Shown in pieces: positions 1-64,000 of a stretch of 64,000 bases of DNA (position 1 is the first letter of the stretch; each line of letters opens with the position of its first letter). The position numbers were made by a program, and so were the translations under genes. Origin of the DNA: Kordia algicida OT-1 (GTDB lineage: Bacteria > Bacteroidota > Bacteroidia > Flavobacteriales > Flavobacteriaceae); contig NZ_DS544873.1 in assembly GCF_000154725.1 (NCBI RefSeq), forward strand, positions 1,154,758-1,218,757. The letters are read 5' to 3'. The notes beneath the pieces are model-generated. The model saw only the letters and a list, made by a program, of their open reading frames with translations, searched no databases and was not told the origin of the DNA.

Positions 1-2
1 AA

Positions 3-1109
3 GATTCTATAAATTATGTAGAAAATTATATCAACTATCACATGTTTTTGGCGAAAGCCTACCAAGCAGAAAAATTGCTAGATTCTGCAATGCTATACAT
101 TGATAAAGGAATTATTATTGCCAATTATTTTAATGATATTGAAGGAAAAGCCTATCTATTTGAACTCAAAGGAAAAACGCATACAGCACAAAAAAGTTTC
201 CCAGAAGCGTATGAGAACCTTACAAAATCGAAAAAGATTTTTGAAGACTTACACAATGAAAAACAAATTTCTAAAATCATATATTTATTGTCAGATTATC
301 ATTTTCAAAAAGGAGAAACAACCGAAGCTTTGGCATTATTAAATGATTTAGAAATACGCTATGAAGCCGATCAGTTGCTAGCAAGTGACTACCTGAATGT
401 GTTACAGTTAAAAGCTACCATTTATAAAAACACAAAACAATTTGAAAAAGAATCTCGTTACAGGCAAAAGTCTAGTGATTTTAATGACAGCATTCTCGCC
501 AACGGAAACAAACAAACCATTATACAAACGGCGACACAATACGAAATTGAAAAAATAAAAAATAAGTTTGAAGCACAACATCAAAAAGATGAAAAGCGAT
601 TCTATACGTTTTTAATGATCGCTTTAGCTGTTACAGGACTCTTTGGTTTTTTACTGTACAGACAATTCCACAAAAAGAAAACTGAAAAAGTTATAGCTGA
701 AAAGCACGAAGTCCTTGCGGAGAAAAAAGAGAAAAAAGAACCACAGAATGCTATCAAAAGTGATAAAACAGTTGATGAAATTCTCCAAAAACTGAAAAAC
801 CTTGAAGCACAAGAATTTTACTTAAATCCAAAATACAATTTATACGCTACCGCCAAAAAAATAGAAACAAATACAACTTACTTATCAAGTCTTCTCAATA
901 CACATAAAAAAATGACTTTTACAGAATACTTAAACAATTTGCGTATTCAATATACGTTGGATAGATTAGAAAAAGATAAGAAATTTCGCATGTATACTAT
1001 CAAAGCAATAGCCAAAGAAGTTGGTTACAAAAGTCACGGATCTTTTTCAAGAGCATTCAAAGCGAAAACAGGCGAGAATCCTTCTACATACCTCAAAAAA
1101 ATACGTTAA
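3..1109 (+). CDS. TPR-containing AraC-type transcriptional regulator, 5' end missing
   Basis: The reading frame is open back to base 3 with no stop, so the gene begins outside the window; the ATG at 42 is only an internal methionine. The visible protein has alpha-helical TPR-like repeats (roughly the first 170 residues), one membrane segment (FLMIALAVTGLFGFLLY), a charged Lys/Glu linker, and a C-terminal AraC-family DNA-binding domain ending in the typical second helix-turn-helix (IAKEVGYKSHGSFSRAFK, then TGENPSTYLK). This is the known flavobacterial architecture of a membrane-anchored regulator with periplasmic or cytoplasmic TPR sensor and cytoplasmic HTH. The inducing signal cannot be read from the sequence. 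Confidence 0.85.
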   Translation, partial: DSINYVENYINYHMFLAKAYQAEKLLDSAMLYIDKGIIIANYFNDIEGKAYLFELKGKTHTAQKSFPEAYENLTKSKKIFEDLHNEKQISKIIYLLSDYHFQKGETTEALALLNDLEIRYEADQLLASDYLNVLQLKATIYKNTKQFEKESRYRQKSSDFNDSILANGNKQTIIQTATQYEIEKIKNKFEAQHQKDEKRFYTFLMIALAVTGLFGFLLYRQFHKKKTEKVIAEKHEVLAEKKEKKEPQNAIKSDKTVDEILQKLKNLEAQEFYLNPKYNLYATAKKIETNTTYLSSLLNTHKKMTFTEYLNNLRIQYTLDRLEKDKKFRMYTIKAIAKEVGYKSHGSFSRAFKAKTGENPSTYLKKIR

Positions 1110-1116
1110 ATTAGGT

Positions 1117-1139
1117 TGTTCAATTTATAAAATAGCAAG
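1117..1139 (+). repeat. Direct repeat, left copy
   Basis: The 23 bases starting TGTTCAATTTATAAAA and ending AGCAAG recur at 2256-2278 with one difference. The two copies bracket the three small peptide genes at 1206-2126. The element could be a remnant of a duplication or of insertion of the peptide block. Confidence 0.6.
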
Positions 1140-1205
1140 ACTTTTTATAAGATTCATAACGTTTAGTTGTGTATATTGAGTGAAACTAATAAATACACTT
1201 ATCAT

Positions 1206-1391
1206 ATGAAGACCCAAAGAAAAATTTTAGCCCTCAAAAAAATACAAGTAGCAAAAATTAACTCTTTCCTCATTATCGGAAAAGGAAATCAAACTGGTGT
1301 TGATTGTCTAGCCGAAGAATCACGAACACCAAAAGAAGGAAAAACACAATCTACCTCAAATGATTTAGATCATTGTCCAACAGGATCGTGA
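1206..1391 (+). CDS. Small RiPP-like precursor peptide (61 aa)
   Basis: The frame can be opened further upstream, but the ATG at 1206 gives the standard leader seen in Bacteroidota natural-product precursors: a Lys-rich start, alternating Leu/Lys (KILALKKIQVAKIN), then a glycine-containing junction (IIGKGN). The C-terminal part is small, polar and rich in Ser/Thr with two cysteines (DCLAEES and DHCPTGS), as expected for a class I lanthipeptide-like core. No lanthionine synthetase or peptidase-transporter gene is nearby, so maturation would need genes elsewhere. A strong hairpin terminator follows. The coding call rests on leader similarity alone. Confidence 0.6.
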   Translation: MKTQRKILALKKIQVAKINSFLIIGKGNQTGVDCLAEESRTPKEGKTQSTSNDLDHCPTGS

Positions 1392-1412
1392 TTTTAAAAA
1401 AAATAATATAGC

Positions 1413-1450
1413 AAAAAGGCTTCTTATCATATGAAAAGAAGCCTTTTTTA
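1413..1450. terminator. Hairpin terminator between convergent peptide genes
   Basis: AAAAAGGCTTCTT pairs with AAAGAAGCCTTTTT across a short loop and is followed by T-rich sequence on both strands. It can serve the peptide gene ending at 1391 and the minus-strand peptide gene ending at 1483. Confidence 0.8.
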
Positions 1451-1482
1451 ATACTTGGTAAATAAAACTCTAATTAGAATGT

Positions 1483-1692
1483 TTATGATGTTTGGCTGTC
1501 TTCACAAGTGTAAACTTGTGGACAAGCTATTTGAGATTGACAGTAAAACGGACCAGTTACACGTCCTGCGCAATCGCATCCGCATTTAGACAAATCACCA
1601 CCAAAACTCCAACCTGCACCACCATTAATGGTACTTTGGTTTGCTTTTGAAATTACTTTAGCTCCTTTAATGTTTAAAATGTTTTTTTTCAT
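1483..1692 (-). CDS. GG-leader Cys-rich small peptide (69 aa), copy A
   Basis: The N-terminal leader (MKKNILNIKG, then ISKANQSTINGG) resembles bacteriocin-type double-glycine leaders that are cut by peptidase-containing ABC exporters. The predicted mature part starts after the GG and carries six cysteines in the pattern CGCDC, YC, AC, TC, with the block CGCDCAGRVTGP and ACPQVYTC shared exactly with the neighbour at 1935-2126. No modification enzyme or exporter is encoded close by. It may be a secreted bacteriocin, signalling peptide or disulfide-rich effector; which of these cannot be decided from sequence. Confidence 0.75.
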   Translation of the reverse strand: MKKNILNIKGAKVISKANQSTINGGAGWSFGGDLSKCGCDCAGRVTGPFYCQSQIACPQVYTCEDSQTS

Positions 1693-1823
1693 GATATTAA
1701 TTTTAGTAATTATCCTTACTCTATTTCAGGTTTTTCAGGGAACACCTTTGTATGTTGTAAATACGATACATTTTATAGTAAGAGAAGAAAGATAGTTTTA
1801 ACAATTTGCGAATATCTAATTAT

Positions 1824-1862
1824 CAAAAAGGCTCCAGATGTATATCGTGAAGCCTTCTCTTT
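1824..1862 (-). terminator. Hairpin terminator downstream of peptide copy B
   Basis: Read on the minus strand, GAAGGCT pairs with AGCCTTTTT across a 17-base loop and ends in a T run. It lies about 70 bases after the stop of the gene at 1935-2126. Confidence 0.55.
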
Positions 1863-1934
1863 CCCTTAAATATGTCAGTCAAAAGAATGACCATATTTTA
1901 CTTAATAAAATGCTTTTAAAAAAAAAGGTTTGAA

Positions 1935-2126
1935 TTAAATATCGCTACCACATGTGTATACTTGCGGACAAGCCATAAACCATGGGCAATATTTAGGACC
2001 CGTTACGCGTCCTGCGCAATCACATCCACATTTAGATAAATCATATCCAGCTCCACCATTAATTTGGCTTTGTTGCTCTTTTGAAATCGCAGCAACACCT
2101 TTAATGTTTAAAATGTTTTTTTTCAT
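1935..2126 (-). CDS. GG-leader Cys-rich small peptide (63 aa), copy B
   Basis: This is a paralogue of the peptide at 1483-1692. The leader (MKKNILNIKG, then ISKEQQSQINGG) and the core blocks LSKCGCDCAGRVTGP and ACPQVYTC are conserved, including all six cysteines, while the linker between GG and the core and the C-terminal tail differ. Variation is therefore concentrated outside the cysteine framework, as in families of secreted small peptides. The two copies are transcribed in the same direction but are separated by about 240 bases containing a terminator, so each probably has its own promoter. Confidence 0.78.
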   Translation of the reverse strand: MKKNILNIKGVAAISKEQQSQINGGAGYDLSKCGCDCAGRVTGPKYCPWFMACPQVYTCGSDI

Positions 2127-2255
2127 AATGATAAGTTTTTTACAGTTAATAATTGTGATATAAATAATATAAGCCGCTCACAATTTTCCAACATAAAATT
2201 AAGTTGACTCACAGCCAAAAAAAAACACTTGTCTTTCTATTTTAAAAAACTAATC

Positions 2256-2278
2256 TGTTCAATTTATAAAACAGCAAG
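2256..2278 (+). repeat. Direct repeat, right copy
   Basis: Matches 1117-1139 in 22 of 23 positions and in the same orientation; see the left copy. Confidence 0.6.
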
Positions 2279-2322
2279 GGTAAATTCACTAAAAACAATA
2301 GTCGTAAAACTTAGAAGTATTC

Positions 2323-2330
2323 TATATTTG
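2323..2330 (+). promoter_or_regulatory. Flavobacterial -7 promoter box for the MATE gene
   Basis: TATATTTG matches the Bacteroidota -7 consensus TAnnTTTG and lies 19 bases before the GTG start at 2350. No clear TTG -33 element is seen at the expected spacing. Confidence 0.5.
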
Positions 2331-2349
2331 CCACGTTAAATACAAATCA

Positions 2350-3741
2350 GTGCTCTTACAGAACTACACCAAGGAATTTGCGTATAATTTTAAACTTGCT
2401 TCGCCGATCATTTTAGGAATGTTGGGACATACTTTTGTGAGTTTTGTTGACAATGCCATGGTGGGACAATTAGGAACGGCAGAACTTGCCGCCGTTTCTT
2501 TGGGAAATAGTTTTTTGTTCATAGCCATGTCTCTTGGAATCGGATTCTCTACAGCAATTACCACTTTGGTCGCAGAAGCTGATGCCGAAGGAAACAAAGC
2601 AAAAGTAAAAAGCGCGTTGAAACACGGTTTAATTCTCTGTACGATTATCGGAATCGCGGTATTTTTGGGTGTCATGCTTGCAAAACCATTAATGTATAAA
2701 ATGGATCAGCCAGATGAAGTTGTCGAACTTGCCATGCCATATTTAAACTTGGTAGCAGCTTCGTTGATTCCATTGATAATGTTTCAAGCGTTTAAGCAAT
2801 TTGCTGACGGATTATCACAAACAAAATACGCCATGTGGGCAACATTATTGGCAAATGTGGTAAACATTACCATCAATTATTTCTTAATTTTCGGTATATG
2901 GATTTTTCCAAAATGGGGAATCATTGGTGCAGCTATTGGAACGTTAGCATCGCGAATTGTCATGTTAGCTTTTTTATGGTTATTACTACGATACAAGAAA
3001 AAATTCAAGCAATACGTTACCAACTTTAATTTTAAGAAAATACAGAAATCGGTCTTTAAAAAAATCATTTCGCTTGGATTTCCGTCATCGTTACAAATGT
3101 TGTTTGAAGTAGCCATTTTTACGGCGGCTATTTGGTTATCTGGTATTTTAGGAAAGAACTCTCAAGCGGCAAATCAAATTGCGTTAAACCTATCGTCAAT
3201 GACGTTTATGGTGGCGATGGGACTAAGTGTTGCGGCAACAATCAGAGTAGGAAATCAGAAAGGTTTGAAACGTTTCTCAGAATTGCGCCGTATTGCATTG
3301 TCACTATTTCTTTTAGTATTTATAATAGATGTGTTTTTTGCGATTATGTTTATGTTATTGAATAGTTGGTTTCCAACATTATACGTCAACGAAACTGATC
3401 TTGTCAACTTCGTAGACAATCAAGAAGTAATTATGATTGCAGCAGAACTTTTATTAGTTTCTGCATTTTTCCAAATTTCCGATGGCATACAAGTCGTTGG
3501 TTTAGGCGTTTTACGAGGTTTACAAGACGTGAAAATTCCAACAATCATTACCTTTTTTGCTTATTGGATTGTTGGTTTTCCCATCTCGTTCTATCTCGGT
3601 TTATATACAACATACAAAAGCGCAGGCATCTGGATTGGTTTACTCGCAGGGTTGACGACTTCTGCAATATTATTGTATATTAGATTCAATTATTTATCAA
3701 AAAAACTTATTAATAAGCAAACAGTTCATGGAGTTTCCTAA
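2350..3741 (+). CDS. MATE family multidrug/cation antiporter
   Basis: A 463-residue polytopic membrane protein with about 12 hydrophobic segments and the MATE hallmarks near the N-terminus (GHTFVSFVDNAMVGQLG, then ELAAVSLGN) and a second MatE half starting near residue 235. Family members export organic cations or drugs in exchange for Na+ or H+; the substrate here is unknown. The start is GTG: no ATG lies in frame between the promoter box at 2323 and the first membrane segment. The 3' end overlaps the next gene by 14 bases, suggesting co-transcription and coupled translation. Confidence 0.9.
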   Translation: MLLQNYTKEFAYNFKLASPIILGMLGHTFVSFVDNAMVGQLGTAELAAVSLGNSFLFIAMSLGIGFSTAITTLVAEADAEGNKAKVKSALKHGLILCTIIGIAVFLGVMLAKPLMYKMDQPDEVVELAMPYLNLVAASLIPLIMFQAFKQFADGLSQTKYAMWATLLANVVNITINYFLIFGIWIFPKWGIIGAAIGTLASRIVMLAFLWLLLRYKKKFKQYVTNFNFKKIQKSVFKKIISLGFPSSLQMLFEVAIFTAAIWLSGILGKNSQAANQIALNLSSMTFMVAMGLSVAATIRVGNQKGLKRFSELRRIALSLFLLVFIIDVFFAIMFMLLNSWFPTLYVNETDLVNFVDNQEVIMIAAELLLVSAFFQISDGIQVVGLGVLRGLQDVKIPTIITFFAYWIVGFPISFYLGLYTTYKSAGIWIGLLAGLTTSAILLYIRFNYLSKKLINKQTVHGVS

Positions 3742-3955
3742 ATTTTTACTAGGCGATAATACCGATTATCCTAATGCGATTTTTATCGTACATACCGAAT
3801 TCCCAAGATTCATCATCAATCTAGAAAATGATGAAGTAGAATGGTTGGAAGAATTTGACAAAGAAGATGAAAAAGAACTTTCTTCCGAAGCTGAAAACTT
3901 ATTTCAAGCAGCAAACGATTTTTACGATCGTGAGTTGGCTCGTTACGAAGATTAA
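3728..3955 (+). CDS. Small acidic conserved protein of unknown function (75 aa)
   Basis: The protein is very acidic in its second half (EWLEEFDKEDEKELSSEAE) and has no signal peptide or membrane segment, so it is probably cytosolic. Its start overlaps the MATE gene by 14 bases and it is followed 9 bases later by the PAP2 gene, so the three form one operon. I do not recognise a named domain. Codon use matches the neighbours and the tight packing supports it as real. Confidence 0.75.
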   Translation: MEFPKFLLGDNTDYPNAIFIVHTEFPRFIINLENDEVEWLEEFDKEDEKELSSEAENLFQAANDFYDRELARYED

Positions 3956-3964
3956 TCCTTTCTT

Positions 3965-4534
3965 ATGATCGATCAATTAGTAAACTACGACAAAGAATTA
4001 TTTTTATTCTTAAACGGACTCGGAACAGAAACTTGGGATGGCTTTTGGATGTTTATCACCAATAAATATTACGCCATTCCGTTGTATGCTTTCTTGTTGA
4101 TTCTCATCTTAAAAACACACAAAAAGAAAGAAATATTCTTCACGTTAGTATTGGTGGCGCTATTAATTACAATTACCGATCAAACGGCAAATCTGTTCAA
4201 AAAAACACTCTTTTTACGTCCAAGACCTTGTCATACTGCCGATTTGATAGCGCACATGCGTTTGGTAAAATCGTATTGTGGAGGACAATTTGGCTACTTT
4301 TCTGGTCATGCTTCAAACGCAATGGCTTTGGCAACATTTATAGGTTTGGTTTTACAAAAACATTACAAATACCTCATTTTTATACTACTATTTTGGGCAG
4401 CATTAGTTGGCTATAGCCGAATTTACATAGGAGTTCATTTTCCAGGTGATGTCTTCACAGGAATGATTGTCGGCGGCATCTATGGAGGAATAATTTTTAA
4501 ACTGCGACAATTTTTGATTCGGAAATATGCGTAG
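3965..4534 (+). CDS. Membrane phosphatase, PAP2 family
   Basis: A 189-residue membrane protein with the three catalytic motifs of type 2 phosphatidic acid phosphatases: KKTLFLRPRP (motif 1), YFSGHASNAMA (motif 2, with FSGH instead of the usual PSGH) and SRIYIGVHFPGDV (motif 3). The family removes phosphate from lipid phosphates such as undecaprenyl pyrophosphate or phosphatidylglycerol phosphate at the outer face of the inner membrane. The exact substrate is not determined by these motifs. Last gene of the MATE operon. Confidence 0.88.
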   Translation: MIDQLVNYDKELFLFLNGLGTETWDGFWMFITNKYYAIPLYAFLLILILKTHKKKEIFFTLVLVALLITITDQTANLFKKTLFLRPRPCHTADLIAHMRLVKSYCGGQFGYFSGHASNAMALATFIGLVLQKHYKYLIFILLFWAALVGYSRIYIGVHFPGDVFTGMIVGGIYGGIIFKLRQFLIRKYA

Positions 4535-4633
4535 TTTTACAGAAAATAAAATGTTAAGTATTTGATAAAGAGGAACCAACTGTTTAACATTTTACTAACT
4601 TTAGGGTATAACCATTAAATTAAAATGTATACC

Positions 4634-4825
4634 ATGAAAAAAAGAAAGCTGAAATCATTAGCATTAAACAAAAAATCAATCTCAAACTTACATGAAAATC
4701 AACTAAAAGGAGGAAATGACACTTTATATGGTTGCCATTGGACAGAAAACTCGTGGTGCGACTGTCCGACTGAAAGAGATTGCACAGACACAGAATGCCA
4801 TACTGTTTGGGATTGTGAATTGTAA
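4634..4825 (+). CDS. Small GG-leader RiPP-like precursor (63 aa)
   Basis: The ATG at 4634 starts a typical leader (MKKRKLKSLALNKKSISNL, then LKGG); a second ATG three codons upstream is less likely. The core after GG is rich in Cys, Thr, Asp and Trp (CHWTENSWCDCPTERDC, later DTECHTVWDCEL; six cysteines). The leader is of the K-L-x-L-x-K type seen in Bacteroidota class I lanthipeptide-like precursors and differs from that of the 1483 and 1935 peptides. It has its own UUCG-loop terminator, and no maturation gene is adjacent. Confidence 0.75.
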   Translation: MKKRKLKSLALNKKSISNLHENQLKGGNDTLYGCHWTENSWCDCPTERDCTDTECHTVWDCEL

Positions 4826-4849
4826 AAAGTAAAAAATTATATGAATTGA

Positions 4850-4873
4850 GCGAACTTCGGTTCGCTTTTTTTT
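4850..4873 (+). terminator. Strong UUCG-tetraloop terminator
   Basis: GCGAAC-TTCG-GTTCGC is a perfect 6-bp stem with a UUCG loop followed by nine T residues, directly after the small peptide gene. It lies just before the end of the convergent meaB gene. Confidence 0.9.
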
Positions 4874-4877
4874 ATGC

Positions 4878-5957
4878 CTATAACAATTTCAACAACTGTT
4901 GCGCTGCATTAAACGGAGAAATCGTACTATTTTCGGTAGCGTTTAAATAAGAGTCAAGTTGTTTTTTTACATCAGGATTATTGTAAAAGTTATGTTTCAA
5001 GCGTTCTTCAATGGTTTGTAATAACCAAAAACGGTTTTGTTCTTTTCTATGTGTTTCAAAATAATTATTTGCTTTGGTACTTTCGCGGAAAGCTTCAATC
5101 ATTTGCCAAACATCATCAATTCCTTTTTGTTTCAATGCAGAAGCTGTCACCACTTTAGGAAGCCATTCAGAAGCTTTTTGAGGATATAAATGCAATGCGC
5201 GCTTAAATTCAGTTCGTGCCATTTGCGCACGTTTTACGTTGTCACCATCAGCTTTATTAATCACAATAGCATCTGCCATTTCAATAATTCCGCGTTTAAT
5301 TCCTTGCAATTCGTCTCCAGCGCCAGCTAATTTCAATAATAAAAAGAAATCGACCATACTATGTACCGCGGTTTCACTTTGTCCAACACCAACGGTTTCA
5401 ATCACAATGGTATCAAAACCACAGGCTTCACATAAAATAATCGTTTCGCGCGTTTTTCGTGCTACGCCACCAAGCGAATCTCCAGAAGCAGACGGACGAA
5501 TAAATGCATTTTCGTCTTTTACCAAATCTTCCATTCGGGTTTTATCGCCTAAAATACTTCCGCTAGAAATAGAACTACTCGGATCAACAGCTAATACGGC
5601 AACTTTTTTGCCCAAACCTGTCAAATATTTTCCAAATGCTTCAATAAACGTACTTTTTCCAACACCTGGAACGCCTGTAATTCCTATTCGAATAGACTTG
5701 TTGGCATGTGGCAAACACTGTTCAATAATTTCAGTTGCTTTTGCCAAATGTGTAGTGTTTTTACTTTCCACCAAAGTGATAGCACGACTTAGCGCGACTT
5801 TATCCTGATTCAGAATTCCTTGAACCAATTCGTCCACAGAAGGTTGTTTTCTTCTATTCTTTTTGATAGAAGCTACTGATGATTTGCTGATAAAATTGGG
5901 TTGTGAAACACCATCTTTTTCATGTAAGGCAGATCTATGTGTTGGTTTTGAACTCAA
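4878..5957 (-). CDS. meaB: Methylmalonyl-CoA mutase-associated G-protein chaperone MeaB
   Basis: A 359-residue SIMIBI-class GTPase. The P-loop GVPGVGKST is at residues 95-103, followed by VLAVDPSSS (Mg/switch region), GDKTRM, ETVGVGQSE (G3) and the specificity motif NKADG (G4). MeaB uses GTP to gate loading of adenosylcobalamin into methylmalonyl-CoA mutase and protects that enzyme. The start codon is TTG: between the upstream in-frame stop and residue about 137 there is no ATG, and the conserved N-terminal region needs this start. The mutase is not in the window, but a cobalamin adenosyltransferase is encoded at 26539-27114, consistent with the same pathway. Confidence 0.93.
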   Translation of the reverse strand: MSSKPTHRSALHEKDGVSQPNFISKSSVASIKKNRRKQPSVDELVQGILNQDKVALSRAITLVESKNTTHLAKATEIIEQCLPHANKSIRIGITGVPGVGKSTFIEAFGKYLTGLGKKVAVLAVDPSSSISSGSILGDKTRMEDLVKDENAFIRPSASGDSLGGVARKTRETIILCEACGFDTIVIETVGVGQSETAVHSMVDFFLLLKLAGAGDELQGIKRGIIEMADAIVINKADGDNVKRAQMARTEFKRALHLYPQKASEWLPKVVTASALKQKGIDDVWQMIEAFRESTKANNYFETHRKEQNRFWLLQTIEERLKHNFYNNPDVKKQLDSYLNATENSTISPFNAAQQLLKLL

Positions 5958-6063
5958 GTTTTTTGTGCTATTTGATAGATTTAAACGAAATTACGTTTTA
6001 TAATGCTAAATGTTAAATGTAAAATGCTAAATTTTAAATGTAAGAGTCTTTCAGGACGTCACA

Positions 6064-6317
6064 TTAGCTTTTGGGTATTAGGTATTAGTCAAGTTCTAAG
6101 AAGAATTGGAAATTCAAATTGAAATACGAACATGTTTTGAGCGACATTAATACTTAAATTTTAATGTGGCAATTTGAAAATGTATCAATTAATTTCGAAT
6201 AACACTCAAATTCATTTTAGAATGCATTTAGCTTTTTATAATAAATCAAATAATAATCTCAGAAACAACCTTAAATCATTGAATTTTTAAATCTTTTAAT
6301 TGAGCGAAGCGAAAAAA
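6064..6317. repeat. Tandem duplication, copy 1 (about 254 bp)
   Basis: This block, from 'GCTTTTGGGTATTAGG' to 'TGAGCGAAGCGAAAAAA', recurs at 6327-6589 with about 90% identity; copy 2 carries a small internal duplication (AATTTGAAAATTTGAAAATG). The whole 5958-6641 gap holds this repeat and no convincing gene. The trailing sequence GAGCGAAGCGAA resembles short repeats common between genes in this group. Confidence 0.8.
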
Positions 6318-6326
6318 TTGCAGGTA

Positions 6327-6589
6327 TTGGCTTTTGGGTATTAGGTATTAGTCAAGTTCTAAGAAGAATTAGAAATTCAAATTGAAATACGAACATGTTT
6401 TGAGCGACAGTGATGCTTGAATTCTAATGTGACAATTTGAAAATTTGAAAATGTATTAATTACTTTCAAACAACACTCAAATTCATTTTAGAATGCATTT
6501 AGCTTTTTATAATAAATCAAATAATAATCTCAGAAACAACCTTAAATCATTGAATTTTTAAATCTTTTAATTGAGCGAAGCGAAAAAAA
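6327..6589. repeat. Tandem duplication, copy 2 (about 263 bp)
   Basis: Second copy of the block described at 6064-6317. It ends about 50 bases before the ECF sigma factor gene, so the duplication has placed a second copy of this sequence immediately upstream of the first sigma cassette and may include promoter or leader sequence. Confidence 0.8.
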
Positions 6590-6641
6590 TGAAACGCTTC
6601 AAAAATAATGTCGTCTTTACTATAGAACACAAACCAAACGA

Positions 6642-7193
6642 ATGAGCCAACAGCATTTAGGAATCTTAAAAAAATGTATGCAGGGAAATCGGAAAGCACA
6701 AATAAAGCTTTATGATTTATATGCTGACGCGATGTATTGTATTGCCTGTCGTTATATTTCGAATCGGGAAGACGCAAAAGATGTGATGCAAGAAGCATTT
6801 CTAAAGGCATTTATACGATTGCAACAATACAAAGGAGAAGTCGCTTTTGGTGCTTGGTTGAAGCGAATTATTATCAATCAATGTATGGATACGCTTAAAA
6901 AACGATCGTTGTTATATGAAGAAATGAATGATGAAATATTGACAATTATTGAAGATGATGCTTCTTGGGAAATAAAAGTAGAAGTTACCAAACAAGAAAT
7001 TCTTCAAGCTATAGAAAACTTGCCAATTAAATATAAATATGTTGTGAAATTGTATTTGATAGAAGGTTACGATCATCAAGAAATCTCAGAAATATTGAGC
7101 ATTCCTGTACGGACATCACGCACACAATTGATGCGCGGAAAAACAAAATTAAAAAACAACTTAAATGATTTTTTAAAACATAAAATATCATGA
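6642..7193 (+). CDS. ECF-type RNA polymerase sigma factor, cassette 1
   Basis: A 183-residue sigma-70 family protein with region 2 (DAKDVMQEAFLKAFIRLQQY, then FGAWLKRIIINQCMDTLK) and region 4 (EGYDHQEISEILSIPVRTSR, then LMRGKTKLK). ECF sigma factors direct RNA polymerase to a small regulon when released from an anti-sigma factor. Its stop overlaps the next gene's start as ATGA, so the two are translationally coupled. It is clearly paralogous to the sigma factor at 10440-10985 (shared FGAWLK, EGYDHQEISEIL and SRTQL motifs). Confidence 0.9.
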   Translation: MSQQHLGILKKCMQGNRKAQIKLYDLYADAMYCIACRYISNREDAKDVMQEAFLKAFIRLQQYKGEVAFGAWLKRIIINQCMDTLKKRSLLYEEMNDEILTIIEDDASWEIKVEVTKQEILQAIENLPIKYKYVVKLYLIEGYDHQEISEILSIPVRTSRTQLMRGKTKLKNNLNDFLKHKIS

Positions 7194-7711
7194 AGAATAT
7201 AAAAGATATACTTAACGAAAAAGATGTTACTGCGGAAACGCCAAAGTTACCAAAAGGACATCGTGCTGAATTTTTAGAAAAATTAGCAACAACTGAAGGA
7301 ATTCCTGCTCCCAAAAGCAAATTCTATTATTGGAAAAACATTGCTGCAGCATGTGTTTTATTCATAGGAATTGGCGCTTTTATATACACAAATTACGGTA
7401 AAGAAGAAATACAAGAATCGTCACTGTTTACCGAAATGAAATCTATTGAAGATCAGTATTTGCAAAGCATTGCTGACGAATGGAAATCATTTGAACTTAC
7501 GGCAAACGATACACATTTGGTCAAAAAGTACAAAGAACGCTTGGAAAACTTAGACGCGTCTTATCAAGAATTAAAACAAGAGTTTTTAGTACAAAAAAAC
7601 AGTTTGACTACACTTGAAAAAATGATTAAAAACTTGCAAATGCGTTTGTCACTTTTGCAAGAAATTCAACAACATTTAAAGCGATTACAAGATGAACAAA
7701 ACAATATATAA
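7190..7711 (+). CDS. Membrane anti-sigma-like protein, cassette 1
   Basis: A 173-residue protein with a cytoplasmic N-terminal segment (KLPKGHRAEFLEKL), one membrane helix (IAAACVLFIGIGAFIYTNYG) and a C-terminal helical, probably coiled-coil, periplasmic part (YKERLENLDASYQELKQEF). Position behind an ECF sigma gene and this topology suggest an anti-sigma factor; no classical zinc anti-sigma motif (HxxxCxxC) is present, so the role is inferred. It resembles the protein at 10969-11556. The 3' end overlaps the next gene by 20 bases. Confidence 0.75.
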   Translation: MKNIKDILNEKDVTAETPKLPKGHRAEFLEKLATTEGIPAPKSKFYYWKNIAAACVLFIGIGAFIYTNYGKEEIQESSLFTEMKSIEDQYLQSIADEWKSFELTANDTHLVKKYKERLENLDASYQELKQEFLVQKNSLTTLEKMIKNLQMRLSLLQEIQQHLKRLQDEQNNI

Positions 7712-8858
7712 CTTTCTCGTACTGCTTTTTATCAGTTCTTTTGGATTGATAGCGCAGACACAAAAAAAGTATCAAAAAAGCTTTTCGGTTGATGAAAAAA
7801 CGAAGTTAAGTTTTGATACACAAAATATTGACGTGACTTTCAAAACTTGGGATAAAGATGAAGTAAAAATCGATTTCGTAGTCAATTTTAAAAACTATTC
7901 ACAAGATGAAATCGAAGAAATTTACAAAGGAATTAAAATTTCTACAGATATGCAGTCCAACATGAATGGCGAAAACTTTTTATACATACGGAATGCTTCG
8001 GCAACATCTATTGGACATCTTTCCTACCGTTTGCGTGGAAATAGTCATTTGGTTATCAAAGATATAGGTGGAAAATCAGAAAAGGAAAATCAGTATAAAA
8101 CGGTTGCGGCCATTAACAACGAAATCTCTCAAAAAAACCTTGCAATTCAAGAAATGTCAGGACATATCGTTTCTGGAAAAGATAAAATTCCGTTGAAAGA
8201 TATTGATAAAACAACGCATAAAAATGTACAAACAATTCGTTCTAGTTATGAAGTATACGTTCCTAAATACATGATGTTTCGCTTTTCATCCACAAATGCA
8301 AATGTGTATTTTAAAAGTACGTTTACCAATCAAATTGAAGCAGCTTTTAACGAAGGAACACTAGAAGCTTTTGAGCTGATAAACGATAAAAATAATTTTA
8401 CGTTTATGAATGGAAGTGTAAAAATCAAAAAGATTGTTGGCGGTCAATACGCATTTAGAAACGTAACCAACGGTTTAATTGGTCAACTTGAAAATGTATT
8501 TCTACTCACGGAATTTTCAAAATTTAGCATAGGAGAAATCACGAAAAACACTGAATTTAAAGACTTTAAAAGTAATTTTCTGATTCATAATTTGGCGGAT
8601 AACTTTAAGTCGATTCAGATGAATTGTGAATATTCTGATATTAAAATGTATATCGACAAGTCACAACAATATTATATGGAAGCTGTAGGAAATAATGCAG
8701 TTTTGAATGATGATGGAACAAAAATCATCATGCAACCAAATAAAGATGGACAAAAATTTAAAATGTTTACAAGAGGAAAAAACAATCCTGAAACTCGAAA
8801 AAACATGTTTAAACTTGATTTAATTCACGGTTTTGTCACCTTATTATACAATAAATAA
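7692..8858 (+). CDS. Exported beta-rich protein (DUF4097-like), cassette 1
   Basis: The protein has a signal peptide (YNFLVLLFISSFGLIAQ) and then a long beta-strand-rich region beginning KSFSVDEKTKLSFDTQNIDV, where 'DVTFKTWDKDEVKIDF' resembles the start of DUF4097/adhesin-like domains. The homologue at 11549-13045 has the matching stretch 'DVEFDTWNKNKVEITA'. It is translated from inside the anti-sigma-like gene (20-base overlap), so it belongs to the same operon and may be the envelope output or the sensor of the sigma pathway. No catalytic residues can be named. Confidence 0.7.
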   Translation: MNKTIYNFLVLLFISSFGLIAQTQKKYQKSFSVDEKTKLSFDTQNIDVTFKTWDKDEVKIDFVVNFKNYSQDEIEEIYKGIKISTDMQSNMNGENFLYIRNASATSIGHLSYRLRGNSHLVIKDIGGKSEKENQYKTVAAINNEISQKNLAIQEMSGHIVSGKDKIPLKDIDKTTHKNVQTIRSSYEVYVPKYMMFRFSSTNANVYFKSTFTNQIEAAFNEGTLEAFELINDKNNFTFMNGSVKIKKIVGGQYAFRNVTNGLIGQLENVFLLTEFSKFSIGEITKNTEFKDFKSNFLIHNLADNFKSIQMNCEYSDIKMYIDKSQQYYMEAVGNNAVLNDDGTKIIMQPNKDGQKFKMFTRGKNNPETRKNMFKLDLIHGFVTLLYNK

Positions 8859-8916
8859 CACGCTCATTTTTAAGTTCGCATTTCTGCGGAATACACTCTA
8901 AACAAATCAATTATAC

Positions 8917-10110
8917 ATGAAAAAAATAGGAATACTGTTGATGCTTCTCGCATTGACAAGCACAACGTATGCACAAACGAAACTGAATATTGGCGATAAA
9001 GTTCCAGCGATAGAATTCTCTAATTTGTTAAATTCAGAAACGACAAATACTTCACTAACAGCTTTAAAAGGAAAAATAGTCATTCTAGATTTTTGGGCGA
9101 CTTGGTGTGGACCATGCATTCCTGCAATGAAAAACTTAATCAAATTGCAAGAAGAATTTCCAAATGACATTCAAGTCATCGGAATAGCAGAAGACAAACC
9201 TGAGCGTTTGCAACGTTTTATAGACAATTTGCCTTCTAAAGTTTGGTTCGGATTGCAAACAGAAACGCTAGAAAAGTACTTTCCGTACAGAATATTATCG
9301 CATGCAATAATCATTAATAAAGAAGGCAAAATTGTTGCGATTACTTCCACAGATAATATTAGCAAAGAAGTGATTCAAAACATAAAAAATGGTAAAAAAA
9401 TCTCGCTTCCATTCAAAGAAGAAAACATCACTTTTGATTATGAAGCCGATCCTTTTCCTGTGAAAAATCCGAATGCAGAACGTGTATTGTTAAAAGGTGG
9501 AATTTCGGGTGTTTCCTCATATTCGCGTGGCTATTTGAATGATAAAACTTTTAACGGAAGACGTTTGACGATTATCAATCAAACCATTCCAAGTATGTAT
9601 CGAAATTTATATCAAAAAAGTTATAACAGAACAGTTTTGGAGATTGACAAAGCTGCTTACAGTTACAAAGATCCAAAAAATAAATATTGTTTAGATATAA
9701 TTAGCAAAAAAGCTGATGGAAGTATGTATGCATTGGGAATTGCAAAATTAAAAGAAACATTTTCAGTAAAAACAAAACTTGAAAGACGAACAATTCCTGT
9801 ATATGTATTAAGTGTAATTGATAGAACAAAACTTAAAAAGCTAAAATCGACCACAAAAAAACGAACGTTAGAATTTAGAGGTTACGAATTTCATGCAAAA
9901 AAGATTCGCATGACAGATTTTACAAATTACATAGAAAACGAAACGCCAGTTCCTGTAATTGATGAAACCAATTATTTGGAATTTATAGACATTGATTTTG
10001 TATTCGATCCGCAAAAAAAAGGTTCTTTTAAAGAAGAATTGGCAAAAATTGGCTTAAAACTTAGCAAAGCTGAACGCGAAGTAGAATTGTTGGTAATTTA
10101 TGAGGAATAA
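8917..10110 (+). CDS. Exported TlpA-like thioredoxin fused to a DUF3738-like domain
   Basis: Residues 1-20 are a signal peptide, residues about 21-165 a TlpA/ResA-type thioredoxin fold with the redox motif WCGPC at 63-67. The C-terminal half contains the segments 'VPVIDETNYLEFIDIDFVFD' and 'ELAKIGLKLSKAEREVELLV', which fit the ending of the DUF3738 (TIGR03435, soil-associated) domain. A periplasmic thiol-disulfide exchange role is likely for the N-terminal half; the DUF3738 half has no known function. It lies between the two sigma cassettes, 58 bases after the first, and may be part of that transcription unit. Confidence 0.82.
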   Translation: MKKIGILLMLLALTSTTYAQTKLNIGDKVPAIEFSNLLNSETTNTSLTALKGKIVILDFWATWCGPCIPAMKNLIKLQEEFPNDIQVIGIAEDKPERLQRFIDNLPSKVWFGLQTETLEKYFPYRILSHAIIINKEGKIVAITSTDNISKEVIQNIKNGKKISLPFKEENITFDYEADPFPVKNPNAERVLLKGGISGVSSYSRGYLNDKTFNGRRLTIINQTIPSMYRNLYQKSYNRTVLEIDKAAYSYKDPKNKYCLDIISKKADGSMYALGIAKLKETFSVKTKLERRTIPVYVLSVIDRTKLKKLKSTTKKRTLEFRGYEFHAKKIRMTDFTNYIENETPVPVIDETNYLEFIDIDFVFDPQKKGSFKEELAKIGLKLSKAEREVELLVIYEE

Positions 10111-10208
10111 GTTTTGCAGCTCAACTCCGCTAGATGTAACAGTTTTAGTTTGCTTCATTTCGACTTCACTGACTACAGTATCAGTCTAATTTAGCAATCA
10201 AATATTCT

Positions 10209-10322
10209 TGAAACGTCTTTGCGAACGTTTTGGAAAAACGTGCGGCAATCTGTTGTATCAAATTTTAAAACCGTTTTTTGATATACAGATTACTTCGCTA
10301 TTGCTCGTAAAAACGTTTCTAA
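10209..10322. repeat. Long imperfect inverted repeat (REP/MITE-like)
   Basis: The arm GAAACGTCTTTGCGAACG...CAATCTGTTGTATCAAA is mirrored downstream by TTTGATATACAGATTACTTCGC...GTAAAAACGTTTC, giving arms of about 45 bases. The 10111-10439 gap contains this element and no convincing gene. A half-copy (AGAAACGTCTTTGCGAG...GGCAATCT) is present at 45500-45543. This type of 'GTCTTTGCGAG/CAATCT' palindrome is a common dispersed intergenic repeat in bacteria. Confidence 0.65.
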
Positions 10323-10439
10323 GCACGAACTAAATACGATTAGTTTAAAACTTTTTTCTACTATATTGTCACATTCCAAAATTTGCTACGTCTTTAAAGA
10401 TGTATAGCAATTAACCAAAACCAAAAAGCTACCGGAAGT

Positions 10440-10985
10440 ATGTCTCAAACCGAGCTCATCGAAAAGTGTAAAAATAACGACAGGAAAGCGCAACTGCATC
10501 TGTACAGGCAGTATTGTGAAGGAATGTTTATTGTTGCCAATCGATTCTTGAAACATACACAAGATGCAGAAGATGCAATGCAAGAAGCATTTATCAATGC
10601 ATTTCAAAAAATTGATCAATTTACCGCCGAAGTAAGTTTTGGTGCTTGGCTTAAGAAAATTGTGATTCATAAATGTTTGGATAAATTACGCGCTAAACGT
10701 GATTATTACATCACAATTGATGAAGCACAATTGGAAGTTATTGCCGACGAAAATAATTGGCAAACAAGCGATGATACCACGTTGCAAGAAGTAAAAAACG
10801 AAATTGAAAATCTGCCCGATAAATATCGAGTCGTCGTGATTCTCTTTCTGTTAGAAGGATACGATCATCAGGAAATTTCAGAAATACTAAACATTTCAAC
10901 AACCGCATCACGCACACAATTATTACGAGGAAAAAAGAAATTACAACACGCATTAAAAAAGAGGAATCATGGGACAGGATATTAA
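10440..10985 (+). CDS. ECF-type RNA polymerase sigma factor, cassette 2
   Basis: A 181-residue sigma-70 family protein with region 2 (DAEDAMQEAFINAFQKI, FGAWLKKIVIHKCLDKL) and region 4 (EGYDHQEISEILNISTTASR, LLRGKKKLQ). It is a paralogue of the sigma factor at 6642-7193, with the same gene order behind it. Its 3' end overlaps the next gene by 17 bases. Target promoters are unknown; autoregulation of each cassette is a natural guess but not visible. Confidence 0.9.
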   Translation: MSQTELIEKCKNNDRKAQLHLYRQYCEGMFIVANRFLKHTQDAEDAMQEAFINAFQKIDQFTAEVSFGAWLKKIVIHKCLDKLRAKRDYYITIDEAQLEVIADENNWQTSDDTTLQEVKNEIENLPDKYRVVVILFLLEGYDHQEISEILNISTTASRTQLLRGKKKLQHALKKRNHGTGY

Positions 10986-11556
10986 AGATTTGTTGAAAAA
11001 TGACCAATTGCATATTCAAAATGGTTTGTCTGACGGACATGAAGCACGTTTTTTAGACCGATTGAATGATGCATTACCTTTGCAAGAAGAAACAACTAAA
11101 GAACGTTCTTTTTCGATCTATAAAATCGCTGCAGCAGTTATTTTACTGATTAGTTTGGGCGGTTTGGCATATAAACAAATACAATCAAAACCTGATTTTA
11201 ACGGAACCGAAATAGTTGATAAAGATACTGAAGCAACTCAAAAACCATCTTTAACGAGTTTGGGCGATGTTTCTCCAGATTTGAAAAAGATTGAAGATTA
11301 TTATGTGGCAAGTATCAATTACGAATTGACGCAGGTTGAAGTTTCTGAAATTGGAAAGCAATTGTTTGAAAGTTATATGAAAAAACTCTCGCAATTAAAC
11401 GAAGAACATAAGGTGCTTCAACAAGAGTTGACAGATCTTGGTCCTAATGAGGAAACAATTAATGCAATGATTGATAATTTACAATTTAGACTGAAATTGC
11501 TATACCAATTAAAGAAAAAATTGAACGAACTAAAAAAATCAGAAAACGATGTATAA
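10969..11556 (+). CDS. Membrane anti-sigma-like protein, cassette 2
   Basis: A 195-residue counterpart of the protein at 7190-7711: a cytoplasmic N-terminus with the shared 'GHEARFLDRL' element (GHRAEFLEKL in cassette 1), one membrane helix (IYKIAAAVILLISLGGLAYK) and a helical C-terminal part (LNEEHKVLQQEL, LQFRLKLLYQLKKKLNEL). The G-H-x-x-x-F-L motif before the membrane helix is the best candidate for a sigma-binding element. It overlaps its neighbours on both sides (17 and 8 bases). Confidence 0.75.
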   Translation: MGQDIKDLLKNDQLHIQNGLSDGHEARFLDRLNDALPLQEETTKERSFSIYKIAAAVILLISLGGLAYKQIQSKPDFNGTEIVDKDTEATQKPSLTSLGDVSPDLKKIEDYYVASINYELTQVEVSEIGKQLFESYMKKLSQLNEEHKVLQQELTDLGPNEETINAMIDNLQFRLKLLYQLKKKLNELKKSENDV

Positions 11557-13045
11557 ATCAAAAATAAAACAATGTGTAATGGTCGCTTTATTGGTCATTA
11601 CTTTTGGATATTCTCAATCAAAAAAACGAACAAAAAAGGAAGTATTTACGGTAAATAAAGACGTTACGTTAGAAATTAACACGTCACATGCCGATGTAGA
11701 ATTTGATACTTGGAACAAAAATAAAGTAGAAATTACAGCAACAATTGAAGTGCAAGATGCTACCGATGAAGAAGTGGAAGCATATATGGAAAAGTGGAAC
11801 TTTGAAGCAATTGGAAACAGCGAAAAAGTGACCGTAACGTCAAAAGGAAGCCGATCTTTATTTGGAGATACGGGACAATTTGTGTTGGCAGATCCTATAA
11901 TTATTAAAGATATTGAAACTCCGATCATTGCGAATCTTCCAAAAATTCAATCTGTTCCAGACTTGCCTCTGATGGTGATTGAATCTTTAGATGATATAAA
12001 ATTTGATTACAAAGCTTTTGAAAAAGATGGCGAAGCGTATTTAAAAAAATGGCAGGAGCAATGGAAAAACAACTTTGATGAAGAAAAATTTAAGGAAGGA
12101 ATGGAGAAGTGGCAAAAAAAGTTTCAAGAGCAACAGCAGAAATTAATTGAACTTAAAGGGAAAGCATCAAAAGAAAAAAAAGAAAAAAAAGAAAAAAAGG
12201 AGAAGAAAGAGAAAAAAGAGAAAAAGGAACTTGAAGAACGATTGGAAGCTCTTGTAGAACTTGCAGAAATTGGGAAAGAATTTGAAAAAGATAAACTCAA
12301 AAATTTACTTGAAGAAAAAGGACAGCTTTTAGAACTTTTAGAAATGCAAGGAAAGTTACAAGGTAACGTGAAGTTTCATCTAAACCCTGGAAATGATAAT
12401 ATTTTCTTTTTATCCAATAATGGAAAACATTTAAAAGTAAAGAAAACGATTAAAATTAAAATGCCTAAAAAAGCAAAGTTAAAACTCAATGTGCGTCATG
12501 GAGAAGTAACAATTGCTTCCACAAGTGAAAATATAAATGCAAAGCTGTCTCACGCAGCTTTGTATGCTACTGTGATAGATGGTGCAAATACGACGATAGA
12601 AACGTCGTATGCGCCCATTTATGTTTCGCAATGGAATAATGGCGCATTAAAAGTAAATTTTGTAGAAAATGTAAATTTACATTCAGTGAATGATATCAAC
12701 TTGATGTCAAATTCCTCGAAAGTCACTATTGGAACGCTAGGAAAGGAGGGAATTATCAGTGGAACGTTTGGAAACTTATTGATTCACAATATTGGTGAAA
12801 ATTTTAAAACGTTGGATATTATTTTAGAAAATACAGATGCGCGCATTCAACTGCCTGCGGCTGCTTTTAAATTGTATTATATTGGTTCAAATTCAAGTAT
12901 TTCTTTTCCAGAAACGGTAATTGGCTCAGAGAATAAAACACAATTTAATACGATAGTTCGTGGATATCAAAAAAATAATACTTCAGGAAGTGAAATTAAT
13001 ATCAACGCAAAGTATAGCGAAGTTTCTTTGAATAAGAAATCGTGA
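11549..13045 (+). CDS. Exported beta-rich protein with Lys/Glu repeat, cassette 2
   Basis: A 498-residue paralogue of the protein at 7692-8858. A signal peptide (CVMVALLVITFGYSQ) is followed by a DUF4097-like start (DVTLEINTSHADVEFDTW), then a long helical insert of roughly residues 150-275 that includes a run of KEKK repeats and a Leu/Glu-rich coiled coil, and finally beta-rich sequence. The insert is absent from the cassette 1 protein and accounts for most of the size difference. The repeat is encoded by A-rich DNA at about 12163-12235 containing runs of eight A, which are prone to slippage. Confidence 0.72.
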   Translation: MYKSKIKQCVMVALLVITFGYSQSKKRTKKEVFTVNKDVTLEINTSHADVEFDTWNKNKVEITATIEVQDATDEEVEAYMEKWNFEAIGNSEKVTVTSKGSRSLFGDTGQFVLADPIIIKDIETPIIANLPKIQSVPDLPLMVIESLDDIKFDYKAFEKDGEAYLKKWQEQWKNNFDEEKFKEGMEKWQKKFQEQQQKLIELKGKASKEKKEKKEKKEKKEKKEKKELEERLEALVELAEIGKEFEKDKLKNLLEEKGQLLELLEMQGKLQGNVKFHLNPGNDNIFFLSNNGKHLKVKKTIKIKMPKKAKLKLNVRHGEVTIASTSENINAKLSHAALYATVIDGANTTIETSYAPIYVSQWNNGALKVNFVENVNLHSVNDINLMSNSSKVTIGTLGKEGIISGTFGNLLIHNIGENFKTLDIILENTDARIQLPAAAFKLYYIGSNSSISFPETVIGSENKTQFNTIVRGYQKNNTSGSEININAKYSEVSLNKKS

Positions 13046-13126
13046 TTTGGTTTATGAGTTATAAACATCAATCCAAATAACAAAGCGTATCCAAACTAAA
13101 ATACTTGTAACTGAGCAAAGTCGAAG

Positions 13127-13771
13127 TTACGGTAAATAAATCTTATTTTTGATGGCATAAATCACCAATCCGATTCTATTCTTCACGTCAAGTTTTTCAA
13201 ACAACGCATCTCTGTAACCATCAATAGTTTTTGGACTCAAACACATTTGATCTGCGATTTCTTTATAGGTCATTTCTGTACAAACCAATTTCATAAATTC
13301 GATTTCATTATCCTTCAATTTCAATCCAGAACTGCCTTTTCCGTTCAGTGAGCCAATTAAAATATTCGTCACATGTTTTGAATGGTAAAATCCGTTGGTA
13401 ATCACTTCATTAAGAGCCATTTCTAAGACACTTTTTTCTACATCTTTCATCAAATATCCTTTTGCACCAGCACGCAACATTTGAATAATAGTACGTTCGT
13501 CTTCTTCAATAGAAAGCCCGATAACATCAATATCTGGAAAATGTTCTGCGAGCCAAATGGTCGTTTCAATTCCGTTCATCAAAGGCATATTAATATCCAT
13601 GAGTACAATATCTGGTACTGAGATGCTTTTTTCTTCCAAACGCGTAATGAACTCTTTACCGTTTTTGCATAAATGACTTACTTTAAAACGATCAAAAGAA
13701 TCTACCAAACCGCCAATAGCTTGTGATAGTAATACATGATCTTCTACGATGGCAACAGAATATGTTTTCAA
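13127..13771 (-). CDS. NarL/FixJ-type response regulator
   Basis: A 214-residue two-domain regulator. The receiver domain has the acidic pair ED at 10-11, phospho-acceptor Asp59 (VLMDINMP) and Lys in the LMKDVE segment; the C-terminal LuxR-type HTH contains KLVCTEMTYKEIADQMCLS and SPKTIDGYRDALFEKL. It is the evident partner of the histidine kinase encoded just upstream (13836-14597), 64 bases away. Target genes are unknown, but the LSPPP-tailed protein genes upstream are candidates by proximity only. Confidence 0.92.
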   Translation of the reverse strand: MKTYSVAIVEDHVLLSQAIGGLVDSFDRFKVSHLCKNGKEFITRLEEKSISVPDIVLMDINMPLMNGIETTIWLAEHFPDIDVIGLSIEEDERTIIQMLRAGAKGYLMKDVEKSVLEMALNEVITNGFYHSKHVTNILIGSLNGKGSSGLKLKDNEIEFMKLVCTEMTYKEIADQMCLSPKTIDGYRDALFEKLDVKNRIGLVIYAIKNKIYLP

Positions 13772-13835
13772 TTTCTTTGGTTGTTTTTACAATTCGGAAT
13801 TACAAATTCAGAATTATGAATGAATAATTTGCGAA

Positions 13836-14597
13836 CTAAAGATAATGAATAATCGTTAGTTCTGTACCTTTTTCTAGCGCTGAATCTAATTCAATTTCGG
13901 CGCCAATCAGCTTTCCTCTGCTTTTCATATTTAGCAATCCGATTCCTTTGTTTAACTTATCTTGCGATTTGTCAAAACCTTTTCCATTGTCTTTTGCGAC
14001 AATCGTCAGTTTCTCAGGAGTATACGTCAGTGTTACGTCAAGTTTGGATGCTTTTGCATGTTTGATGGTGTTTGAAAAGAACTCTTGAAGAATACGAAAT
14101 AAAATAATTTCAGCTTTATCGTCAATGATTTCTTCATCTCCGTGAATTGTGAGTGTGGCTTCAATAAAATTTAATCGATTAAAACGTTCTACTTCCAATT
14201 GTAAAGCTTCAGGAAGCATGATATTTTTCAATGCATCTGGATTAATCAATTTAGAGAGTGCGCGTAACTCTGTCAAACTTTTTGAAATGGTTTCGCTTAC
14301 ACCAGAAATATCTTCTTTAGAATCGGTCAATTGGTGCAGTTGAATCTTCGCCAAAGTGAGGAGTTGCCCAATATTATCATGCAACTCCCAACTTATATTG
14401 CGAAGTGTTTGTTCTCTAATTTCTATTTGTGTTTCAGCAATAGCGTTTTCAAACTCTCGTTTGGCTTGCTGTTTCTCAGTCAACAGGTTATTCTTTCGCT
14501 TGATGAATACTAAGAAAAGTGTAATTATTACTACTACTAAAAAAATAAAAACAAAAGTAATTATTATTGCTCCTGTTTCTGGATTGGTTGACTCCAT
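13836..14597 (-). CDS. Sensor histidine kinase (HisKA_3 type), no sensor domain
   Basis: A 253-residue kinase with one N-terminal membrane helix (residues 10-32), a dimerisation/phosphotransfer region with His73 in WELHDNIGQLL, and an ATPase domain with N-box (FFSNTIKHA), G1 (DNGKGFD) and GIGLLNMKSR. There is essentially no extracellular sensing domain, so signal input must come from the membrane segment or a partner. The gene starts 34 bases inside the upstream membrane-protein gene, which makes that protein the prime partner candidate. Confidence 0.9.
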   Translation of the reverse strand: MESTNPETGAIIITFVFIFLVVVIITLFLVFIKRKNNLLTEKQQAKREFENAIAETQIEIREQTLRNISWELHDNIGQLLTLAKIQLHQLTDSKEDISGVSETISKSLTELRALSKLINPDALKNIMLPEALQLEVERFNRLNFIEATLTIHGDEEIIDDKAEIILFRILQEFFSNTIKHAKASKLDVTLTYTPEKLTIVAKDNGKGFDKSQDKLNKGIGLLNMKSRGKLIGAEIELDSALEKGTELTIIHYL

Positions 14598-15220
14598 ATG
14601 AACCCTGTAATATAACAGATATTTAAAATTAGGATTAAGCTAAAAAATAATGAACGTAGATTTTCTAGATTAGCAGAAGCTATACTATCATAAAATTTTT
14701 GAACAATTTTATAAGGAATGTAACCAATATGAAATAATAATAAGCCTATACTAATCCAAAATAATAATTCTCTATTAATATTAAGAATGCGTTCTGATTG
14801 TAAAACTTCTATAAAATACATTAAAATACTTATAATTAGAAAGCTTGATACAATAATATAAGGAACAACTTGTGCAACTTCTAAAAAGTTTTCATAGAAA
14901 GAATTAATAATACAAGTAATCCAATAAACTATAATAAATATCTTAATATATTTTTTAAAAAGTTTTCGTTGTATAAAGTGTTTATACATAGATAATAAAA
15001 ATGTAAAGTTTATTATATAGTAAATATTGTAGATTCTAGAATTATTCATATCTAAATATATTCTGGTATAAAAACCCAAGAATTCATTTAACACAATATA
15101 CCATAATAAAAATAAAAAATATTTTAAATATGTATTTTTATACTTATAATAGAATATGGAACCAGTTATTGCTGTAACTAGCTCTATGTATAATGTAAAA
15201 CTTCTTAAAATTTCAGACAT
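14564..15220 (-). CDS. Polytopic membrane protein, possible partner of the kinase
   Basis: A 218-residue protein with about six to seven hydrophobic segments, many Ile/Tyr residues and very few charged loops. It belongs to no family I recognise with certainty. Its 3' end overlaps the histidine kinase gene by 34 bases, implying co-translation. The DNA is noticeably more AT-rich than the neighbours, which fits a membrane protein rich in Ile, Tyr, Phe and Asn codons and need not indicate transfer. A sensing role for the HisKA_3 kinase is inference. Confidence 0.7.
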   Translation of the reverse strand: MSEILRSFTLYIELVTAITGSIFYYKYKNTYLKYFLFLLWYIVLNEFLGFYTRIYLDMNNSRIYNIYYIINFTFLLSMYKHFIQRKLFKKYIKIFIIVYWITCIINSFYENFLEVAQVVPYIIVSSFLIISILMYFIEVLQSERILNINRELLFWISIGLLLFHIGYIPYKIVQKFYDSIASANLENLRSLFFSLILILNICYITGFIWSQPIQKQEQ

Positions 15221-15244
15221 TTAGGATGATTAACTATTATAAAA

Positions 15245-15910
15245 TTAACCTCTTGGTGGTGGTGGACTCAATTGTCCATCATTGAAAGATAAACTCGTTC
15301 CATTTCCATTTTTAGGACTTGATTTTTGAACCATATTCTCTTTTGATTCTTTATGTCCTAAATCGTTATTTGCCATAAATGCACGTTCAATAGGATTGTG
15401 TTCATCCAATAGTAAATCAGCAATAATTTTATAACGTCCAACAATCGGATCACTTGAATTTTTAGGTTGTATATAGAAAGGTAAGTTTTTCATATTTGAA
15501 TAATCTTCATCTAAACTTGTTTCTATAGTCGGATTGAAGAAAACTGTTTGTTGTTTGGTATATTCTGGATGATTTTGATATGCGCCAAAATACACACGAA
15601 CTCCTGAAATTCTAGGATTATTCGGATTCTTTTTTTCTACCGTTTCTAAATAATTTATATATGATTTGATTCTGTCAAATTCAAACCATACAAATTGAGT
15701 TTCCTTTGAATTAATCGCACTACTTAACAGTGGATATTTTTCATTGACAAAGGTTTCATGTAAATTCACAGCATCACTCACAGGAATAATTCCGTTTGGA
15801 GGTTCTTCTTGATGACCATTTCCATGGTCGTTTGATAATTTTTTGCAGAGTAAATACCCAATTACGATACCTACCAATAAGGCAACAATAATAAGCAATA
15901 CATTTTCCAT
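15245..15910 (-). CDS. Membrane-anchored protein with LSPPP tail, one repeat module
   Basis: A 221-residue protein with an N-terminal membrane anchor (LLIIVALLVGIVIGYLLCKK). Residues about 45-130 form one copy of the module also found twice in each of the next two upstream genes: 'VSDAVNLHE', 'FVWFEFDRIKSYINYLE', 'ISGVRVYFGAYQ', 'TVFFNPT'. The C-terminus reads SLSFNDGQLSPPPPRG, matching the tails of those proteins. No catalytic motif is visible. It is 24 bases upstream of the membrane protein gene at 14564-15220, so it may be co-transcribed with the two-component genes. Confidence 0.72.
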   Translation of the reverse strand: MENVLLIIVALLVGIVIGYLLCKKLSNDHGNGHQEEPPNGIIPVSDAVNLHETFVNEKYPLLSSAINSKETQFVWFEFDRIKSYINYLETVEKKNPNNPRISGVRVYFGAYQNHPEYTKQQTVFFNPTIETSLDEDYSNMKNLPFYIQPKNSSDPIVGRYKIIADLLLDEHNPIERAFMANNDLGHKESKENMVQKSSPKNGNGTSLSFNDGQLSPPPPRG

Positions 15911-16146
15911 AAGGTTGTAGTTTTTGTTAGTCTTTATTTTTATGCTAAAATCTGATAAACTTTTCAGAAAAAAAATTTGAAATTAAAAAATGGGTGTTTT
16001 TCCCTTTTAGAAAAAAGTGGTTAAATTATAATTTATGAGAAAATAACTACAAATGTATGGATTGTTGGAAATTATGTATAAATGGTAAAGAAGAAAGTGA
16101 ATTTTGTAAAGTGTTGTAAAATAGAATAGGCTCGGAGGAAGATTTA

Positions 16147-17079
16147 TTAGTTGTTTTTGGGTGGTGGTGATAGTTGTCCTTCGTTAAAGGTTAAACTCTC
16201 ATTTTCTTCATCAGAAGAAGTTTCTTTAGTATAAAAGTTATTTTGTGTAAATGACTGTAGCGTAACTTTCTTTGTATTTATAATTGACTGCTTTTGATTG
16301 CTTGCAACCAAAAACACTGTTTGCGCATTGGATTTCAATTCCAAATCAGCATTCGTATCATATACACCAAAAAAGACATCGATTCCCGTAATTTTTAAAT
16401 CGAATTCATTAGACCTTTTCTGAATGTAGCTCATATAACATTTGATTTCATCCAAAGAATACCAAACCGCTTTGGTATAAAATTCTTTAGCTACTTTAGA
16501 TGCAAATGGTTGAATATATTGCATTTCAAACCTATTAAATAATATACTTGCTTCATTAAATGATATATAGCCATCTGTAGAAAGTATCAAGTTTTCATCA
16601 TTTATTGAACTTTCTCTTACATGTACAGTTTTTTGAATATGCTTAAAAGTTAAAAACTGTCCATTTTCTATGGTAAACGATTCTTGATAATCTAACTTGG
16701 CATTTCTTGTAGAAGGCATTAAAAATGTAGTTCTATTTCCCTCATTACTAACACCAAAAATAAAATTAACACCTGTAATAGGGATGTTTCTAGCAATAGC
16801 AATTGCTTCCAAATGTTCTATATAATCTGTTAGTTTGGCTAAACCAAAATGAATGGCTTTGTCTTTAAAAGAGATTTTCTCTTTTCCAATCTTGGAAAGG
16901 CGAGTGTTGTGATCGTTTTGGAAAAGTACAGCAGCGTCAGCATTGGAAATAATTTTTTCAGGTATTTCAATTGCGGTGTCAAGTTGCTGTTCTTCGTCTT
17001 GATGATTTGTTTCACAACTTAGGAAGAATGTCATACACACCAATCCTAGAGAAACAAATGAAAACATTTTTTTCTTCAT
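16147..17079 (-). CDS. Lipoprotein with two repeat modules and LSPPP tail
   Basis: A 310-residue lipoprotein: signal peptide with lipobox (CMTFFLSC). The first module (about residues 45-125) contains 'ISNADAAVLFQND', 'KAIHFGLAKLTDYIEHLE', 'ITGVNFIFG' and 'TTFLMPS'; the second (about 170-260) contains 'ISFNEASILFNRF', 'KAVWYSLDEIKCYMSYI', 'ITGIDVFFGVYDT' and 'TVFLVAS'. The tail is SLTFNEGQLSPPPKNN. It is a close paralogue of the protein at 17358-18281. The function is unknown; a structural or ligand-binding role at the outer membrane is a guess. Confidence 0.75.
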   Translation of the reverse strand: MKKKMFSFVSLGLVCMTFFLSCETNHQDEEQQLDTAIEIPEKIISNADAAVLFQNDHNTRLSKIGKEKISFKDKAIHFGLAKLTDYIEHLEAIAIARNIPITGVNFIFGVSNEGNRTTFLMPSTRNAKLDYQESFTIENGQFLTFKHIQKTVHVRESSINDENLILSTDGYISFNEASILFNRFEMQYIQPFASKVAKEFYTKAVWYSLDEIKCYMSYIQKRSNEFDLKITGIDVFFGVYDTNADLELKSNAQTVFLVASNQKQSIINTKKVTLQSFTQNNFYTKETSSDEENESLTFNEGQLSPPPKNN

Positions 17080-17319
17080 CTTTTTAGTTTTACGTTTTTT
17101 AAATAATTGAACTTTAATTACGGCTAATCAATTGTATAAGTTCAAGAACAATGTGAGCGCATCATACTAAAAATGCAACATTGTATTCTTTAAAATTCGC
17201 GACTTGGAGTGTAATTACAATTTTAAAAGTAAGAAAAAGATGCTTTCAAAGAATGGAAGTTGTATGACTGTCATTCTTTTATGTATAACTGTCAGTTTTA
17301 CTAAAAAAATGTTAAAAAA

Positions 17320-17346
17320 TAAACCGATAAGTTTACTCATCGGTTA
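17320..17346 (-). terminator. Hairpin terminator
   Basis: AACCGAT and ATCGGTT pair around a 10-base loop with T-rich sequence following on the minus strand. It sits just after the stop of the gene at 17358-18281. Confidence 0.7.
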
Positions 17347-17357
17347 TTTATTCGTTA

Positions 17358-18281
17358 TCAATCCTTTTTTGGAGGCGGTGGAGAAAGGTGTCCAAAATTA
17401 TAAGCTAAACTCCCTTCATCATTTTCTTTAGCCAAAAAGTCTTCTTGAGTCAAACGCTGCAATGTTTTTCCAGAAACATTCACAATAGTTTGATGTTGCG
17501 TGCTTGCTGTCAGAAATACCGTTTGTGTATTTGATTTTAATTCTAAACTTGCATCAGTATCATACACGCCAAAAAATACATCAATTCCTGTAATGGCTAA
17601 ATTATGTTTATTAGATTTTTTCTTTAGATAATTGATATAGTCTGTGAATTCGTCTAACGAATACCAAACCGCTTTGGTGTAATAGTTTTTGGTTACTTTC
17701 TTTGCAAATGGTTCAATATATTGTGTTTGATAGTTGTTAAACATTACAACTGCTTCATTGTATGAAAGATATCCATTTGGAGAAAGTACTAAATCTTCGT
17801 TGTTTTGCGAATTTTTTTGTGGATTTAATGATGTAACTACATGCTTGAATGTTAGAAATTGTCCATTTTCAATCGTAAATGATTCTTGATAATCTAAGTT
17901 AGCATTTCGGGTAGAAGGCATTAAGAAAACCGTTCTTTTTCCATCAGCATCAGCTCCAAATACAAAACTTGCTCCTGTGATTGGAATGTTTTTAGAAGTC
18001 GCTAATCTTTCTAATCGGTTAATGTATGCTTCTAAGGTTGCCAAATCAAAATGAATGGCTTTGTCTTCAAAACGTGTGGTTGACTTCCCAATTTGCGACA
18101 AACGTGTATTTTGATCGTTCTTAAATAATGTTGCAGCTTGCGCGTTAGAAATAATTTTTTCAGGCGTTTCTAGAGCAGTTTCTAGTTGTTCTTCTGCTGC
18201 TTGATTTTTAGTTTCGCAACTAAGGAAAAATGTAGCACATACAAGTCCCAAAGAAGCAAATGAAATGATTCTTTTCTTCAT
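17358..18281 (-). CDS. Lipoprotein with two repeat modules and LSPPP tail, paralogue
   Basis: A 307-residue lipoprotein (lipobox ATFFLSC) closely related to the protein at 16147-17079 over its whole length. Module 1 includes 'ISNAQAATLFKND' and 'ITGASFVFGADADGK'; module 2 includes 'LSYNEAVVMFNNY', 'KAVWYSLDEFTDYINYL' and 'ITGIDVFFGVYDTDA'. The tail is SLAYNFGHLSPPPPKKD. Both lipoproteins have separate upstream regions of about 280 bases or less, and this copy has its own terminator, so they may be separately expressed. Confidence 0.75.
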   Translation of the reverse strand: MKKRIISFASLGLVCATFFLSCETKNQAAEEQLETALETPEKIISNAQAATLFKNDQNTRLSQIGKSTTRFEDKAIHFDLATLEAYINRLERLATSKNIPITGASFVFGADADGKRTVFLMPSTRNANLDYQESFTIENGQFLTFKHVVTSLNPQKNSQNNEDLVLSPNGYLSYNEAVVMFNNYQTQYIEPFAKKVTKNYYTKAVWYSLDEFTDYINYLKKKSNKHNLAITGIDVFFGVYDTDASLELKSNTQTVFLTASTQHQTIVNVSGKTLQRLTQEDFLAKENDEGSLAYNFGHLSPPPPKKD

Positions 18282-18470
18282 GAGTATAAAGTGTTTGATT
18301 ATTAAATAAAAAAACGCACGTTTTGTATGTAATTACTTTATAAATGTAAGAAAATAAAAATTAGAAAAACAAGAATAATGTATAAGCGTGAAATTTGATG
18401 TATAAGCGTCGTGTTTTTGAAATTTTGAATGTTAGATGTTGAATTTTGAATTGATTTTTTACTTTTTAAG

Positions 18471-18533
18471 AGCCAAGAGCCAAGAGCCAAGAGCCAAGAG
18501 CCAAGAGCCAAGAACCAAGAGTCAAGAGCTAAG
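18471..18533. repeat. Tandem 7-mer repeat (AGCCAAG)9
   Basis: Nine head-to-tail heptamers; the first six are perfect AGCCAAG and the last three each have one change (AACCAAG, AGTCAAG, AGCTAAG). The repeat lies between a lipoprotein gene and msrA. Any open frame through it encodes only a repetitive Leu/Gly/Ser/Trp string and looks spurious. Confidence 0.9.
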
Positions 18534-18656
18534 AAAACGTTTGTCAAATTACAAAGAAAGTAGTTTTGACAAACGTTCGTATAGTAATGTAAAGCTTTAG
18601 AATAATTTAATTTTTCAATCATTCAATCATTCAATTATTGAATCAGCAAACCAATG

Positions 18657-19316
18657 CTAGTGTGCTTCTTTTTTTAATAATTCAGGGAATTTTTTTTGAA
18701 AACGCTTCAATCTCGGAATGGAAACATTTCTAATATATCCGTTGTTTGGATGTTTTGCTTCGTAATCTTGATGATACGCTTCGGCATCGTAAAAAGCCGT
18801 GTATTTGGTAACTTCCGTAGTAATTTCGCCAGAAAACACCTTGTCTTTTTTTAATTTATTGATATAAGTTTCAACGACTTGCTTTTCTTTTGCATTCTTG
18901 TAGAATATTGCCGAACGATATTGTCTTCCAGCATCCGGACCTTGTCTGTTTAACGTAGTTGGATCGTGTGAACCAAAAAATACTTTAACCAATGTTTTGT
19001 ATGAAACCACTTTTGGATCGTAATATACTTTTACCGCTTCTGCATGATCTGTTTTTCCAGCACTTACCAATTGATAGTTGGCTGTTTCCGCTTTTCCGCC
19101 TGCATACCCAGAAACGACTTCTTTGACACCTTTTACACTTTCAAAAATCGCTTCAACACACCAAAAACAACCACTTGCAAAATAGGCCGTTTCGTACTTG
19201 TCTAATTGTTCTTGTGTTAATGTTTCTTTATGTAAAGTTTTTTTAGTTGCTGTATTTGAGTTACAACTAATCGTAAAAAATACAATGGTTAATAATGTGA
19301 TATAAATAGATTTCAT
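18657..19316 (-). CDS. msrA: Peptide-methionine (S)-S-oxide reductase, lipoprotein form
   Basis: A 219-residue MsrA. The signature GCFWCVEA places the catalytic Cys at residue 50, with GYAGGKAETANY, GHDPTTLNRQGPDAGRQYRS and YHQDYEAKHP further on. A signal sequence with lipobox (FFTISC18) indicates export and lipid attachment, so it would repair oxidised methionines in periplasmic or outer-membrane proteins rather than in the cytosol. It needs a periplasmic thiol donor; the TlpA-like protein at 8917-10110 is one conceivable source, but this is speculative. Confidence 0.93.
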   Translation of the reverse strand: MKSIYITLLTIVFFTISCNSNTATKKTLHKETLTQEQLDKYETAYFASGCFWCVEAIFESVKGVKEVVSGYAGGKAETANYQLVSAGKTDHAEAVKVYYDPKVVSYKTLVKVFFGSHDPTTLNRQGPDAGRQYRSAIFYKNAKEKQVVETYINKLKKDKVFSGEITTEVTKYTAFYDAEAYHQDYEAKHPNNGYIRNVSIPRLKRFQKKFPELLKKEAH

Positions 19317-19538
19317 TTGTTGTTTTTTATTTCAGTCGAAAGCGAACGAAAAACTTACGTTTTGGACATAATTAACTGAAGATTTAGTTTCTTTTTCAAT
19401 TTTACAAAGATACGAATCGAAAAAGTGTCTTTTCTTAAAGAAAGATTAAATCGTTTTTGATGAATTCAAATGTTAAGGGTTTTTTCTGAAGCTATTTTGA
19501 ATGTAATTTGTTTTAGTTGTGAAATCCTTCTAAAATTA

Positions 19539-19577
19539 TAAAACGACTGTCTTTCCGAAGAAAAACAATCGTTTTAA
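19539..19577 (-). terminator. Hairpin terminator
   Basis: AAAACGA and TCGTTTT, with additional pairing CTGT/ACAA-like bases inside, form a stem around a purine-rich loop just downstream of the minus-strand gene at 19615-19965. Confidence 0.5.
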
Positions 19578-19614
19578 TAGTTAACTAACTGGCTTTTTGA
19601 TTGATGAAGTCTGC

Positions 19615-19965
19615 TTATTGTCTTTCAACTAATTTTTTTGTTAAGAAAAAACCTGTGAATAATGAAATTCCACCAACCAAGAAAATTGTTCCAGGAAATG
19701 CAACTTCTTCAGGCAAACCAAAAGTAGTATGCATCATGTTTCCGATGAAAATTCCCAATCCAATTCCCATCGTTAAAACAGCAAGATTTAATACTAGCAC
19801 TTTCCACGTAGGTGTTAGTGATTTTTTTGAATTAAAAAAGATAGATGCGTCCGCACCTTTTTCAATCAATGCCAAACGTTCTTTGTTTCGAGAGGAAATA
19901 TACAAATAGTAAATTCCGAAAATGACTCCTAAAATTGCTGGCATGATAATTACTTCTGATCCCAT
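19615..19965 (-). CDS. Small membrane protein, DUF6249-like
   Basis: A 116-residue protein with three hydrophobic segments: near the N-terminus (IMPAILGVIFGIYYLYI), in the middle (VLVLNLAVLTMGIGLGIFIG) and near the C-terminus (GTIFLVGGISLFTGFFLT). The sequence 'SSRNKERLALIEKGADASIF' after the first helix is typical of the DUF6249 family of Bacteroidota. In many genomes such proteins are encoded next to ECF sigma operons, as here (sigma gene at 20309, divergent). Function unknown. Confidence 0.7.
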   Translation of the reverse strand: MGSEVIIMPAILGVIFGIYYLYISSRNKERLALIEKGADASIFFNSKKSLTPTWKVLVLNLAVLTMGIGLGIFIGNMMHTTFGLPEEVAFPGTIFLVGGISLFTGFFLTKKLVERQ

Positions 19966-20308
19966 AATAAATATTTTTAAGTTTAGTTTTTATGTATTTG
20001 CCCATTATGACGAACGGTTTTTTGTTTTGGTTACAGATTTTTTCATTTTTTTTTAAAGCTAGGTTTTTGGTATTGGGTTTTGGGTTAATTCAAAGTATTA
20101 TTTGAAGTTCTTAAAATGAATCTATAAGAAAAAGCAAGTTGTGAGTGAGTTTAAAAAGTTTAAAAATTTATACTTTGAAGAAAAACTCAGAAAAAAATAA
20201 TTGAGAACTAGGAACCAAAAAGCAAAGCGAAAAGACTTAAAATCTAAAACCTGAAAAAAACTTCTCAAATCTGTAACCATTTGGTGAAAGTGATCGTCTT
20301 AACAACAA
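19966..20308. other. Intergenic region between divergent genes
   Basis: These 343 bases lie between the DUF6249-like gene and the third ECF sigma gene and must hold both promoters. I see low-complexity T-rich stretches and short 'TTTTGGTATTGGGTTTTGGG' type repeats but no gene and no clear -7 box. Confidence 0.4.
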
Positions 20309-20893
20309 ATGACTCAAAACACTGACCAAGATTATATTGAACAGATTCGCGCTGGAAATGTAAATGCCTACGCTATGCTTGTTACAAAATACAAAGCTAT
20401 GACGTTTACATTGGCGTTTCGTGTGGTTGGTAATAAGGAAGATGCAGAGGAAGTAGCACAAGACACGTTTGTCAAAGCTTATAAAGCATTAGATAGTTTT
20501 AAAGGAACATCAAAATTTTCCACATGGCTGTACAGAATCGTGTATAATACCAGTTTAGACTATATCAAAAAGAATAAAAGAGTCGTTTTGTCAGAACATA
20601 TTGATGAGATTAATGAATCTGATATCGGAACTATGCAAGACGCAATGAGTTATTTGGAAGCCAAAGAGAAAAAGCAAATGATTGAAAACGCTTTGCTCAA
20701 ATTACCTGAAGAAGAACGCGTATTGTTAACGTTGTTTTATTTTGAAGAATTATCACTGAAAGAAATCTCAGAAATTGTTAAAATATCGTATGATAATGTA
20801 AAAATCAAGCTGCATCGCAGTCGAAAAAAGCTATATCATATTTTAAAAAATGTCGTAGAACCTATATATTTGAATCATGGAGGAAGAAAATAA
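20309..20893 (+). CDS. ECF-type RNA polymerase sigma factor (third)
   Basis: A 194-residue sigma-70 family protein, RpoE-like: region 2 has NKEDAEEVAQDTFVKAYKAL and FKGTSKFSTWLYRIVYNTSL, region 4 has LPEEERVLLTLFYFEELSL, then KEISEIVKISYDNVKIKL and HRSRKKL. It is only distantly related to the two cassette sigma factors (FSTWLYRI instead of FGAWLK). Its 3' end overlaps the following small membrane protein gene by 17 bases, the usual arrangement of a sigma/anti-sigma pair. Confidence 0.9.
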   Translation: MTQNTDQDYIEQIRAGNVNAYAMLVTKYKAMTFTLAFRVVGNKEDAEEVAQDTFVKAYKALDSFKGTSKFSTWLYRIVYNTSLDYIKKNKRVVLSEHIDEINESDIGTMQDAMSYLEAKEKKQMIENALLKLPEEERVLLTLFYFEELSLKEISEIVKISYDNVKIKLHRSRKKLYHILKNVVEPIYLNHGGRK

Positions 20894-21269
20894 ACAATTA
20901 GATCAGTTTACAAAAGAGATCATTCAGGAAGCTGGATTGACAAATCCTTCCGTAGATTTTTTAGCGAATGTCATGGCAGAAATTGCTCCTGAAAAAGCTT
21001 CTGAAAAAGTTTACAAACCGCTAATTTCTAAAGTTGGCTGGATGCTTATTAGTTCGTTATTATTAGTATTTTCCTTTGTGTTGACGCGTTTTTCGCTTGG
21101 TTTTTCAATTTTGGGCGATTGGGATTTATCTAGTTTATTCGTTAAAAAATATGACATCACGTTTTCTATTCCAGATACGTATGTGTATTGTTCAGTATTT
21201 TTGCTAATCTTTGTCATCATACAAATAAAAATGATCGGAAAGCAATTTGATAAAAGCTTAAGAGAGTAA
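20877..21269 (+). CDS. Small membrane protein, probable anti-sigma partner
   Basis: A 130-residue protein: a cytoplasmic N-terminus of about 50 residues (IIQEAGLTNPSVDFLANVM) and two membrane helices (WMLISSLLLVFSFVLTRF and VYCSVFLLIFVIIQIKM). Overlap with the ECF sigma gene suggests it binds or controls that sigma factor. It lacks a recognisable anti-sigma zinc motif, so the assignment rests on context and topology. Confidence 0.68.
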   Translation: MEEENKQLDQFTKEIIQEAGLTNPSVDFLANVMAEIAPEKASEKVYKPLISKVGWMLISSLLLVFSFVLTRFSLGFSILGDWDLSSLFVKKYDITFSIPDTYVYCSVFLLIFVIIQIKMIGKQFDKSLRE

Positions 21270-21271
21270 TT

Positions 21272-22555
21272 TTAAATCGTAATTGCTTTTGAAGTCACAA
21301 ATTTTCTTTCCACAAAAGAAAAATAAATAGTCGCTAAAAAACTGGCTACAAAATACATTCCCATTACCATATTTCCATAATAAAAATAGCTATTGAGCCC
21401 AAACCAATCCTTGAAGAAAAGAATTGCAAAAAGCCCCAATGTTAGTTTTACAAGCTCAAAAACGATCGTGTATTTGTATGTATCTAATAAACTTGTATAG
21501 CTGTAAATTCCGATAAATACGATTGCTCCGTAGAGTAATATCATAGGAAATCCGCCTGTTTCTAGAATATTTCCAAAATTATAAAACAGAAAAAGCATCA
21601 AAAATATCGTTATTATCATTTGTATGATTGACCAAATTTGTAGCGAAATTGAGGTCTCTGTGTTGTATTTTTCAAATTGGTACACATTTTCAATGATGGT
21701 AACAGGGTATTTTTTACTCACATCTTTCGGTCGCCAACCTGTAGGCATAAACCAAATTCGTAATTTATCATAATAACTATTTGTACGCCAAGCATCTTTG
21801 ATAAGTCGCCATAAATGTTGAAAATTTATCAGAATAGGATTCCATGTAGCCGCAGGTTTTAGTACACCGAATACAGGTGGAACTTCGTCTAATTCTTCTT
21901 GAAACGTTCCAAAAATACGATCCCACACGCAAAAAACCGCCGCTAAGTTTTTATCAATATACTCAGGATTGATCGCATGATGTACTCTGTGTTGTGAAGG
22001 TGTGACAATGATATATTCTAAAAAACCAAGTTTGCCAATGTGTTTGGTATGATACCAAAACTGTGCAAATAAATGAATTGGAGATAAAATTGCAATAATT
22101 TTAAAAGGAATTCCAATCAACGCCGCAGGAATTAACAGTAAAGGAAAATATCCTAAAATGTTAGAGATAGATTGTCGTAAAGCACACGCCAAATTAAATT
22201 CTTCACTACTATGATGAATGACATGCTGATTCCAAAAGAAATTAATTTTATGACTTAACCTGTGATTCCAGTAACTGGCAAAATCAATCGCAATAAAGGC
22301 TAGGAGATAAGCATACCAAGTTTCTGATACGTTAAAGAGAGCTAAGTTTTCTACTAAAAAAGGATAAGAAATTAAGATGACAGCTAAACCTAACGAATCT
22401 TTTATAATACTCGTTAATCCTGAGCTAATACTCGAAACAGTATCATTTACATTGTGCGTTTGGTTTTTGACAAAATATCCATAGGCAATTTCGACGATTA
22501 CCAAAATAGAAAAAAAAGGAATGGCATAAAGTAGTGCATTGGCGTAGGCTTCCAT
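21272..22555 (-). CDS. Sterol desaturase/fatty acid hydroxylase family membrane di-iron enzyme
   Basis: A 427-residue membrane protein with the three histidine clusters of the family: HRLSH and HVIHHSSEEFN (around residues 98-120) and HRVHHAINPEY (around 180). These ligate two irons used for O2-dependent hydroxylation or desaturation of lipids. The C-terminal third adds further membrane helices not needed for catalysis. Family members act on sterols, fatty acids, carotenoids or alkylglycerols; the bacterial substrate cannot be deduced. It is convergent with the sigma/anti-sigma pair, separated by two bases. Confidence 0.88.
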   Translation of the reverse strand: MEAYANALLYAIPFFSILVIVEIAYGYFVKNQTHNVNDTVSSISSGLTSIIKDSLGLAVILISYPFLVENLALFNVSETWYAYLLAFIAIDFASYWNHRLSHKINFFWNQHVIHHSSEEFNLACALRQSISNILGYFPLLLIPAALIGIPFKIIAILSPIHLFAQFWYHTKHIGKLGFLEYIIVTPSQHRVHHAINPEYIDKNLAAVFCVWDRIFGTFQEELDEVPPVFGVLKPAATWNPILINFQHLWRLIKDAWRTNSYYDKLRIWFMPTGWRPKDVSKKYPVTIIENVYQFEKYNTETSISLQIWSIIQMIITIFLMLFLFYNFGNILETGGFPMILLYGAIVFIGIYSYTSLLDTYKYTIVFELVKLTLGLFAILFFKDWFGLNSYFYYGNMVMGMYFVASFLATIYFSFVERKFVTSKAITI

Positions 22556-22643
22556 GGCAATATGTTTTGTATAAAATTAAGATTTTTTTTCAAATTACAA
22601 TGCACGCATAATATAATAGTTTCCTTAGAATTGGTATCATATA

Positions 22644-22676
22644 CAAAAAACTCCCACGTTTCCATGAGAGTTTTTT
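22644..22676 (-). terminator. Terminator of secA, GAAA tetraloop
   Basis: On the minus strand ACTCTCATG-GAAA-CGTGGGAGT forms a complete 9-bp stem (two G-U pairs) followed by six T. It lies about 70 bases after the secA stop. Confidence 0.88.
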
Positions 22677-22730
22677 AATTTATTTCAAATCGTAGTACAC
22701 TTGCGCGAAGCCGAAGTGTGCTGTATTAGG

Positions 22731-22744
22731 CTGAGCCTGTCGAA
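22731..22744 (-). repeat. Short repeat TTCGACAGGCTCAG directly after the secA stop
   Basis: In the sense of secA the sequence TAG-T-TTCGACAGGCTCAGCC begins right at the stop codon. The same 15 bases follow the ppc stop codon at 45411-45425 in the same orientation relative to the gene. Confidence 0.6.
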
Positions 22745-22745
22745 A

Positions 22746-25700
22746 CTATTCTTCCACCAAAACCCATTGTCCTTTAGAAATCAACGGTTCTGCTTGTTTG
22801 TATTTTACAGTTTTATTTTCGCCAGTCATCACATTTTTAATGGTCACACGTTCGTTACGACCAATTTTCGGTCTGTCACGTACAATAGTTTCCGTTACTT
22901 GCGGACGTTGTCCACCTTGCGATTGTTGCATGGCAGCACGTTGCGCCGCTTCTTTTTCATCACTGTTTAATACTTCTTCTTTCGAAGTTGTATAATTGTC
23001 TTTTTTACGTTTTTGTTCACGAGCTTCTTGAACTTTATTAGGATTGTTATCGGCTAATTCTCCTTTGAATAAGAACGATAATATTTCACGATTTACTTTG
23101 TCAATTACTTCTTTAAATAATTCAAAAGCTTCAAATTTATAGATCAATAACGGATCTTTTTGCTCGTGAACGGCTAACTGAACCGATTGCTTCAATTCGT
23201 CCATTTTACGCAAGTGCGTTTTCCAAGCATCATCAATAATAGCTAGCGAAATATTCTTTTCAAAGTCGTTTACCAATTGCTTTCCTTGCGATTCGTACGC
23301 TTCTTTCAAATCACTAACAACGTTTAGTTCTTTCGTTCCATCCGTAAACTTCACTACAATACGTTCGTACTTATTTTCTGGATTTTCATATACTTGCTTG
23401 ATGACTGGATATACCATTTCGGCATTTTTCTCCATTTTTTCATTATAGCTTTTAAAAGCTGCCGTATATACTTTTCCAATAATTTCTTCTTCGGTCATTT
23501 TCCCAAATTGCTCCTCAGAGATTGGACTTGGAATAGAGAAGTAGCGAATTAATTCAAACTCAAAGTTTTTATAGTCGTTTGCGGCTTTATTTGTTTGTAT
23601 GATAATTTCGGCAGTGTCATACACCATATTCGAAATATCAACTTTTAAGCGTTCTCCGTGCAATGCATGACGACGACGTTTGTAAACCACTTCACGTTGT
23701 GCATTCATCACATCATCATATTCTAACAAACGTTTACGAATTCCGAAGTTATTTTCTTCTACTTTTTTCTGCGCACGTTCAATAGATTTGGTCATCATAG
23801 AATGCTGAATTACTTCACCTTCTTTGAGTCCCATTCTGTCCATCATTTTGGCAACTCTGTCAGAACCAAATAAACGCATTAAGTTATCTTCTAAAGAAAC
23901 ATAGAACTGCGAACTTCCTGGATCTCCTTGACGACCTGAACGACCGCGTAACTGTCTATCAACACGACGAGAATCGTGACGTTCTGTACCAATAATCGCC
24001 AATCCGCCAGCAGCTTTTACTTCATCACTCAATTTGATATCTGTACCACGACCAGCCATGTTTGTTGCAATGGTAACTTGTCCTGGACGACCAGCTTCCG
24101 CTACAATATCAGCTTCACGTTGGTGTAATTTCGCGTTTAATACGTTGTGCGGAATTTTTCGGATAGAAAGCATTCTTCCTAACAATTCTGAAATTTCAAC
24201 CGAAGTCGTACCAATTAATACAGGTCTTCCTTGTTTCGACAATTCAGTTACCTCATCAATAATGGCATTGTATTTTTCGCGTTTTGTTTTGTAGATTAAA
24301 TCTTCTTTGTCAATACGTGCAATAGGTCTGTTTGTTGGAATTTCTACAACATCTAGTTTGTAGATTTCCCATAATTCGCCCGCTTCCGTAATTGCTGTAC
24401 CTGTCATCCCTGATAGTTTACGGTACATTCTAAAGTAGTTTTGTAATGTTACCGTAGCAAAAGTTTGCGTTGCGTCTTCAATCTTTACATTTTCTTTGGC
24501 TTCAATGGCTTGGTGTAATCCGTCAGAATAACGACGTCCATCCATAATACGACCTGTTTGCTCGTCAACAATTTTTACTTTGTTGTCCATCACTACATAT
24601 TCTACATCTTTTTCAAAGAGTGTGTAGGCTTTTAGCAATTGACTTAATGTGTGAATGCGTTCACTTTTTACTTGAAATTCGCTAAATAATTGTTCTTTTA
24701 GCTCAACTTCTTTATCTTTTTCTAATCCTTGCGCTTCAATTTTGGCGATTTCTCCACCAATATCAGGCATTACAAAGAAATCTTTATCATTGCTTCCGCC
24801 AGATAAATATTCGATTCCTTTGTCTGTTAAATCAATTTGATTGTTTTTTTCTTCAATCACGAATAGTAATTCTGCATCAACTTTGTGCATTTCGCGATTG
24901 TTGTCTTGCATGTAAAAGTTCTCCGTTTTTTGAAGCAATTGTTTGATTCCTTCTTGACTTAAGAACTTGATTAACGCTTTATTTTTTGGTAAACCTCTGA
25001 AAACTCTTAGCAATAAGAATCCACCTTCTTTCGTGTCACCTTCTTTAATGAGTTTTTTAGCTTCTGCTAAAACACCAGTTAAGTATTGACGCTGTTTGCT
25101 TACTAAATCGGCAATTTTTGGTTTTAATTCGTTGAATTCGTGTAAATCTCCTTGCGGAATTGGTCCAGAAATAATCAACGGTGTACGTGCATCATCCACT
25201 AATACAGAATCGACCTCATCGACAATGGCGTAGTTGTGTGGACGTTGTACCAAATCGTTTGGCGAATGCGACATGTTATCACGTAAATAGTCAAAACCAA
25301 ACTCGTTATTGGTTCCATACGTAATATCGGCAGCATAGGCTTTTCTTCTTGCTTCTGAATTCGGTTGATGGTAATCAATACAATCAATCGTTAATCCGTG
25401 AAACTGAAAAATTGGTGCCATCCATGCGCTATCACGTTTTGCTAAGTAATCATTCACGGTTACTAAGTGCACTCCTTTTCCTGGCAATGCATTTAAGTAG
25501 ACAGAAAGTGTAGCAACTAAAGTTTTTCCTTCACCAGTTTGCATCTCAGCAATTTTTCCTTGGTGCATGGTAATACCACCAATTAACTGAACATCGTAGT
25601 GAATCATATCCCAAGTGACTTGCTTTCCAGCGGCATCCCAAGAGTTTTGCCAAATAGCGTTATCGCCATCAAGCGTTACATAATCGTGTATTCCAGACAA

Positions 25701-26117
25701 TTCTCTGTCATACGGAGTTGCCGTTACGTTTAATTCGGTATTATTTGTAAAGCGTTTTGCAGTTTCTTTCACAACGGCAAAAGCTTCTGGTAAAATTTCT
25801 AATAAGACAGCTTCTGAAATGTTGTATTCTTCATCTCTAAGTTTGTCAATTTCTTGATAGATATCTTCTTTACGTTCAATATCAGAAATTGTATCTGCTT
25901 CTTCTTGTAGGGAAATTATTTTATCGTTTACTTCTTTGCACGCTTCAGCAATGCGTGACTTAAATTGTGTTGTTTTGGCTCTCAACTCGTCAAGCGTCAA
26001 TTGTCCTAATTGTTGCTCGTGTTCCTTTATTTTAGTAACAAGTGGTTGGATGCCTTTAATGTCTTTTTTGGATTTATCTCCAACAAACATTTTCAACACA
26101 GAATTTAAAAAACTCAT
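22746..26117 (-). CDS. secA: Preprotein translocase ATPase SecA
   Basis: A 1123-residue SecA, the ATP-driven motor that pushes preproteins through SecYEG. Walker A is MQTGEGKT near residues 192-199, Walker B is [18 protein letters not shown], and [11 protein letters not shown] with [10 protein letters not shown] forms the helicase-like second domain. It is longer than the 901-residue E. coli enzyme: there is an extra helical segment of about 90 residues before Walker A and an insert in the preprotein-crosslinking region. The C-terminus ends [11 protein letters not shown] and lacks the CxCxSG...CH zinc motif that binds SecB in Proteobacteria. Confidence 0.97.
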
Positions 26118-26144
26118 GGTTTATGTGGTTTTATATTAAACCAA

Positions 26145-26172
26145 AAAAAAGCCTCATTATCGAGACTTTTTC
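26145..26172 (-). terminator. Hairpin terminator upstream of secA
   Basis: On the minus strand AGTCTC-GATAAT-GAGGCT (one G-U pair) is followed by eight T. It ends the small gene at 26188-26409 and separates it from secA. Confidence 0.75.
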
Positions 26173-26187
26173 CTTGTTTAATTTGTT

Positions 26188-26409
26188 TTAGTATTCATCT
26201 TCGTTCCAGAGGTAATCTTCCTCTGTCGGGTAATCTGGCCAAATTTCTTCTATAGATTCATAAGAATCTCCTTCATCTTCAATAGATTGTAAGTTTTCTA
26301 CAACCTCTAAAGGAGCTCCGGTTCTAATTGCATAATCGATCAACTCATCTTTTGTAGCTGGCCAAGGCGCATCACTTAAATGCGACGCTAGTTCTAATGT
26401 CCAATACAT
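26188..26409 (-). CDS. DUF2795 domain small acidic protein (73 aa)
   Basis: The sequence begins YWTLELASHLSDAPWPATKD and continues ELIDYAIRTGAPLEVVENL, the pattern of DUF2795 proteins that are common in Bacteroidota (often near secA). The C-terminal third is very acidic (SIEEIWPDYPTEEDYLW). It is a soluble protein without known function. Upstream of secA but separated by a terminator. Confidence 0.82.
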   Translation of the reverse strand: MYWTLELASHLSDAPWPATKDELIDYAIRTGAPLEVVENLQSIEDEGDSYESIEEIWPDYPTEEDYLWNEDEY

Positions 26410-26538
26410 ATTATTTCGATATTAATTTTTTGCAAAAATAAATTTTTAAATGAGAAAGTCAAGTAAAAAAATCATTATTTACACATTATTTTTAAGAACG
26501 TTTTTAAAGAAAAGCGTATTTCCTTAGTTTTTAGATAA

Positions 26539-27114
26539 TTACGAATTCTTCTTAGGAATCCATTTTATCTCGTTTGCTTGTAGATCATGTGACAATTTTC
26601 GTGCCAATACAAAAAGGTAGTCAGAAAGTCGGTTTAGGTATTTTAATGTATGCTCATCAAAAGGTTCTATTTCATAAAGAGCTGACGCTAAACGCTCTGC
26701 TCGTCTACAAACACAGCGGGCAATGTGACAGAATGACACAGTTTGATGTCCACCAGGCAATACAAAGTGTGTCATTGGCGGTAATGCATCATTCATGGTG
26801 TCCATTTCTCGCTCTAAAACGGCGATATTTTCTTCTGAAATTCTAGGAATGTTTAAACGATCTTTTCCGTTTTTTAAGGTTGCCTTTTCAGGATCTGTCG
26901 CTAAAACAGCTCCAACAGTAAATAGTAAATCCTGAATTTCCATCAATACATTTTGATAGTGTTTGTCAATTTCTTGATCGCGAATTAAACCAATATGCGA
27001 GTTGAGTTCATCAACAGTTCCGTAACTATCAATACGGATATGATGTTTGGGAACACGCGTACCACCAAATAGTGCCGTAGTTCCTTTATCTCCTGTTTTC
27101 GTGTATATTTTCAT
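26539..27114 (-). CDS. Cob(I)yrinic acid a,c-diamide adenosyltransferase, PduO type
   Basis: A 191-residue ATP:corrinoid adenosyltransferase. Visible motifs are KIYTKTGDKGTTALFGGTRV (ATP-binding N-terminus), 'SYGTVDELNSHIG', FVLPGG and 'CHIARCVCRRAERLA'. It makes adenosylcobalamin, the cofactor of methylmalonyl-CoA mutase whose chaperone MeaB is encoded at 4878-5957. It is the last gene of a four-gene operon (methyltransferase, two tiny membrane proteins, adenosyltransferase) with overlapping ends. Confidence 0.93.
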   Translation of the reverse strand: MKIYTKTGDKGTTALFGGTRVPKHHIRIDSYGTVDELNSHIGLIRDQEIDKHYQNVLMEIQDLLFTVGAVLATDPEKATLKNGKDRLNIPRISEENIAVLEREMDTMNDALPPMTHFVLPGGHQTVSFCHIARCVCRRAERLASALYEIEPFDEHTLKYLNRLSDYLFVLARKLSHDLQANEIKWIPKKNS

Positions 27115-27244
27115 TGTTTCTTTTTCTAGCGTTTTTTTCCTTTTCAGAATGATACTCTTTTAGTTTCTTTTTCGTTTTTCTATTGGATAGAAATACAAAT
27201 AGCAATCCGATAATTATTGCAACTAAAAGCCACCATTTATTCAT
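27086..27244 (-). CDS. Tiny membrane protein (52 aa)
   Basis: Starting at the ATG complementary to 27242-27244, the frame encodes MNKWWLLVAIIIGLLFVFLS, followed by a strongly basic tail (NRKTKKKLKEYHSEKEKNAR) and stops inside the adenosyltransferase gene (29-base overlap). Its start lies within the end of the next upstream tiny gene (8-base overlap). One N-terminal membrane helix with a cytoplasmic basic tail is predicted. No family recognised; the tight packing supports coding. Confidence 0.6.
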   Translation of the reverse strand: MNKWWLLVAIIIGLLFVFLSNRKTKKKLKEYHSEKEKNARKRNNENIHENRR

Positions 27245-27413
27245 CTTTTTGGTCTTTTTTCTTTTCTAAATATTTATCCATAAAAGCACGATCTTTACGA
27301 CTGTTGTTGCGTTTTTTGTTTCTACGTGTATTTATAAATAAAAGTGGCGCTAAGACAACAACAATGAGTATGAATATGATTAATTCTTTATTAAAAGTCG
27401 TTACTTCTTCCAT
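27237..27413 (-). CDS. Tiny membrane protein (58 aa)
   Basis: The frame starts at ATG 27413, three bases after the methyltransferase stop, and encodes MEEVTTFNKELIIFILIVVV then LAPLLFI and a very basic tail (NTRRNKKRNNSRKDRAF). One membrane helix with a basic cytoplasmic tail is predicted. Together with the 52-residue protein it forms a pair of similar topology between a methyltransferase and the cobalamin adenosyltransferase. Function unknown. Confidence 0.62.
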   Translation of the reverse strand: MEEVTTFNKELIIFILIVVVLAPLLFINTRRNKKRNNSRKDRAFMDKYLEKKKDQKDE

Positions 27414-27416
27414 CTG

Positions 27417-28232
27417 TTAGCTATTTTGTTTCATCAACATTGTCAAATGCATACATTTATATAGGTGACGATCGCTCGTTAGTGATTGTTCCCAATCTTT
27501 TTGATGCAATTTTTTGATATAGTTTAGTTTTTTTTCTGCGCTCATTGGAATGAGATTTAAGAAAAATGCCCATTTTGAACTTCCTAAGATTGCTCTGCGT
27601 TCTACAACTTTAAATTCGTTGTGAAAGCGTTTTACGGTTTTCTTGGTAAATGGCCATTCCCAATCTGCATCCGATTGAAAAGGTCTGTATAATCCGCGAA
27701 TAATGCGCAATGGTAAACTTGTTTTTAGCGGATCATACGAAATCAGTTTTCCATCATTAGCTAGTTTTTCTTTAAGTTTTCCAAATAACAAATCCAAACT
27801 TTCAAAATGATGCAACACGCCGTAAGCGTAAATGACGTCAAAATCTGTTTCAGTAAATTCGGGTGATAAAAAATCGACTGCTTCCGCTTTTGCATTTGGA
27901 AAATCTTGTAAACGTTCGTTTAACTGTCCGATGGCTTTATCGCTCAAATCAATTCCTAAGTAGCTTTTGGAATGTTCGGCTAAGTATAAACTCAGGTGAT
28001 TTCCAGCGTAACAGCCTAAATCTAGTACTTTTTTATCTGATAAATCGCCTAGCCAAGTTCGGTGTTTTTCATAAACTTGCTCGTTGATTTGAAGCTCTTT
28101 TCTAAAATCAGACAGCAATTTATTACGCATAAATGACCAAAGCTTTGTCGCGGCATTCTTCTTTTTTACATTGTAGAATTCCTTTTGCTTTTTATTGACT
28201 TCTAAAACTTCTTGTAAACGTGTATCACTCAC
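27417..28232 (-). CDS. Class I SAM-dependent methyltransferase
   Basis: A 271-residue cytosolic methyltransferase. The SAM-binding motif I is VLDLGCYAGNHLSLYL (around residue 70), motif II includes YLGIDLSDKAI, and VIYAYGVLHHFESLDLL is the post-II region (Methyltransf_11/25 type). C-terminal segments resemble small-molecule or lipid methyltransferases, but the substrate is not evident. First gene of the operon that ends with the cobalamin adenosyltransferase. Confidence 0.85.
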   Translation of the reverse strand: MSDTRLQEVLEVNKKQKEFYNVKKKNAATKLWSFMRNKLLSDFRKELQINEQVYEKHRTWLGDLSDKKVLDLGCYAGNHLSLYLAEHSKSYLGIDLSDKAIGQLNERLQDFPNAKAEAVDFLSPEFTETDFDVIYAYGVLHHFESLDLLFGKLKEKLANDGKLISYDPLKTSLPLRIIRGLYRPFQSDADWEWPFTKKTVKRFHNEFKVVERRAILGSSKWAFFLNLIPMSAEKKLNYIKKLHQKDWEQSLTSDRHLYKCMHLTMLMKQNS

Positions 28233-28425
28233 TGTATAGGGTTTTTATTGGGACAAATGCAAAGTAACTAAAATTTGCTATTAATTTACACTATTTCGGG
28301 GAATTTTAGAATCGCTTGGCTTTTGGAAAGTTTTTAAAGAAAAAATCCTGCTATACTGCGGAAACGAAAATTTTCCAATTAAAATTCTTATGTCGAACTC
28401 ACATTAAATTATTATTGAGCGGACT

Positions 28426-29265
28426 TTACATTTTACCCCAATCACGATAAAATCTAAAGTCCGTTTTCCATTCTAAAATAGCAATCATAATCTCTTTATT
28501 CATTTTAACCATTTCGGTATCTTCATCAAGTCGTTCACGTCCTTTTTCTGTGATAATTTCTAGGGTAAGATTGATTCTTCTCGGAATATAATTCAGTAAA
28601 AAATTAACTGCTTTTTTAGTCGAAGTCGATTTTGGCGCGTCAACATACGCAAGCGTTCTCAAAATTCTTGAAACAAACAAAAAGTCGTATTCCTTTGTGG
28701 CTTCAAGCATAATTTTTTCTAGTAATTTGATACATTTCTTATCGAGTTTTGTTGTTGTTCGCAATCCGAAATTTGTCTGAAAAAAAATCAAATCAACAAT
28801 CGCTTCAATCGCTTCTTTTGGTTGTTCCTGAAACAATTCCGAAGAAAGAGACACAATTGATTTCGCTTTAATAATCGCATCTTTTTTCTGTAGTAATGAC
28901 ACCAACGATATTAACGAAAAAGTTTCTAAGGTAGGATTTCCTTTGTACATATCTTTCAACACTTGTTGATAATTTTCAATCAAATCGACATGAGCGACAG
29001 CATATAATTCAGGTTGGTATTTTCGTTCCAAACATACATACTCAAAAAACAAATTTGGTTCGCTTTCTAACAAATTATCAATGTCCAATAATTGGAAATG
29101 CAAAGGTTTTTCAAAATCGAGAAAAATATAGCATAATTCGCCTAAAATAGAAGTATTTACAATCAAACTTACATCTTCGTCATTAATCGCATTCGATTGG
29201 ATTTTAGAGTTCCATCGAGCGCGACTTTTTAAAAATTTAACGACTGATTTTTTTAGTGTTTTCAT
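28426..29265 (-). CDS. Helical protein of unknown function (279 aa)
   Basis: The open frame extends upstream to 29454, but the extra 63 residues are of low quality; I choose the ATG at 29265 (MKTLKKSVVKFLKSRARW). The protein is soluble and almost entirely helical with many Leu/Lys/Glu residues (LEKIMLEATKEYDFLFVSRI), reminiscent of alpha-solenoid folds. No domain recognised. It is divergent from the M1 peptidase gene, and the intervening 210 bases would hold both promoters. Confidence 0.65.
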   Translation of the reverse strand: MKTLKKSVVKFLKSRARWNSKIQSNAINDEDVSLIVNTSILGELCYIFLDFEKPLHFQLLDIDNLLESEPNLFFEYVCLERKYQPELYAVAHVDLIENYQQVLKDMYKGNPTLETFSLISLVSLLQKKDAIIKAKSIVSLSSELFQEQPKEAIEAIVDLIFFQTNFGLRTTTKLDKKCIKLLEKIMLEATKEYDFLFVSRILRTLAYVDAPKSTSTKKAVNFLLNYIPRRINLTLEIITEKGRERLDEDTEMVKMNKEIMIAILEWKTDFRFYRDWGKM

Positions 29266-29477
29266 GTAAATTAATAACGAAATTGCTTCTTTAAATTCCT
29301 GCAAAAATACAATAATAAAAGCGTTTGCGCGTACTTTAGCACATCCCAAAATGAACACAATCCGAATAATTATTAACTCAAAAGATAAATTAAAGCCGTT
29401 GTATACGAAAAAACGATTTTTTTTGTTTTGGAATAAGTGATACCTTGAAACCATTGAAATTCTTCAAAAAATACTTT

Positions 29478-31652
29478 ATGACACAAAAAATCCTATCGTT
29501 TTGCTTCTTATTTGTCCAGAGTTTTCTCTTTGCACAACAGACTGATATTGTAGATTTTAAGACCGCAAAAGTTGATGTCGTACTGCGTCCTGAATTGAAA
29601 GAAGTTGGTATTGATGTGTTTTACGAATTTGAAGTGCTGAAAGATACCGATTCTATCTATTTGGATATGCGCACTTTAAATACCTACAAAGTGTATCAAC
29701 AAAGTTTTAAAGGCACAAGTTCATATACAGATAAAAAGATCATTCTGAAAAGTAATTTTAAAAAAGGCGAAAAGCATACTGTAGGATTGGCAACATTTAC
29801 AAATCCTAAAAAAGCGATTTATTTTATTGACTGGAATAAAAAAAAGGGCAGAAAGCAAGTATGGACGCAAGGTCAGGGAAAATACACAAGCAATTGGTTG
29901 CCAAGTTTGGATGATGTAAATGATAAGATTGAATTCGATTTTAGCATTACGTTTGACAAACGTTACGAAGTTATTACCAATGGAAAATTGCTCAAAAAAG
30001 AATCACCCAACGATTCGTTGACGAAATGGTATTATGACATGCAACAGCCAATGAGTAGTTATTTGGCGGCGATTGCCATCGGAAAGTACAAAAAGAAGGA
30101 AGCAACTTCCAAAAGTGGTATTCCGTTAGAAATGTATTACTATACTGAAGATAAAGCAAAGTTTGAACCGACATACAGATATACAAAACGTATTTTTGAC
30201 TTTCTAGAAGCTGAAATTGGTGTACAATATCCATGGCAAAACTACAAACAAGTTCCAGTAAAAGACTTTTTATATGCGGGAATGGAAAACACAGGAACAA
30301 CCATTTTTTCTGATAGTTTTGTGGTAGATAGTATCGGTTTTGTAGATAAAAATTACGTAAACGTGAATGCCCATGAATTGGCGCATCAATGGTTTGGTAA
30401 TTTGGTAACGGCAAAAAGCGGAAAGCATCATTGGTTGCAAGAAGGTTTTGCCACATATTATGCATTGTTGGCAGAAAAAGAAATCTTTGGAGACGATTAT
30501 TTTCACTGGAAATTATTCAAATCTGCACAAGAATTAAAAGTGCTGAACGATGGAAAAGGAGAAGCTTTATTGAATCCGAAAGCAAGCAGTCTCACATTTT
30601 ATCAAAAAGGCGCTTGGGCATTGCATGTGTTGCGTGCAAAAGTAGGAGAGAAGCCTTTTAAAAATGCGGTAAAACGTTATTTAGACACGTACAGATTCAA
30701 AAGTGCAGAAACGGACGATTTTATTACGATTGTGGAAGAAGAAAGCCATCAAAATTTAGCTGATTTTGTACAAACTTGGTTGGTGAATCCGCAATTGCCT
30801 GATGATTTTTACGATTTCGATAAATTACTAACACATAATTCTGGGATCAATGAAAATTTATATTCGCTTCTAGGCGGAATGCAAGGCGCGCCAGCACAAG
30901 TTGCTTCTTTTAGAAAACTTAAAACATCCAAAGAAAGTGCTACAACATGTATTAATATTTCCAACATCTTCAAACTATCTCAAAATGAATCCGCTAAAAA
31001 AGAAGCTCCAATTTCAGAAGAATTATTAGTCAATTTGACCAAAAATATACCAAATGACAGTCCGTTGATAAGTAATGACGTGTATAAAGCTGCTTTTGCT
31101 ACGAATAATCTCAAAGTTCGTCAAGCGGTTGCACAAACTTTGAATAATATTCCTATTGAATTAAAAACTGATTATGAAAGTTTATTGGATGATGAATCCT
31201 ATGTTACCAAAGAAGCCGCTTTGTATAATTTGTGGGTGAATTTTCCAGCAGATCAAAAAAAGTATTTAGATCAAACCAAAAACGTACAAGGATTTAATGA
31301 TAAGAGTTTTCGAATTTTATGGTTGACGCTCGCAATTGTGACGAAGAATTATAGCGGACACGACACACCAAAGTATTACCAAGAACTTTCAAACTATACA
31401 CGTTCGTACAATCATTTTGAAGTACGGCAAAACGCGTTTGTGTATATTAATGAATTGCGTGCGTTTACCGATCAAAACTTGGCAGATTTAGTCAACGGAG
31501 CCATGCATCATAACTGGCGATTTGCTAAATTTTGTAGAGATTTGTTGGACAGTATCATCAAAAATCCGAATTATAAAGAAAATATACAGCGTACAAAAAA
31601 ACTCCTTACAGCTAAGGAGTTGAGTTTTTTAGAAAAGCGCATGAAAAATTAA
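29478..31652 (+). CDS. M1 family zinc aminopeptidase, exported
   Basis: The ATG at 29478 gives a clean signal peptide (ILSFCFLFVQSFLFAQ), whereas the upstream TTG at 29445 would add eleven odd residues. The exopeptidase motif is YAGMENTG and the zinc site is NAHELAHQWFGNL with the third ligand Glu in LQEGFATYYALLAE. The C-terminal 250 residues are helical (HEAT-like). It removes N-terminal residues from peptides, presumably in the periplasm. Its last four bases overlap the convergent gene at 31649. Confidence 0.92.
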   Translation: MTQKILSFCFLFVQSFLFAQQTDIVDFKTAKVDVVLRPELKEVGIDVFYEFEVLKDTDSIYLDMRTLNTYKVYQQSFKGTSSYTDKKIILKSNFKKGEKHTVGLATFTNPKKAIYFIDWNKKKGRKQVWTQGQGKYTSNWLPSLDDVNDKIEFDFSITFDKRYEVITNGKLLKKESPNDSLTKWYYDMQQPMSSYLAAIAIGKYKKKEATSKSGIPLEMYYYTEDKAKFEPTYRYTKRIFDFLEAEIGVQYPWQNYKQVPVKDFLYAGMENTGTTIFSDSFVVDSIGFVDKNYVNVNAHELAHQWFGNLVTAKSGKHHWLQEGFATYYALLAEKEIFGDDYFHWKLFKSAQELKVLNDGKGEALLNPKASSLTFYQKGAWALHVLRAKVGEKPFKNAVKRYLDTYRFKSAETDDFITIVEEESHQNLADFVQTWLVNPQLPDDFYDFDKLLTHNSGINENLYSLLGGMQGAPAQVASFRKLKTSKESATTCINISNIFKLSQNESAKKEAPISEELLVNLTKNIPNDSPLISNDVYKAAFATNNLKVRQAVAQTLNNIPIELKTDYESLLDDESYVTKEAALYNLWVNFPADQKKYLDQTKNVQGFNDKSFRILWLTLAIVTKNYSGHDTPKYYQELSNYTRSYNHFEVRQNAFVYINELRAFTDQNLADLVNGAMHHNWRFAKFCRDLLDSIIKNPNYKENIQRTKKLLTAKELSFLEKRMKN

Positions 31653-32173
31653 GGATTTAATAAATCGCCCACTTCTTTTTTAATAAATGCTAATGCGGCA
31701 TTGCTTGGCGATTCTTGTTCCATCATTTCGGTAAGAATAACTTCACGCAATTTATCGGCAGAAGTTACTTTTTCAGACAATCCTGCTTTTCTGATGAGTT
31801 GAATGGTGGTATTTTTGGATGCGATAATGATGTTCCAACATTGGTCACTCATGTATATTTGTTGAGATAAATTATGATCGAATTCTTGTTCGATACTCAT
31901 AATTAGTAAACGCTCATAATCTTCTTTATTGGAAGAATTTGGCGACACTCGAATTAATAACTTTGCAGGCGTTATTCGTTCTAAAAACAACGAAAGTCGC
32001 TCGTATGCTTGCAAACGCAACGGCAATGCATCTTTTTGCGCATCTTTGTGTAACAAATAACGTCTTCTTTTATCTTCATTGGTCATGTGTTCTCTAAAGA
32101 AAAAGTACGCAATTCCTCCCGTGATAATCGCTGGGATTGTATAGGATAATAATTCAAAAATTTTTTCTTCCAT
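31649..32173 (-). CDS. Conserved protein with N-terminal membrane anchor (174 aa)
   Basis: One membrane helix near the N-terminus (LLSYTIPAIITGGIAYFFF) is followed by a soluble helical part (LPLRLQAYERLSLFLERITP, LLIMSIEQEFDHNLSQQIYM). I recognise this as a conserved flavobacterial type but not as a named functional family. Gene is convergent with the aminopeptidase gene. Confidence 0.7.
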   Translation of the reverse strand: MEEKIFELLSYTIPAIITGGIAYFFFREHMTNEDKRRRYLLHKDAQKDALPLRLQAYERLSLFLERITPAKLLIRVSPNSSNKEDYERLLIMSIEQEFDHNLSQQIYMSDQCWNIIIASKNTTIQLIRKAGLSEKVTSADKLREVILTEMMEQESPSNAALAFIKKEVGDLLNP

Positions 32174-32264
32174 AAAATAGCAGTTTTAGCAAACTTAATA
32201 CGTTTTAACTAACTAGCCAAATAAAGATTTATTGTGTAAATTACACCGAAATTATCAAGCATCT

Positions 32265-32744
32265 ATGAAAGCAGTTAACGTTTCCGTACTTAAAAAAGAA
32301 TTGAATGAACATTCGCATCAAGAATTGGTCGATATCTGCTTAAAATTGGCAAAATTTAAAAAAGAAAATAAAGAGTTGTTAACCTATATTCTTTTTGACT
32401 CCAGTGACGAAGACGCTTATATTCGCGAGATTAAAGAAGAAATAGATGAAGCTTTTTCTAGGTTAAACCACGATAGTTTATACTACGTTAAAAAAAGTGT
32501 GCGTAAAATTCTGCGTATACTAAAAAAGTACATTCGTTATTCTAAAAAGAAAGAAACTGAAGCTGAAATTTTATTGTATTTCTGTTTAAAGTTGAAAGAA
32601 CTCAAACCTTCACACAAGCGAAGTCTGCAAATAGTAAACATTTACGAACAACAATTGCGCATGGCAAAGAAAGCTATTGAAAAACTCCATGAAGATCTTC
32701 AATACGATTTTTATCTTGAAATAGAAGATTTACAAAGTTTATAA
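32265..32744 (+). CDS. Small helical protein of unknown function (159 aa)
   Basis: The ATG at 32265 (MKAVNVSVLKKELNEHSHQE) is preferred over an upstream TTG at 32232. The protein is basic, soluble and entirely helical, with segments such as LVDICLKLAKFKKENKELLT and RKILRILKKYIRYSKKKETE. No signal peptide or catalytic motif is visible. It is convergent with the FMN glutamate synthase-like gene, one base apart. Confidence 0.7.
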   Translation: MKAVNVSVLKKELNEHSHQELVDICLKLAKFKKENKELLTYILFDSSDEDAYIREIKEEIDEAFSRLNHDSLYYVKKSVRKILRILKKYIRYSKKKETEAEILLYFCLKLKELKPSHKRSLQIVNIYEQQLRMAKKAIEKLHEDLQYDFYLEIEDLQSL

Positions 32745-32745
32745 A

Positions 32746-34299
32746 CTACTTTTTTCCACCTAAATGCACACAATCTTTCAACGCTTGCATTCCTGAAAAA
32801 GGAACTTTTGTTTTTTTGTACATATACGTTGCATCGAGGTCTTTTGATAAGTTCTGATCGTCTACATTTACTTCAATATCGTTCATATTGAACTGACACG
32901 GATGCTCATAACCTGCGGCATGTGTGATTTCTATCAGTTCTTTTCTAAAAGTTTTAAAATACTGCGCCAAACGTACTGATTTCAATGTAGGATCAATTCC
33001 GCTTTGCAACCATTTACTTTGTGTAGCAATTCCTGTAGGGCATTTATTGGTGTGACACACTTTTGCTTGAATACAACCAATGCTCATCATGGCTTCACGC
33101 GCCACATTGATACAATCTACGCCCATTGCAAACGCCATGGCAGCTTTTGCAGGAAATCCTAGTTTTCCGCTTCCAACAAATACAATACGTTCTGTCAATC
33201 CTTTTTCTTGAAACAATCTGTATAATTCTGAAAAACCATACACCCATGGTAATGACACGTGATCGGCAAAACTTGGTGGCGCGGCTCCAGTTCCGCCTTC
33301 ACCACCATCAACCGCAATAAAATCAGGCCCTTTTCCTGTTTCTTTCATAATATCAGCCAATTCTTCCCATTGGTCCAGTTTTCCAATAGCCGCTTTAATT
33401 CCGACAGGCAATCCTGTAGCTTCAGCGATAGCTTCTACAAAATCAACTAATTCTGGAACGTTAGAAAATGCTTTGTGATTTGGTGGAGATAGTACATCTT
33501 TTCCAATTTCAACACCGCGAATTTCAGCAATTTCTTTCGAAATTTTCTCGCCAGGCAACACACCGCCTTTTCCAGGTTTTGCTCCTTGCGAAAGTTTTAC
33601 CTCAATCGCACGAACAAACGGATTATCTTGCACAAGTTTTACCATTTTTTCCATTGAAAAACCACCATCTTTGGCACGAACACCAAAATATCCTGTTCCA
33701 AAATGAAATATAACATCGCCGCCATTGCTGTGATATGGAGACAAGCCGCCTTCACCTGTATTGTGATAAGCGCTAGCCATTTTTACGCCTTTGTTCATAG
33801 ATTCTACCGCTTTTGCGGAAAGCGAACCGTAACTCATTGCAGAAATATTGATGATAGATGCAGGACGAAATGGACGTCTTCTTTTGTTAAATTCACCCAT
33901 CACTTTGGCACATGGTAAAAAAGTTTTATCGATAGCATTCGGATGATCGTCTTCTATTTTAAACGGCATCATGGCATTATTAATAAATACATGATGATGT
34001 GCGTAAATATCTCTTTCGGTTCCGAAACCTTCGTAATTGTTTTGACTTTTCGCAGAAGCATAAATCCAGCCACGTTCAATACGATTGAATGGCAATTCCT
34101 CACGATTGTTTGCTACAAAATACTGACGAATTTCTGGACCGATACTTTCAAAAAGATACCTTAAATGTCCTACTACAGGATAGTTGTGAATGATGATGTG
34201 TTTTCGCTGAATAATGTCTCTGATGGCAACTAAAAGTAGTACAATCAGTATCCACATCCACCATGAAATACTTCCTAAAAAATTTAAAACTGCGTCCAT
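32746..34299 (-). CDS. FMN-binding glutamate synthase family protein
   Basis: A 517-residue protein equivalent to the central FMN/synthase domain of GltB without the amidotransferase domain. An N-terminal membrane helix (FLGSISWWMWILIVLLLVAI) precedes the barrel. Key segments are 'ISAMSYGSLSAKAVESMNKG', 'VKLSQGAKPGKGGVLPG', 'GGEGGTGAAP' and the Fe-S cluster cysteines in CIQAKVCHTNKCPTGIATQ. It probably carries FMN and a 3Fe-4S cluster. The true reaction of these stand-alone enzymes is uncertain. Seven bases downstream of the M20 amidohydrolase gene, so likely one operon. Confidence 0.88.
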   Translation of the reverse strand: MDAVLNFLGSISWWMWILIVLLLVAIRDIIQRKHIIIHNYPVVGHLRYLFESIGPEIRQYFVANNREELPFNRIERGWIYASAKSQNNYEGFGTERDIYAHHHVFINNAMMPFKIEDDHPNAIDKTFLPCAKVMGEFNKRRRPFRPASIINISAMSYGSLSAKAVESMNKGVKMASAYHNTGEGGLSPYHSNGGDVIFHFGTGYFGVRAKDGGFSMEKMVKLVQDNPFVRAIEVKLSQGAKPGKGGVLPGEKISKEIAEIRGVEIGKDVLSPPNHKAFSNVPELVDFVEAIAEATGLPVGIKAAIGKLDQWEELADIMKETGKGPDFIAVDGGEGGTGAAPPSFADHVSLPWVYGFSELYRLFQEKGLTERIVFVGSGKLGFPAKAAMAFAMGVDCINVAREAMMSIGCIQAKVCHTNKCPTGIATQSKWLQSGIDPTLKSVRLAQYFKTFRKELIEITHAAGYEHPCQFNMNDIEVNVDDQNLSKDLDATYMYKKTKVPFSGMQALKDCVHLGGKK

Positions 34300-34305
34300 A
34301 TTTTG

Positions 34306-35574
34306 TTAATTATTGAGGTAATCTAAGGTAAGTTGTACAAAAGTTTTGACTCCTAATTTCATGCCACTTTCGTCAATATAGAAATCTGGTGTATGGTGTG
34401 AAGTTGGTGCTTTTCCAACCGTTTTTCCTCCTAAAAAGAAATACAATCCAGGAACTTCTTTTTGAAAGAATGAAAAATCTTCTGCACCAGTGATAGCTTT
34501 GATAACATTTACATTTTCGGCACCAGCAGCTTTTTGAAGTGAAGGCAACATTTGTGCTGTTAACTTCGGATCGTTGTACGTAATTGGATATCCTTTGGCA
34601 ATATCAATTGTTGCTTCAGCTCTGTAAGCTTTTGCAATGGCAGGAACCATTTCTTCCATACGTTTGTTGATATATGCTTGCATGTCATAGTCTAACGTGC
34701 GAATCGTACCAATCATAGTTGCATTTTCAGGAATGATATTGCTGCGAACACCACTTGTAATTTTCCCAACCGTGATAACAGCACCTTCTTTAGTCAATTC
34801 AGACTCTCTACTGATAATGGTTTGCAAACCATCAATAATTTTAGCACTTATCATAATAGGATCAATACTTGTCCAAGGTCGCGAACCGTGACTTTGTTTT
34901 CCTTTTACGTTAATTTCAAAGCTTTGTGAAGCTGCCATAATTCCGCCAGGTTTGTAACTGATCGTTCCTACATCTTGTCCAGCACTGATGTGCAACCCAA
35001 AAATTGCATCGACATCCGGATTTTTGAGTACGCCTTCTTTTACCATCAGTTCTGCGCCACCTTCTTCACCTTTTGGTGCGCCTTCTTCGGCAGGTTGAAA
35101 GATAAATACAATAGTTCCTCTGATTTTGTCTTTGTGTTTTGAGAAAATTTCTGCCGTTCCCATTAGTATAGAGATGTGCGTATCATGTCCGCAAGCGTGC
35201 ATTACGCCAGTTTCTACATCATTGAAGGTTGTGCGAACGGTAGATTTGAACGGAACATCTGTACGTTCTGTTACGGGAAGTGCATCAATATCGGCGCGCA
35301 ATGCGACTACTTTTCCAGGAAGTTTACCTTTTAAAATTCCCACGACGCCAGTATGTGCAATGCCCGTTTGTACTTCTATACCTAAAGAACGAAGGTGTTT
35401 AGCAATTTTTTCTGCTGTTTTAAATTCTCTGTTAGACAATTCAGGATTTTGATGAAAATCGCGTCTCCACTCAATTAATTTAGATTCAATAGCATCAATA
35501 TCTTTTTCAAGTCCGTGTTGTGCATTGGCAAAACAAAAAGCAAGAAAAAAGATGAAAAGTAAGCGTTTCTTCAT
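34306..35574 (-). CDS. Exported M20 family amidohydrolase/carboxypeptidase
   Basis: A 422-residue metalloenzyme with a signal peptide (LLFIFFLAFCFANAQ). Metal-ligand motifs are HACGHDTHISILMGTAE, FQPAEEGAPKGEEGGAEL and, near the C-terminus, AITGAEDFSFFQ and SHHTPDF. These fit the IAA-amino acid hydrolase/N-acyl-amino acid amidohydrolase (M20D) branch. It would cleave amide-linked amino acids or acyl-amino acids outside the cytoplasm. Upstream of, and probably co-transcribed with, the FMN glutamate synthase-like gene. Confidence 0.9.
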   Translation of the reverse strand: MKKRLLFIFFLAFCFANAQHGLEKDIDAIESKLIEWRRDFHQNPELSNREFKTAEKIAKHLRSLGIEVQTGIAHTGVVGILKGKLPGKVVALRADIDALPVTERTDVPFKSTVRTTFNDVETGVMHACGHDTHISILMGTAEIFSKHKDKIRGTIVFIFQPAEEGAPKGEEGGAELMVKEGVLKNPDVDAIFGLHISAGQDVGTISYKPGGIMAASQSFEINVKGKQSHGSRPWTSIDPIMISAKIIDGLQTIISRESELTKEGAVITVGKITSGVRSNIIPENATMIGTIRTLDYDMQAYINKRMEEMVPAIAKAYRAEATIDIAKGYPITYNDPKLTAQMLPSLQKAAGAENVNVIKAITGAEDFSFFQKEVPGLYFFLGGKTVGKAPTSHHTPDFYIDESGMKLGVKTFVQLTLDYLNN

Positions 35575-35704
35575 GGTTATTTTGGGTTGGAATAATTATG
35601 TATTCAAATATATTCAATTTTTTTCTTTGTGAAGAAAGAAGTCTGTAATACTTGGTACATGATTTGTGGTTTCTTTGGAGAAATTGAACAAGAAACCGAA
35701 AATT

Positions 35705-36298
35705 ATGAAAAGACAAACCAACAAATTGAAAAATCCAAGAAGTATTTTTCCGCTTATTACCATTTTAGGAATGACCTTACTTATTTTATGTTCTTCATTT
35801 TATAATAAAGAGTGGTATTTTGATTGGAGTGGAATTCGTCCGCAAATAAAAGATTCTATTGAGGTAGCTAAATATTATGGTATTGACGCGAAGTATGTTG
35901 GATATGCAAATCGTAAATCAAATCAATATGACAGACAACGATGGTTGATGAAAAATGCAACACGACAAGAACTAGAAAAATTAACAACATATCCAGATGA
36001 AACTATTAAGGCAATTGCTTATAAAGGCTTGTTAAGAGATCCATCAATTACTAGAAATGATAAATTTTCAATAGTTTTAAAGGTGTTTAAAAATCACCCT
36101 GAATACATATATTATACAAGAGGTTGTGTTGCAGAACGTATGGAATTATCACAATATTTAATGGAAAATGTTTTACTTGAAAATTTTATATTTGATCCTG
36201 ATAATAGAAAATTTCATAAAGGATTTAATTTTACGGCTGCTCAAGAACAACATTTACTGAATAAGTATTATACTTTGGCAGATAAAGATGTAAACTAA
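35705..36298 (+). CDS. Membrane-anchored protein of unknown function (197 aa)
   Basis: The ATG at 35705 (MKRQTNKLKNPRSIFPLITI) is preferred to an upstream alternative at 35666. One N-terminal membrane helix (IFPLITILGMTLLILCSSF) is followed by a soluble part with 'KNATRQELEKLTTYPDETIK' and 'AIAYKGLLRDPSI', which reads like a HEAT-type helix pair. No catalytic residues recognised. A hairpin terminator follows immediately. Confidence 0.65.
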   Translation: MKRQTNKLKNPRSIFPLITILGMTLLILCSSFYNKEWYFDWSGIRPQIKDSIEVAKYYGIDAKYVGYANRKSNQYDRQRWLMKNATRQELEKLTTYPDETIKAIAYKGLLRDPSITRNDKFSIVLKVFKNHPEYIYYTRGCVAERMELSQYLMENVLLENFIFDPDNRKFHKGFNFTAAQEQHLLNKYYTLADKDVN

Positions 36299-36301
36299 AA
36301 A

Positions 36302-36335
36302 AGCTTCCAGTTTCCTGAAAGCTCTAGTTATAAAA
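36302..36335 (+). terminator. Hairpin terminator
   Basis: AGCTTCCAG-TTTC-CTGAAAGCT forms a 9-bp stem with one mismatch directly after the stop at 36298, followed by a short T-poor, A-rich tail. Confidence 0.6.
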
Positions 36336-36348
36336 AAATAATTGTTAT

Positions 36349-36501
36349 TTATTTTTGTGTAGGACAATCTTCTGTTTCACACATTGGACAAACTGTGTTG
36401 AATTCAGATTCGCCTCTGCGTGGTGCAAGTCCACCGTTGATTTCAAATTTAGAAATAGATACTTTCTTCAATTTTAAGGTTTTTAAATTTTGTTTTTTCA
36501 T
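36349..36501 (-). CDS. Small GG-leader RiPP-like precursor (50 aa)
   Basis: The frame starts with a Lys/Leu-rich leader MKKQNLKTLKLKKVSISKFE followed by INGG, then a core APRRGESEFNTVCPMCETED and CPTQK with three cysteines (CPMC and DC). The leader matches that of the peptide at 4634-4825 and the class I lanthipeptide-like precursors of Bacteroidota. The frame is short but the leader is convincing. No maturation enzyme is adjacent; the upstream neighbour is a phosphatase-like gene on the other side of a 98-base gap. Confidence 0.7.
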   Translation of the reverse strand: MKKQNLKTLKLKKVSISKFEINGGLAPRRGESEFNTVCPMCETEDCPTQK

Positions 36502-36599
36502 GGTTTAAAATTTTGAGTTAATTATTAAAAATAAGAAAGTGTTGCTTTTGTAAACTACGGGAATACCGTACTTGTATTTTTTTTAACATTTTATTATCA

Positions 36600-37847
36600 T
36601 TAATTTTTACGGATAGGTTCAGGAAATAATGCTTCATACGTATTCAAAACTTTGAAAGCATTTTCGCAAATTCCTTGTGTTGGATGATTGTTTGTGGCAT
36701 AATTCCAGCGCAAGCAAATAATATTTTTATAAATCATTTCAAAAGAAGTCTCCGTATTTACGTAATATTTGTAGTAAATATATAATGCCGCTATGGTTAC
36801 AGAACGACTTCCACCATGCTTTGAATGAATGACTAAGTTTCCTTGCGCAAAGAAGTTTTTAACACCATTTGCTTTTTGTTTTGTTGGCGAAGGCGCGTTT
36901 AGTAATTGTTCTACTTCTTGAACAGCAGCGACCAAAGTCATCATGTCATTTTCATTTCCATCAACCAAACCGACTTTTCCAAGCTGATTTAAATAATAAT
37001 GTTCATCATCAGCTAATTGAAATGGCAATGCAGCTCGTTTGTCCACTTGCGGATCTGAGAACGGAATTTGTAAATCGGATGCATTATTTTCTTCATCAGC
37101 CACATTTAAAACTCCCGCAATTTGATTGTCAATAATTGATTGTTCTGAGAGTAAAAAAGTAGCACCAACAAATATGAATTGCGTCTGTAATCCTTCTGGA
37201 ACATTCGTTGCTGGTATTTGAAAAATACAAGTCATTGCTGTGTTTGAAAAATTTCCTATTGGAATAGGAAGTTGTGTTCCAAAGAAAACACCTGGGTCTA
37301 CATTTTGTAATTCTTCACAGAAACTAAGCTTTACAGGATCTACAATGATGTCATTAGAATCGCCATACATCAATAATTGCGGAATTTGCGTTAATGAATA
37401 GGTTTTATCGCCATTATATGTAAGTTTCCAAACCAAATCAAAACAATCGCCTGGCCATTTTGACGTAGGAACATTTTGTGCTCCAAAAGCATTTGAAATA
37501 GCTTCAATATCTGTATGTTGCCACGCTATTACGATGGTAGAATCGGTATACTTGTCGTCACTAAAAATATGCGAAATCATTTCCTGATATTGATACTTTA
37601 AGAATGAGTCGTGCACTTTTTTGTTCAAACGTTCAGCCAAAGGTGTTACCGTTTCCCTTGGACGTTCACTGTGACTTTTATGTCCAACACCAGCCGCAAA
37701 AATATGATCGATACTACCAAATGCATCGGGTAAATAGTAGGCGAGTGCAGCAGCACGTTCGTAACCTTTGGTAGCTAAGTTTTCATTTTTTATATCTGCA
37801 GGTTTTTCTGCATGTCGTATAATTAAGATTTCTCTTGGATAACCCAT
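36600..37847 (-). CDS. Histidine phosphatase fused to a degenerate dual-specificity phosphatase-like domain
   Basis: A 415-residue cytosolic protein. The N-terminal domain has the histidine phosphatase active-site start LIIRHAEKP (His12), arginines in SERPRETVTP and the second His in VIAWQHTDIEAI. The C-terminal 120 residues end in a DSP-type loop, IHSKHGGSRS at about 340-349, where the catalytic Cys of HCxxGxSRS is Ser342 (codon TCA). The second domain is thus probably a phosphate-binding pseudophosphatase. The middle part (about residues 170-260) is beta-rich and unassigned. Substrate unknown. Confidence 0.78.
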   Translation of the reverse strand: MGYPREILIIRHAEKPADIKNENLATKGYERAAALAYYLPDAFGSIDHIFAAGVGHKSHSERPRETVTPLAERLNKKVHDSFLKYQYQEMISHIFSDDKYTDSTIVIAWQHTDIEAISNAFGAQNVPTSKWPGDCFDLVWKLTYNGDKTYSLTQIPQLLMYGDSNDIIVDPVKLSFCEELQNVDPGVFFGTQLPIPIGNFSNTAMTCIFQIPATNVPEGLQTQFIFVGATFLLSEQSIIDNQIAGVLNVADEENNASDLQIPFSDPQVDKRAALPFQLADDEHYYLNQLGKVGLVDGNENDMMTLVAAVQEVEQLLNAPSPTKQKANGVKNFFAQGNLVIHSKHGGSRSVTIAALYIYYKYYVNTETSFEMIYKNIICLRWNYATNNHPTQGICENAFKVLNTYEALFPEPIRKN

Positions 37848-37997
37848 GTAATTATTTTTTTCTAAAATTAGTAAATTATCTTAAAGTGAAGCTAGCGTAG
37901 TTTTACGTAATTTTTGGCCATTTTAGGAACTGATCTTTAGAAGATCATAATTTTTTAAAAATGTTTTTGAGAATTGGATGAAGTGATACCTTATATT

Positions 37998-38005
37998 TAA
38001 ATTTG
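37998..38005 (+). promoter_or_regulatory. -7 promoter box for the YihY-family gene
   Basis: TAAATTTG fits the Bacteroidota consensus TAnnTTTG, 49 bases before the ATG at 38054. No certain -33 element. Confidence 0.35.
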
Positions 38006-38053
38006 AAAACAATTGAGTTATAAGTCTAATTGAATTTTTTAAAAAATTAAACC

Positions 38054-38944
38054 ATGAATACAGAAAAACGTAATCGTTTTAAACTTCTTGACTTGCCATC
38101 ATTGCTTGTTGCTACTTCAAAATCTTGGTTTAATAGTGAACCTTTTGAGCGAAGTGCCGTGGTTGCTTATTATTCCATACTGTCACTACCAGCATTGATT
38201 GTCATTATTATAAATGTTGTTGGTTCTATTTGGGGAAAAGAACTTGTGCAAGGTGAATTGTTAGCACAAATAGCAAAGGCTTTGGGTAGCGAAACTGCGG
38301 AATCAATTCGTTTGATGATTGTTGATCGTGGGGAAACAACGACTTCAATTGTTGCAACTTCAATTGGTATTGGTACGTTGATATATGGTTCAACAGGAGT
38401 ATTTTTTCAAGTTCAGAATGCATTGGATAAGATTTGGGATGCGCAACCAAGATTTAAAAACGGTTTGGTAGAAACTATTTTTTCACGATTAAAAAGTTTT
38501 GGTTTTATTCTCATAATCGGATTTTTACTTTTAATAAGCTTTGTGCTTACTTCTGCATTGAGTGCATTTAGCGAAAATTTGAAACAGTATATATCTCCAA
38601 GTTTAGTAGAATATGCTTTTGTTTTGGATATTTTTGTTTCACTACTAATGATATATGTTTTGTTTGCGGCAATGTTTAAAATTTTACCAAATGCATCCAT
38701 TCCGTGGAAAGCAGTGCGTATTGGAGCTGCGTTGACTTCTTTATTATTTGTAGGAGGAAAATATTTACTCGCGCTTTATTTTAGTGAGTTGCAACCTGGT
38801 TCTACTTATGGTGCGGCTGGCGCAATAATATTGGTCATGCTGTGGGTTTCATATTCCAGTTTGATTTTATTTTTTGGAGCACATTTTACAAAAATTTATT
38901 CCGAAAAATATTTAAAGAAACAGCCCGAACAGGTTATAGCGTAA
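38054..38944 (+). CDS. YihY/BrkB family inner-membrane protein
   Basis: A 296-residue membrane protein with about six helices and the YihY signature: 'SAVVAYYSILSLPALIVIII' near the N-terminus, 'IWDAQPRFKNG' in the middle and GAAGAIILVMLWVSYSSLIL with FFGAHFTKIY near the end. The family was once called ribonuclease BN by mistake and has no established activity; a transport role is suspected. It is followed convergently by the TerC gene. Confidence 0.9.
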   Translation: MNTEKRNRFKLLDLPSLLVATSKSWFNSEPFERSAVVAYYSILSLPALIVIIINVVGSIWGKELVQGELLAQIAKALGSETAESIRLMIVDRGETTTSIVATSIGIGTLIYGSTGVFFQVQNALDKIWDAQPRFKNGLVETIFSRLKSFGFILIIGFLLLISFVLTSALSAFSENLKQYISPSLVEYAFVLDIFVSLLMIYVLFAAMFKILPNASIPWKAVRIGAALTSLLFVGGKYLLALYFSELQPGSTYGAAGAIILVMLWVSYSSLILFFGAHFTKIYSEKYLKKQPEQVIA

Positions 38945-38977
38945 TTAAAAGTATTCATAAGTAGTTAACAACAAAAC

Positions 38978-39766
38978 TTATGCTTTTTTTCGCGCCATGC
39001 GTAAATTCAAGAATTCTACCATTAATGAAAAGGCAATTGCAAAATATAAATACCCTTTTGGAATTGCACCAACTTCTTGACCAAATACTTTTAAATGTGA
39101 AATATGTGCCGATTCTGCAATTAGCATAAATCCAATTAGAATTAAAAAGGACAATCCTAGAATTTGAATGGAAGGATTTTTGTTCACAAAACTTCCAACA
39201 GGATTCGCAAATAACATCATAATTATCACAGAAGCTACTACGGCAATAATCATTACTAATAAAGCGTCATTTGGATTATCTGAAATTCCGTTTGTCATTC
39301 CAATTGCTGTCAAAATAGAATCAAAAGAGAAAACAATATTTATCATCGTAATTTGCACAATTGCTTTTGTCAAGGTTGTAGCGCGCTGTTTTTTTACTTC
39401 GCGTTCGTCGTGCTCACGATCAACAACTTTTTCATGAATTTCCTTCGTACTTTTATACAAGAGAAAAATTCCACCAGCAAATAAAATTACGGCTTGCCAA
39501 CTAATTCCTCCAGAAATCCAACTTTTATTTATATACCAAAATGGTGCTTTCATGGCGACCAAAAGTGAAATTCCAAATAGCAACACAATACGCATGACCA
39601 TAGCAAGTATCAAACCAATATTAGTAGCTTTCTTTCTCAGATTATCAGGTAACTTTCCTGCGGCGATTGAAATAAAGATAATATTATCAATTCCTAAAAC
39701 AATTTCTAATAATGTCAGCGTAATTATTGCTGCCCAAACATCTGGATTTGAAAAAATTTCTAACAT
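38978..39766 (-). CDS. TerC family integral membrane protein
   Basis: A 262-residue protein with seven to eight helices. The TerC motifs are LEIVLGIDNIIFISI near residue 20-35 and 'INIVFSFDSILTAIGM' around residue 140, each with an Asp in a membrane helix. TerC proteins are implicated in metal (Mn/Ca) export or in loading metals onto exported proteins. One base separates its start from the upstream lipoprotein gene's stop, so the two are probably co-transcribed. Confidence 0.92.
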   Translation of the reverse strand: MLEIFSNPDVWAAIITLTLLEIVLGIDNIIFISIAAGKLPDNLRKKATNIGLILAMVMRIVLLFGISLLVAMKAPFWYINKSWISGGISWQAVILFAGGIFLLYKSTKEIHEKVVDREHDEREVKKQRATTLTKAIVQITMINIVFSFDSILTAIGMTNGISDNPNDALLVMIIAVVASVIIMMLFANPVGSFVNKNPSIQILGLSFLILIGFMLIAESAHISHLKVFGQEVGAIPKGYLYFAIAFSLMVEFLNLRMARKKA

Positions 39767-39767
39767 A

Positions 39768-40172
39768 TTACTTTATTTTTTTTACTGTGCCGCGTTTTTT
39801 GGTTGAAGGATCTTCGAGTAACGAATATTCTAATAAATAAGAATCTTCCGTGGTAGAAAGAATCTTCATTTGTATCGGTTTGCTATCAGAATAATCTTTT
39901 GGATGCAGTTTTCGTCCAATAAATTCACAATCATTTACCCAACGAATGGTAAACGTATCAATTTTATTTTCGTAATAATCAACGCTCAACGTATCTGTAC
40001 GAACAGATTTCCCCGTTTTTGTTTCTCCATTTATTTCATATGTAAATTCAAAAGTTCCAACTTGAAAGTCTTTACAATTGCGTTCTACCTGATAACAAGA
40101 ACTTAGTACTAAGGCGATACAAATACTAAAAATGAAATTTTTCACTAGAATGTGATTTTTGAGTAAATTCAC
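39768..40172 (-). CDS. Lipoprotein of unknown function (134 aa)
   Basis: The signal peptide ends in the lipobox VLSSC, so the protein is exported and lipidated; the start is the ATG at 40172, though a GTG nine codons later (VKNFIFSICIALVLSSC) would also give a good signal peptide. The rest is a small beta-rich domain (VGTFEFTYEINGETKTG, YYENKIDTFTIRWVNDCEFI). Related flavobacterial proteins are sometimes labelled 'DNA topoisomerase IV' in databases, a label not supported by anything seen here. Confidence 0.78.
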   Translation of the reverse strand: MNLLKNHILVKNFIFSICIALVLSSCYQVERNCKDFQVGTFEFTYEINGETKTGKSVRTDTLSVDYYENKIDTFTIRWVNDCEFIGRKLHPKDYSDSKPIQMKILSTTEDSYLLEYSLLEDPSTKKRGTVKKIK

Positions 40173-40217
40173 TACAAAGAAACTAAAAATAACGATCGAT
40201 TGAAAGCAAAAATTAAT

Positions 40218-40640
40218 TTACTGTTGGTATGCTTCAAAAGTTCCATCAGTATAAAAAATAACAATCTTGTCAATGGTTTTTCCTTTTGATGAAACTTGTG
40301 TTGGAATAGTGGAAGTTACTTTTTCTTCCAAAGGCAATGATTGCTGATTGGTCGTCTGTGCAATTTTTGGTGTTGCGATTGGAGTTACAGCAGAAACATT
40401 TTCGGAAGCTGTCAATTTTGGAAAACTACCTTTTCCATTCAACAACCAATACACTTCTACCTCTGGAAAATTGTGTAAAATTTTCATGACAAACTCCAAA
40501 CTCGGTTTGTTTCTTCCTGATAAAATATGTGAAATACTAGAACGCTGAACGCCTAATTTATCGGAGAAAGCTGAAGCAGATAAATCGTAATATTCTAGGA
40601 TTTTTTTTAATCTTTTGGTAAAATCGGCTGTGTTTATCAT
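40218..40640 (-). CDS. XRE family transcriptional regulator
   Basis: A 140-residue regulator with an N-terminal Cro/C1-type HTH (LSASAFSDKLGVQRSSISHI, then LSGRNKPSLEFVMKIL) followed by a short segment with YWLLNGKGSFPK and a flexible Ser/Thr/Pro-rich tail. The start codon sits inside the palindrome TGTTTATCATTGTAAACA, one of six related sites between this gene and the divergent carboxypeptidase gene. Autorepression is therefore likely. Confidence 0.88.
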   Translation of the reverse strand: MINTADFTKRLKKILEYYDLSASAFSDKLGVQRSSISHILSGRNKPSLEFVMKILHNFPEVEVYWLLNGKGSFPKLTASENVSAVTPIATPKIAQTTNQQSLPLEEKVTSTIPTQVSSKGKTIDKIVIFYTDGTFEAYQQ

Positions 40641-40684
40641 TGTAAACAGGTGTTTTCAAATTGTAACGTTTACAAATGTAAATA
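40631..40684. promoter_or_regulatory. Three operator-like palindromes at the XRE regulator start
   Basis: TGTTTATCATTGTAAACA (40631-40648, containing the start codon), TGTTTTCAAATTGTAACG (40651-40668) and CGTTTACAAATGTAAATA (40667-40684) share the pattern TGTTTACA-x-TGTAAACA. Their closeness suggests cooperative binding of the XRE protein. Confidence 0.6.
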
Positions 40685-40855
40685 TAATGTTTCAAATCCG
40701 CAACAATAGTATGTTAAACAATAAATAATATCTATAAATTACTTTAAGTAACTAAATATAAAGTTCTGAAAATATGACCTTTATCATCTGATTCGTAACA
40801 TGCTATTTGTAAATAAGGCAAACATGTATTTTAGATATCCGGCAGTATACTATAC

Positions 40856-40932
40856 TGTTTACATTTGTACACAACGAAACAACAAATATCTGTTTACAAT
40901 TGTAAAATATACATTGTTTACATTTGTAACCT
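40856..40932. promoter_or_regulatory. Three operator-like palindromes upstream of the M14 carboxypeptidase
   Basis: TGTTTACATTTGTACACA (40856-40873), TGTTTACAATTGTAAAAT (40891-40908) and TGTTTACATTTGTAACCT (40915-40932) repeat the motif found at the XRE start. The last ends 15 bases before the ATG at 40947. The 40641-40946 gap holds these sites and no gene. Confidence 0.6.
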
Positions 40933-40946
40933 ATAATTAAAGAACT

Positions 40947-42086
40947 ATGCAATCATCTCACGAATCTAATTGGCGCAAAACCTACAAGGAAGCAAACTTG
41001 TTTGATCGTTATATTACGCTTCATCATATTTCTTCCCTATTAGAAAAACAGCCGAAAAAATTCAATCTAAAACAAATAGGAACTTCCGTATTAAATCGTC
41101 CAATTCATTCCCTAACGATCGGAAATGGAGATAAAAAAATATTGATGTGGTCACAAATGCACGGAAATGAATCTACCACCACAAAAGCTATTTTTGATGT
41201 TTTAAACTTCTTAAAAGAAGCTTCAACAGCATCAGAAACAATTTTAAAGCATTGTACATTATGTATCATTCCAATGCTAAATCCTGATGGAGCGCAGGCG
41301 TACACGCGTGTAAATGCAAATGAAATTGATTTAAATCGTGATGCACAAACGCTTTCTCAGCCAGAAAGTGTGGTTTTAAAAACGATTTATGATGCATTTC
41401 AACCTGATTTTTGTTTTAATCTTCACGGGCAACGCACGATGTACAGTGCAGGAAATAAAGACAAATCTTCTATTATATCATTTTTGACGCCTTCTGAGGA
41501 TGAAGAACGTTCTGTAACACCGAATCGTGAAAAAAGCATGGAAATCATTGTTAGAATGAACGAAATGCTGCAAAAACGCATTCCAAATCATGTTGGACGT
41601 TACGATGATGGTTTTAATATAAATTGTGTTGGTGATACATTTCAATCATTAGGAACGCCAACCGTTTTGTTTGAAGCTGGACACTTTCCTGACGATTACC
41701 AACGTGAAACTACGCGAGAGCTAATCTTTTACGCCATTATGGAAGCCATTCAATACATAGCTACAACTCACATTAAAGGAACGGCTACGGAAGCTTATTT
41801 TCAAATTCCAGAAAACGAAAAACAACACTACGACATCATTTTAAAGAATGTGCAAACTGACAAAAATGAAACGTTCGATATAGGTGTGATGTACAAAGAA
41901 GTTCTTAAAAACGGCAAAATTCACTTTGAACCGTATATTGAGGACAAAAAAATGTTAAAAAAATCCTTTGCTCACAAAATCATTGATTTTCAGGAGGCAA
42001 CCTCTGAGAAGTATATATTTCAATCGTTTTCGTTGGAAAATGAGCTTGTTCAATATTTAAGAAAATTCAATAAAATTGACAATTAG
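40947..42086 (+). CDS. M14 family zinc carboxypeptidase
   Basis: A 379-residue enzyme without a signal peptide. Zinc ligands are in WSQMHGNEST (HxxE) and FNLHGQRTMYSAG, with NPDGAQAYTRVNANEIDLNR as the substrate-binding core and the catalytic Glu in FEAGHFPDDYQRE. It would trim C-terminal residues or amidated/peptidoglycan-type peptides in the cytoplasm. The operators upstream suggest control by the divergent XRE regulator. Confidence 0.9.
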   Translation: MQSSHESNWRKTYKEANLFDRYITLHHISSLLEKQPKKFNLKQIGTSVLNRPIHSLTIGNGDKKILMWSQMHGNESTTTKAIFDVLNFLKEASTASETILKHCTLCIIPMLNPDGAQAYTRVNANEIDLNRDAQTLSQPESVVLKTIYDAFQPDFCFNLHGQRTMYSAGNKDKSSIISFLTPSEDEERSVTPNREKSMEIIVRMNEMLQKRIPNHVGRYDDGFNINCVGDTFQSLGTPTVLFEAGHFPDDYQRETTRELIFYAIMEAIQYIATTHIKGTATEAYFQIPENEKQHYDIILKNVQTDKNETFDIGVMYKEVLKNGKIHFEPYIEDKKMLKKSFAHKIIDFQEATSEKYIFQSFSLENELVQYLRKFNKIDN

Positions 42087-42173
42087 TTAACATATCTAAT
42101 GGTATTTTATGCATTATTATTCGGTTTTTTTTGTTTTTTTTGCATTATCTTTAAAAAATAATATAAGATAATC

Positions 42174-42653
42174 ATGGCAAAATTTAGGTTAGATGAAGTG
42201 GATCATCAGATATTGGACATGCTGATTGAAAATACAAGAATTCCATTTACAGACATCGCAAAAAAATTATTAATCTCTGCAGGAACGGTTCATGTTCGTG
42301 TAAAAAAATTAGAAGAAGCTGGCATCATAAAAGGTTCTTCCTTAACACTAGACTATCAAAAATTAGGATACTCATTTATCGCTTACGTTGGTATTTTTTT
42401 AGAAAAAACCTCTCAAACAAAGTTTGTACTAAACAGAATTCACGAAATTCCATATATCACAGTTGCGCACATCACAACAGGGAAATTCAATATTTTCTGT
42501 AAAGTACGTGCTAAAAACACGAAACATGCTAAAGACATCATCTTTATGATTGATGATATTGAAGGCGTATCACGTACAGAAACAATGATTTCATTGGAAG
42601 AAAGTATCAACGATAAAAACCGCTTGATGCATTCAATCTTTAATGATTTGTAG
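42174..42653 (+). CDS. Lrp/AsnC family transcriptional regulator
   Basis: A 159-residue regulator with an N-terminal HTH (ILDMLIENTRIPFTDIAKKL, then LISAGTVHVRVKKLEEAGII) and a C-terminal RAM (amino-acid-binding) domain containing 'YVGIFLEKTSQT' and 'ITTGKFNIFCKV'. It would form octamers whose DNA binding responds to an amino acid. Its targets are not evident; it is monocistronic with its own terminator. Confidence 0.93.
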   Translation: MAKFRLDEVDHQILDMLIENTRIPFTDIAKKLLISAGTVHVRVKKLEEAGIIKGSSLTLDYQKLGYSFIAYVGIFLEKTSQTKFVLNRIHEIPYITVAHITTGKFNIFCKVRAKNTKHAKDIIFMIDDIEGVSRTETMISLEESINDKNRLMHSIFNDL

Positions 42654-42678
42654 AAAAAAAACGAAAATTATAGCATAT

Positions 42679-42708
42679 AAACCCTTGCGCTTTTCGTGTG
42701 AGGGTTTT
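42679..42708 (+). terminator. Hairpin terminator of the Lrp-family gene
   Basis: AAACCCT and AGGGTTTTTT pair across a loop of about 15 bases, 25 bases after the stop. Confidence 0.75.
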
Positions 42709-42820
42709 TTAGTGAAACTTAATTTATAGAAGTCTGAAAGACGCACTAGAAATGATTAGTTGAACTAATGCTGATGAAAATCAAGAATATTAACAAAACC
42801 ATCTTTAAATACTAATTTCA

Positions 42821-45409
42821 ATGTCTCGCAAACCCAAATTAGAACGTTTTCAAGAAAATGTATCTTCCAAATATCAAATCTACAACAGTATTTTTATGAC
42901 ATTACCCTTTGATGAAATCTCCAATACAGGTGTTTTATTGCCTTTATTTAGTGAGATTTGTGAAAAAGGATATGCACTCGATAAAAATCCATCAGAAATC
43001 GTTCATAAATTCTTTGAGCGTTACGTAGAAAAAGACAAAACTGAAACAGAAAAAATCAACTTGCTATTTCGTTTCATTCAGTACATAGAACGGCAAGTCG
43101 TATTGTTTGACGCGGTAGAAGATGCAGCTTTTCCTATTGTAAACAACATGGATGGACGTGGAACGTTGCGAAACATTAAGGAAGAAGCAGAAGAAAAACA
43201 GAAAATCGGCGCGCTTAAAACGTACTTAGAACGCTTTAAAATTCGTCCTGTACTCACGGCGCATCCAACGCAGTTTTATCCTGGACAGGTGTTAGGAATC
43301 ATTACAGATTTAGCGGAAGCAATAGAAAAAGATGACTTACTAGCAATCAAAAAACTATTAGCACAACTTGGTAAAACGCCTTTTTTCAAAAAAGAAAAAC
43401 CGACACCTTATGACGAAGCGGTAAGTTTAATTTGGTATTTAGAAAATGTATTTTATCACGCTGCAAGTAAAATATACAACTACATTCAGCAAAACATTTT
43501 TAAGGACGAAGAACTGAACAATCAGGTAATTGATTTAGGTTTTTGGCCTGGTGGCGATCGTGACGGAAATCCTTTTGTAACGACTGAAATCACGAAAAAA
43601 GTAGCAGAACGTTTGCGTAGTACAATTTTACTCAACTATCACCGCGACATTCGCAAACTAAAACGTAGGTTAACTTTTGATGGTGTCGAAAAGCGTTTGG
43701 CAAAATTAGAGCGCATGTTGTACGACAATGTATACTTGCGAAAAGAAGAAGGTATGTTGTCTTTGGCTGCGTTTGAAGCTGAATTAAAAGCGATAAAAGA
43801 TATTGTTGTAAAAAAACATCAATCGTTATTTCGTGCGGAAATTGAAGATTTAATCAACAAAGTAAAACTATTCGGATATCACTTTGCAATGTTAGACATT
43901 CGTCAAGATTCAAGGGTGCATCAAGGTGTTTTTGAAAATATTGTTGAAACGATGAAAAATAGAGGAGAAGCTTTATTTTCAATAGATTACGTCAATTCAT
44001 CAGAAGAAGAAAAAATTAAAGTATTAACACATATTGACAAAAAAGTTGAAGAAAAATACTTTGAAAATGAAATCACAAACGCTACCATTTCGTCAATTTA
44101 TGCAATGAAAACAATTCAAGATCGTAATGGCGAACGTGGTGCAAATCGTTATATCATCAGTAATAATCAATCGGCTTTACATGTGATGGAAGCATTTACG
44201 ATGTTGCGTTTGTGCGATTGGAAACAGCCTGATGTAGACGTTTCTCCATTATTTGAAACGGTTCCAGATTTGCAAGCGGCACAAGCTGTGATGAAAACTT
44301 TATATACCAACGAAGCGTATGCAGCACATTTAAAACGCAGAGGAAACAAACAGTACATTATGTTAGGCTTCTCTGATGGAACAAAAGATGGTGGGTATTT
44401 AATGGCAAATTGGAGTATTTTTAAAGCGAAAGAAGAACTAACCGCAATTTCTCGTGAATACGGAATCAAAGTCATCTTTTTTGATGGTCGTGGTGGACCG
44501 CCAGCGCGTGGAGGTGGAAAAACACATCAATTTTATGCATCATTAGGAAGTACGGTTGAAGATGAAGAAATTCAGTTAACGGTACAAGGACAAACAATCA
44601 GTTCCAATTTCGGAACTTTAGATTCTTGTCAGTATAACTTAGAGCAATTGTTGAGTTCAGGAATCTCAAATGAAATATTTTCAAGCACTGAAGCAGAATT
44701 TTCTGAAGAAGATAAGAAAACGATGGAAGCATTGGCTTCTGTGAGTTATGATACCTATGTGGCGTTTAAAAAACATCCGATGTTTTTACCGTATTTGGAG
44801 CGAATGAGTACGTTAAAATACTATGCAAAAACAAACATTGGAAGTCGTCCATCAAAGCGTTCAAAATCTAAAGAGTTCAATTTCTCAGACTTACGCGCCA
44901 TTCCTTTTGTGGGAAGTTGGAGTCAATTGAAGCAAAACGTTCCAGGATTTTACGGAGTAGGAACGGCTTTGGAACATATGGAAAAAAGTGGGCAGTTTGA
45001 AGCAGTAGAAAAGCTATATCAAAATTCGTCTTTTTTCCGCACATTGCTTGAAAACAGTATGATGAGCTTAACGAAGTCATTCTTTAAGTTAACAGCGTAC
45101 ATGAAAGATAATGAAGAATTTGGTAGCTTTTGGACGATTATTTTTGAAGAATACGAACGAACCAAACGCATGTTGTTAAAGTTGACAGGTTACAACGAAC
45201 TGATGGAAAATCAGCAAGAAGGAAAAGCATCTATTCATGCACGTGAAAAGATTGTTTTACCATTATTAACCATTCAACAATACGCATTACGTAAAATTCA
45301 GGAATTACAAAAAGATCCAAATGCAAGTGAAGAAGAATTGAAAACTTTTGAAAAAATGGTGACACGTTCGTTATTTGGAAACATTAATGCGAGTCGTAAT
45401 TCGGCGTAG
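42821..45409 (+). CDS. ppc: Phosphoenolpyruvate carboxylase
   Basis: An 862-residue enzyme that makes oxaloacetate from PEP and bicarbonate, replenishing the TCA cycle. Signatures are PVLTAHPTQ (catalytic His), FWPGGDRDGNP, GFSDGTKDGG (catalytic Lys) and DGRGGPPARGGGKTH. The C-terminus reads NINASRNSA where most PEPCs end in a variant of RNTG. The sequence is of the divergent Bacteroidota type. Monocistronic; the stop codon is directly followed by the repeat TTCGACAGGCTCAGC. Confidence 0.95.
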   Translation: MSRKPKLERFQENVSSKYQIYNSIFMTLPFDEISNTGVLLPLFSEICEKGYALDKNPSEIVHKFFERYVEKDKTETEKINLLFRFIQYIERQVVLFDAVEDAAFPIVNNMDGRGTLRNIKEEAEEKQKIGALKTYLERFKIRPVLTAHPTQFYPGQVLGIITDLAEAIEKDDLLAIKKLLAQLGKTPFFKKEKPTPYDEAVSLIWYLENVFYHAASKIYNYIQQNIFKDEELNNQVIDLGFWPGGDRDGNPFVTTEITKKVAERLRSTILLNYHRDIRKLKRRLTFDGVEKRLAKLERMLYDNVYLRKEEGMLSLAAFEAELKAIKDIVVKKHQSLFRAEIEDLINKVKLFGYHFAMLDIRQDSRVHQGVFENIVETMKNRGEALFSIDYVNSSEEEKIKVLTHIDKKVEEKYFENEITNATISSIYAMKTIQDRNGERGANRYIISNNQSALHVMEAFTMLRLCDWKQPDVDVSPLFETVPDLQAAQAVMKTLYTNEAYAAHLKRRGNKQYIMLGFSDGTKDGGYLMANWSIFKAKEELTAISREYGIKVIFFDGRGGPPARGGGKTHQFYASLGSTVEDEEIQLTVQGQTISSNFGTLDSCQYNLEQLLSSGISNEIFSSTEAEFSEEDKKTMEALASVSYDTYVAFKKHPMFLPYLERMSTLKYYAKTNIGSRPSKRSKSKEFNFSDLRAIPFVGSWSQLKQNVPGFYGVGTALEHMEKSGQFEAVEKLYQNSSFFRTLLENSMMSLTKSFFKLTAYMKDNEEFGSFWTIIFEEYERTKRMLLKLTGYNELMENQQEGKASIHAREKIVLPLLTIQQYALRKIQELQKDPNASEEELKTFEKMVTRSLFGNINASRNSA

Positions 45410-45715
45410 CTTCGACAGGCTCAGCTACCGCCTTAGAGTGTTAGATTTTTAGATGCGCTTCGTTTTTAGATCGCTTTGCTCTTAGATTGTTAGATTTCTT
45501 AGAAACGTCTTTGCGAGTGTTTTGATGAAAGCGTGTGGCAATCTATTTCTTGTGTACTAAAAACGTCACATCGAGTAATTTTTCAGAATAAAATGGAAAT
45601 AAAATGTATTTCGACTTCGCTCAATAGAACTATTGAGATGTACTTTGAAAAATAACAATAGTAAGATTCAGAACTTTTTCTGTGTTTCATAGTGAGTTTT
45701 GAATCTTTTTATTTT
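45410..45715. other. Intergenic region downstream of ppc with dispersed repeats
   Basis: About 300 bases without a gene. It holds TTCGACAGGCTCAGC at 45411-45425 (also after secA), a series of 'TTAGATT' repeats near 45430-45500, a half-copy of the 10209 palindrome at 45500-45543, a 'TTTCGACTTCGCTCAA' repeat near 45608 and a hairpin at its end. Confidence 0.6.
45663..45715 (+). terminator. Long hairpin between convergent genes
   Basis: AAGATTCAGAACT (45663-45675) pairs with AGTTTTGAATCTT (45695-45707), 13 bp with one G-U, followed by T-rich sequence on the plus strand. It lies at the end of the AraC-type gene on the other strand and may act for the long ppc 3' region. Confidence 0.6.
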
Positions 45716-46579
45716 TTAAAAATCCAAACTTCTAAACTCCGAAGGCGTCTGACCAGTTTTTTGCTTAAACAATCTCGAGAAATAAGAGTAATCTTCAAAA
45801 CCGAGAAGGTTTGCGATTTCGTTAATAGATAATTCTGGAGTTAACAACAACCGTTTTGCTTCTAGAATAATTCTATCTGTAATAACAGTTGTCGCCGTTT
45901 TATCTAAAGTTTCTCTGCAAATACGATTCAAATGTTTTAAGGTAATATTTAATCTAGAAGCATAAAAGGAAGGTTTCTTTTCGTGTTTATAAAACTGTTC
46001 AAGGATTACTTCAAAGTTGCGTAAAATAGTATGATAACGCTTGATTTGTAACTGAGTAGGTGTGACGTAGTGACGTGATAGTTCAATATAAATTAGGTCT
46101 AAAATATTCAAAATAGCATGTTCTTTAAAAAGTGATTTAGAAGAATATTCCGTTAAAATCATCTCAAAAAAAGAAGAAACATTTGCTGTTTGTTGATGGT
46201 TCAAGCATAATTCTGGCGTATTGTAAGTTGAAAAGTAAAAAGGATAATCGTTGATTTGCTTGTGCTGAAAATGTACATTGTAAAACTCTTTTGAGTGAAA
46301 TAAAATATAACCATCAATATCTTCTGATAAATTCCAATGATGCATTTGCCCAGGTTGTAATGCAAAAACGCTTCCCGCAGTAATATCAAACGTATTAAAA
46401 TCGACTACATGTGTTCCTGTTCCTTTTGTAAAGATTACCAACAAATGAAAGTCGTGTCTGTGTGGTTTTTCTATAAACGGATGCGTACGCAAATGTTCTT
46501 TAAAACGATTGCAATACAAATGTTTGCTTGTTTCTTTTTCCTGAAACTGTGAAATATTATATACAGGCAATAATTTCAT
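45716..46579 (-). CDS. AraC family transcriptional regulator with cupin domain
   Basis: A 287-residue regulator. The N-terminal cupin contains 'PHRHDFHLLVIFTKGTGTHV' and LQPGQMHHW; the C-terminal AraC DNA-binding domain contains INEIANLLGFEDYSYFSRLF and KQKTGQTPSEFR. It probably binds a small molecule through the cupin and activates a nearby or distant operon. It is divergent from the DUF983 gene at 46674. Confidence 0.92.
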   Translation of the reverse strand: MKLLPVYNISQFQEKETSKHLYCNRFKEHLRTHPFIEKPHRHDFHLLVIFTKGTGTHVVDFNTFDITAGSVFALQPGQMHHWNLSEDIDGYILFHSKEFYNVHFQHKQINDYPFYFSTYNTPELCLNHQQTANVSSFFEMILTEYSSKSLFKEHAILNILDLIYIELSRHYVTPTQLQIKRYHTILRNFEVILEQFYKHEKKPSFYASRLNITLKHLNRICRETLDKTATTVITDRIILEAKRLLLTPELSINEIANLLGFEDYSYFSRLFKQKTGQTPSEFRSLDF

Positions 46580-46673
46580 TCAATACAAAATGTCTTTTTT
46601 ATGCTATAAAAGACGAAAATACAAACTTTATTCCAATCAACTGAATTTTAGCTTTGTATAAAATTTAGAAACG

Positions 46674-47027
46674 ATGGGAAATTCAATACAAAACATCTGT
46701 AAGGGAACGTGTCCAAAATGTAATAAAGGGAAAATTTTTGAACAAAACGGATTGCTGTATAAGTTGAGAATGCCAAAAATGCACGTAAATTGTGAAGTCT
46801 GCGGATATAAGTTTGAAAAAGAGCCAGGATATTTTTATGGCGCAATGTATGTAAGTTACATGTTGACAGTTGGTGAAGCAATAATGCTGTATTTTATACT
46901 ATCGTATGTTTTAAAGTTTGCAGATAATTTTCAAATCTTCTTGATAATTTCTGTAGCCATGATTGGATTGTCCTTTTTTAACATGCGGATTTCGAGAACT
47001 ATTTGGATTCATTTGTTTACATCATGA
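46674..47027 (+). CDS. DUF983 family membrane protein
   Basis: A 117-residue protein starting with two CxxC pairs (CPKCNKGKIF and CEVCGYKFE), which probably bind zinc, then the family segment 'EPGYFYGAMYVSYMLTVGEA' and two membrane helices. DUF983 proteins are small inner-membrane proteins of unknown role found in many bacteria. The C-terminus is slightly shorter than usual. Confidence 0.9.
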   Translation: MGNSIQNICKGTCPKCNKGKIFEQNGLLYKLRMPKMHVNCEVCGYKFEKEPGYFYGAMYVSYMLTVGEAIMLYFILSYVLKFADNFQIFLIISVAMIGLSFFNMRISRTIWIHLFTS

Positions 47028-47137
47028 ATTTCTTACGACTAAGGTATCAGGTAAATTTTCAAGGATGATGAAATAATAGTATCTTCATCCCGAAAAACTA
47101 AAAAATCGTAAATCAAAAATCGTAAATCCCGACTCCC

Positions 47138-47650
47138 ATGATTCCATTTCCAGAAACCAATGAGTACAATCCGTATTTCGATCAATACATTCAGCATTTA
47201 AAAGGAAAAGACGTTTTGGCTGCTTTAGCGGAAGGTTTAGAAGAAGTAAATATTTTGGTGGCTTCCTTAACCGAAGATCAACTAAAAAGCGCGTATGCAG
47301 AAGGAAAATGGACGATTAAAGAGGTTTTGCAGCACATCATGGATACCGAACGTATTTTTTGCAACCGAGCGTTGCGTTTTGCTCGAAATGACAAAACAAA
47401 TTTGCCAGGTTTTGAACAAGACGATTACGTACCGTTTTCAGGAGCAAATGAACGGAATACAATGGAATTGTTGCAAGAATACAATGCAATTCGCCAAGGA
47501 ACTATTACGTTATTCAAAAGTTTTACGGATGAAATGTTGGCTAGAGTAGGCGTAGCAAGCAACAATAAAATGTCTGTTCGTGCACTAGCGCATATTGCGG
47601 CAGGACACGAAAAGCATCATGTACATGTAATTAACGAACGCTATTTGTAA
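47138..47650 (+). CDS. DinB family protein
   Basis: A 170-residue four-helix-bundle protein. Metal-binding histidines fit the DinB/YfiT pattern: one in EVLQHIMDTERIF (around residue 67) and two in AHIAAGHEKHHVHVI near the C-terminus. DinB-like proteins may be thiol-dependent transferases or hydrolases; no reaction is established for this branch. It is convergent with the small gene at 47653. Confidence 0.88.
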   Translation: MIPFPETNEYNPYFDQYIQHLKGKDVLAALAEGLEEVNILVASLTEDQLKSAYAEGKWTIKEVLQHIMDTERIFCNRALRFARNDKTNLPGFEQDDYVPFSGANERNTMELLQEYNAIRQGTITLFKSFTDEMLARVGVASNNKMSVRALAHIAAGHEKHHVHVINERYL

Positions 47651-47652
47651 AA

Positions 47653-47925
47653 TTACTCCTCTGAAAAATCATTCAGATTTTCGTCAGGTGTAATTTCTTC
47701 AAAATCATCCACAGCTACATTTGTCATCGTATAATGCAATTTACTGCTCACTTTGACTAAATAAATTGTGTCTTCCGTTTTAACTTCAACAGCTTCAATA
47801 GTGTTGTTGTGATGATCGTCAAATACAATGATGTCTCGATCTCTGTAACCGCCAGGATAACGCTCTTGCAAGAGTTGATAAATTTCTGGCGTCACTTTTT
47901 TAAAATCTATGATCGCTTTTCTCAT
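47653..47925 (-). CDS. Conserved small soluble protein (90 aa)
   Basis: An acidic protein starting MRKAIIDFKKVTPEIYQLLQ and containing YPGGYRDRDIIVFDDHHNN and a very acidic C-terminal tail (DDFEEITPDENLNDFSEE). No signal peptide or membrane segment. I recognise it as a conserved flavobacterial type but not a function. It is in the same direction as aroB, 133 bases upstream of the aroB stop... it lies downstream of aroB and could share its transcript. Confidence 0.72.
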   Translation of the reverse strand: MRKAIIDFKKVTPEIYQLLQERYPGGYRDRDIIVFDDHHNNTIEAVEVKTEDTIYLVKVSSKLHYTMTNVAVDDFEEITPDENLNDFSEE

Positions 47926-48058
47926 AGGAATAATTTTTAAAAATTAATACTACGGTCATAGGTAATTAGAGGAAATCTCTGCCAATAATAACGTATTAAA
48001 AATACAACTATTTTTTTTGAAAAGAAAAAGTTACTGTCAGTTAACTGTATTTTTTATG

Positions 48059-49126
48059 TTAAGAATTGTAAAATTGAAAAGCTTCTAGAATTGTAGTATT
48101 TGGAACAATCTTATCTAAAACAGGTGCTCCAATGTCGCTTAAGAGTACAAAATTGATGTTTCCATGCGAATTCTTTTTATCGTATTTCATCAGGTCGATA
48201 ATGGTTTCATAGTCAGCATTTTCAAACTCGACTTTGCCATACATGTCTATAATAACATGTTTAATCTCGTCTAATTTTTCACTTGAAAAACCTTCTTGTT
48301 TATTAGAAATATAGCTTGCTAACACCATTCCAATCGCAATGGCTTCTCCATGAAGTAAGGTTTCTTTGGTTTCGTGCGTTAAAAAATACGATTCAATAGC
48401 GTGACCAAGTGTATGTCCAAAATTCAATATTTTTCGAAGCCCGTTTTCTTTTGGATCTTCTGTGACAACATTATTTTTTATTACAACGGATTCATAAATT
48501 AAACCATCTAAATCTTCTAGTGTAAAATTTGACAAATCGATCATTTTTTTCCAGTAGGCTTCATCATAAATCAATCCGTGTTTTAGCATTTCCGCCAAAC
48601 CGCTTCGCATTTCGTTTGCAGGCAATGTAGCTAGGAAAGAAGTATCAATCAAAACCATTTCGGGTGTGTTAATCACTCCAATTTGGTTTTTTAAAGTGCC
48701 TAAATCTACTCCGGTTTTCCCTCCAACAGAAGCATCAACCATTGATAATAATGTGGTAGGAACATTGATATAGGAAATTCCTCTTTTAAAAGTAGAAGCA
48801 ACAAAACCGCCTAAATCTGTAACAACTCCGCCACCAACATTAATCATCAAACTTTTACGATCTGCGTCCAATTCTGAAAGTACATTCCAAACGCCTGTAC
48901 ATGTTTCAATATTCTTGTTAATCTCTCCCGCAGGAATTTCAATCACTTCTACAGGAATATCCGTCTGTAAATTCGCCATAAAATTTGGCAAGCAATGTAC
49001 ATGCGTATTTGTATCAACCAAGACAAAAATCTTAGAATAATTCGTCTTATTAAGATGTTCAAAAAGGCTTGTGTAACAATTGGTATTGAAATGAACGAAA
49101 TAATTCGCCGCTTGGATGGAGTTCAT
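48059..49126 (-). CDS. aroB: 3-dehydroquinate synthase
   Basis: A 355-residue enzyme of the shikimate pathway that converts DAHP to 3-dehydroquinate. NAD-binding and metal motifs are visible: VGGGVVTDLGGFVASTFKRG, 'PTTLLSMVDASVGGKTGVDL', and zinc ligands in LKHGLIYDE, NFGHTLGHAIES and LHGEAIAIGM. The gene is divergent from the proline dehydrogenase gene with 97 bases between starts. Confidence 0.96.
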   Translation of the reverse strand: MNSIQAANYFVHFNTNCYTSLFEHLNKTNYSKIFVLVDTNTHVHCLPNFMANLQTDIPVEVIEIPAGEINKNIETCTGVWNVLSELDADRKSLMINVGGGVVTDLGGFVASTFKRGISYINVPTTLLSMVDASVGGKTGVDLGTLKNQIGVINTPEMVLIDTSFLATLPANEMRSGLAEMLKHGLIYDEAYWKKMIDLSNFTLEDLDGLIYESVVIKNNVVTEDPKENGLRKILNFGHTLGHAIESYFLTHETKETLLHGEAIAIGMVLASYISNKQEGFSSEKLDEIKHVIIDMYGKVEFENADYETIIDLMKYDKKNSHGNINFVLLSDIGAPVLDKIVPNTTILEAFQFYNS

Positions 49127-49196
49127 AATCTAAAAAAAACTATTAATAGCAACAAAATAAAGCCTTTTTTAAACAAAAAAATAATAATTCAATAAC

Positions 49197-49204
49197 TATA
49201 TTTG
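49197..49204 (+). promoter_or_regulatory. -7 promoter box for proline dehydrogenase
   Basis: TATATTTG matches TAnnTTTG and lies 19 bases before the ATG at 49224, the same spacing as for the MATE gene at 2350. Confidence 0.5.
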
Positions 49205-49223
49205 TGAAAGTAATTATTTCTAA

Positions 49224-50390
49224 ATGGAACCAATTTTTGACAACACAGAGAATGCTTTTGCTTTAAAAACAGATTCTCAGCTTGAAAGAGCTTACTTTTT
49301 ATTCAAATTAATCGCCAACCAACCTTTAGTCCGTATAGGAACTGCCGTTACCAACTTTGCTATCAAAGCACATTTGCCTGTAGAAAGCTTAATTAGAGCA
49401 ACCGTTTTCGATCATTTTTGTGGAGGAACTACCGAAGAAGAATGCATTCCTGTAGTAGATAAAATGTTTGAAAAAGGTGTTTGTAGCGTACTTGATTATT
49501 CTGTAGAAGGAAAAGAAGAAGAAGCGCAATTTGATGCAACACTTGAAAAAATACTGAAGATTTTAAATTTTGTCAAAGAAAAACAGGCGATTCCGTTTGC
49601 AGTTTTTAAACCTACAGGTTTTGGTAGAATTGATTTGTATGAAAAAGTCGGAAAAAATGAAACACTTACCGATGATGAACAAGCCGAATGGAGTAGAGTA
49701 AAAGACCGTTTTGATGTCGTTTGTAAAAAAGCACATGAAATGGATGTTGCACTTCTCATTGATGGTGAAGAAAGCTGGATGCAAGATGCCGCAGATGCTA
49801 TTGTTGCTGATATGATGCGTACATATAATAAAGAAAAAGCCATTGTATATAATACGTTGCAAATGTACCGTTGGGATCGAATGGATTACCTGAAACAACT
49901 TCACATGGACGCTAGAGCACAGGGTTTTCATATTGGAATGAAACTCGTACGTGGCGCGTATATGGAAAAAGAAAACAATAGAGCAGAAGCGCAAGGATAT
50001 ACTTCTCCTATATGTGTTTCTAAGCAAGCTACAGACGAAAATTTTGACGCTGGAGTTTCATACATGCTCGATCATTTAGATTGTATGGCAATTTTCGCGG
50101 GAACGCATAACGAAGAAAGTTCGTACAAAGTAGCTGCCATTATGAAAGAAAAGCAAATTGCTACAAATGATGCACGTGTTTGGTTTGGACAATTGTACGG
50201 CATGAGCGATCATATCAGTTTTAATTTGGCAAAAGCTGGATATAATGTAGCAAAATACTTGCCTTTTGGTCCTGTAAGAGACGTTATGCCTTATTTGATA
50301 AGACGTGCAGAAGAAAATACTTCTGTGGCGGGACAAACCTCTCGGGAATTAAGTTTATTAAAACAAGAAAAGAAAAGAAGAAAACTGTAG
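49224..50390 (+). CDS. Proline dehydrogenase family flavoenzyme
   Basis: A 388-residue FAD enzyme that oxidises proline to pyrroline-5-carboxylate. The barrel contains FAVFKPTGFGRIDLYEKVG, LLIDGEESWMQDAADAIVAD, 'GMKLVRGAYMEKENNRAEAQ' and IFAGTHNEESSYKVA, and the end carries 'PYLIRRAEENTSVAGQ', the substrate-binding RRxxEN motif. It is a stand-alone ProDH rather than a PutA fusion, so the P5C dehydrogenase must be encoded elsewhere. Electrons pass to the quinone pool at the membrane. Confidence 0.93.
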   Translation: MEPIFDNTENAFALKTDSQLERAYFLFKLIANQPLVRIGTAVTNFAIKAHLPVESLIRATVFDHFCGGTTEEECIPVVDKMFEKGVCSVLDYSVEGKEEEAQFDATLEKILKILNFVKEKQAIPFAVFKPTGFGRIDLYEKVGKNETLTDDEQAEWSRVKDRFDVVCKKAHEMDVALLIDGEESWMQDAADAIVADMMRTYNKEKAIVYNTLQMYRWDRMDYLKQLHMDARAQGFHIGMKLVRGAYMEKENNRAEAQGYTSPICVSKQATDENFDAGVSYMLDHLDCMAIFAGTHNEESSYKVAAIMKEKQIATNDARVWFGQLYGMSDHISFNLAKAGYNVAKYLPFGPVRDVMPYLIRRAEENTSVAGQTSRELSLLKQEKKRRKL

Positions 50391-50417
50391 TAGAAAAAAA
50401 TAATTAAAATTTTATTT

Positions 50418-50804
50418 TTAATCGATTCTATTGATTGTCTGAATAATCGCTGTGCTATCGCAATTATATACTGTCAACTCGATTTCTTTGTTGCGAAGCA
50501 TTCCTTCAATAATATATAACTTACAAGAATCTACTTTTGTTTTACTTCTTGAAAAATCTACATCTCCATATTGAAGAATGTTTGAAATTTCGGCGGTGTC
50601 AATTTCTTTATTATCAATCAATTGACGTATTTGAGGAGAAAACATACGGTTCTTAATTCGGATATTCTTTAAGGTACGCGCATTCGGTAAATAATCAAAT
50701 TCACATTGTACGCCACGACCACGAATTAAGAAGGCAAAAATGACCAATCCGATGGCAACGCCACCTAAATAAAATCCAATACGTCTTAAAAGACCACTAT
50801 TCAT
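50418..50804 (-). CDS. Small membrane-anchored protein (128 aa)
   Basis: One N-terminal membrane helix (IGFYLGGVAIGLVIFAFLIR) is followed by a soluble domain with YLPNARTLKNIRIKNRMFSP and three cysteines (CEFDYL, SCKLYI, NCDSTA). Its start is one base from the stop of the alanine dehydrogenase gene upstream, so the two are co-transcribed. A conserved flavobacterial protein without known function. Confidence 0.72.
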   Translation of the reverse strand: MNSGLLRRIGFYLGGVAIGLVIFAFLIRGRGVQCEFDYLPNARTLKNIRIKNRMFSPQIRQLIDNKEIDTAEISNILQYGDVDFSRSKTKVDSCKLYIIEGMLRNKEIELTVYNCDSTAIIQTINRID

Positions 50805-50805
50805 G

Positions 50806-52005
50806 CTAAAAAACTAATAAATTAATATCTCTATATGGTAGATCGAACCAATCTGCTACAGATTTATTGGTTAAAACTCCGTGGTAAAAGTACAACCCAT
50901 TTTTCAATCCTTTGTCAAAACGCAGCGAATTTTCTAATCCGCCATCATCTGCAATTTTTAAAAGATATGGCGTGAAAATATTACTAATTGATACTGAAGC
51001 AGTTCTGGAATATCTTGCGGGAATATTTGGCACACAATAATGAATCACGCCGTGTTTTGTAAACGTCGGTTTGTCATGTGATGTGATTTCGCTTGTTTCA
51101 ATACAGCCGCCCATATCAATACTGACATCTATAATTACAGCACCTTTTTTCATGTGTTCTACCATCGTTTCTGTGACTAAAATTGGCGAGCGGTTCTTCC
51201 CTCGTACGGCGCCAATCAACACGTCACAGCGTTTTAAAGCTTTCAATAGATTTTTTGGTTGAATTGTGGAAGTATAAATTGGTCTTCCCAAATTGGTTTG
51301 TATGCAACGAAGTTTCGTGATGGAATTATCAAAAACTTTGATATTTGCACCAAGTCCTAACGCAGAACGTGCGGCAAATTCTCCAACAGTTCCTGCACCA
51401 ATAATCACAACTTCCGCAGGCGGAACTCCACTGATATTTCCAAGCATTAATCCGTTACCTTCATTGACATTTGCCATAATTTCGGAAGCGATTAATACGG
51501 AAGAAGTTCCTGCAATTTCACTCAGTGATCGTACTGCAGGATACGTTCCATCGTCATCTTTAATATATTCAAAAGCTAATGCGGTAACACGTTTGCTGGC
51601 TAAAATTTCAAAATATTTTTTGGAACGTGTTTTTATCTGTAATGCAGAAATTAAAATTGTTTGCGGATTTAATAACTGTAATTCGTCTAAGGTTGGTGGT
51701 TCTACTTTAAGAATAATAGGGCAGGAGAATACTTTTTGAGTGTCGTTTGTAATTTCTGCACCAGCTTCGGTATATTCTTTATTTGAAAAATTAGCTTCTT
51801 TTCCGGCACAACTTTCTATCAATACGCGATGTCCATGTGCAACAATGGCGGCTACAGCATCTGGAGTTAGGCAAACACGTTTCTCTTGATAAGAGGTTTC
51901 TTTAGGAATTCCGATAAATAATTCTTTCTTACTTTTTAAAATTTCCAGTGTTTCTTCTTGCGGAAGTAATTGTTGTTTGGTAAAAGGTGATAAAGATTCT
52001 GCCAT
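50806..52005 (-). CDS. ald: Alanine dehydrogenase
   Basis: A 399-residue NAD-dependent enzyme of the alanine dehydrogenase/transhydrogenase family. The N-terminal motif FIGIPKETSYQEKRVCLTPD, the nucleotide-binding EVVIIGAGTVGEFAARSALG and 'VIIDVSIDMGGCIETSE' are clear. It interconverts alanine with pyruvate and ammonia. The genes porX-tsaE and ald occur close together in many Bacteroidota; here three extra cassettes lie between ald and tsaE. Confidence 0.9.
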   Translation of the reverse strand: MAESLSPFTKQQLLPQEETLEILKSKKELFIGIPKETSYQEKRVCLTPDAVAAIVAHGHRVLIESCAGKEANFSNKEYTEAGAEITNDTQKVFSCPIILKVEPPTLDELQLLNPQTILISALQIKTRSKKYFEILASKRVTALAFEYIKDDDGTYPAVRSLSEIAGTSSVLIASEIMANVNEGNGLMLGNISGVPPAEVVIIGAGTVGEFAARSALGLGANIKVFDNSITKLRCIQTNLGRPIYTSTIQPKNLLKALKRCDVLIGAVRGKNRSPILVTETMVEHMKKGAVIIDVSIDMGGCIETSEITSHDKPTFTKHGVIHYCVPNIPARYSRTASVSISNIFTPYLLKIADDGGLENSLRFDKGLKNGLYFYHGVLTNKSVADWFDLPYRDINLLVF

Positions 52006-52062
52006 GAAGCATTTCGATTGGTTAAAACATGAAGTTACAAATAAAAATGAAGTAAAAAAATA

Positions 52063-52608
52063 CTATTTATTTTCTTCTAGCATTTCTTTTTCTTTTCGTT
52101 CGTATTCAGCGAGTTCGGCATCTATTTTTTGAAGATCGATATTGTACACGTATTTATCAAATAGTTTTAGTCTAATCAAATAAACAATTGGTACTATAAT
52201 CATCATTACTGGAAGAATGTAATAAATTGCTTTAGTATCAACTAATGTATCTTCAATTACTGCACTAATTAATTGAAAGATATACATAGCAATCGGAATT
52301 AAAATTACATGATACCACCAGTCTCTACAGGTGAAAAACCACAATGTCAAAAGAATTAGAGGAACGATTTTACCCAAATAGACCCACATAGCTGTACTTA
52401 CATCTTCATAGTAATTACTTCTCAATGTAAAAAACGAAGTTTCCCAAGTTGGTGATTCTGGGAAACCTTCGTATAAATAAAATATATATGGTGATATAGC
52501 AATAATTATTGCTACTATGCTACTAAAAAAAAGTTTTTTACCCGTTAGACGGGATTTTGATTTTGTCTCTTTTTTGACTTTGTTCTGTTTCGTATGGATT
52601 GTCTTCAT
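52063..52608 (-). CDS. Four-helix membrane protein with charged tail, tandem copy 1
   Basis: The ATG at 52608 (MKTIHTKQNKVKKET) lies inside the lipoprotein gene 52538-52690 in another frame (71-base overlap); no other ATG is available before the first helix. Four membrane segments (LFFSSIVAIIIAISPYIFYL, MWVYLGKIVPLILLTLWFF, WWYHVILIPIAMYIFQLIS, YILPVMMIIVPIVYLIRL) are followed by a cytoplasmic coiled tail IDLQKIDAELAEYERKEKE. It is about 181 residues and paralogous to the proteins at 52877 and 53676. No known family recognised. Confidence 0.75.
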   Translation of the reverse strand: MKTIHTKQNKVKKETKSKSRLTGKKLFFSSIVAIIIAISPYIFYLYEGFPESPTWETSFFTLRSNYYEDVSTAMWVYLGKIVPLILLTLWFFTCRDWWYHVILIPIAMYIFQLISAVIEDTLVDTKAIYYILPVMMIIVPIVYLIRLKLFDKYVYNIDLQKIDAELAEYERKEKEMLEENK

Positions 52609-52690
52609 CAGCAATACTGTCTGGGTTACAAGATACAAATAATATTGTTGAAAAAGCGGCTAGTAAGTAAAAGTAAAATTTAGTTTTCAT
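52538..52690 (-). CDS. Small lipoprotein (50 aa), tandem copy 1
   Basis: The frame starts at ATG 52690 and encodes a signal peptide with lipobox, MKTKFYFYLLAAFSTILFVS then C21, followed by NPDSIADEDNPYETEQSQKR and a short basic end. The N-P-D-S-I-A-D-E-D-N-P-Y block is conserved in three tandem copies. It is probably a short outer-membrane or inner-membrane lipopeptide. The downstream membrane protein starts within it in another frame. Confidence 0.72.
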   Translation of the reverse strand: MKTKFYFYLLAAFSTILFVSCNPDSIADEDNPYETEQSQKRDKIKIPSNG

Positions 52691-52723
52691 CTGAATAATT
52701 AGGTATTTAGTTTAACGATGAAG

Positions 52724-52731
52724 CAAACTTA
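52724..52731 (-). promoter_or_regulatory. -7 promoter box of cassette copy 1
   Basis: On the minus strand TAAGTTTG fits TAnnTTTG, 34 bases before the lipoprotein ATG. The same box is present at the same place in the other two cassettes. Confidence 0.6.
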
Positions 52732-52773
52732 TGTAATAACCAACTAATTATCAGAAAATTAGGTATATAAATT

Positions 52774-52822
52774 TTCTACGTACTTTTGCTAGTTTTGGGT
52801 ATAACTAACAAAAGTCGTAGAA
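52774..52822. promoter_or_regulatory. Inverted repeat TTCTACGTA..., upstream of cassette 1
   Basis: TTCTACGTACTTTTG (52774-52788) is mirrored by CAAAAGTCGTAGAA (52809-52822), one base shorter. It lies between cassette 2 and the promoter of cassette 1 and could be an operator or an RNA hairpin. Confidence 0.6.
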
Positions 52823-52876
52823 TTTGGTATTTTATGTATTTTTTACGTAAGTATTTTCGCGAATATACGTAATTAA

Positions 52877-53431
52877 TTAAACTTCTATTTTGTTTTCAGC
52901 TTCTTTTTCCTTTCGCTCGTATTCATCGAGTTCAGCTTCTATTTTCTTTAAATCGATGCCTAATACAAGTTTATCAAATAGTTTTAATCTTATTAAATAA
53001 ACTATTGGTGTTAATATCAGCATCACAATCAATACCCAAAATATTTCATTCTCATCAATAAATTTAGCCTCTTTATTTAATGAACTAAATAATTGAAAAG
53101 CATACATAGTTATGGGGATTAATATTATATGATACCACCAGTGTTTACATGTTATGAACCAAAACATTAATAAATAAAGCGGAACAAATTTACTTACATA
53201 TATCCATACTGCAATAAATGTATTTGAAAACCCATTTTTGGTAATGATAAAAAAACCAGTATCCCAAGTATCTTCAGTTGGAACTATGAGATACAAATAT
53301 GCTATAAATGGAGATATTGCAATAAAAAAAATTACTATACTATGTAGAATTAATTTTTTTCTAGCTAACGTCTGTTGTTTTAATTTTTGATTTATCAACT
53401 CCTTGTTCTGTTTCGTATGGGTTGTCTTCAT
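52877..53431 (-). CDS. Four-helix membrane protein with charged tail, tandem copy 2
   Basis: The ATG at 53431 (MKTTHTKQNKELINQKLKQQ) is inside the lipoprotein gene 53361-53513 in another frame (71-base overlap). The protein (184 residues) has the same four membrane segments as copy 1, including CKHWWYHIILIPITMYAFQL and 'VMLILTPIVYLIRLKLFDKL', and the tail GIDLKKIEAELDEYERKEKE. The WWYH(V/I)ILIPI motif is the most conserved part of the family. Function unknown. Confidence 0.75.
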   Translation of the reverse strand: MKTTHTKQNKELINQKLKQQTLARKKLILHSIVIFFIAISPFIAYLYLIVPTEDTWDTGFFIITKNGFSNTFIAVWIYVSKFVPLYLLMFWFITCKHWWYHIILIPITMYAFQLFSSLNKEAKFIDENEIFWVLIVMLILTPIVYLIRLKLFDKLVLGIDLKKIEAELDEYERKEKEAENKIEV

Positions 53432-53513
53432 CAGCAATGCTATCTGGATTACAAGATACAAATAAAATTGATGATACGGCTGCTAATAGGTAAAGGTAGA
53501 ATTTAGTCTTCAT
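53361..53513 (-). CDS. Small lipoprotein (50 aa), tandem copy 2
   Basis: Signal peptide MKTKFYLYLLAAVSSILFVS with lipid-accepting C21, followed by NPDSIADEDNPYETEQGVDK and a short tail ending in TTDVS. Nearly identical to copy 1 up to the end of the overlap with the membrane protein frame, after which the sequences diverge. Confidence 0.72.
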   Translation of the reverse strand: MKTKFYLYLLAAVSSILFVSCNPDSIADEDNPYETEQGVDKSKIKTTDVS

Positions 53514-53545
53514 TTTAATTTAGATTATTTAGTTTAACGATGAGT

Positions 53546-53553
53546 CAAACTTA
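53546..53553 (-). promoter_or_regulatory. -7 promoter box of cassette copy 2
   Basis: TAAGTTTG on the minus strand, 33 bases before the lipoprotein ATG. Confidence 0.6.
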
Positions 53554-53591
53554 TTGAATAACCAACTATTACCTTTAAAAAAAGCATAATA

Positions 53592-53648
53592 TATTTTCTA
53601 CGTATTTTTGTCAGTTTTGCCTAAAATGAACCAAATACGTAGAAAATA
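53592..53648. promoter_or_regulatory. Inverted repeat TATTTTCTACGTATTT..., upstream of cassette 2
   Basis: TATTTTCTACGTATTTTTG (53592-53610) is mirrored by CCAAATACGTAGAAAATA (53631-53648), with arms of about 16 bases. Related arms lie upstream of cassettes 1 and 3. Confidence 0.68.
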
Positions 53649-53675
53649 GTATATTATTTTATTTCAATGAACTTA

Positions 53676-54257
53676 TTATTCTTGTGTTGTTAAATTTTGT
53701 TGTTCTTTTTCTTTACGTTCATATTCTTCTAATTCTGCATCTATCTTTTTTAAATCTATTCCATGTACCAATTTGTCCATGAGTTTTATTCTAATTAAAT
53801 AGACAAAAGGAATGATAATCATCATCACAGGGATTAACCAATATATCTCCACAACGTCAAGAATACTTGATTTGTCATTTATAGCCGTAAATAATTGAAA
53901 TCCAAACATAAACATTGGGATTAAAATTACGTGATACCACCATTTACTGCAGGTAAAAAACCAAATTATCATTAATAATAACGGAATTGCCTTGTTTAAA
54001 GATATCCAAACTAATATTTGTACATCATCATATTCTCGCTTATCAATTGAAAAAAAAGGAGTATTCCATTCTTCTGTTTGAGGAACATATTCATACAATT
54101 GAAATAAATATGGCGTTATAGCTATTATAACAACTATTATTGTATTGAAAATGATACTTTTTCTATACGATGCTTTATGAGTTAACTTGCCCTGGTATTT
54201 TAACTTTCCTCTTGTCGATTCCTTGTTCTGTTTGGTATGGGTTATCTTCGTCTGCAA
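53676..54257 (-). CDS. Four-helix membrane protein with charged tail, tandem copy 3
   Basis: This copy has the same domain plan (four membrane segments, CSKWWYHVILIPMFMFGFQL, tail GIDLKKIDAELEEYERKEKE) but no ATG in its frame before the first helix. Where copies 1 and 2 have ATG (MKT...) it has ACG; the nearest conventional candidate is TTG at 54257, with another TTG at 54281. It overlaps the lipoprotein gene at 54175-54333 by about 80 bases. Expression could rely on TTG, on reinitiation or on frameshifting from the lipoprotein frame. Confidence 0.7.
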   Translation of the reverse strand: MQTKITHTKQNKESTRGKLKYQGKLTHKASYRKSIIFNTIIVVIIAITPYLFQLYEYVPQTEEWNTPFFSIDKREYDDVQILVWISLNKAIPLLLMIIWFFTCSKWWYHVILIPMFMFGFQLFTAINDKSSILDVVEIYWLIPVMMIIIPFVYLIRIKLMDKLVHGIDLKKIDAELEEYERKEKEQQNLTTQE

Positions 54258-54333
54258 TGCTATCTGGGTTACAAGACACAAATGTTACTGATGCAAATAC
54301 AACTGCTGCGAATAAATAATTTCTTAATTTCAT
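54175..54333 (-). CDS. Small lipoprotein (52 aa), tandem copy 3
   Basis: Signal peptide MKLRNYLFAAVVFASVTFVS with lipid-accepting C21, then NPDSIADEDNPYQTEQGIDK and RKVKIPGQVNS. The N-terminus differs from copies 1 and 2 but the NPDSIADEDNPY block is identical in protein, even though some codons differ (GACGAAGAT against GATGAAGAC); those silent changes are what remove the ATG of the overlapping frame. Confidence 0.72.
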   Translation of the reverse strand: MKLRNYLFAAVVFASVTFVSCNPDSIADEDNPYQTEQGIDKRKVKIPGQVNS

Positions 54334-54363
54334 TTTGTTTTAGGTTTTAGTTTTACGATGATG

Positions 54364-54371
54364 CAAACTTA
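54364..54371 (-). promoter_or_regulatory. -7 promoter box of cassette copy 3
   Basis: TAAGTTTG on the minus strand, 31 bases before the lipoprotein ATG. Further upstream TATTTTCTACGTATTTTTAT (54411-54430) repeats one arm of the inverted repeats seen before cassettes 1 and 2. Confidence 0.6.
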
Positions 54372-54549
54372 TCCATTTAAACAAATGATTTTTAGGAAAT
54401 TACCATATTTTATTTTCTACGTATTTTTATCAATTTTTCTCTTTTTATGTATCTATAAGAATTTTCATTCAAGATACAGCAAAAGTCAGTTATTTGTCAG
54501 TCTTTTAGGTTTATTTTTAGGTTATAGTTCTTCGTTTTCGGTAAAGTGC

Positions 54550-54957
54550 TCAATTTTTTAGGTGAATTGAACGCAAGTGTTCATTGATTTTTGTAATATT
54601 CACTTGTGTGATTTCATCTGGAAGCAAATTTTCTATCTTTTCTGGCCACTCAATGAAGCACCAAGCGTCACTGTATAAGTAATCTTCAATACCAATATCA
54701 TAAGCTTCTACTTCATCTTCCATTCGGTAACAGTCAAAGTGATACAAAATATGACTTGGTGTGTGATATTCGTTTACGATAGAAAATGTCGGACTGTTAG
54801 TAAGTTCATTTACACCTAATTGCTTTGCCAATACTTTAATGAGTGTCGTTTTTCCAACGCCCATTTCTCCATGAAACGCAATTATTTTATGTTTGGATGC
54901 TGCCAAAATAGCTTTCGCAATTTCATCAATCTGCGAAAGAGTATATTCTTTTTTCAC
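54550..54957 (-). CDS. tsaE: tRNA threonylcarbamoyladenosine biosynthesis ATPase TsaE
   Basis: A 135-residue P-loop ATPase with GEMGVGKTT at residues 30-38, SPTFSIVNEYH and YHFDCYRMEDEVEAYDIGIE, then CFIEWPEKIENLLP. It works with TsaB, TsaD and TsaC to make t6A37 in ANN-decoding tRNAs. It follows porX on the same strand, separated by a terminator-like hairpin. Confidence 0.95.
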   Translation of the reverse strand: MKKEYTLSQIDEIAKAILAASKHKIIAFHGEMGVGKTTLIKVLAKQLGVNELTNSPTFSIVNEYHTPSHILYHFDCYRMEDEVEAYDIGIEDYLYSDAWCFIEWPEKIENLLPDEITQVNITKINEHLRSIHLKN

Positions 54958-55043
54958 TCGTATTTTCTTTTAAAGCTTTCTTCAAATTTAGTGAAAAAAC
55001 TTCAAACACCTATAAAATCACTTGTTGAGCGATGTGTATTCTC

Positions 55044-55073
55044 TTTGTATTATGTTAAAAAAAAGCATGTAGG
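55044..55073 (-). terminator. Hairpin terminator downstream of porX
   Basis: On the minus strand AGCGTGTGGAGT pairs with ACTCCTACATGCT (one bulge) around a CTAT loop, followed by eight T. It lies about 60 bases after the porX stop. Confidence 0.75.
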
Positions 55074-55134
55074 AGTATAGACTCCACACGCTTCAATAGA
55101 GATTTTTTAAGTTGTATTTTTTAGAATATAATTT

Positions 55135-56682
55135 TTATCTAGGCGATAATACCGCAAACGGAATAATCATTTCTTCCAAAGAAACGCCACCATGTTGGTA
55201 GGTATTTCTGTAATAACTTACATAATGATTGTAATTATTTGGATATGCGAAGAACAAATCAGTCTTTGCAAATATGAAAGAACTACTCATATTAATCGAA
55301 GGTAAATGAATCGTTTTCGGATCTTTTGCCGCCAATACATCTTTCTGCTCGTATGTTAAGCTTCTTCCTGTTTTGTAACGTAAATTCAAGCTAGTATTTT
55401 TGTCTCCAACTACTTTTGAAGGATGTTTTACATTAATAGTTCCGTGGTCGGTAGTAATAATCAACTTAAATCCTAAACGTTGCGACTGCTGAATGATATC
55501 TAACAACGGAGAATTTTTAAACCAACTCTGTGTCAACGAACGATACGCTTTATCATTGGAAGCCAGCTCTTTTACAACTTCCATTTCGGTTTTGGCGTGT
55601 GAGAGCATATCTACAAAGTTATATACAACAACCGTTAAATCATTATCTTTTTGAGATTTAAAGTTGTCTGCGAGCTTTCTACCGCCTTTTAAACTGGTAA
55701 TTTTATGATATTCATGTTTAATGTTCAATCCTAAACGCTTTAATTGAGCTTTTAAGAAATCATCTTCGTGCAAATTTTTCCCGCCATCATCCGTATCATT
55801 TTTCCAATATTCAGGATGTAATTTTTCCATATCAGAAGGCATCAAGCCTGAAAATATAGCATTTCTTGCATATTGAGTTGCTGTTGGTAAAATACTAACA
55901 AACGGAATTTCTTTTTCTTTCTTATAATGTGTATTTACAATAGGTTCAAACGCTTTCCACTGATCGTAACGTAAATTATCAATCACAACTAATAAAGTCG
56001 GTTGCGCTTTGCTAATTTCAGGAACTACCAATTCTCTAAATAATGTATGTGACATAATTGGCGCTTCTTCATTGCCAAACCAATCAGGATAATTTTTATC
56101 AATAAATTTTCCAAATTGCACATTGGCTTCATGCTTTTGCGATTCCAAAATTTCAAACATGCCACTGTCTTCAATATCTTCCAATTGCAATTCCCAATAA
56201 ATCAATTTTTGATACAACTCAATCCATTCTTCAATAGAATTTACCATTGCCATATCCATTGCAATCTTTCGGAACTCTTGTTGATAATTAGAAGTCGTTT
56301 TCTCAGAAATTAGTCGCGAATGATCTAAATTCTTCTTCAAACTCAACAAAATCTGATTCGGATTCACAGGTTTTATCAAATAATCGGCAATCTTAGAGCC
56401 AATCGCTTCTTCCATAATATATTCTTCCTCACTTTTGGTAATCATTACTACAGGAAGGTTGTTTTGTTTCTCTTTTAATTCTGCCAACGTTTCAATTCCA
56501 GTCAATCCAGGCATGTTTTCGTCTAACAAAACAATATCAAAACGAGTTGAATCAATCAATTCAATCGCTTCTGTTCCGCTCGTGCAGGTAGTAACGTCGT
56601 AATTTTTTTTCTGTAAAAAGAGGATATGTGGCTTTAATAAATCAATTTCATCATCAACCCAAAGAATCTTGAATGCACTCAT
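55135..56682 (-). CDS. porX: Type IX secretion response regulator PorX (receiver + PglZ domain)
   Basis: A 515-residue protein with an N-terminal CheY-like receiver (acidic pair VDDE, phospho-acceptor Asp54 in VLLDENMPG, KPVNP) and a C-terminal PglZ/alkaline phosphatase-like domain. Metal-site segments are LLVVIDNLRYDQW, LPTATQYARNAIF, VVVYNFVDMLSHAK and LIITTDHGT. PorX regulates the gliding/type IX secretion system with the kinase PorY and hydrolyses nucleotide signals in characterised species. The gene is the first of a porX-tsaE group and diverges from the HD gene. Confidence 0.93.
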   Translation of the reverse strand: MSAFKILWVDDEIDLLKPHILFLQKKNYDVTTCTSGTEAIELIDSTRFDIVLLDENMPGLTGIETLAELKEKQNNLPVVMITKSEEEYIMEEAIGSKIADYLIKPVNPNQILLSLKKNLDHSRLISEKTTSNYQQEFRKIAMDMAMVNSIEEWIELYQKLIYWELQLEDIEDSGMFEILESQKHEANVQFGKFIDKNYPDWFGNEEAPIMSHTLFRELVVPEISKAQPTLLVVIDNLRYDQWKAFEPIVNTHYKKEKEIPFVSILPTATQYARNAIFSGLMPSDMEKLHPEYWKNDTDDGGKNLHEDDFLKAQLKRLGLNIKHEYHKITSLKGGRKLADNFKSQKDNDLTVVVYNFVDMLSHAKTEMEVVKELASNDKAYRSLTQSWFKNSPLLDIIQQSQRLGFKLIITTDHGTINVKHPSKVVGDKNTSLNLRYKTGRSLTYEQKDVLAAKDPKTIHLPSINMSSSFIFAKTDLFFAYPNNYNHYVSYYRNTYQHGGVSLEEMIIPFAVLSPR

Positions 56683-56730
56683 GTATGTCTTTATTTAGTA
56701 AATTATTAGCAATGCTTGTTATTATGTACT

Positions 56731-56738
56731 TATATTTG
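56731..56738 (+). promoter_or_regulatory. -7 promoter box for the HD-domain gene
   Basis: TATATTTG matches TAnnTTTG. Because it lies downstream of the first possible TTG (56716) of the open frame, the real start must be later, at 56773. Confidence 0.5.
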
Positions 56739-56772
56739 TGCTTACTCTAAAAAACGTATAAAAAAGTACAAG

Positions 56773-58002
56773 TTGAATACTAGAAATAAGCTCAAAATCT
56801 TAAACGACCCAATTTACGGATTTATTACAATTCCTAATCCGCTCATTTTCGACTTAATCGAACATAAATATTTTCAGCGCTTACGCAGAATTTCACAAAT
56901 GGGCATGTCATATCTGGTATATCCTGGCGCACATCATACGCGTTTTCATCATGCGTTGGGTTGCATGCATTTAATGCAAAAAGCTATTCAAGTGCTTTGT
57001 TTTAAGGGAGTTGAAATTTCAGAAGAAGAAAAACAAGCCTTACTTATTGCTATTTTATTGCACGATATTGGTCACGGACCTTTCTCGCATGCCATGGAAC
57101 ACAGTATTGTAAATAGTGTACATCACGAAGAAATTTCGTTGCTATTGATGGAACAATTGAACAAAGAATTTAACGGAAGTTTAACGCTTGCCATCGAAAT
57201 ATTTAAAGGAAATTATCCAAGAAAATTCATGTATCAGTTAATTTCTGGTCAAATTGATATGGATAGAGCCGATTATTTAAAACGAGACAGTTTTTACACG
57301 GGTGTTGCGGAAGGAAACATCAATTCCGAACGAATTATTACAATGTTAAGTGTGGTTGATGACGAATTAGTCATAGAAGAAAAAGGCATCTATTCAGTTG
57401 AAAAATTTCTAGTTGCCAGACGTTTAATGTATTGGCAAGTCTATTTACATAAAACGAGTTTAGTGGCAGAACAATTGTTAATTCGCGTACTCAAAAGAGC
57501 CAAAGAACTCACGTTACAAGGTACAAAACTACAAGCAAGTGCGGCGTTATCATTCTTTATTGAAAATGAAATTTCTATTGAAGATTTTAACTATGAAGTT
57601 TTAGATCAATTTGCCAAATTGGACGATTACGATATCGTTTCTGCCATGAAAGAATGGATGAATGAAGCTGATTTTGTATTATCAAATCTCTGTAAAATGA
57701 TAATCAATCGTGATTTACTCAAGATAAAAATCAAAAACAAAAAAATCGCGACTAAAAAGCTTCAAAACGAAACACAGAGTCTAATGAAGCAATATAATAT
57801 TAGTAAAGCAGAAGCTTCCTATTTTGTGTTTTCGGGCGAAATATCCAATCAGGCATACAAAACCACAAGTCAAAATATAAACATCCTGATGAAAACAGGA
57901 AAAATACAAGATGTGGTAAAAGCTTCCGATCAATTAAACCTCAAAGCACTCTCAAAACCTGTGACAAAATATTATATATGTTACCCAAAAGACAAACTTT
58001 AG
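56773..58002 (+). CDS. HD domain phosphohydrolase (dNTPase/SAMHD1-like)
   Basis: The start is taken as TTG at 56773 (MNTRNKLKILNDPIYGFITI), because the promoter box at 56731 excludes the earlier TTG and no ATG is available. The HD motif residues are in 'FQRLRRISQMG', HTRFHHALGCMHLM, LLHDIGHGPFSHAMEH and SGQIDMDRADYLKRD. Related proteins hydrolyse deoxynucleoside triphosphates or bis-phosphorylated nucleotides. It is divergent from porX and lies 24 bases upstream of lpxD. Confidence 0.9.
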   Translation: MNTRNKLKILNDPIYGFITIPNPLIFDLIEHKYFQRLRRISQMGMSYLVYPGAHHTRFHHALGCMHLMQKAIQVLCFKGVEISEEEKQALLIAILLHDIGHGPFSHAMEHSIVNSVHHEEISLLLMEQLNKEFNGSLTLAIEIFKGNYPRKFMYQLISGQIDMDRADYLKRDSFYTGVAEGNINSERIITMLSVVDDELVIEEKGIYSVEKFLVARRLMYWQVYLHKTSLVAEQLLIRVLKRAKELTLQGTKLQASAALSFFIENEISIEDFNYEVLDQFAKLDDYDIVSAMKEWMNEADFVLSNLCKMIINRDLLKIKIKNKKIATKKLQNETQSLMKQYNISKAEASYFVFSGEISNQAYKTTSQNINILMKTGKIQDVVKASDQLNLKALSKPVTKYYICYPKDKL

Positions 58003-58013
58003 TAGTTTTTTTA

Positions 58014-58021
58014 TACTTTTG
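58014..58021 (+). promoter_or_regulatory. Possible -7 box giving an almost leaderless lpxD mRNA
   Basis: TACTTTTG matches TAnnTTTG and ends only 5 bases before the lpxD ATG at 58027. If active, the transcript would begin at or within a few bases of the start codon. Read-through from the HD gene is the alternative. Confidence 0.3.
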
Positions 58022-58026
58022 CGGGA

Positions 58027-59055
58027 ATGAAGTTTACAGCGACACAAATAGCAGGTATTTTAGAAGGAGATATCGTAGGTGATCCAAACACTGAAGTATC
58101 AAAACTTTCTAAAATAGAAGAAGGTACAGAAGGTTCATTAACTTTCTTAGCAAATCCAAAATACACACAGTACATATACAGTACGCGTGCATCAATCACA
58201 ATTGTAAATAAAGATTTTGCTGCCGAAGAAGAATTAACTACAACGCTCATCAAAGTTGAAGATGCCTACAAATCATTTTCAAAACTCCTAGAATACTACA
58301 ACAAAGTAAAGCTCAATAAGGTGGGTATAGAACAACCTGCATTTATTTCTGAAACCGCTTCCTATGGAAAAGAATTGTACTTTGGTGCATTCTCGTATAT
58401 GGGCGATAATGTACAAATTGGCGATTATGTAAAAGTATATCCAAACGCATATATTGGCGACAATGTAACGATTGGAAACAACGTTGTCATTTTTGCTGGA
58501 GCTAAAATCTACTCAGAATCTGTCATTGGAGATAATTGCGTCATACATAGTGGAGCTATTGTTGGAGCAGATGGTTTTGGCTTTGCGCCGAATGAAAAAG
58601 GAGAATATCAAAAAGTACCACAAACAGGAAATGTAATTCTAGAAGCTAATGTAGATATTGGCGCAGGAACTACGATCGACAGAGCAACGTTAGGATCTAC
58701 CATCATCAGAAAAGGAGTAAAGCTCGACAATCAAATACAAATTGCACACAATGTCGAAATAGGAAAAAATACAGTCATTGCCGCACAAACAGGAATTGCA
58801 GGTTCTACCAAAATTGGAGAAAACTGTATGATTGGTGGTCAAGTCGGAATTGTAGGGCATATTACTATTGGCGACAATGTAAAAATTCAAGCACAATCTG
58901 GAATTGGAAGAAATATAAAAGATGGAGAAACATTACAAGGTTCACCAGCATTAAACTATGGAGATTACAATAAATCGTATGTATACTTTAAAAATCTACC
59001 AAAACTCGCAAAAACAATCAATCAACTAGAAAAAAAAATTAACAACAATGAGTGA
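58027..59055 (+). CDS. lpxD: UDP-3-O-(3-hydroxyacyl)glucosamine N-acyltransferase
   Basis: A 342-residue trimeric left-handed beta-helix enzyme with an N-terminal uridine-binding domain (LAGILEGD type start, '[15 protein letters not shown]') and many hexapeptide repeats ([19 protein letters not shown]). The catalytic His is in [20 protein letters not shown], and the tail forms a coiled helix ([12 protein letters not shown]). It adds the second fatty acyl chain in lipid A synthesis. It overlaps lpxC-fabZ by 8 bases in the operon. Confidence 0.95.
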
Positions 59056-60469
59056 AATTATTGTTAAACAAACAACCATCGCTAAAGAAGTATCTTTAAA
59101 AGGCGTTGGACTTCACACAGGAAAAGAAGTATTATTAACTTTTAAACCTGCGCCAGAAAATAATGGTTACACTTTCGTGAGAATTGACCTTGAAGGTCAT
59201 CCAATCATTGAAGCTGATGCAAACTACGTAGTAAATACGCAGCGTGGAACGGTTTTAGAAAAAAGAGGTGTAAAAATTCAAACTTGCGAGCACGTATTAG
59301 CAGCATTAGTTGGTTTAGAAATCGACAATGTTATCATAGAATTAGATGCTTCTGAACCGCCAATCATGGATGGTTCTGCAAAATTCTTTCTAGAAGCTTT
59401 AGAAGAAGCAGGAATCGTTCAGCAAGAAAAAGAAAGAGAAGAATACATTGTAAAAGATGTCATCTCATACATTGATGAAGAAACTGGAAGCGAAATCACG
59501 ATCATTCCTTCAGATGAATACCAAGTAACTACAATGGTCGATTTCGGAACAAAAGTGTTAGGAACACAAAATGCTACCTTAAAGCACATTTCCGATTTCA
59601 AAAAAGACATCGCAAGTTCAAGAACATTCAGTTTCTTACACGAACTAGAAACGTTGTTAGAACACGGTTTAATCAAAGGTGGAGACTTAAACAATGCCAT
59701 TGTATATGTAGATAAAGAACTATCTCCAGAAACCATGGACAAACTTCGAGTGGCTTTCGGCAAAGAAAACATTGCGGTAAAACCTAACGGAATCTTAGAC
59801 AACCTTACGTTACATCATCCAAACGAAGCAGCACGTCACAAATTATTAGACGTTATTGGCGATTTGGCTTTGGTAGGAACACGCATTCGCGGAAAAGTAA
59901 TTGCCAACAAACCTGGACATTACGTAAACACACAATTTGCTAAAAAACTGTCTAAAATCATAAAAATAGAAAAGCGTAACAAAGTACCAACATACGATTT
60001 GCATCAAACGCCTTTAATGGACATCAATCAAATTATGACGATGTTACCGCACAGACCACCATTCTTACTCGTAGATAAAATTTTAGAATTATCTGACAAG
60101 CATGTGGTTGGTGTAAAAAATGTAACGATGAACGAACCGTTTTTCGTAGGGCATTTCCCTGGAGCGCCTGTAATGCCTGGAGTATTACAAGTAGAAGCTA
60201 TGGCACAAACAGGAGGAATCTTAGTATTAAGTACGGTTCCAGATCCAGAAAACTACTTGACTTTCTTTATGAAAATAGACAAAGTAAAATTTAAACAAAA
60301 AGTAGTTCCAGGTGATACCTTAATATTCAAAGCCGATCTAATCACGCCAATTCGTAGAGGAATTTGCCACATGCAAGCCTATGCGTATGCAAACGGTAAA
60401 TTAGTTGCCGAAGCGGAACTCATGGCACAAATTGCACGTAAAAAAGAAGAAGACATTGTAAAAAAATAA
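59048..60469 (+). CDS. lpxC-fabZ: Bifunctional UDP-3-O-acyl-GlcNAc deacetylase / 3-hydroxyacyl-ACP dehydratase
   Basis: A 473-residue fusion. The LpxC part (about residues 1-305) has the zinc ligands in CEHVLAAL and [17 protein letters not shown], and [16 protein letters not shown]; the FabZ part (about 325-473) starts [20 protein letters not shown] and contains [20 protein letters not shown]. It couples the first committed lipid A step with fatty acid dehydration, as is usual in Bacteroidota. Operon lpxD-lpxC/fabZ-lpxA-efp. Confidence 0.97.
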
Positions 60470-60488
60470 CACTTTCAAAAAAAAGTGT
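60469..60488 (+). terminator. Weak hairpin between lpxC-fabZ and lpxA
   Basis: ACACTTT-CAAAAA-AAAGTGT directly after the lpxC-fabZ stop, followed by ATTTTAC. It may be an attenuator or an RNA end-stabilising hairpin; lpxA follows 43 bases later. Confidence 0.45.
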
Positions 60489-60531
60489 ATTTTACAATCC
60501 AACTTATAAAGAATTAACTAAAAAATAGTAG

Positions 60532-61317
60532 ATGAATCAACCTTTAGCATATGTTCATCCTGGCGCAAAAATTGCAAAAAATGTTGTTGTAGAGCCTTTT
60601 ACAACCATTCATAACAATGTCATTATTGGCGAAGGAACTTGGATCGGTTCAAATGTAACCATCATGGAAGGAGCGCGAATCGGGAAAAACTGTAACATCT
60701 TTCCAGGTGCTGTCATATCTGCGCCACCACAAGATTTAAAATATCAAGGCGAAGATACCATTACTGAAATAGGAGACAACACCACCATTCGTGAGTGTGT
60801 TACCATCAACAAAGGAACTTCTGATCGTATGAAAACGGTAATTGGGAAAAACTGCCTAATCATGGCGTATTGCCACGTAGCGCACGATTGTATTGTGGGC
60901 GATAATTGCATTTTTTCAAATAACAGTACGTTAGCAGGACATATCACTGTGGGCGATCATGTCATCCTTGCGGGAATGACGGCTGTACATCAATTCTGTT
61001 CCATCGGAAACCACGCGTTCGTTACGGGCGGTTCGTTAGTACGAAAAGATGTGCCACCATACGTAAAAGCAGCTCGTGAACCATTATCATACGTAGGAAT
61101 CAACTCTGTTGGTTTGCGTAGACGTGGTTTTACAACCGAAAAAATTCGCGAGATTCAAAACATATTTAGAATTCTCTACCAAAAAAATTACAACAACACG
61201 CAAGCTGCTGAAATCATTGAAGCAGAAATGGAAGCCACTACAGAGCGTGATGAAATCTTACAATTCATCAAAAACTCTCATAGAGGAATCATGAAAGGAT
61301 ATATTACATCAAATTAA
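60532..61317 (+). CDS. lpxA: Acyl-ACP:UDP-N-acetylglucosamine O-acyltransferase
   Basis: A 261-residue left-handed beta-helix enzyme that starts lipid A synthesis. The catalytic His is in MAYCHVAHDCIVGDNC, the acyl-chain ruler region in FSNNSTLAGHITVGDHV, and the C-terminal helical domain starts NSVGLRRRGFTTEKIREI. The sequence 'AISAPPQDLKYQGEDT' is characteristic of LpxA. In the lpx operon, 12 bases ahead of efp. Confidence 0.96.
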   Translation: MNQPLAYVHPGAKIAKNVVVEPFTTIHNNVIIGEGTWIGSNVTIMEGARIGKNCNIFPGAVISAPPQDLKYQGEDTITEIGDNTTIRECVTINKGTSDRMKTVIGKNCLIMAYCHVAHDCIVGDNCIFSNNSTLAGHITVGDHVILAGMTAVHQFCSIGNHAFVTGGSLVRKDVPPYVKAAREPLSYVGINSVGLRRRGFTTEKIREIQNIFRILYQKNYNNTQAAEIIEAEMEATTERDEILQFIKNSHRGIMKGYITSN

Positions 61318-61329
61318 AAAAAATACAAC

Positions 61330-61896
61330 ATGGCAAGTACTTCAGATATTCGCAAAGGATTATGCATCCGTTACAACCACGACATCTATAAAATTGTAGA
61401 ATTTTTACACGTAAAACCAGGAAAAGGTCCTGCATTTGTGCGTACAAAACTAAAAAGTGTTACTACAGGAAAAGTAATTGATAACACATTTTCTGCAGGT
61501 CATAAAATTGATGATGTACGTGTAGAAACACACACATTTCAGTATTTATACAATGATGGCGATACATTTCACTTTATGAATACACAAGATTACAATCAAA
61601 TTACGTTGCAAAAAACAGCTTTAGATGCTCCAGATTTATTAAAAGAAGGAGAAAATGTAAAAATCTTAATCAACTCAGAAGACAATGCTCCATTATCTGT
61701 AGAAATGCCAGCAAGTGTTATTCTAGAAGTGACGCATACGGAGCCAGGCGTAAAAGGAAATACAGCAACGAATGCTACCAAACCTGCAACAGTGGAAACA
61801 GGCGCAAGAGTCAATGTGCCATTATTCATCAATGAAGGAGATAAAATCAAAGTAGAGACAGAAAAAGGTTCCTACATGGAACGCATAAAAGAATAA
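61330..61896 (+). CDS. efp: Translation elongation factor P
   Basis: A 188-residue three-domain EF-P that relieves ribosome stalling at polyproline stretches. The KOW domain loop is VKPGKGPAFVRTKL, with the modifiable position Lys32 retained; the C-terminal domain ends KVETEKGSYMERIKE. Such a factor is relevant to proteins with poly-Pro tails such as those at 15245-18281. It ends the lpx operon with a strong terminator. Confidence 0.97.
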   Translation: MASTSDIRKGLCIRYNHDIYKIVEFLHVKPGKGPAFVRTKLKSVTTGKVIDNTFSAGHKIDDVRVETHTFQYLYNDGDTFHFMNTQDYNQITLQKTALDAPDLLKEGENVKILINSEDNAPLSVEMPASVILEVTHTEPGVKGNTATNATKPATVETGARVNVPLFINEGDKIKVETEKGSYMERIKE

Positions 61897-61904
61897 ACAT
61901 TTCC

Positions 61905-61940
61905 AAAAGCGCAATCATACACATTGCGCTTTTTTATTTT
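61905..61940 (+). terminator. Hairpin terminator after efp
   Basis: AAAAGCGCAAT pairs perfectly with ATTGCGCTTTT around a 7-base loop and is followed by TTATTTT. It closes the lpx-efp operon. Confidence 0.9.
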
Positions 61941-61972
61941 AAAACACATCTGAATCCATAAAAAAATAACAG

Positions 61973-62914
61973 ATGAAACTCCCTAGAATACACACACTTA
62001 AAGAAATCGCTGAAATCATCAACACTTCGTATGTTGGTGACGCTACATTTCCTGTGCATGGAATGAACGAAATTCACGTAGTAGAAGCTGGTGATATTGT
62101 CTTTGTCGATCATCCAAAATACTATGACAAGGCATTAGAATCAAAAGCCACGATTGTACTAATAAATAAACAAGTTGATTGCCCAGAAGGAAAAGCATTA
62201 TTAATTTCTGACGATCCTTTTCGAGATTTCAATACGCTTACCAATCACTTTCGTCCGTTTGTGCATGCGACAGCAGCTATTTCGCCTTCTGCTACAATTG
62301 GAGAACGCACCATCATTCAGCCAAACTGTTTTATTGGAAACAATGTTACTATTGGTGATGATTGTCTGATTCATGCTAATGTTGCTATTTATGACAATGC
62401 AGTTATAGGGAACAACGTCACCATTCATTCAGGAACGGTTTTAGGAGCAGATGCTTTTTATTACAAAAAACGTCCTGAAGGCTTTGATAAATTGCGTTCT
62501 GGTGGGCGTGTTGTTTTAGAAGATAATGTAGACTTGGGTTCGTTATGTACGATTGATAAAGGTGTTACTGGCGATACAACCATCAAAGAAGGTACTAAAA
62601 TTGACAATCAAGTGCATGTAGGACACGATACTGTCATTGGAAAAAAATGTTTAATCGCTTCTCAAACGGGAATTGCAGGTTGTGTAGTCATTGAAGATGA
62701 AGTGACTATTTGGGGACAAGTAGGAATTACAAGTGGAATCACGATAGGAGCAAAGGCAGTAATTTCGGCACAATCTGGCGTAAGCAAAAGTCTAGAAGGT
62801 GGAAAAAGTTACTTTGGAACTCCTGCAGATGATTTTAGGAAAAAATACAAGGAAATTGCGTCAATTCGTCAAATTCCAGAATTGATAAAAAAAATAGAAA
62901 ACTTAAAAGAATAA
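61973..62914 (+). CDS. Second LpxD-like UDP-3-O-acylglucosamine N-acyltransferase
   Basis: A 313-residue hexapeptide-repeat protein with an LpxD-like N-terminal domain (EAGDIVFVDHPKYYDKALES) and beta-helix (IGNNVTIHSGTVLGADAFYY), and a His in IDNQVHVGHDTVIGKKCLI that aligns with the LpxD catalytic His. It is shorter than, and clearly distinct from, the LpxD at 58027-59055, and lies just after efp, beyond the terminator. It could acylate a different sugar nucleotide; database names usually copy LpxD. Confidence 0.88.
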   Translation: MKLPRIHTLKEIAEIINTSYVGDATFPVHGMNEIHVVEAGDIVFVDHPKYYDKALESKATIVLINKQVDCPEGKALLISDDPFRDFNTLTNHFRPFVHATAAISPSATIGERTIIQPNCFIGNNVTIGDDCLIHANVAIYDNAVIGNNVTIHSGTVLGADAFYYKKRPEGFDKLRSGGRVVLEDNVDLGSLCTIDKGVTGDTTIKEGTKIDNQVHVGHDTVIGKKCLIASQTGIAGCVVIEDEVTIWGQVGITSGITIGAKAVISAQSGVSKSLEGGKSYFGTPADDFRKKYKEIASIRQIPELIKKIENLKE

Positions 62915-62986
62915 AATAGATTTTCCGTAGAAAAAGTATTTACAGATAAAATTCAAAAAATACTTTACAAATACTCTAGAAAAAAC

Positions 62987-62994
62987 TATTTTTG
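62987..62994 (+). promoter_or_regulatory. -7 promoter box for sucD
   Basis: TATTTTTG fits TAnnTTTG and lies 23 bases before the sucD ATG at 63018. Confidence 0.45.
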
Positions 62995-63017
62995 TTCAGC
63001 CAAAAAACAAATATCAA

Positions 63018-63890
63018 ATGAGCGTTTTAGTAAACAAAGATTCAAAAATAATTGTTCAAGGATTTACAGGAAGTGAAGGAACATTTCATGCAGGTCAAAT
63101 GATTGAGTACGGAACTAACGTAGTTGGTGGTGTAACTCCAGGAAAAGGTGGACAAACACATTTAGACAAGCCTGTTTTTAACACAGTTTCTGAAGCTGTA
63201 GAAAAAGTTGGAGCAGATACTACAATTATTTTTGTGCCGCCAGCATTTGCTGCCGATGCAATTATGGAAGCTGCCGATGCAGGAATCAAAGTAATTATTA
63301 CAATTACAGAAGGAATTCCTGTTGCAGACATGACAAAAGTTGCTGCTTACATTAGCGACAAAGACTGTCGTTTAGTAGGTCCTAACTGTCCAGGTGTGAT
63401 TACGCCAGGAGAAGCAAAAGTAGGAATCATGCCAGGATTTGTTTTCAAAGAAGGAAAAGTAGGAATCGTTTCAAAATCAGGAACATTAACATATGAAGCT
63501 GCCGATCAAGTAGTAAAACAAGGTTTAGGAATTACAACAGCCATCGGAATTGGTGGAGATCCAATTATTGGAACTACGACAAAAGAAGCTGTTGAATTAC
63601 TAATCAATGATGAAGCTACAGAATGTGTGGTAATGATTGGAGAAATTGGTGGTCAATTAGAAGCAGATGCTGCTAAATGGTACAAAGAAAGCGGAAGCAA
63701 AAAGCCAGTTGTTGGTTTTATTGCAGGAGAAACAGCACCAAAAGGAAGAACAATGGGACACGCCGGAGCTATTGTTGGTGGAGCTGATGATACCGCAGAA
63801 GCAAAGAAAAGAATCATGCGCGAATGTGGAATTCACGTAGTAGATTCGCCAGCAGAAATTGGAAAAAAAGTTGCAGAAGTAGTTGGATAA
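63018..63890 (+). CDS. sucD: Succinate--CoA ligase, alpha subunit
   Basis: A 290-residue subunit of the TCA-cycle enzyme that makes ATP/GTP from succinyl-CoA. The CoA-binding start is [20 protein letters not shown], with [35 protein letters not shown] and the phospho-histidine in [10 protein letters not shown]. The beta subunit gene is not adjacent within the window. Monocistronic with its own promoter box and terminator. Confidence 0.96.
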
Positions 63891-63913
63891 CAACAAACGC
63901 AATCAAAATATAT

Positions 63914-63946
63914 AAAAGCGTAGTATCATTTTGATACTGCGCTTTT
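63914..63946 (+). terminator. Hairpin terminator after sucD
   Basis: AAAAGCGTAGTATCA pairs with TGATACTGCGCTTTT (one G-U) around a three-base loop, then TT. The remaining bases to the window end show no gene. Confidence 0.9.
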
Positions 63947-64000
63947 TTCTTTTCTAAAAGATTAATTTCCTTTAAAACCTTAATCCTAATGACTTTTCTT

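Follow-up and report, generated by a model that had tools for sequence, protein, structure and literature searches.

Three tandem cassettes in the genome of Kordia algicida OT-1 each combine a gene for a small peptide, predicted to be exported, with a gene for a polytopic membrane protein (Mem), which begins inside the peptide gene in another reading frame. The cassettes lie in a stretch of 64,000 nucleotides, here called the window, and their architecture recurs across the family Flavobacteriaceae. Each cassette is probably a cognate pair acting in trans, consisting of an exported peptide and its dedicated polytopic membrane partner.

The initial annotation placed three cassettes at 52063..54333, an arrangement that was recovered here, on the reverse strand, and in all nine Kordia genomes examined. 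In G179, a genome of the same genus, the locus equals that of Kordia periserrulae (L005 and L049). The lipopeptide ORFs match the 50-52 residues first proposed, encoding 52 aa in copy A (54175..54333, reverse strand; MKLRNYLF...FVSCNPDSIADEDNPYQTEQGIDKRKVKIPGQVNS), which is orthologous in 9/9 Kordia genomes, and 50 aa each in copy B (53361..53513, reverse strand; ...GVDKSKIKTTDVS) and copy C (52538..52690, reverse strand; ...QKRDKIKIPSNG). All three translations contain a lipobox-like FVSC together with NPDSIADEDNPY. The Mem genes, on the same strand, also agree with the predicted 181-193 residues: copy B (52877..53431), for which relatives were found, encodes 184 aa from an ATG at 53431 within lipopeptide gene B; copy C (52063..52608) encodes 181 aa from an ATG at 52608 within lipopeptide gene C; and copy A (53676..54257) encodes 193 aa if a putative TTG start at 54257 is used. 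As claimed, these starts are out of frame within the lipopeptide gene, in frame +1, giving reverse-strand overlaps of 71 nt in copies B (53361..53431) and C (52538..52608) and of 83 nt in copy A (54175..54257) if the start is the TTG. In copy A the position of the ATG is occupied by ACG, the TTG at 54257 is the nearest in-frame start, and this ACG is conserved together with its upstream TTG in 9/9 Kordia genomes. None of the three copies contains an ATG, GTG or TTG between the peptide stop and the first hydrophobic segment, so translation of Mem requires an overlap. The neighbours include porX, tsaE and ald, and at the loci inspected the cassette lies beside the housekeeping genes tsaE and ald.

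Two details of the first description of Mem held in part. The motif WWYH(V/I)ILIPI is present as WWYH[VI]ILIP in all three copies, but copy A continues with M where copies B and C have I. Four helices had been assigned to the protein, and a 19-residue hydropathy scan counted three segments for copy B, three to four for copy A and four well-separated ones for copy C, making four helices clear-cut for copy C alone and plausible overall.

A promoter-like box (TAAGTTTG, positions read by eye from the sequence) was found upstream of every copy, as had been reported, at 54364..54371 (A), 53546..53553 (B) and 52724..52731 (C) on the reverse strand. The boxes of copies B and C are retained in 9/9 Kordia genomes and that of copy A in 8/9, L038 carrying TATGTTTG; the Bacteroidota -7 consensus is TAnnTTTG. 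Inverted repeats occur between cassettes A and B (TTTTCTACGTA...TACGTAGAAAA, 53585..53660, fold -20.8 kcal/mol, mostly conserved in Kordia) and between cassettes B and C (52765..52838, fold -23.9 kcal/mol). The former may be a terminator or an operator; its 20-base pattern, with up to three mismatches, occurs five times in the genome, four of them at cassettes, and the backward control four times. Leader RNA structure was sought in Kordia and not found, mononucleotide shuffles being more structured than the leaders themselves (mean z of the leaders +0.65 to +1.15), and an Rfam search gave nothing above cut-off or convincing.

The pair is not a three-copy speciality, as Mem was matched in 213 of 299 Flavobacteriaceae genomes. 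The sample analysed comprised 181 distinct Mem rows, which are part of the matches listed for the 213 genomes, with identical Mem cores counted once and two-domain homologues, contig-edge matches and matches listed with internal stops (G062, G205 and G211) left out. Among the Kordia Mem genes, 25 of 27 passed these filters, and the outside-family locus L126 is not among the 181 rows. The peptide gene lies upstream of Mem in 179 rows, downstream in one (L246 of genome G219) and was not found in one (L206, in which Mem is intact and 1.8 kb was fetched). The two genes are therefore almost always adjacent, but not always overlapping, because they are separated in 78 rows by gaps of 18-526 nt. Cases of the kind named in the initial annotation as refuting do exist: no peptide was detected at L206, and with the downstream peptide of L246 this indicates that the overlap itself is dispensable for function. 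Mem relatives beyond the family (G591, G604) likewise yielded no peptide with the filter used, which, together with L206, suggests that Mem has some function of its own. Among 33 genomes without Mem in the matches listed, weak peptide-profile hits were obtained in five; two of these (L245, L247) lack the peptide motif, and the hits in the remaining three extend over no more than model positions 1-32, the signal part.

The peptide has a recurrent design, which would comprise a signal sequence ending either in a lipobox or in SPase I-like fashion, an acidic linker and a basic C-terminal unit of the form [IV][DE]K-x-[KE]-[IV], often followed by xxP. The proposed lipoprotein nature applies to the 114 of 178 paired rows that fit the lipobox pattern; of the other 64, some are missed through the choice of an upstream ATG and others appear SPase I-like. 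The automatic pairing also overlooked the peptide of L161 and assigned a wrong one to L081, whose class does not change. A strict [VI][DE][KR] triplet was present in the last 20 residues in 122 of 178 automatically paired rows, whereas, among 502 control genes from this genome, four have a candidate of at most 80 aa bearing the triplet in its last 25 residues; the loose peptide rule by itself would fire on 125 of the 502. Some lineages have a degenerate C-terminal unit, and 19 of 178 rows fail even a loose pattern. Peptide genes are also multiplied, with six in tandem before one Mem in L014 and four, plus one partly masked, in L019. Internal peptide repeats occur in 28/78 separated rows and 0/100 overlap rows, a contrast that is not significant once relatedness is respected (two independent supported contrasts).

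The overlap is shared by about 100 Mem rows, always in frame +1 and most commonly with a length of 59 nt. All 107 in-overlap ATGs are in frame +1, and the length is 47-89 nt in 84 of 87 rows, in one phase across tens of genera. Overlap state clusters on the tree, with five changes across 178 rows. Earlier tests of dual coding (frame +1 open in 80/87 against 33.9 expected; Asp column 0.02) were partly circular, because the classes compared had themselves been set by the presence of an ATG within the peptide gene and by an open peptide ORF. They were therefore replaced by synonymous resampling of peptide genes in a clade for which the Mem core was the sole criterion. In this overlap clade an in-frame ATG with an open path to Mem was found in 65 of 66 peptide genes (expected 35.4) and frame +1 was open across 59 nt in 58 (expected 26.3), whereas the separated clade gave 0 of 61 (expected 0.2) and 17 (expected 20.2), respectively, although the rows are related by descent and the expected counts are not independent draws. 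The Asp column of the peptide that makes the start codon is encoded by GAT in 42 cases and GAC in none, compared with 277 GAT and 108 GAC for Asp in the same Mem genes and four GAT and 30 GAC at another peptide Asp column. When ATG-started lipopeptide overlaps were sought across 800 kb of this genome, two candidates emerged, neither with a transmembrane segment. As the resampling and Asp codon results and the scarcity of such candidates indicate, the overlap is not due to chance, and where present it is old and constrained. The codon-level check proposed with the cassettes thus supports dual coding, and the suggestion that it has been kept in a two-gene unit, probably functional, is upheld. 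The 5' half of the peptide gene is under strong synonymous constraint in Kordia.

Neither protein scored above cut-off in any curated family, in agreement with the initial annotation, which recognised no known family for the membrane protein. Pfam, NCBIfam, PADLOC, PHROGs and PDB sequences yielded no match that exceeded a cut-off or was convincing, whether for Mem, for the second membrane family described below (MemII) or for the peptides. An identity of Mem with Lgt was rejected: NF000780 was weakly matched by 10 of 69 members (best E 3.7e-5), copy C of the window scored 22.1 bits against a cut-off of 547, and one Lgt is encoded elsewhere in this genome (197.7 bits). AgrB was absent from the 21 families weakly matched by the 69 Mem members (best E 0.0027), and neither an AgrB nor a kinase domain was found in Mem by the Pfam search. 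Mem contains one invariant His and one nearly invariant Cys, residues that do not amount to evidence of a peptidase.

The same design is found with MemII, which is present in five copies in this genome, bringing its Mem and MemII cassettes to eight. A lipopeptide gene overlapping in frame +1 was found at 20 of 20 MemII loci, 19 of which were located without using the peptide; the MemII matches at L268 and L272 are listed with one internal stop, and the ORFs used there are uninterrupted. Alignment of the Mem and MemII profiles with hhalign (probability 64.8%, E 6.2e-5, 109 columns) suggests that the families are remotely related at best. The Mem-type and MemII-type peptide profiles match at 98.4% (E 4.7e-15), a match to which the signal sequence contributes. 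A helix-turn-helix protein is encoded beside MemII at seven of 20 loci, although six of these are copies from which the model itself was seeded, and at 19 of 53 long Mem loci, an association that is no more than a lead.

These features fit a small peptide, exported as judged from its signal sequence, with a dedicated membrane partner. Action in trans is favoured because the peptide gene lies downstream of Mem in G219, forms tandem arrays in L014 and L019, and carries internal repeats. The mature peptide would either sit on a membrane's outer face or be released, and its basic C-terminal unit could bind the short loops of the partner as a ligand or regulatory subunit, repeats of the unit perhaps increasing dose or avidity. 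The overlap would place both products under one promoter, and building the partner's start codon from a peptide Asp codon may tie initiation of the partner to translation of the peptide.

Alternatively, the peptide could serve a membrane complex constitutively, as a small subunit or tether, with no signalling role. The housekeeping neighbours tsaE and ald and the clustering of overlap state on the tree accord with such a structural pair, as would the 5' synonymous constraint in Kordia if it marks an abundant product. However, the tree shows about 15 switches of lipobox state by the pattern used, so that a lipid tether cannot be essential; tandem repeats confined to particular lineages and the multiplication of peptide genes would be odd for a fixed subunit, and Mem persists at L206 where no peptide was found. 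A structural pair is less likely, with perhaps one chance in several. Less probable is a toxin/immunity or bacteriocin-like pair, in which Mem would shield the producer from an exported peptide toxin. A dedicated polytopic partner for a small exported peptide would suit this role, and the Kordia cassettes are multiplied and partly recombining, the closest relative of the copy A Mem of L037 being copy C of L036. Mem also diverges rapidly, with between-species identity in Kordia of 62-68% compared with 93% for alanine dehydrogenase at similar 4-fold divergence, for which relaxed constraint is as possible an explanation as diversifying selection. Against such a role, PADLOC matched none of eight proteins to a known defence family, the locus is constant and not mobile across the genera inspected, one Mem lacks a peptide, and the weak peptide hits in five of the 33 genomes without a listed Mem lack the motif or are confined to the signal part.

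It is also unlikely that the peptide is a cis-acting leader whose translation or export controls translation of Mem, in the manner of SecM or CutF. Its upstream location, export signal, conserved C-terminal segment, overlap and conserved 5' region resemble such leaders, and CutF-like genes also overlap their neighbours in some cases, as described in the available portion of PMC9973294. The peptide, however, is once downstream (L246, putatively functional), not found at L206, multiplied up to six genes per Mem in L014 and internally repeated; 114 of 178 rows fit the lipobox pattern, and the Kordia leaders are less structured than their shuffles. A spurious overlap, with the true Mem start beyond the peptide gene or the peptide ORF untranslated, is very improbable: copy A lacks an ATG and in 11 of 86 overlap rows the peptide stop is followed by a GTG or TTG, but the other 75 have no ATG, GTG or TTG from that stop to the first helix, and the Mem-core-defined resampling, the Asp codons and the two chance overlaps in 800 kb, both without a transmembrane segment, argue against it.

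The trans-acting pair has partial parallels among known systems. In the phage Rz/Rz1 spanins, a small lipoprotein and an inner-membrane protein are encoded on one strand in different, overlapping frames. The cassettes share this out-of-frame overlap, but the lipopeptide gene comes first, Mem has several hydrophobic segments rather than one N-terminal helix and a long periplasmic coiled coil, and the neighbours, which include porX and the housekeeping genes tsaE and ald, have no lysis genes among them. AgrD/AgrB and ComX/ComP combine a peptide precursor with a dedicated membrane partner, and similarly have the gene of a tiny exported peptide next to that of a polytopic membrane protein, or overlapping it, whereas Mem has no AgrB or kinase domain by Pfam, the cassette has no response regulator and its function is putative. 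SecM and CutF, as far as the accessible text of PMC9973294 covers them, share an export signal, a conserved C-terminus, a position upstream of another envelope gene and, at times, an overlap, but the peptide here can lie downstream, is multiplied and repeated, and often has a lipobox. Long codirectional overlaps in prokaryotes are likewise same-strand and out of frame, but in the portion available of a survey of 58 species overlaps average 26 bp, with 4 as the commonest length (PMC2174442), compared with the 47-89 nt seen in 84 of 87 rows here. No link to the cassettes was seen in the available parts of reports on a Flavobacterium colony-spreading gene pair (PMC9950754) and on colony-spreading lipoproteins (PMC7807042). 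The peptide name 'zobellin' did not occur in the literature searched, and no description of this pair was found in open papers among the matches listed.

An annotation error is readily suspected wherever two cellular genes overlap out of frame over a long stretch, but here codon-level evidence accompanies an overlap kept in one frame across tens of genera, and the design recurs with MemII. Because the upstream gene supplies the start codon from one of its Asp codons, the pair offers a natural system for studying how overlapping genes originate. Tentatively, and with rather less than even confidence, the cassettes may belong to an undescribed class of dual-coded peptide modules in Flavobacteriaceae, in which an exported (lipo)peptide with [IV]DK-x-[KE]-[IV]-x-x-P is paired with a polytopic receptor started from an Asp codon of the peptide, with at least two receptor families (Mem and MemII). 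On this reading, small lipopeptides encoded before TPR histidine kinases would suggest that the modules form one branch of a wider envelope system of peptide signalling. The pair points to an uncharacterised system of peptide and membrane partner in many marine flavobacteria, and should the peptide prove to be a signal, synthetic peptide would make sensing by these bacteria directly testable.

The reverse strand of the Kordia algicida OT-1 window carries, at 52063-54333, three tandem cassettes (copies A, B and C, by descending coordinate), each opened by a lipopeptide gene of 50-52 codons, encoding a signal sequence, an FVSC lipobox, NPDSIADEDNPY and a basic tail, from which the gene for a polytopic membrane protein (Mem, 181-193 codons) is entered in frame +1. 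The out-of-frame overlap described in the initial annotation is confirmed by the open reading frames of all three copies, at 71, 71 and 83 nt, the last presupposing a TTG start in copy A, which has ACG at the site of the ATG of copies B and C; this ACG and the TTG just upstream of it are both retained in 9/9 Kordia genomes. The cassettes are flanked by tsaE and a porX-like gene on one side and alanine dehydrogenase (ald) on the other.

Mem matches were present in 213 of 299 genomes of the family (query copy B, E <= 0.001), and the GTDB species collection yielded 62 named Mem loci. The Mem alignment matched 10/196 order-level genomes, two of them outside the family (G591 and G604), 8/247 phylum-level genomes, all of the same family or own by listing, and 1/295 class-level genomes, namely the Kordia genome under study; the listed members of the large genus g128 gave no match. 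Two of the copy B matches (G211:C16:270514-271029 and G205:C1:1264723-1265193) are listed with internal stop codons and are possibly decaying copies. The gene order porX-tsaE-peptide-Mem-ald is constant across the loci inspected, and in some genera the interval between porX and tsaE is occupied, on the opposite strand, by two-domain Mem relatives, with no accompanying peptide passing the peptide filter. These duplicated proteins (about 290-420 aa; L043, L046, L073, L083 and others, on the minus strand) occur at times two or three in tandem. A DUF4258-like protein with one N-terminal hydrophobic segment (window 50418-50804, minus strand; Pfam 22.7 bits, just under the 25-bit cut-off) recurs downstream of ald in those relatives that were inspected.

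Counting copies within genomes, 163 loci gave 181 distinct Mem genes, of which 86 have an ATG inside the peptide gene, 10 have TTG alone there (Kordia copy A in 9 cases), 4 have ATGs both inside and after it, 78 are separated from it and 3 had no automatically assigned peptide. Checked for constant adjacency and overlap, as the initial annotation proposed, the pair is adjacent in almost every case and overlapping in only part of them. Among the three exceptions, L161 has an overlapping peptide outside the reach of the peptide motif, G219 (L246) has a peptide downstream of Mem with three repeats, and L206 has no peptide within the 1.8 kb fetched; the last two are of the kind named as refuting in the initial annotation. 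All in-overlap ATGs (107/107) are in frame +1, the overlap is 59 nt in 39/87 genes of the ATG-inside class, and ATG, GTG and TTG are all absent between the peptide stop and the first helix in 75/86. With corrected labels, 5 changes of overlap state are required on the tree; earlier labels gave 3 changes compared with about 57 in shuffles.

Classes defined by the overlap itself make codon tests partly circular, and dual coding was therefore tested in clades of 68 and 61 genes from a tree of the Mem core alone, which runs from just before the first helix onward, outside the overlap. To obtain expected values, synonymous codons were drawn anew according to the codon usage of the clades. The genes are related and so not independent draws; those of the control clade share this kind of relatedness. 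In the first clade, with the peptide upstream in 66/68 genes, 65/66 peptide genes contain an in-frame ATG from which the frame runs uninterrupted into Mem, against 35.4 expected, and frame +1 is open across the last 59 nt in 58/66 against 26.3, whereas the separated clade has 0/61 against 0.2 and 17 against 20.2, respectively. The Asp column supplying the ATG is GAT in 42 cases and GAC in 0, compared with 277 and 108 for Asp codons of the same Mem genes and 4 and 30 in a peptide-tail Asp column. These results support dual coding. When codons of the Mem N-terminus were redrawn in 87 overlap-defined genes, the mean probability that the peptide frame remained open was 0.076.

Among the nine Kordia genomes, Mem identity is 64% (copy A), 62% (B) and 68% (C), compared with 93% for alanine dehydrogenase and 95% for porX, while four-fold site difference is about equal (0.53 in ald, 0.50-0.63 in Mem). 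Partial recombination among Mem copies is indicated by L037 A, which is nearest to L036 C. Peptide residues 1-33 are 94-98% identical and the tails 49-55%. Across peptide codons 2-20 the synonymous difference amounts to 0.09-0.17, and it is 0.00-0.04 for codons 21-26, immediately ahead of where Mem starts, and 0.00-0.11 for codons 27-33; porX and ald show 0.38-0.40, or 0.24-0.30 when only their first 33 codons are counted. Mononucleotide shuffles have more structure than the Kordia leader, as would suit a region kept open for initiation, but this does not account for the whole of the constraint. The 130 nt upstream of the cassettes are 83-86% identical. Ahead of porX the figure is 72%, and for the 50 nt preceding ald it is 84%; the region upstream of the cassettes is therefore not exceptional.

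Two elements are constant in the relatives' peptides: an export signal and, at the C-terminus, a unit [IV][DE][KR]-x-[KRE]-[IV], after which xxP is frequent. Most overlap-clade peptides end in PxxG. The triplet [VI][DE][KR] lies within the last 20 residues in 50/75 non-Kordia overlapping, 14/25 Kordia and 58/78 separated cases; among 502 control genes of the Kordia genome, 4 had an upstream candidate of <=80 aa that carried it among its 25 C-terminal residues, and no such candidate had a lipobox. Because a looser picking rule triggers on 125/502 control genes, the 19/178 peptides failing the loose motif were inspected by eye and taken as members. The lipobox pattern occurs in 114/178 peptides, with about 15 changes of state over the tree. 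Many separated cases repeat the C-terminal unit in tandem (six copies in L089), and in other cases the whole peptide gene is present several times: six copies in L014, and four with a further, partly masked one in L019. Peptides of L009 and L006 carry other repeats (FIDKFQKPPKHG x6; IDKKDV(V/I)VPPNG x2), so the unit varies between lineages and is uniform inside one gene.

A peptide-profile search of 40 genomes found a lipopeptide at 477 kb of the Kordia genome overlapping another membrane protein, MemII. Of 249 family genomes, 14 contain MemII relatives. These make up 20 loci, of which the Kordia genome under study has five; 19 were found via the membrane protein and one via its peptide. At 20/20 loci MemII begins, in frame +1, inside the gene for a small lipopeptide (43-72 aa), and this frame is open across 59 nt in 20/20 against 11.3 expected; at L276 and L279 the nearest ATGs yield short overlaps of 11-35 nt. 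By eye, 18/20 MemII peptides have [DE]K in the tail. Mem and MemII profiles match weakly (64.8%, E 6.2e-5), and their peptide profiles match well (98.4%, E 4.7e-15), to which the signal sequence contributes part. An even 800-kb sample (16%) of the Kordia genome held no further ATG-started cassettes of this design, so the eight cassettes (three Mem, five MemII) are not a genome-wide annotation habit. A small helix-turn-helix-like protein with a WLL-G-G-M motif lies beside Kordia MemII cassettes L283-L286, L289 and L254, with clear Pfam support for the helix-turn-helix only in a window relative at 40218; similar proteins are present in G591 (L126) and close to Mem relatives of the two-domain type.

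Elsewhere, small acidic lipoproteins (51-61 aa) lie 75-117 nt ahead of TPR proteins (646-672 aa), followed by response-regulator-like genes, at L282, L287 and L288. Of the three loci, Pfam assignment of kinase and TPR domains covered L282 (G000:C1:1362500-1367500, plus strand; 1715-1885, then 2002-3999). A D-x-LY stretch is common to the L287 and L288 lipoproteins and Mem/MemII-type peptides. Three neighbouring genes at window 15245-18281 (minus strand) have products ending GQLSPPPP, GQLSPPPK and GHLSPPPP. The reading frame at the window start (42-1109) encodes the final part of a 559-aa protein (L281 2688-4367, plus strand) whose N-terminus resembles that of a lipoprotein and whose end looks AraC-like by eye; upstream of its gene in L281, no small lipopeptide passed the filter.

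Systems with which the peptide/membrane pair can be compared include Rz/Rz1, Agr, Com and SecM. The SecM comparison draws partly on PMC9973294; PMC7807042, PMC9950754, PMC7477175 and PMC2174442 were also consulted. No description of the pair was found among the open papers listed. A role of the peptide as a leader is unlikely, since one reversed gene order, multiplied peptide genes and repeats argue that it works as a product. The simplest reading is that the peptide may be an exported ligand or a small subunit of the membrane protein, which might signal, stabilise or protect, and the overlap would couple expression of peptide and Mem.
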